A program made the position numbers and the translations under genes. Positions 1 through 16,556 of a stretch of DNA of 16,556 bases are shown here, piece by piece (the first letter of the stretch is position 1; each line of letters opens with the position of its first letter). Source of the DNA: Spirochaetota bacterium. Its GTDB lineage: Bacteria > Spirochaetota > Leptospiria > Turneriellales > Turneriellaceae. The stretch spans positions 1-16,556 of the forward strand of contig JAKQXK010000206.1 of assembly GCA_029561505.1 (NCBI GenBank), given 5' to 3'. The notes beneath the pieces were generated by a model. It was not told the DNA's origin and ran no database searches. It saw nothing but the letters and a program-made list of their open reading frames with translations.

Positions 1-2
1 TG

Positions 3-977
3 AATGCATTTTTACCTGCACTTTCAGTCATGGGGCTCGTATTTCTTGCGCTGCGCTATGGCCCGGGAGACGCCGGGCAACTCGAACGCCTGCTCAACAC
101 GACCATCGCTATCTCGCTTACCTACTGGGCGTTTGGCTTTCCGCTGGCAATGATCAACGCGGGTACGATCATTAAACCGATCGAAGAACTTGCGCAGGCA
201 GCAGAAAAACTCTCACACGACGATTTTGCTATAAGGCTAGAGGTGCACAGCGACGACCAGCTGGGCAAGCTGCAGAACACCATGAATCGTATTGGCCATG
301 AACTCGAAGAAAAGGCCAAGATGAAGACGCTATTCGGGCATTATGTTTCACCCGTCGTGCGCGACCTTATTCTCAGCGGGCGCATCAACACCGACGGTGA
401 AAAAGTCGAAGCTGTTGTGCTTTTTTCAGACATTCGCTCGTTCACGAGCCTTACCGAAAACCACCCTGCCGAAAAAATCGTTGAGATGCTGAACGTCCAC
501 TTCTCGCGCATGGTGAGCGCAATTTCAGATAACCAGGGTTTCGTCGACAAGTTCATCGGTGACGCCGTCATGGCGGTTTTTGATGCAGAATTCTGCACGG
601 GGCAGCACCGCCTGCTGGCCTTTAACGCTGTGACGCAGATTCTGCAGGGCATGCGCGAAACCAACCGGCGCATGCAACAAATGGGTCTGCCGGCGATTGA
701 TATTGGCCTGGGCATGGCCTGCGGTGATGTGATACGCGGCAATATCGGCGCACCCGAGCGAAAAGAACTGACGGTCATCGGCGACACGGTCAACCTGGCC
801 GCGCGGCTCGAAGCCATGACCAAAAGTGTCGGGCGCACTGTCGTGGCGTCGCGCAACAGTATTCAGGCCGACATCGAAGGTTTACCGGGAATCGATTTGA
901 CCGATTTGCCACCGGTCGAGGTGCGCGGCAAGCGACAGGCGGTCGACGTGGTCGCCTTTTCGCTTCGCGCCATTTAG
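3..977 (+). CDS. Membrane-bound class III adenylate/guanylate cyclase with HAMP domain (5' end missing)
   Basis: Makes a cyclic nucleotide (probably cAMP) from the nucleoside triphosphate at the cytoplasmic face of the inner membrane. The frame is open to the window edge, so the true start lies upstream; the ATG at 30 is probably internal, and residue numbers here count from it. Two hydrophobic stretches (around the ATG and residues 25-47) are followed by a HAMP linker (about 41-95), the YVSPVVR segment typical just before cyclase domains (105-111), and the catalytic domain (about 125-310). Metal-binding Asp residues are visible in FSDIRSFT (D134) and FIGDAVM (D178). The substrate-selecting Lys in DKFIGD (K174) and the Asp in IGDTVN (D252) suit ATP. 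Transition-state N255 and R259 are in VNLAARLE. All key residues are intact, so it should be active. Its 3' end is 12 bp from that of the facing cyclase gene. Adenylate rather than guanylate specificity is inferred. Confidence 0.9.
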   Translation, partial: NAFLPALSVMGLVFLALRYGPGDAGQLERLLNTTIAISLTYWAFGFPLAMINAGTIIKPIEELAQAAEKLSHDDFAIRLEVHSDDQLGKLQNTMNRIGHELEEKAKMKTLFGHYVSPVVRDLILSGRINTDGEKVEAVVLFSDIRSFTSLTENHPAEKIVEMLNVHFSRMVSAISDNQGFVDKFIGDAVMAVFDAEFCTGQHRLLAFNAVTQILQGMRETNRRMQQMGLPAIDIGLGMACGDVIRGNIGAPERKELTVIGDTVNLAARLEAMTKSVGRTVVASRNSIQADIEGLPGIDLTDLPPVEVRGKRQAVDVVAFSLRAI

Positions 978-989
978 ACCATTGCGCGT

Positions 990-2252
990 TCAGCTCACTG
1001 AATAGAGCTTCGTGCCCTTGGTTTTGCCGCGTAATTGCACTTCGGCCACTTCAACGGCGGTTATGCCCGGTGGCAACCGGTCTCTCACCGTTTCAGAAAA
1101 CAGCAGGCTTTTGCCGAAGTCTTTTGTCGCGCTTTCAATGCGGCTCGCGGTATTGACCGTATCGCCGATCACCGTATATTCGAGCCGACTCGCTGAACCG
1201 ATGTTGCCCGCGATGACGTCACCAAAATCGATGCCGATGCCGATACTGACCGGCATGCCGCTTTGCTGGTTCATCGCAGCCAGCGCCGCCTGCATTTCGA
1301 GAGCACATTTCACCGCACGCGCAGCGTCATCTTCAGCTGGTTGTGGAGTGCCAAACGTTACCATTATGCCATCGCCGATAAACTTATCGACTGTGCCCCC
1401 ATTTCTGTAGATCACCTCGACCATACGCTCATGGTAGTCGCGCAAAAAACTCACGGTTTCTTCGGCCGACATCTTTTCGCTCATCGTGGTGAAGCCACGA
1501 ATGTCAGAAAACAGCACAGCGGCTTTGACACGCGCACCACCGAAGCTGACCTGTTGCGTCACGATCGTTTCGCGTACAGCGGGCGAGAAATAGCGACCGA
1601 GTTCGGTGCTCGCTACCTCGAGCTGAGCTGCCTGATAGATCGATTTGCGATAAGAGTATGTGATCCACCCGAGCAGGCCGCCCATCACGAGCGCGCCCAA
1701 CGCATAAAGACTGACGTAGCCCGGTATAATCGCGGGCGAAAATGCATTCTGCACGAAATCTGTGGTGACGACCGTGCGAGGGTCGCTCAGCGCAATGGTC
1801 ATGAGTACCAACCAGATGGCGAGGTACGCAGCTGCCAGAATCAATGGGTAAGCAGGCCTCAGGGCCAGGCCGCTGATCAGAATAAAGATGTAGGCCCACA
1901 CGGGCAGGCTGGTCTTCAAGAGGTAAGTCGCCGGCACCAGGGAATATCCGCCGACTGAAGTGTACCACGTGTAGGGCAGAAACGCCATGATAAAGATCGA
2001 AGGCAATTGGCTGAGGTAGCCGATCGTTGTCAGGTAGCGATTGTTATAAACATACCAGAAAAGTATCAGCAGATAGATCGCGATAGCAGCTGAAGCAGCC
2101 GAAACCCAGACGACTTCGAGAATCGAATGGTGTGTGGATATATGCCCCAACGCAAGCCCGGCCGCCATGATGAGCCCGAACACCATGCTCACCATAAGGC
2201 CTGAGCGCTCGCGCTGGCGCAGAACAAGGTCAGCAGAGTTTGTCTGTCTCAT
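990..2252 (-). CDS. Multi-pass membrane class III adenylate cyclase
   Basis: A second cyclic-nucleotide synthase of 420 aa. About six hydrophobic segments (residues 17-200) form the membrane sensor. A helical linker with GRYFSPAVR (218-227) leads to the catalytic domain (about 240-400). Catalytic residues are complete: metal Asp in FSDIRGFT (D250) and DKFIGDG (D294), Lys K290, Asp D364, Asn N367 and Arg R371 in VIGDTVNTASRIE. Unlike the neighbour at 3-977 it has no HAMP domain, so the two should respond to different inputs. The ATG at 2252 is preferred because GGGGA lies 6 nt before it; a GTG at 2303 would add 17 residues but has only a weak ribosome site. A good sigma70-type promoter lies at 2329-2357. 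The signal sensed is unknown. Confidence 0.9.
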   Translation of the reverse strand: MRQTNSADLVLRQRERSGLMVSMVFGLIMAAGLALGHISTHHSILEVVWVSAASAAIAIYLLILFWYVYNNRYLTTIGYLSQLPSIFIMAFLPYTWYTSVGGYSLVPATYLLKTSLPVWAYIFILISGLALRPAYPLILAAAYLAIWLVLMTIALSDPRTVVTTDFVQNAFSPAIIPGYVSLYALGALVMGGLLGWITYSYRKSIYQAAQLEVASTELGRYFSPAVRETIVTQQVSFGGARVKAAVLFSDIRGFTTMSEKMSAEETVSFLRDYHERMVEVIYRNGGTVDKFIGDGIMVTFGTPQPAEDDAARAVKCALEMQAALAAMNQQSGMPVSIGIGIDFGDVIAGNIGSASRLEYTVIGDTVNTASRIESATKDFGKSLLFSETVRDRLPPGITAVEVAEVQLRGKTKGTKLYSVS

Positions 2253-2328
2253 GTCTTTTCCCCGACCCAATGCAGTTTTTGCGCCTTCGGCATTGCGCGA
2301 CACCAGGTACCGTTCGATGCTGAGAGCA

Positions 2329-2357
2329 TCAATAAGCAGTCAAATCTGAAAGTACAA
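2329..2357 (-). promoter_or_regulatory. Candidate sigma70-type promoter for the minus-strand cyclase
   Basis: On the minus strand TTGTAC (2357-2352) is separated by exactly 17 bp from TATTGA (2334-2329), close to the -35/-10 consensus. Transcription would begin near 2322, leaving a leader of about 70 nt before the preferred ATG. A small inverted repeat (GATGCT-GAG-AGCATC, 2316-2330) overlaps the start region and could be a regulator site or a 5' hairpin. Seen by eye; not tested. Confidence 0.45.
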
Positions 2358-2391
2358 CTTCAGCGACAAAAATGCAGCGCCTTGCCGCAGT

Positions 2392-3072
2392 CTATTCGGC
2401 GTCAGATTTTGTGGCAGCAGCCGTTCGTAAGGCTGCCAGAATCTTTACCTCAAGAAACTGTGCCAGCGCGGCCTGAGATTTTTTTCCCGCTGAGAGAGCT
2501 TCGGTTACACCGCTCAGCATGAGCATCGCGGCGCCGTGCATCGTGGCAAAAACGAACATCGCAGTGCCAAGCACGTCGCTCTGCACAATGAGACGTGCAT
2601 GCATCATGGCAGATATCTGCTCTGTGAGTATAGCAAATGAGCCGTTACCTTTTTCTTGCAGGTGGGGAAAAGCAGCATGATCAAAATGCGAGGTTCCAAA
2701 AATATATTGATAATAGTCGGGGTTATCAAAGGCAAATGCGAAATAGTTGGCGCACATCTTTTCGAGACGCAACTCGAGCTTTTCGGTGGCATAAAGCGGG
2801 GGCAGGTCGCGCAGAAGTGCCGCTGAAAAAAGCGTAAAGCCACGTTCGGCCAGCGCCGCCAGCAGGTGCTCCCGGGTGGGAAAATGCCGATAAGGCGCCC
2901 CGTGCGAAAAACCCAGATTGCGCGCTACCTTGCGAATGCTCAGCGAGCGCAGGCCTTCTTCGCGCAGCACACGCAGGCTTTCGTCGAGTATGGCCGTGCG
3001 CGAGTCATCGCTCACGGCATCTTGATCGGCTTTTTTAACAGTCTTTTTCTTTTGTACGGTTTTCGGCCCCAT
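2392..3072 (-). CDS. TetR-family transcriptional repressor, probable regulator of the divergent RND pump
   Basis: 226-aa DNA-binding repressor. A Lys-rich N-terminal tail (residues 1-16) precedes the TetR helix-turn-helix: ILDESLRVLREEG, then LSIRKVARNLGFSHGAPYRHF (about 28-64), then EHLLAALAERGF. The C-terminal ligand domain carries NPDYYQYIFG, typical of the WHG-type TetR C-terminal family. The ATG at 3072 is preferred: an AGAAAGAG stretch lies about 8 nt upstream. The longer reading from a GTG at 3177 would put the start in the middle of the palindromic operator and add residues unlike any TetR. It is divergent from the RND-TolC gene, with 133 bp between start codons holding the operator, which is the usual arrangement for a pump repressor that also controls itself. 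The ligand is unknown. Confidence 0.88.
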   Translation of the reverse strand: MGPKTVQKKKTVKKADQDAVSDDSRTAILDESLRVLREEGLRSLSIRKVARNLGFSHGAPYRHFPTREHLLAALAERGFTLFSAALLRDLPPLYATEKLELRLEKMCANYFAFAFDNPDYYQYIFGTSHFDHAAFPHLQEKGNGSFAILTEQISAMMHARLIVQSDVLGTAMFVFATMHGAAMLMLSGVTEALSAGKKSQAALAQFLEVKILAALRTAAATKSDAE

Positions 3073-3166
3073 AAAAACAGCTCTTTCTGCAAAAGCCAAG
3101 TTCAATACCCGCCGTCCATCAATGACAATAAGGCAGGCGCGCAGGCAGACACGCCAGTACCAAAAT

Positions 3167-3187
3167 TTTGTAGACACTGTCTACAAA
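3167..3187. promoter_or_regulatory. 21-bp perfect palindrome, probable TetR operator
   Basis: Arms TTTGTAGACA and TGTCTACAAA flank a single central C at 3177, a perfect 10+1+10 inverted repeat. It lies in the gap between the divergent tetR-like and RND genes, ending 18 bp before the preferred RND start. Size and symmetry fit a TetR dimer site. Repressor binding here would block both promoters. The binding itself is inferred. Confidence 0.75.
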
Positions 3188-3208
3188 CTAGTAGATATTG
3201 TCACTATG
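3188..3208. promoter_or_regulatory. Second, degenerate operator copy next to the RND start
   Basis: GTAGATATTGTC (3191-3202) matches GTAGACACTGTC of the perfect palindrome (3170-3181) at 10 of 12 positions and lies exactly 21 bp downstream, two helical turns. The outer right arm is not conserved. The site runs up to and includes the ATG at 3206, so binding would also cover the translation start region. It may allow cooperative binding of two dimers. Confidence 0.45.
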
Positions 3209-6200
3209 AACAATAATATTGCGCGATCGGGCTCTATGATTACGAGTCGGGCGAGGTTCTTCTGGTTTCTGGGGGGCGCATTCGCGCTCTATGGCCTGGT
3301 TTCGTGGTTCGTCGTCGCGAAAGAAGAAGACCCGAGGCTCAAGCCCCGGTTCGGCACAATCAGCGTGATTTATCCGGGTGCTTCGCCGTCAGAAATGAAC
3401 CAATTTGTCGTGCGCGAGATTGAAAACGAGCTCACGGCGGTTACCGGCATCGACCACCTCGACGTTTTGGTTCGCTCTGAATTTGCTTTCTTTAGAATTG
3501 AACTCAAGGGTTCGGTCGCCAGCGACGCTGCCATTACCCGTGAATGGGATGACGTCGACGCGGCGCTGAGGCGAGCCGAGGCCCATTTTCCGCAAGGTGT
3601 CATTAAACCAGAATTGAATCGCAAGGCGATGGACCAAGAAGCAATCATCATTGCGATCACCGGCAGTGAGAGCGCGCGGCACCGAGCGATGGTCGATCTC
3701 GAAAAAGAGGTCTATAAGCTGCGCGACGTCGCTGCTGTCACGAATATCGGTGACCCCGGCAGGCAGGTGACCGTGGCGCTGCGCCGTGAGCGCCTCGCCG
3801 CTTCGGGCCTGAACGCCGCTCAGGTTCTGGGCCAGATACAGCTCGCGAACCAGCGCCTTGGCGGTGGCAGCCTCGATGAAAAAGGGCAAAAAATCAATCT
3901 GAAACCCGTGAACGGTCTCGACTCTGTCGCAGAGCTGAAATCGCTCTACCTCGCGGTACCGCGCGGCGGTTCGATTCCGCTCGCACAGATTGCGAACGTG
4001 TCTGAAGCCCCGGTGACACCGGTTACCGAAGAGATGCGCTGGCAGGGCCAACCTGCGAGCGGGCTGGGTGTTGTGCCGCGGGCCGACATCGACCTCGTCA
4101 AATTTGGTCGCGCCGTGTCGACGACAGTAATCGCATTCGCGCAGAAAAATGCAGGTGATGCGAAAATTGAAATTATCAACTCTCAGCCCGATTTCGTCTC
4201 GGCGCGGCTGCGCGAACTGGCAATTTCTCTGGTCGAAAGTATGCTCATTCTGGGCGCAATGATGGTACTCACGATGGGCACGCGCGTCGGGCTACTGGTG
4301 GCGGTGATGCTACCAGTGATCAGCCTCATCGCGCTGGCCCTGAACACCATCGCCGGGGGGGTGCTGCACCAGATTTCGATTGCAGCTTTTGTCATGTCGC
4401 TCGGTATGCTGATCGACAACGTCATTGTTGTCACTGAAAGCGTGCAAGAGCAGATCGACCGGGGCATATCGGCGAAAGAGGCTGCCTCGCACACCGTATC
4501 GCAGTTTTCGGTTCCGCTGTTGTCGTCGACGTTAACGACAATAGCTTCTTTTCTGCCGATGCTGCTTGCAAAGGGCACAACCGCAGAGTTCACGTTCGCG
4601 ATACCGGCGATTGCGATTACGACGCTGAGCGTCAGCTGGGTGGCGGCCGTGTTTCTGACACCGGCGCTGGCGGCGTGGGGGCTTAAACCCGGCGGCGTGC
4701 GCGAATGGAAGTTCTTACCGTCTCTCAGCAACTGGGTGGCCGAAACTGCTCTGCGCAAAACCCGCCGGCTGTGGCTTGGCATTGCAGGTCTGCTCGTTGT
4801 GGCCACCTTGTCGGCGATCACAATCGGACAAAAGTTTTTTCCTTCTGCTGACCGCGATCAACTGGTCGTTGAAATACTGTATCCCGAGGGTGTGGCGTTT
4901 TCAAAAACCCGGGCCGCTGTGACTGAACTCGAAGCGCGTTTGTCGGCCGACGACAAGGTTTTGGCACACGCGGCATTTGTCGGGCGCAGCACACCCAGGT
5001 TTTATAATAATCTCAATCAATCGCCGAATGCCCCTCATCTCGCTCAGGTATTGGTGATGACCAAAGGCGTAAAATACCATAAGCAGCTCATGCGCACGAT
5101 TTCAGCTCTTGTGCTGCCAGATAACCCTCGCATTATCGTGCGTTCACTCGAACAGGGGCCGCCGGTACCTGCACCGGTAGAAATCCGCCTGATTGGCGAA
5201 GGCAACCTCATGCCCTACGCCGAGAGCATGGCAGCCGCGATCAGCAACGCTCGCCACGACGCCGAAGGCAGTGAGGCTTCGATTGAATTACGCCCGCGTG
5301 ACGCAAGCCTCGCCGACCAGGGCTTCTCGAGATACGATGTCGCGGTTGCGACCTTGCTGACGTCACGCGGCATCGGCGCGGGATTTTTTCGCACCCGCGA
5401 CGAAACCTGGCCGATTGTTATCGGGTATCCCGAGGCAGAAAAATCGACGATGAAAGATCTTAAACGATCGCTCGTCGGGCAGACATCAGACAGAGCCGTA
5501 TACGCCGCAGACACAACGGCAATTGTGAAGCGCACGGGCATCGGCGTGCTGCATCGCCGCGACCGAGAAAATGTAATTCGCGTATTGGCAGAGGTGGGGC
5601 CGGGTGAATCGGCGGGCAAGATTCTCGGTACCGCCAAAACCTATCTTGCCACTCATGCATTGCCCGATGGCGTGCGCTTTGAAGTTGGCGGCGAAGCGGG
5701 CGAATCGCTTAAGGCGAATGGCGCGATTATGGCTGCGATGCCGCTTGCGATGATTATTCTTATCGCGATTCTGATTTGGGAATTCAATTCAATCAAACTG
5801 ACGGGCATTATTATGACAAGCGTGCCGACGGCTGCTCTGGGCATTATGCCCGGGCTGGCGCTCGGCGGGCAATCGATGGGTTTCATGGCCATGCTGGCGC
5901 TCTTTGCCCTGATCGGCATTGTAGTCAATAATGGCATCTTGCTGATCGACCGGTTCAAATCGGCAGAAGCAGACGGCGAAAACCGGCAGAACGCTGTGCG
6001 TATTGGCATACGCGAACGCCTGAGACCGATATTGCTGACGAGCGGTTCGACGGTGCTGGGCATGGTGCCACTCGCCTTCACCGACTCGACGCTGTGGCCC
6101 CCGTTTGCATGGGCAATGATGTCGGGCCTTGCCGTCTCAACGCTGTTCACGCTGTTCATCGTGCCATGGCTCTACGCCAAACTGCCAGAGAAAAAACTCG

Positions 6201-7465
6201 GCATCAGCAAGCTTGCAGCAGTTGCTCTCATGAGCTTCTTTGTTGCGCCGGCGCTACCCGCCGCCGACGCCGCGCCAGTCATTAGCGTTCAAGAGGTACT
6301 TGAGTCTGCTGCAAAAGCGCCGCAGGCAAAGGCTGCCTGGCACCGCGCGGCCGCTGCACGACACGGCAAAACGGGCGAGCTTCTCGCCGTCTGGGGGCCG
6401 CGCGTCACTGCGGGTGCAGAATACATCGCACGCGATCGCGAGTTTTTTCTCGGTACACCGCTGGGGTCGTTTCCTTATGGGCGGCAGAACTATGGCCAGG
6501 CGGGTATTGAACTCTACCAGACATTGTGGAGCTCAGACGGAGCGCTCGCGCGTATACCTGCCGCAGACCGCAGAGAAAAGGCCGCGGCGCTCATGGCCGA
6601 TTGGGAAACCATGAGCGCGAGGTACTTCGCGGTTTCGCGGTTTTACGATTGCAGCGAACTGAAGCAACGGCAGACAATTCTGAATGAGCGCGTGGTGAAT
6701 CTGCGTAGTCTCGCCACAGAACTCGCACGCCTTGTCAGGGCAGGCCGCGGCCGTGAGATCGATCTGGCGAAAGTGCGCATGAGCCTCGCCGAAGCGACGC
6801 AGGCGGAGCAGAACCTCGGCAATGCGCGAGCGCTATGCGAAGACGACCTCGGCCGGCTTACTGCGTCGCCGGGTGCCCGCACCGCAGATGCGGGCAGTGA
6901 AACCACCACCACACTGCCCGCGGTCGGTGACACGAGCGAGCGCCCTGATCTGAAATCTCTGGCGATGCTGGTCGAGTCGCTGGCGATCGAACGCGATGGC
7001 GTTTTGCTCGAATCATTGCCCGAAATTTACGCCAAAGGCAACTATAACTATTTCGGGGCCCGGCAGTTCACACCCGAAGACTGGTTTCAGGCATCGGTCG
7101 GCGCACGATTTCGCCTGCTCGACGGCGGTACACAGATCGCGCGCAGACAGGCCAAATCGGCAACGCACGACGAGAAGCAGGTTGAGCTGGGCGATGCTCG
7201 GCGGGCGGCACAGAACGCACTGGTCGACAGCCACAACCGGCTGATCACCGCCGAGGCGCAGGTCGTTTTGATTCAGGGTGAACTCGAGGCTGCACAGCTG
7301 GCCCTCAGTCGTGAAAAGGGGCGCGTTGCGCAGGGCCGCGTACCGGCGACGGGGTTGCTCGAGGTCTACGATACTTACCACCGCAGGCGAGAGGCTCTGG
7401 TCATGACACGCGCTGCGTTCGGTCGCCTGTATTACCAGACTCTGTACCTACAGGGTAAATTATAG
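3206..7465 (+). CDS. RND efflux permease fused in frame to a TolC-like outer membrane factor
   Basis: 1419-aa polypeptide. Residues 1 to about 995 are a full AcrB/HAE-like proton-driven permease: first membrane helix (about 18-38), periplasmic start DPRLKPRFGTISVIYPGASP, TM4 motif GMLIDNVIVV (D404, N405), second half from about residue 525, TM10 GIVVNNGILLID (N908, N909), and RLRPILLTS (T945). After the last helix and LPEKK comes a signal-peptide-like segment: basic KLGISK (997-1002), hydrophobic 1003-1017, and a PAADA|A cleavage-like site at 1022/1023. The rest, about 397 aa, is a TolC/OEP-type outer membrane efflux domain rich in Ala/Glu/Arg helices with two repeats. Topology fits, because RND C-termini are cytoplasmic, so the segment could export the TolC part for signal peptidase cleavage. 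The ATG at 3206 is preferred over 3122, which lies upstream of the operator, though no good ribosome site is seen; 3236 is an alternative. No adaptor gene is nearby. Confidence 0.9.
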   Translation: MNNNIARSGSMITSRARFFWFLGGAFALYGLVSWFVVAKEEDPRLKPRFGTISVIYPGASPSEMNQFVVREIENELTAVTGIDHLDVLVRSEFAFFRIELKGSVASDAAITREWDDVDAALRRAEAHFPQGVIKPELNRKAMDQEAIIIAITGSESARHRAMVDLEKEVYKLRDVAAVTNIGDPGRQVTVALRRERLAASGLNAAQVLGQIQLANQRLGGGSLDEKGQKINLKPVNGLDSVAELKSLYLAVPRGGSIPLAQIANVSEAPVTPVTEEMRWQGQPASGLGVVPRADIDLVKFGRAVSTTVIAFAQKNAGDAKIEIINSQPDFVSARLRELAISLVESMLILGAMMVLTMGTRVGLLVAVMLPVISLIALALNTIAGGVLHQISIAAFVMSLGMLIDNVIVVTESVQEQIDRGISAKEAASHTVSQFSVPLLSSTLTTIASFLPMLLAKGTTAEFTFAIPAIAITTLSVSWVAAVFLTPALAAWGLKPGGVREWKFLPSLSNWVAETALRKTRRLWLGIAGLLVVATLSAITIGQKFFPSADRDQLVVEILYPEGVAFSKTRAAVTELEARLSADDKVLAHAAFVGRSTPRFYNNLNQSPNAPHLAQVLVMTKGVKYHKQLMRTISALVLPDNPRIIVRSLEQGPPVPAPVEIRLIGEGNLMPYAESMAAAISNARHDAEGSEASIELRPRDASLADQGFSRYDVAVATLLTSRGIGAGFFRTRDETWPIVIGYPEAEKSTMKDLKRSLVGQTSDRAVYAADTTAIVKRTGIGVLHRRDRENVIRVLAEVGPGESAGKILGTAKTYLATHALPDGVRFEVGGEAGESLKANGAIMAAMPLAMIILIAILIWEFNSIKLTGIIMTSVPTAALGIMPGLALGGQSMGFMAMLALFALIGIVVNNGILLIDRFKSAEADGENRQNAVRIGIRERLRPILLTSGSTVLGMVPLAFTDSTLWPPFAWAMMSGLAVSTLFTLFIVPWLYAKLPEKKLGISKLAAVALMSFFVAPALPAADAAPVISVQEVLESAAKAPQAKAAWHRAAAARHGKTGELLAVWGPRVTAGAEYIARDREFFLGTPLGSFPYGRQNYGQAGIELYQTLWSSDGALARIPAADRREKAAALMADWETMSARYFAVSRFYDCSELKQRQTILNERVVNLRSLATELARLVRAGRGREIDLAKVRMSLAEATQAEQNLGNARALCEDDLGRLTASPGARTADAGSETTTTLPAVGDTSERPDLKSLAMLVESLAIERDGVLLESLPEIYAKGNYNYFGARQFTPEDWFQASVGARFRLLDGGTQIARRQAKSATHDEKQVELGDARRAAQNALVDSHNRLITAEAQVVLIQGELEAAQLALSREKGRVAQGRVPATGLLEVYDTYHRRREALVMTRAAFGRLYYQTLYLQGKL

Positions 7466-7554
7466 TAGTTTCTTTTTTCAGAAAACTTTTTGGGCATACG
7501 CTAGCCTTCAAAGGCTCTCACCCGTGATTCGCGTCGCGAGTGAGTGCCCGCTCG
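7466..7554. terminator. Convergent gap with weak hairpins
   Basis: The RND-TolC gene and the AraC-type gene converge here. Visible structures are AGCCT-TCAA-AGGCT (7503-7516) and a bulged hairpin with arms CTCAC/GTGAG around TCGCG-T-CGCGA (7517-7544). Neither is followed by a clear T-run, although T-rich tracts lie at 7469-7478 and 7487-7491. A bidirectional terminator is possible but not convincing. Confidence 0.25.
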
Positions 7555-8391
7555 TCAGCCGCGTACGGGCAGGTAGACATCGACGATCGCCGTGGCATCA
7601 TCGGCACGCCGCAGGTAACTTTCAAAAGGCGGTGCATTTCTGAGTCTTATTTTTCGACGGGAAACTTCTGCGTTCATGAGGCGGTCGTACAGCTGCGGCA
7701 GATCTGTGTATGCACCATGGTGCCTGTAGACGGCATAACGCCCACCCGCGATAGAACGCACGGGCATATCTTTTGGGTCGAGCTTATCGGGCACCACAAT
7801 GCCGAGGTCGAACCTTATCTTTTGGCGCTCTGTAATATCGGGATCATCATTCGATACCCCGACCCAGCGCGCCGCTGACAAACCGAGGCCGGCTGCCACC
7901 ACCTCAAGTTGTTTTGTCAGCGTATGTGAGCTGATTGGGCCTGGCAGATTCGCGTAGTCGCCGACGTAGCGCACGTACGCGATTCTAAATGCGGGCACGG
8001 TGACAAAACGCAGCGGCATCACCTGCGGGTCGCCAGCCACCTGACTTAAGCTGCGTTGGCGCTTCGCCTTCTTATATGCGGCAGGGGCTTGCCCGAACTG
8101 CCGCCTGAACGCACGGGTAAACGCCTCGTGCGAGAGAAAGCCCGATTCGAAGGCGACCTCAGAGATGCTCTTTTCTGAAATCTTGATTTCGTAAGCCGCC
8201 CTTTCAAGAATCAACCGCCTGACATATTTACCGACGGGTTCTTTGGCAATGGCGCTGAAGCGCCGGCGAAAATGAAAGTACGACGACGCAGAAAGAAACG
8301 CCAGCTCGGCGAGCGAGATGTCTTTCGTCAGGCTTGCGTCAATTTTTGCAAAGACGTCATGCAACGCGCCGAAGCCGGCGTCTGGCTTCAT
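7555..8391 (-). CDS. AraC-family transcriptional regulator with C-terminal GyrI-like effector-binding domain
   Basis: 278-aa regulator of the Rob/BmrR-like fusion type. The N-terminal half carries two AraC helix-turn-helix motifs: DISLAELAFLSASSYFHFRRRF and SISEVAFESGFLSHEAFTRAF, followed by FGQAPAAYKK. The C-terminal half (about 125-278) is a GyrI-like small-molecule domain: FRIAYVRYVGDYANLP, RFDLGIVVPD, GGRYAVYRHHGAYTDLP, FESYLR, and a final DVYLPV strand. The usual WLP..SG segment is replaced, so the ligand may differ. The ATG at 8391 gives the family length and overlaps the end of the upstream gene by 35 bp; a start at 8505 would add 38 residues lying wholly inside that gene. It is the last gene of a three-gene operon and probably controls a stress or drug response. 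Confidence 0.87.
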   Translation of the reverse strand: MKPDAGFGALHDVFAKIDASLTKDISLAELAFLSASSYFHFRRRFSAIAKEPVGKYVRRLILERAAYEIKISEKSISEVAFESGFLSHEAFTRAFRRQFGQAPAAYKKAKRQRSLSQVAGDPQVMPLRFVTVPAFRIAYVRYVGDYANLPGPISSHTLTKQLEVVAAGLGLSAARWVGVSNDDPDITERQKIRFDLGIVVPDKLDPKDMPVRSIAGGRYAVYRHHGAYTDLPQLYDRLMNAEVSRRKIRLRNAPPFESYLRRADDATAIVDVYLPVRG

Positions 8392-8644
8392 CGATGAGCC
8401 GCTGCTTTTCTTCTGGCGCAAGGTGCCTCCAATGGCGGCCTTCGAGTGCTGCCTGTAACGAAAACAAATAATAGCAGTGCGGCAGATGCCGTGCGCCATG
8501 AGCAAGTGAAAGACGCACGTAACAGTCTACTGAGCCCACCTTGCTTAACTGTTGCGGTGTGCGAATACCGATGCCCGCGAGTTCAGTCGCCAGTTTCTCG
8601 CCGATATTCGGCAATTGTTGCAGCGGCTGGTTTTTACGCTTCAT
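8357..8644 (-). CDS. Stand-alone TfoX C-terminal-like (helix-hairpin-helix) protein
   Basis: 95-aa protein matching the C-terminal domain of TfoX/Sxy proteins: QQLPNIGEKLATELAGIGI (a helix-hairpin-helix), TPQQLSKVG, then a helix containing LFSQ-type residues and ALEGRHWRHLAPEEKQRL, the characteristic G.HW..L...EK.. ending. The TfoX N-terminal domain is absent, as in many stand-alone members, whose function is not well defined; a competence role should not be assumed. The ATG at 8644 has GAGG 6 nt upstream and overlaps the VOC gene by 11 bp, so the two are probably translationally coupled. The longer reading to 8704 lies inside the VOC gene and is rejected. Confidence 0.82.
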   Translation of the reverse strand: MKRKNQPLQQLPNIGEKLATELAGIGIRTPQQLSKVGSVDCYVRLSLAHGARHLPHCYYLFSLQAALEGRHWRHLAPEEKQRLIDEARRRLRRVA

Positions 8645-9026
8645 GGCCAACCTCACGCCGCTGCACGATATCGACGAGAATACCATTAGGGTCTCGCACA
8701 ACAAAATGCGTATCGCCCCATTCTTCTTCAGTCAGTGGTAATTCAATGGGCAAACCTGCGCCCCTTAAGCGGTCGTAGTCAGCTGTTACGCTGTCAGATT
8801 CAAGAATGAGCCAGACCCCGCTGCCACGATAGGGTTTCTGAAACCCGGCCAGGCGAACCTGCGGCTGGTCTGGCAGCATGATCGCGAGTTCATTCGCTTC
8901 GCTCGCAGGTGCGTGCAGCAAGATGAACCATTCAGATGCAAATTTTTCGCGAAAACCAAAGTGTTCGACGAAGAATCTGCTCGTTTCTTCAAGTTTTTGG
9001 GTGATGATCCCTGTCTGTAGTCGCAT
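8634..9026 (-). CDS. VOC-family (glyoxalase/bleomycin-resistance fold) protein
   Basis: 130-aa protein with the paired beta-alpha-beta-beta-beta units of the VOC fold: KLEETSRFFVEHFGFREKF, then FILLHAP; in the second half SGVWLILESDSVTADYDRLRGAG and the signature THFVVRDPNGILVDIVQ. The first-strand His and the final-strand Glu used as metal ligands by glyoxalase I are not evident (Gln and Asp are in their places). It may therefore be a binding or resistance protein rather than a glyoxalase. The start at 9026 is supported by GGAGG 4 nt upstream. First gene of the operon with the TfoX-like and AraC/GyrI genes; its promoter should lie in 9027-9149. Confidence 0.85.
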   Translation of the reverse strand: MRLQTGIITQKLEETSRFFVEHFGFREKFASEWFILLHAPASEANELAIMLPDQPQVRLAGFQKPYRGSGVWLILESDSVTADYDRLRGAGLPIELPLTEEEWGDTHFVVRDPNGILVDIVQRREVGHEA

Positions 9027-9149
9027 ATAGCCTCCGTTGCATGCCCGGTTGGGGCAGCGGCTATATTCATAACACTTTTCGCGCAGGGCAATTTGACCGT
9101 TTTTGCTTTTTTAGTGAATTTCTGCGTCTGCTGAAAATTCAGCAAGGTC

Positions 9150-9183
9150 GGCAAATCTGACCGTTAATTCGGCCAGATTTGCC
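9150..9183. terminator. Long-stem hairpin just after the acetyltransferase gene
   Basis: Arms GGCAAATCTG (9150-9159) and CAGATTTGCC (9174-9183) pair perfectly. After one mismatch a further CCG/CGG pairing closes on a TTAATT loop, giving a 14-position stem. It lies 7 nt past the acetyltransferase stop on the minus strand. No T-run follows directly, so it may act as a 3' stabiliser or a Rho-assisted end rather than a classical intrinsic terminator. A smaller hairpin GCTGAA-AA-TTCAGC follows at 9130-9143. Confidence 0.5.
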
Positions 9184-9190
9184 AAGCACC

Positions 9191-9640
9191 TTACAGGCTC
9201 AGTATCTTTCTGTACTGAATAAACCCCGAACGCGCGGCGAGTTTTTCATAGAGTTTTTGCGCGGTCGCATTGGTTTCATGTGTTAACCAGTGCACGCGCG
9301 AAGCGCCGTCGGCTTTGGCGCGCGCATAAACCGCTTCGATGAGTGCGGTCGCAACGCCCTGCCCGCGCGCGTCTTCGGCGGTGAACAGGTCTTGCAGGTA
9401 GCAATAGTCGCCGGTTGTCCAGCATGAACGGTGGTAGATAATGTGCACGATGCCGGCGAGCTTATTCTCGGAGTATGCACCCAGAGCAAACATCGGTTCT
9501 TTCGGGTCTGTCAAACGCTGCCATGTCGTCTGCGTCGTCTCTTCGGTAACCGTGCTCTCGTAGAACCTGAGATATCCCCGCCAGAGTGGTAACCATGAGG
9601 CAAAATCTGCCGGGGTAAGTTCGCGTACGTTCGGGGTCAT
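9191..9640 (-). CDS. GNAT-family N-acetyltransferase
   Basis: 149-aa acetyl-CoA-dependent acyltransferase. The acetyl-CoA binding motif A is clear: YLQDLFTAEDARGQGVATALI (R/Q-x-x-G-x-G/A as RGQGVA). Motif B ends with HWLTHETNATAQKLYEKL, with the conserved Asn and Tyr, then GFIQYRKIL. Length is typical of a single GNAT domain. Its start codon overlaps the stop of the upstream TetR gene as ATGA (9640-9637), so it is translationally coupled to that regulator. The substrate (a small amine, peptide or antibiotic) cannot be read from the sequence. Confidence 0.9.
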   Translation of the reverse strand: MTPNVRELTPADFASWLPLWRGYLRFYESTVTEETTQTTWQRLTDPKEPMFALGAYSENKLAGIVHIIYHRSCWTTGDYCYLQDLFTAEDARGQGVATALIEAVYARAKADGASRVHWLTHETNATAQKLYEKLAARSGFIQYRKILSL

Positions 9641-10182
9641 GTACAGACGAGTCTCTGCAGGTCTTCATTGAGTCGCGCAAAAACCGCTTTATCGCCCGTG
9701 AGGTTATACATGGTCATCGCGCCCTCGTAAACCATGAAGACGCTCTGCGCGGCACGCGGGTTCTGCAGATATGCCGCGAGCACGGCAACAATCTCATCGA
9801 TGGCGTTTCGCAGCTTTGCCCTTAATGCAGGCGATTCTTGTAAAGTCTGCGCGAACAGATTCGAGAATGGGCAGCCATAAAAATCACCCGCCTCGGCGCC
9901 GCGCGCGAGCAGCTTTGCCCAGGTTGCAAAGAAATCGGGCGCCTCGGGACGCTTCTGCATTAACGCGCGCAAAACGTCGACGAGCTCGGCCTTTTTGGCC
10001 TCAATGTATTCGGTCGCGAGCTCGTCTTTCGAGCGGTAATATTTGTAGAATGTCGCTTTGTAGATGCCCGCCGCATCGAGAATCTCTTGCAGGCCAACGC
10101 TGTAACCTTTGCGATAGAACAGCTCTGCCGCAGCAGAGTGCAGGCGCTCGGGCGAAAAAACCTCGTATTCGCGCTTGGCCAT
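9637..10182 (-). CDS. TetR-family transcriptional repressor, divergent from an MDR dehydrogenase
   Basis: 181-aa repressor. The N-terminal helix-turn-helix reads LHSAAAELFYRKGY, then VGLQEILDAAGIYKATFYKYYRSKDEL (about residues 14-55). The C-terminal half contains GDFYGCPFSNLFAQTLQESP, a Gly-Cys-Pro pattern found in TetR regulators of the NemR/AcuR/YxaF type, which often respond to electrophiles through cysteine. That response is inference here. Divergent from the small ORF and dehydrogenase at 10300-11561, with TAGAC half-sites between, and followed by the overlapping GNAT gene. It probably represses both itself and the divergent dehydrogenase. Confidence 0.9.
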   Translation of the reverse strand: MAKREYEVFSPERLHSAAAELFYRKGYSVGLQEILDAAGIYKATFYKYYRSKDELATEYIEAKKAELVDVLRALMQKRPEAPDFFATWAKLLARGAEAGDFYGCPFSNLFAQTLQESPALRAKLRNAIDEIVAVLAAYLQNPRAAQSVFMVYEGAMTMYNLTGDKAVFARLNEDLQRLVCT

Positions 10183-10203
10183 CAGTCGGTTTTATTCTTG
10201 ACG

Positions 10204-10258
10204 AATAGACCATGCAGTCTATTTAAACCTAAGAAGAATGAACTCATCGGTCTATTTT
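10204..10258. promoter_or_regulatory. Inverted TAGAC half-sites, probable operator of the second TetR
   Basis: AATAGAC (10204-10210) and GTCTATT (10217-10223) form an inverted repeat with a 6-bp centre. A third half-site, GGTCTATT (10249-10256), is the exact reverse complement of AATAGACC at 10204-10211. All lie in the 117-bp gap between the divergent TetR and the small ORF/dehydrogenase. TAGACC-type half-sites are, from memory, similar to operators of NemR-like TetR proteins. Confidence 0.6.
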
Positions 10259-10299
10259 GCCTTTCGCAGAATACCGTAAAGCAACATTCAGGAGGATTT

Positions 10300-10539
10300 A
10301 TGAAAGCTACAATTCTATTACTTTCTATGTTCGCAACTTACCCAGCAACGTACGGCAAAGACACCAACCCTGCCTGCGTTACGATCGTGCGTTTACCGAT
10401 ACCATGGTACGCACCAAAATTCTACGTGAAGAGCCGTAATGGGAAGCTTCGGTTGAAACAGAAAATCAACCGGGGGAGAAATTTCGCGTGCCGCTGGCGA
10501 TCGCCAACCCTGGCTAACGCAATAGGTAGAAGTCTATGA
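10300..10539 (+). CDS. Small ORF, possibly a frameshifted gene remnant, coupled to the dehydrogenase
   Basis: 79 codons behind an excellent ribosome site (AGGAGG, then 4 nt, then ATG at 10300). The first 25 residues (MKATILLLSMFATYPATYG and on) look like a signal peptide. The stop overlaps the dehydrogenase start as ATGA (10536-10539). From about residue 28 the product becomes very basic and does not look like a folded protein. A second frame shows better coding character: CLRYDRAFTDTMVRTKILR (from 10371) to a TAA at 10437, then WEASVETENQPGEKFRVPL and on to a TAA at 10515. This suggests either a decayed gene with one frameshift and one stop, or a short leader peptide for coupling. I do not recognise the family. 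Confidence 0.4.
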   Translation: MKATILLLSMFATYPATYGKDTNPACVTIVRLPIPWYAPKFYVKSRNGKLRLKQKINRGRNFACRWRSPTLANAIGRSL

Positions 10540-11561
10540 AACAACTATGGTTTGCCAAAAAGAACACGCTCGAATGGCGCGAGGTGCCCGAGCCAAAACT
10601 CGACGGCCCCGGCCAGGCGATTGTGCGCCCGCTGGCGATTGCGCGCTGCGATCTCGACCTGCCGATCATTCAGGGCCACACGCTGTTTCGGCCCGCCTTT
10701 CCGATCGGGCATGAGATGACGGCAGAGATCGTTGAACTCAGTGAAGATATCAAACATCTTCAAATCGGCGACGCCTGCGTGGTCAATTTTCAGATTGTCT
10801 GCGGTAGCTGCCCTGCCTGCAGCTCTCACCACTCGCCGGCATGCACGACGGTGCCGTTCGGCGCGAACTATGGCCTCGGCCGCGAGGCTGCTGAATTTGG
10901 CGGTGGGCTGGCAGAACTGGTAAAGGTGCCTTATGCCGAAGCGATGCTGCAGCGCGTTCCGGCTGGCATCGACCCGCTCGCGCTCGCAAGCCTCAGCGAC
11001 AACATGACCGACGCGTACCGCACCGTCGCGCCCTACCTCAAAGCCCAGCCGGGTGCGAACCTTTTGATTGTCGGCGGTGTCGCCGAGAGCATCGCGTGTT
11101 ATGCAATTCTCGAAGCGCAGGCACTCGGCGCAGGCCAGATTACCTATTTCGACACCGACAAGGCGCGCGCCGACTTTGCCGCACAGCTCGGTGCCACGGT
11201 TGAATACGCTGAAAAATTTCCGCAGCGGCTCGGTGGTAATTTTGACGTCACGATAGATTGTTCGGGTTCGGTCGACGGCTTTCGTATGGCTTTACGATCG
11301 GCCCGCCCTTATGGCAAAGCAATCACGGTGAGCATCTTTTTTGACAACAGCGTGCCGATACCATTTATTGAAATGTACACGAAGGGCATCGACCTCACGA
11401 TCAGCCGCACCCATGCGCGTGAGCAGACCCCCGAAGTTTTGCAGTTGATCGCCGATAAGAAATTCGACCCGGCGCGCGTCACGAGCCGGGTGGTCGATTT
11501 TAAAGATGCAGCCGAGGCATGGGTTCAGCCTGGCCGCAAGCTGATTGTGCGGGGGCCTTAA
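10536..11561 (+). CDS. Zinc-type medium-chain dehydrogenase/reductase (alcohol dehydrogenase superfamily)
   Basis: 341-aa oxidoreductase of the MDR fold. Catalytic zinc ligands are visible: C38 in ARCDLD, H59-E60 in IGHE, and D155 in SLSDNMTDAY, an Asp third ligand as in formaldehyde-dehydrogenase-like members. The structural zinc lobe has C89, C92, C95 and C103 (CGSCPACSSHHSPAC). The Rossmann domain begins LLIVGGVAES; the usual GxGxxG keeps only the first Gly. D206-region residues (YFDTD) favour NAD over NADP. Divergent from the TetR gene at 9637-10182 and preceded by the small ORF it overlaps by 4 bp, so it is probably the regulated target, for an alcohol, aldehyde or similar toxic substrate that is not identifiable. 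Ends 6 bp from the stop of the facing AAA+ gene. Confidence 0.9.
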   Translation: MKQLWFAKKNTLEWREVPEPKLDGPGQAIVRPLAIARCDLDLPIIQGHTLFRPAFPIGHEMTAEIVELSEDIKHLQIGDACVVNFQIVCGSCPACSSHHSPACTTVPFGANYGLGREAAEFGGGLAELVKVPYAEAMLQRVPAGIDPLALASLSDNMTDAYRTVAPYLKAQPGANLLIVGGVAESIACYAILEAQALGAGQITYFDTDKARADFAAQLGATVEYAEKFPQRLGGNFDVTIDCSGSVDGFRMALRSARPYGKAITVSIFFDNSVPIPFIEMYTKGIDLTISRTHAREQTPEVLQLIADKKFDPARVTSRVVDFKDAAEAWVQPGRKLIVRGP

Positions 11562-11567
11562 TGCCCG

Positions 11568-13559
11568 TCAGCGCTTTTCAGGTATCTGCAGGCCGTACTT
11601 TTCCATTTTGGCGCGCAGCGTGTTGATCGTGATCTCGAGTTCGATCGCGGTCTGGCGCTGGTTGAAGCGGCGGCGCTGCAGGCATTCCCAGATGACTTCG
11701 CGTTCGGCGCGTTCGAGCGCGCTGAGTTTGGGCCCTTCGACCGCGCGCGGTGCTTCGCGCAGATTGAGGTATTTCGGTTCGAGCGCGGTGCCGGCCGTCT
11801 GCAGCAGCATCGCCTGCTCGAGCCTTACCTTGAGTTCAGCTGTGTTGCCCGGCCAGCCATAGTTATGCGCGGCGACGAGAAAGTTATTGGTGATCGCGGT
11901 AAACGGCAGCGCGCGTTCGCGGCATAGCCGCTCGGCGAAAAAGAAAATCTGCGCGCGCAGATCGTCGCGGCGCTGCGCGAGCGGCGAGAGGCTCAGCTGC
12001 GGCAATGCGTCGCAATAGGCGCGCTGGCCCGGTTCGGCGAGTTTGGCGGTTAGGTTATCGGCCGACTTCACGGTGAAATAGAGATAGGGCAGCGCGGGGT
12101 TGCCCATAACATAGTTCAGAAAAGCGGCGAGATCTTCGGGGCGCACCGCGTCGAGGTGCTTAATGATCACACCCGGCACGCGCGATGCGCTGTTTTTAAC
12201 TAAGCGTGCAAGGCGAGCCGCGAGATGGCGTGTCTGAAAGCCGCAGTCGATTTCGAGCACCTCACCCTGCGCGCGTAGGTGGTGCAGAGAGCGCGCGAGC
12301 GTGCTTTTGCCGACACCGGTATCGCCCGCAAAGACCACGGGCAGCCGGCTGTCTTTCAGCTGTTTCAGCTTTTCGACGACGGCGAAAAGTTCGGGCGATG
12401 TGACGAGCAGCTCGCGGCCAAACAGCGCCTGCGTGTCTTCTACAAGGCGCGCCTGGTCTGCAGCGTATAGGTCGATCGGCGACAACGGCAGCTCAATCAG
12501 TTTCGAGCGGTCGAACGTCTTCACGACGGCGCCGAGCCATTTATTGCTGACGAGGGTTTCGGCTTTGGTGAGGTAGAGCGCGAGGCGTTTGTTGTCGGCT
12601 TCGAGACGCACGAGGTTGTCGACGAGCCCCTGGTGCCACTTGGGCATCACCTGCTCGTTAAAGCGCGCGGGCGTTGAATAACCACCCGCCGATTCTTCGT
12701 TTTTCGCGTGCAGCTGCAGCGCGTCGCCGCCTTGCGTGACGAACGCAAACACATCTTTGAACTGGCGCACGTTGCCACCGACGATCGAGTTTAACAGTTC
12801 AACGAGGCGCGAGAGCGAAACGATATTCTCGCGGTGGTGCCATGCGGGCGACTGGTGCAGCCGGCCAAAAATATTGCGAATGAACAGCCATTGGCCACGC
12901 ACGAGCATATTAAAAATGCCGAACTGAAACAATAGCACACCGATCACCCCGAAAGCCGGGTAAACATAGTCTTTCACCAGAATCGGCATGAGGCCATTAT
13001 TCAGAATCGGAAACAAAAACCCGACGAAACCATAATCGCCGATCGAGCGCAGCTGAAAGCGCATGAGCGCACTTTCGCTGCGGCGGTAGGCAAGCGCCAG
13101 CGCGAAGAAGGTCGCGAGCACCGTCGCCGACTGCGCCACGACATAATAGGGGTGCAGCGGCCCGCGCACCGGCGCGAAGCCGCCCGGCACGGCGCGCACG
13201 CCGTCTTCGACGAAACCCAGCAGTGTGACAATCAGCAGAAAGGCACCGTTCGCGAGCACCGCATAGAGCAGAATGCCGCGTGGCAGCTCGGCGAATTGGT
13301 GAAAAAAGAGATAGAGCAGCGTGACGGCGAGACATCCCCCTGTGAAGGTGAGGCGTGATGCCAGGGCGATCTGGTTTGCGTCAAGAAAATCGGCGCGCAC
13401 GAGAATCAGCGGCGTCGCCCAGAACATGAGCGCCACCGCGAGGCCTGTAAAGAGCCAGCGCGTCTGCCGATCACCCAGCCGAATAAAGGCCATCGCAATC
13501 ATCGCGACGAGCGGCAGGTTGAAGACCAGAATCAGAGTCAGAGAACTAGAGATATTCAT
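11568..13559 (-). CDS. Membrane-anchored NtrC-like AAA+ regulator lacking the GAFTGA loop
   Basis: 663 aa. Residues 1 to about 225 hold seven hydrophobic helices resembling the 7TM sensor of some histidine kinases. A linker (about 235-385) follows, then an AAA+ domain: intact Walker A GDTGVGKS (412-419), a divergent Walker-B-like VIIKHLD (464-470) without the DE pair, RRDDLRAQIFFFAERLC (about 530-546) as in NtrC proteins, and sensor-II YGWPGNTAEL (567-576) with Ala at 574 in place of the usual Arg. A Fis-type helix-turn-helix ends the protein (NQRQTAIELEITINTLRAKM, 633-652). The stretch that should hold GAFTGA is missing, so direct sigma54 activation is unlikely. The start overlaps the ketosynthase stop by 14 bp, with AAGG upstream, so the two are co-translated. 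Perhaps a membrane-state sensor for the neighbouring lipid gene; that is inference. Confidence 0.85.
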   Translation of the reverse strand: MNISSSLTLILVFNLPLVAMIAMAFIRLGDRQTRWLFTGLAVALMFWATPLILVRADFLDANQIALASRLTFTGGCLAVTLLYLFFHQFAELPRGILLYAVLANGAFLLIVTLLGFVEDGVRAVPGGFAPVRGPLHPYYVVAQSATVLATFFALALAYRRSESALMRFQLRSIGDYGFVGFLFPILNNGLMPILVKDYVYPAFGVIGVLLFQFGIFNMLVRGQWLFIRNIFGRLHQSPAWHHRENIVSLSRLVELLNSIVGGNVRQFKDVFAFVTQGGDALQLHAKNEESAGGYSTPARFNEQVMPKWHQGLVDNLVRLEADNKRLALYLTKAETLVSNKWLGAVVKTFDRSKLIELPLSPIDLYAADQARLVEDTQALFGRELLVTSPELFAVVEKLKQLKDSRLPVVFAGDTGVGKSTLARSLHHLRAQGEVLEIDCGFQTRHLAARLARLVKNSASRVPGVIIKHLDAVRPEDLAAFLNYVMGNPALPYLYFTVKSADNLTAKLAEPGQRAYCDALPQLSLSPLAQRRDDLRAQIFFFAERLCRERALPFTAITNNFLVAAHNYGWPGNTAELKVRLEQAMLLQTAGTALEPKYLNLREAPRAVEGPKLSALERAEREVIWECLQRRRFNQRQTAIELEITINTLRAKMEKYGLQIPEKR

Positions 13560-14799
13560 TCTTTACCTTCTTTAACATAATGGCCGTGTTGAGGCCGCCG
13601 AGGCCATGGCCGTTGACGAGCACAGAGTTCAGCCGCGGCGCTTCGGCCTTGACCGCGACGACGTTCAGCGCCACCTCGGGGTCGGGTACCTTATAATTAT
13701 AGTTCGGCGGTATCTGCCGGTGAAACAGCGACAGCGCAGAGGCCGCCACCTGAAACGCACCCGCCGCTGAAAAGGGAGACCCGACTGAGCCTTTGATCGA
13801 CGAAACCGGCGTCGCCTGCATGTCGGCGTCGCCAAAAGTCTGCACGAGCATATCGGCCTCGAGTTTGTCGAGCACGGTGTCTGACGGCGCATGCGCGTTG
13901 ATATAACCCACACGGCTCTTCACCGCGCTCACCGCCTTTGATACCACGCGCGACCAGCTTTTCGCCGAGCGGTCTGGCATAAAAAGTTCATTCATGTTTT
14001 CGCTGCCCTGCGCGAATGACGCGATCTCTGCATAGATGCGCGCACCGCGTGCGCGTGCATGCTGGTAGTCTTCGAGAATAAATATACCCGCGCCTTCGCC
14101 GAGCACAGATTTGGTGCGCCTTTGGTCAAAAGGGCAAAGGCTGTCTGCTGTCGCGTCGGGGTCGCCACCGGGGGTCATTCCGGCGCCTGCCAGCGCACCC
14201 ATCACCACACGGCTGATCGGCGTGTCGACACCGCCCGTGAACACCACGCGCGCCTTGCCCATTTGAATGCGCTCGCTCGCCAGCCCAATCGCGTTTAAGC
14301 CGCTGACGCACGACGACGAAACCGTCGAAACATAACCTTCGGCCTGGGCCAGCAGCGCAATCGCCGAAGCCGGCGAATACGTGACCGACTGCAACAGGTC
14401 GCGCATATCCATGAGGCCTTCTTCGAATTCAAGCAGACCGTTTCTGCTGCGCACGAGCGCCTTCTCGAGCGCCTCGTAACTACCGACCGCGCAGCCCACC
14501 AGCACATCGGTCTGCAGCGGATCAACGCGCTCAAGCCCCGCGTCGTTCATAGCCATTTTCGCCGCCGCATAAGCGAACTTGCTCGAACGCCCGAAATATT
14601 TGCTCTGCCGGGGCGACAGGTACTCTGACTCGTCGAAGTCTTTCACCTCGGCCGCCAAATCACGCGGAAACGAAGTCGCGTCGAACTGCGTCACCTGACC
14701 CAGCCCCGTCTCGCCCGCCAGCAGATTCTGCCAGAACACCTGTTGCGTCACGCCAATCGGCGAAACAATGCCAATACCCGTAATAACGCAGCGCCGCAC
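13546..14799 (-). CDS. FabF-like 3-oxoacyl-ACP synthase with non-canonical active site
   Basis: 417-aa ketosynthase of the thiolase fold, normally condensing malonyl-ACP with an acyl chain. It begins CVITGIGIVSPIG, typical of FabF. The nucleophile is C164 in VSSSCVSGLNA and the first catalytic His is H303 in INAHAPSD (usually NAHGTST). K336 is kept, but the second His (H340 in E. coli FabF, in KSMTGH) is Ser341 in KGSVGSPFSAAG. The gating loop NSFGFGGTN is NGHGLGGLN. Length matches FabF. It may be a specialised or inactive paralogue rather than the housekeeping enzyme. The start is a GTG at 14799, supported by alignment with FabF. Translationally coupled to the downstream membrane AAA+ regulator; no acyl carrier protein gene is adjacent. 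Confidence 0.88.
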   Translation of the reverse strand: MRRCVITGIGIVSPIGVTQQVFWQNLLAGETGLGQVTQFDATSFPRDLAAEVKDFDESEYLSPRQSKYFGRSSKFAYAAAKMAMNDAGLERVDPLQTDVLVGCAVGSYEALEKALVRSRNGLLEFEEGLMDMRDLLQSVTYSPASAIALLAQAEGYVSTVSSSCVSGLNAIGLASERIQMGKARVVFTGGVDTPISRVVMGALAGAGMTPGGDPDATADSLCPFDQRRTKSVLGEGAGIFILEDYQHARARGARIYAEIASFAQGSENMNELFMPDRSAKSWSRVVSKAVSAVKSRVGYINAHAPSDTVLDKLEADMLVQTFGDADMQATPVSSIKGSVGSPFSAAGAFQVAASALSLFHRQIPPNYNYKVPDPEVALNVVAVKAEAPRLNSVLVNGHGLGGLNTAIMLKKVKNEYL

Positions 14800-15285
14800 T
14801 ACTACCAGCCACCCCCCGACGACGAACCGTCAACAAATTCTATACTATAGCTAGAACAGCACCACCCAACCCCGCAAGACCACCAGACCGCAGTTCAAAC
14901 AGGCAGTCATTAAAGGGTAGGATCTCTCACGCTTCTGTACCGGCCCACCTACCCAAACCGGCACACCCCACTGACCCAACCCGCGCCCAAGGGCAAATCT
15001 GCCACCCCAGCGCCCTGAAATTGCCGTAAAATTTCATATACTTCATTTTTTGACATGTACATTATTTATTTATACTGGTTGACGCTCCGTATATACCAAC
15101 CACCGATGCCGCCAACCCGGTGCCCGCGCCGACCGTTTCACCAATCATATTGCGGGCATTGGGTTTTTTGTTTGTGGGGGGCATTTGTGTTGCGTGAAAT
15201 AATCGCTGGGTCTGCCAAGCACTTGGCCAGAGGACAGTAATTTATAGAGGGTCAGGATAAATTGTTGAAGAAAGGAGTTCAAGAG
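14800..15285. other. Long intergenic region between divergent ketosynthase and lipoprotein genes
   Basis: 486 bp with no convincing gene. The left part (14800-15030) is C-rich on the plus strand and includes an 11-bp palindrome CTATACTATAG (14840-14850) in a TATA-rich patch that could hold the ketosynthase promoter (minus strand). From about 15010 composition shifts to A+T-rich and stays so through the lipoprotein gene. A 61-codon frame (15055-15240) has no ribosome site or recognisable family. I see no RNA gene. Confidence 0.6.
15050..15076 (+). promoter_or_regulatory. Possible promoter for the lipoprotein
   Basis: A perfect -35 TTGACA (15050-15055) and a good -10 TATACT (15071-15076) lie in an A+T-rich patch, but the spacer is only 15 bp. 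If used, the leader to the ATG at 15286 would be about 200 nt, which is long and unexplained. Confidence 0.3.
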
Positions 15286-16125
15286 ATGGCAAACAGAAAA
15301 TACGCAAAGATCATTCTTGTTGTATCACTAGTGGTTCTCGTTTCCACAGCATGTGGCGGCAGTAAGAGTTACGTAAAGGTTGAAAAAACACAATTTGTTG
15401 GCGTAATGCAAAGGCCGGTAATAATACCCTTGTATATGGAACAAAATATTTTTCCGCAGGCTAAAATCGAAGCGCTTGGACTCAAGTTTTCAGCAGAATA
15501 TCAGACACTCGTAAACAAGAATTTTAAGGAAAGAGCGCGGCGATTTGATGATGTGCTCTTGTCTGTTTTGGGCAAAGGTAGGCAGACTATTTTAGCCAAG
15601 CCTCTTCTAGATAGCGACGTTTCAAAAGCACCCTTAGCCTCTCATGGCGAATTCAGCTCGCACAAAATATATGAGAGCGAATACTTTTTTATAAAGCCAG
15701 AGAAAATTGCAGCTCTGTCAAAAATGTACCCCGAAGCATCGAGCTTCGTTTTCCATTTCGCTAATGTGCAACGCACATGGGGTTACTTTCGGCTTTACAA
15801 GGGTTATGTCGTAATGCCGCAAGCGGCCATTTGGTACAACGTTGTCGTTTATGACAGACAAGGCAAGATTGTTTATGGTGGCATTGAGGAAACGCAGGGG
15901 CAAACAGATGCCTATAGCTTCTCGCCTAAACAAGTAACCTACAAAGAGGGCAATTATAAACTCTTGGCATTAGAAAAGGAAGAACTTGATAGTGCTTGGA
16001 AAGGTAGATATAAAATTGCAACCATAGAGCCATCGGCAGTAGCCTGGGTGGAAATCGAAGCCGAGACTTTCAAAAAGCAGATGTTAGACACCGGGGGTCT
16101 CTATCGAGAACTAGCTCTCCCATAG
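15286..16125 (+). CDS. Orphan lipoprotein of unknown function
   Basis: 279 aa. The N-terminus is a lipoprotein signal peptide: basic MANRKYAK, hydrophobic IILVVSLVVLV, and lipobox STAC with C23 as the lipidated residue, followed by GGS. The mature part has no motif I recognise; it looks soluble, mixed alpha/beta, with beta-rich segments near VVMPQAAIWYNVVVYD and a final acidic/aromatic stretch. The ATG at 15286 is chosen because AAGGAG lies 8 nt upstream; a TTG at 15262 would add eight residues before the natural signal peptide. Codon use is clearly richer in A and T than in the flanking genes, suggesting a different origin. It stands alone, followed by a repeat cluster. Location (inner or outer membrane) cannot be decided. 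Confidence 0.85.
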   Translation: MANRKYAKIILVVSLVVLVSTACGGSKSYVKVEKTQFVGVMQRPVIIPLYMEQNIFPQAKIEALGLKFSAEYQTLVNKNFKERARRFDDVLLSVLGKGRQTILAKPLLDSDVSKAPLASHGEFSSHKIYESEYFFIKPEKIAALSKMYPEASSFVFHFANVQRTWGYFRLYKGYVVMPQAAIWYNVVVYDRQGKIVYGGIEETQGQTDAYSFSPKQVTYKEGNYKLLALEKEELDSAWKGRYKIATIEPSAVAWVEIEAETFKKQMLDTGGLYRELALP

Positions 16126-16173
16126 TTGCTGGGAATAAATCAACAATCTTTGTGCCGGGGCGGCGCTTACCTT

Positions 16174-16235
16174 ACACAAACCCACATAACAACCTCCCCT
16201 CCCCGCTAGCGGGGAGGGGCTGGGGGGGGGGACAC
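16174..16235. repeat. Composite intergenic repeat, copy 1, with 24-bp perfect palindrome
   Basis: Starts ACACAAACCCACAT and contains a perfect 24-bp palindrome at 16196-16219 (half CCCCTCCCCGCT), then a G-run tail. The 42 nt from 16174 to 16215 match 16365-16406 at 41 positions. It would form a strong hairpin in RNA or cruciform DNA and could end lipoprotein transcription. It resembles dispersed extragenic palindromes. Confidence 0.75.
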
Positions 16236-16261
16236 CAGCCCGGCGTGACGGTTGCAGCCTG

Positions 16262-16281
16262 AGACGCAGCATGCTGCGTCT
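16262..16281. repeat. 20-bp perfect palindrome
   Basis: The half-site AGACGCAGCA is followed directly by its reverse complement TGCTGCGTCT. It is different in sequence from the flanking composite repeats. From memory, very similar palindromes are dispersed in intergenic DNA of several unrelated bacteria, so it is probably a REP-type element. Confidence 0.6.
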
Positions 16282-16302
16282 GTACGGAAGATCGACGTGG
16301 CG

Positions 16303-16382
16303 CCTGCGCGCCAAATATAATCTCACGCAAACTCACATGAAACCTGCGCGCTAAAGACAACCCCACACAAACCCACATGACA
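16303..16382. repeat. Two tandem 40-bp direct repeats
   Basis: Unit 1 is 16303-16342 and unit 2 is 16343-16382; both start CCTGCGCGC and end near CACATGA. I count 32 of 40 identical positions; seven of the eight differences are single-base and mostly C/T. The end of unit 2 runs into composite repeat copy 2, and the start of copy 1 (16174) matches the same part of the unit, so the families are related. Confidence 0.7.
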
Positions 16383-16450
16383 ACCTCCCCTCCCCGCTAG
16401 CGGGGACCTGCGGTGAGCGCAGTCGAACCGTGGGCTGGGGGTGGGGACAT
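16365..16450. repeat. Composite intergenic repeat, copy 2, interrupted by a second element
   Basis: Same repeat as 16174-16235, but after GCTAGCGGGGA a stretch of about 24 nt (16407-16430) is inserted before the GGGCTGGGGG tail. The inserted part contains CGGTGAGCGCAGTCGAACCG, with CGGT/ACCG ends. It breaks the right arm of the 24-bp palindrome. Confidence 0.7.
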
Positions 16451-16488
16451 AACACCAAACGCCACACAGCCCCATGCGTATTAAATTC

Positions 16489-16502
16489 TGACATATATGT
16501 CA
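16489..16502. promoter_or_regulatory. 14-bp perfect palindrome before the last partial gene
   Basis: TGACATATATGTCA is fully symmetric, lies in an A+T-rich patch 17 bp before a possible ATG, and is flanked by a direct repeat TAAATTCTGA (16482-16491 and 16508-16517). It is probably a regulator binding site or overlaps the promoter. Confidence 0.45.
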
Positions 16503-16519
16503 AAGAATAAATTCTGAAT

Positions 16520-16556
16520 ATGAAAAAATCTGCTTGTGCAGCAGAGCTCGGCAAAG
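16520..16556 (+). CDS. Possible start of a gene running off the window
   Basis: Only 12 codons are visible: MKKSACAAELGK. The early Cys in a short basic N-terminus is reminiscent of HxlR-type regulators, but this is too little to name it. There is no strong ribosome site; support is the palindromic site and A+T-rich promoter-like DNA just upstream. Confidence 0.3.
   Translation, partial: MKKSACAAELGK

Follow-up and report, generated by a model that had tools for sequence, protein, structure and literature searches.

We present here a gene from a spirochaete related to Turneriella that encodes a complete RND permease and a complete TolC-type outer-membrane factor (OMF) in one polypeptide, and we propose that its product is a precursor polyprotein for an RND efflux pump, which signal peptidase I would cut so that permease and duct are supplied 1:1. 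We put the probability of this reading at a little over three in four. Within the 16,556-nucleotide stretch of DNA analysed (the window), a single open frame runs on the forward strand from 3206 to 7462 (to 7465 with the stop codon) and encodes 1419 residues with no internal stops. The initial annotation had described both complete parts in this one frame, and Pfam (ACR_tran and OEP), AlphaFold2 and Foldseek all agree. It also saw a tension between 1:1 synthesis and a finished pump with three copies of each part; three of each is, however, already 1:1, and there is no conflict.

The permease part occupies residues 1-992 (3206..6181, forward strand). Its Pfam ACR_tran match covers residues 18-992 against profile positions 11-1019 of 1021 (E 2e-115) and, judged by such matches, it is a complete, full-length RND permease of the HAE-1 class, TriC/MexK-like. 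The closest solved relatives among PDB sequences are 6vej, which we take to be TriC, and MexK (20yy, 9xwg); both resemble the window permease over nearly its entire length but are not fused to an OMF. Against TIGR00914, the model for CusA/CzcA heavy-metal RND proteins, the window scored 138.8 bits, below the cut-off of 701.45, which places its permease outside that class by this measure. The TM4 Asp of the proton relay is conserved in 41/41 aligned fused proteins and the TM11 Arg in 42/42, and all 42 have Asn at the position that presumably aligns with the TM10 Lys of AcrB. Proton-driven drug export by a permease trimer is the predicted role. In TM4 the fused family carries Asp-Asn where TriC and MexK have Asp-Asp, and in TM10 it carries Asn where they have Arg. 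We rejected the idea that this proton-relay change is peculiar to the fusion, because the unfused permeases L079 and L080 have the same residues.

Between the two parts lies a junction of 30 residues (993-1022; 6182..6271, forward strand), which reads KLPEKKLGISK, then LAAVALMSFFVAPAL, then PAADA|AP. It combines a K/R-rich stretch, a hydrophobic core at about 1003-1017 and an ADA|A end that resembles a signal-peptidase-I site, matching the signal-peptide-like segment described earlier, and we infer that it is an internal signal peptide. Mean pairwise identity among fused proteins falls to 0.20 in the junction, against 0.66-0.80 just before it and 0.41-0.46 after it. Nevertheless, a signal-peptide grammar of positive stretch, hydrophobic core and AxA-type end, scored by a home-made scheme rather than by SignalP, was found in the window and in 66 of 71 non-redundant fusions (5/5, 43/45 and 18/21 in three sets, with shuffle means of 0.6, 6.1 and 2.2). 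The score was composed after the sequences had been inspected and was tightened once, and AxA is readily found by chance in alanine-rich junctions; a looser earlier version gave 7/7, 47/49 and 117/119, the last set counting 119 of 120 CusA-type proteins as P0169 lacks the anchor motif. These junction counts omit P0002, the query's own entry (100%), and keep as failures the CusA-type P0138 and P0139, in which the anchor is apparently misplaced; the fused loci L029-L036 stand outside the 71, with their junctions displayed separately. Two fusions of apparently separate origin, the CusA-type L085_5 with its Bacteroidota kin and L084_4, show the same grammar, with junctions ending in ANAQ or ALAQ. 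That the letters are not conserved but the grammar is kept lends comparative support to an internal signal peptide. The earlier proposal of a precursor cut by signal peptidase is strengthened to this extent, and cleavage itself is its predicted consequence.

In the mechanism that we propose, residues 1-992 would insert as an ordinary 12-helix permease ending in the cytoplasm, and the K/R-rich stretch with the hydrophobic segment 1003-1017 would act as an internal signal peptide, N-in/C-out, crossing the membrane a 13th time. Export of the last 397 residues would follow, signal peptidase I would cleave at ADA|A, and the freed TolC-type protomer would trimerise in the outer membrane, leaving the signal peptide on the permease as a tail helix. 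One transcript, probably under a divergent TetR repressor, would make permease and duct equal in number.

The protein might instead stay uncut and work as one chain, a 13-helix permease that keeps its OMF domain attached at the inner membrane. It is indeed a single polypeptide, and the AlphaFold model draws the junction as a helix, though at low confidence and in a way that does not distinguish cut from uncut. In the AlphaFold2 model, however, the first OMF helix begins only about six residues past the predicted cut site. Given the geometry of tripartite pumps, such a link would be too short for an uncut tether fixed at the inner membrane to hold the channel in the outer membrane. Moreover, a tether has no need of an AxA-type end, yet this end is kept in most fusions, and we regard an uncut protein as decidedly unlikely. 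Still less probable is that translation beginning inside the gene, close to the junction, makes most of the OMF, with the full-length protein as a by-product. In some relatives (P0003, P0005 and P0006-P0008) the junction does open with a Met, but the window DNA does not support such a start: none of the codons 987-1008 is ATG, GTG or TTG, the first ATG is codon 1009, within the hydrophobic core, and a ribosome-binding site is not evident there by eye.

Cleavage by signal peptidase I would release residues 1023-1419 (6272..7462, forward strand). Pfam matches OEP here in two stretches, the better at 1246-1415 (E 1e-20, 74 bits), and the genome scan finds both OEP repeats, at 6290-6850 and 6941-7450. 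That score is moderate and might suit an OMF that has decayed or been repurposed and no longer forms an outer-membrane channel. However, AlphaFold2 models residues 1023-1419 with a pLDDT of 91.1 and predicts with high confidence four long strands (1066-1076, 1094-1109, 1273-1283 and 1291-1301) together with both long helices, of 67-69 residues; the Foldseek matches to OprN, CusC, OprM and TolC (TM 0.76-0.81) are near full-length. The models thus support a complete TolC-type channel protomer with four strands and long helices, for which an outer-membrane trimer is predicted, and decay appears very improbable.

Stop-free fusions were found in 8 of the 392 Spirochaetota genomes searched, namely the window's own and G004, G009, G020, G008, G012, G030 and G040; in a ninth, G022, the fused frame is truncated at a contig end. 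The G004 fusion shares 63% identity. The database proteins P0003-P0009 are also fused without stops, and a related branch comprises 49 database proteins. Occurrence is patchy, with the fusion present in two of seven genomes of the window's genus. A profile of the A3 set gave no significant match to PDB sequences. Although the assembly that contains the window is a draft (722 contigs, 83% complete), two separate genes joined by sequencing or assembly error can be dismissed, since the same stop-free fusion occurs in G004, an assembly of two contigs, in seven other loci (one of them cut) and in seven database proteins besides the query; the stop codon or frameshift at residues 990-1010 that would betray separate genes was sought in the fused relatives and none was found.

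Upstream, on the reverse strand, lies a divergent TetR-family regulator (2392..3072; Pfam TetR_N and TetR_C_33) with a probable ATG start (CAT at 3070-3072). The region between the genes contains a perfect 10+1+10 inverted repeat, TTTGTAGACACTGTCTACAAA (3167..3187), a probable TetR operator; among 2000 mononucleotide shuffles of 3072-3215, none had a perfect arm of at least 10 and one had an arm of at least 11 with one mismatch. It is overlapped by a promoter-like element matched to the consensus, TAGACA-17-GATATT (3171..3199, forward strand). As the start ATG at 3206 comes 7 nt past this element, the fusion mRNA may be leaderless. A TetR homologue lies near the fusion in all eight uncut loci, the window counted (Pfam-checked in seven), and the divergent repressor probably controls the fusion transcript. 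An Rfam scan of the window returned 0 matches.

The interpretation given in the initial annotation is supported only in part. It also missed that relatives have a reduced periplasmic adaptor and that none is recognised beside the window gene. In the window's branch, no adaptor (MFP) gene was recognised next to the fusion at any of four loci (the window, L029, L030 and L031), and an adaptor, if there is one, may be unlinked to the fusion or unrecognised. In four related genomes, the product of the gene directly upstream of the fusion is no more than a reduced adaptor, either BesA-like and without the hairpin or smaller still. The G008 protein, outside the window, has lipoyl, barrel and MP domains and lacks the helical hairpin, and its model is closest in likeness to BesA. 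L078 carries a 376-aa adaptor, which adaptor set A5 omits. Small MFP genes found in genome-wide scans (G000:C54, G004:C1:4192622, G009:C86, G020:C9 and G022:C116) were rejected as partners, for each is immediately followed by frames for an ABC-type permease and an ATPase, a linkage judged by eye on frame starts, with Pfam support confined to the G004 permease (MacB_PCD, FtsX). A further adaptor locus in G004, at 249 kb, has a counterpart in the window's genome, L046, with HlyD domains and without an ABC domain (Pfam). This slightly lowers the odds of a bolder reading, which we consider unlikely: a pump in the window's branch without any periplasmic adaptor, in which the freed duct would dock directly on the permease trimer and one gene would be a complete envelope-spanning pump. 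Were it so, the joining of the genes would belong to a gradual loss of the adaptor, which from a full form would have shed first its hairpin, then its lipoyl domain, until the gene itself disappeared.

Homologues with the same joined architecture exist: databases already contain CusA/CzcA-OEP fusions, which are common in Bacteroidota, a point missed earlier, with both domains in 120/120 among the matches listed, of 1151. Like the window protein, these have ACR_tran followed by OEP, in about 1455 residues, and a signal-peptide-like junction, here ending in ANAQ; unlike it, they belong to the heavy-metal (HME) class, and L085 has an HlyD_D23-matching adaptor sequence nearby. What is new is the window's family with its shrinking adaptor. 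A parallel for the proposed processing is the FbcH cytochrome b/c1 precursor of Bradyrhizobium, a polytopic membrane protein followed by an internal signal sequence and an exported protein and then cut, although FbcH serves a respiratory complex and the window system a pump. Among spirochaetes, BesCAB of Borrelia burgdorferi is likewise an RND pump whose adaptor, the hairpin-less BesA, is reduced (PMC3807786). There, BesB and BesC are two proteins and BesA accompanies them, whereas in the window's branch no adaptor gene was recognised next to the fusion. In the open-licence literature on fused RND-OMF, polyprotein and adaptor-free pumps, as far as the available text of the sources extends (including PMC8277102, PMC11213822, PMC3807786 and PMC4446572), we found no description of a natural RND-OMF fusion.

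If nature offers a series of pumps in which the adaptor shrinks while permease and duct are supplied at a fixed 1:1 ratio, the minimum parts of a pump would become directly testable. How permease and duct meet was long disputed, the choice being direct contact or separation by the adaptor hairpins. Fusions of apparently separate origin, all of them with a signal peptide retained where the parts join, also point to polyprotein processing as a recurrent route to bacterial envelope machines.

The fusion gene (3206-7465, + strand) lies in the window, which is contig C260 of a draft genome in 722 contigs that is 83% complete. The initial annotation had described one uninterrupted frame that encodes a complete RND permease and then a complete TolC-type domain, and this description held on both points. 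No internal stop interrupts the frame, residues 18-992 match ACR_tran and the outer membrane factor (OMF) part matches OEP in two stretches (Pfam). AlphaFold2 modelled residues 1000-1419 with a pLDDT of 91.1 (43 aligned sequences), predicting, as in a TolC protomer, four long strands together with a pair of helices 67-69 residues in length, and in Foldseek this model aligned to OprN, CusC, OprM, CmeC and TolC with TM ~0.76-0.81 over ~400 columns. As judged from the domain matches and the predicted fold, both halves are complete.

To determine its distribution, we searched 392 Spirochaetota genomes with P0001 (E 1e-60). The fusion was present in nine, uncut in eight and broken by a contig end in G022; all nine belong to the window's class, from which the search covered 48 genomes, and one of them, G004, is assembled in two contigs. 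Below the fused matches came unfused permeases with an identity of at most 28%. Homologues sharing the joined architecture, a search for which had been proposed, were indeed found using the OEP part: eight proteins, namely the query's own entry and seven fused relatives of 1415-1440 aa. Both Pfam domains were present in seven of the eight; P0007 has no precomputed OEP match, yet its whole OEP part aligns, at 57%. With P0009, a fused protein of a related branch, as query, 49 proteins were retrieved (P0009 included), every one with both domains. All seven organism-named proteins among these come from Acidobacteriota, four of the organisms being ones we take to belong there from their order or family. 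A likelihood tree was built from 35 permease parts, with midpoint rooting only and without the CusA type; it contains long branches. In it, 13 Spirochaetota-type rows (eight loci and five database proteins) and 14 P0009-branch rows fall together on the same side of a branch supported at 100/100.

In the aligned Spirochaetota fusions, TM12 is followed by residues rich in K/R, then by a hydrophobic core and, in most, by an AxA-like end, a signal-peptide pattern that the junctions of L032, L033 and L036 fit less cleanly. Mean pairwise identity is 0.20 in the junction versus 0.66-0.80 at the permease end and 0.41-0.46 in the OMF. A home-made grammar score for these three elements was satisfied in 66 of 71 non-redundant fused proteins, and after shuffling on average in 0.6 of 5, 6.1 of 45 and 2.2 of 21 (three subsets of the 71). 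The unfused relative L083 shows a 4-base overlap between the end of its permease gene and its OMF gene. The simplest reading is that the junction would be an internal signal peptide, retained as adjoining permease and OMF genes fused.

Two further RND-OEP fusions repeat this signal-peptide-like grammar: the CusA/CzcA-type L085_5 (L085:1515-8377; G018, of the window's class), with a junction ending in ANAQ, and the 1502-aa L084_4 (L084:3511-8022; G058), with one ending in KALAQ. The OEP part of L085_5 had 1151 matches, and all 120 listed carry both domains; named proteins among the matches listed are mostly CusA/CzcA from Bacteroidota. Identity of that part to Bacteroidota-named proteins is ~97% among the matches listed, which suggests that L085_5 may have been transferred recently. 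At the same locus, HlyD_D23 adaptor-like sequence occurs in two frames ~1.2 kb apart. The permease tree placed L084_4 apart from the main fused clade, though on a very long branch.

RND pumps usually include a periplasmic adaptor as third part, and in unfused relatives a full-size adaptor frame (350-393 aa; Pfam check in three of eight) adjoins the permease in all eight surroundings read. In G008 and G012, the gene immediately upstream, which overlaps the fusion gene by 4 bases, encodes a lipoprotein-like protein of 268-269 aa. This protein matched no Pfam family, its profile aligns with canonical adaptors over their C-terminal half, with a probability of 94.6, and its predicted model lacks a helical hairpin. 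The top-ranked solved structure was BesA, the hairpin-less adaptor of Borrelia burgdorferi, with a Foldseek TM of only ~0.46 and an rmsd near 11, which we attribute to different hinging. Proteins of 226 and 260 aa occupy the same position, with the same overlap, in G030 and G040; they align only to the adaptor C-terminal region (probability 82.7) and appear to lack a lipoyl domain. That the adaptor has been reduced in sister loci is therefore well supported. No adaptor-like gene was recognised adjoining the fusion in the window, G004, G009 or G020. The four other RND permeases of G004 (L047, L048, L049, L050) likewise have no recognised adjoining adaptor gene, so absence there is not special to the fusion; one of these permeases adjoins an OEP-domain protein. 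TIGR01730 and PF16576 gave an identical set of four adaptor loci in G004: two adjoin MacB-type ABC genes (Pfam), the third (L043) has ABC-like frames alongside, judged by eye, and the last, located at 249 kb, corresponds to L046 in the window's genome. There, a 745-aa frame (L046:112-2349, on C104) holds ~370 residues without a Pfam match and then HlyD-type adaptor domains, with an OEP gene adjoining and no ABC domain by Pfam. Adaptors are present beside other RND genes in G009 and G020 and could act in trans for the fusion.

All eight uncut loci, the window included, carry homologous TetR genes close to the fusion. In the window, the interval between the two genes contains an inverted repeat of 21 bases (3167-3187) that is perfect; of 2000 shuffles, 0 produced a perfect arm of 10 and 1 produced an 11-base arm with a single mismatch like that of the window. 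The inspection covered six loci (the window, G004, G008, G009, G012 and G020): in G004, G009, G012 and G020 there are weaker repeats whose arms are of the GTAGAC-, GTAGTC- or GTTGAC-type, and G008 has none of these types in the stretch chosen. Beyond the TetR gene, convergent adenylate/guanylate cyclase genes (30-977, +; 990-2303, -) end 12 bases apart. A 663-aa protein (11568-13559, -) whose sigma-54-activator match is only partial, but which has an AAA lid and a helix-turn-helix of the Fis type, is possibly a degenerate activator, and a 287-aa protein (15262-16125, +) is lipoprotein-like by eye, with no Pfam match at 0.1. The row of genes that includes the fusion in G004 also encodes a protein with a metallo-hydrolase fold, one that looks dehydrogenase-like by eye and a lipoprotein-like member of the polyketide-cyclase/lipid-transport family; from this row one might speculate that the substrate is lipid-like or hydrophobic.

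What the analysis shows directly is the sequence, the predicted folds, the conservation and the junction grammar. Most likely, a single precursor would be inserted and exported, then cut to yield permease and duct in a 1:1 ratio; we infer the cutting as we do the location, assembly and function of the pump. Proteins with the RND-OEP order of domains are already a common sight in databases, as CusA/CzcA, and no paper describing this order was found in the literature collection searched. What is new is that a TriC/MexK-like family is fused in this way, apparently across two phyla, and that this goes together with reduced or unrecognised adaptors.
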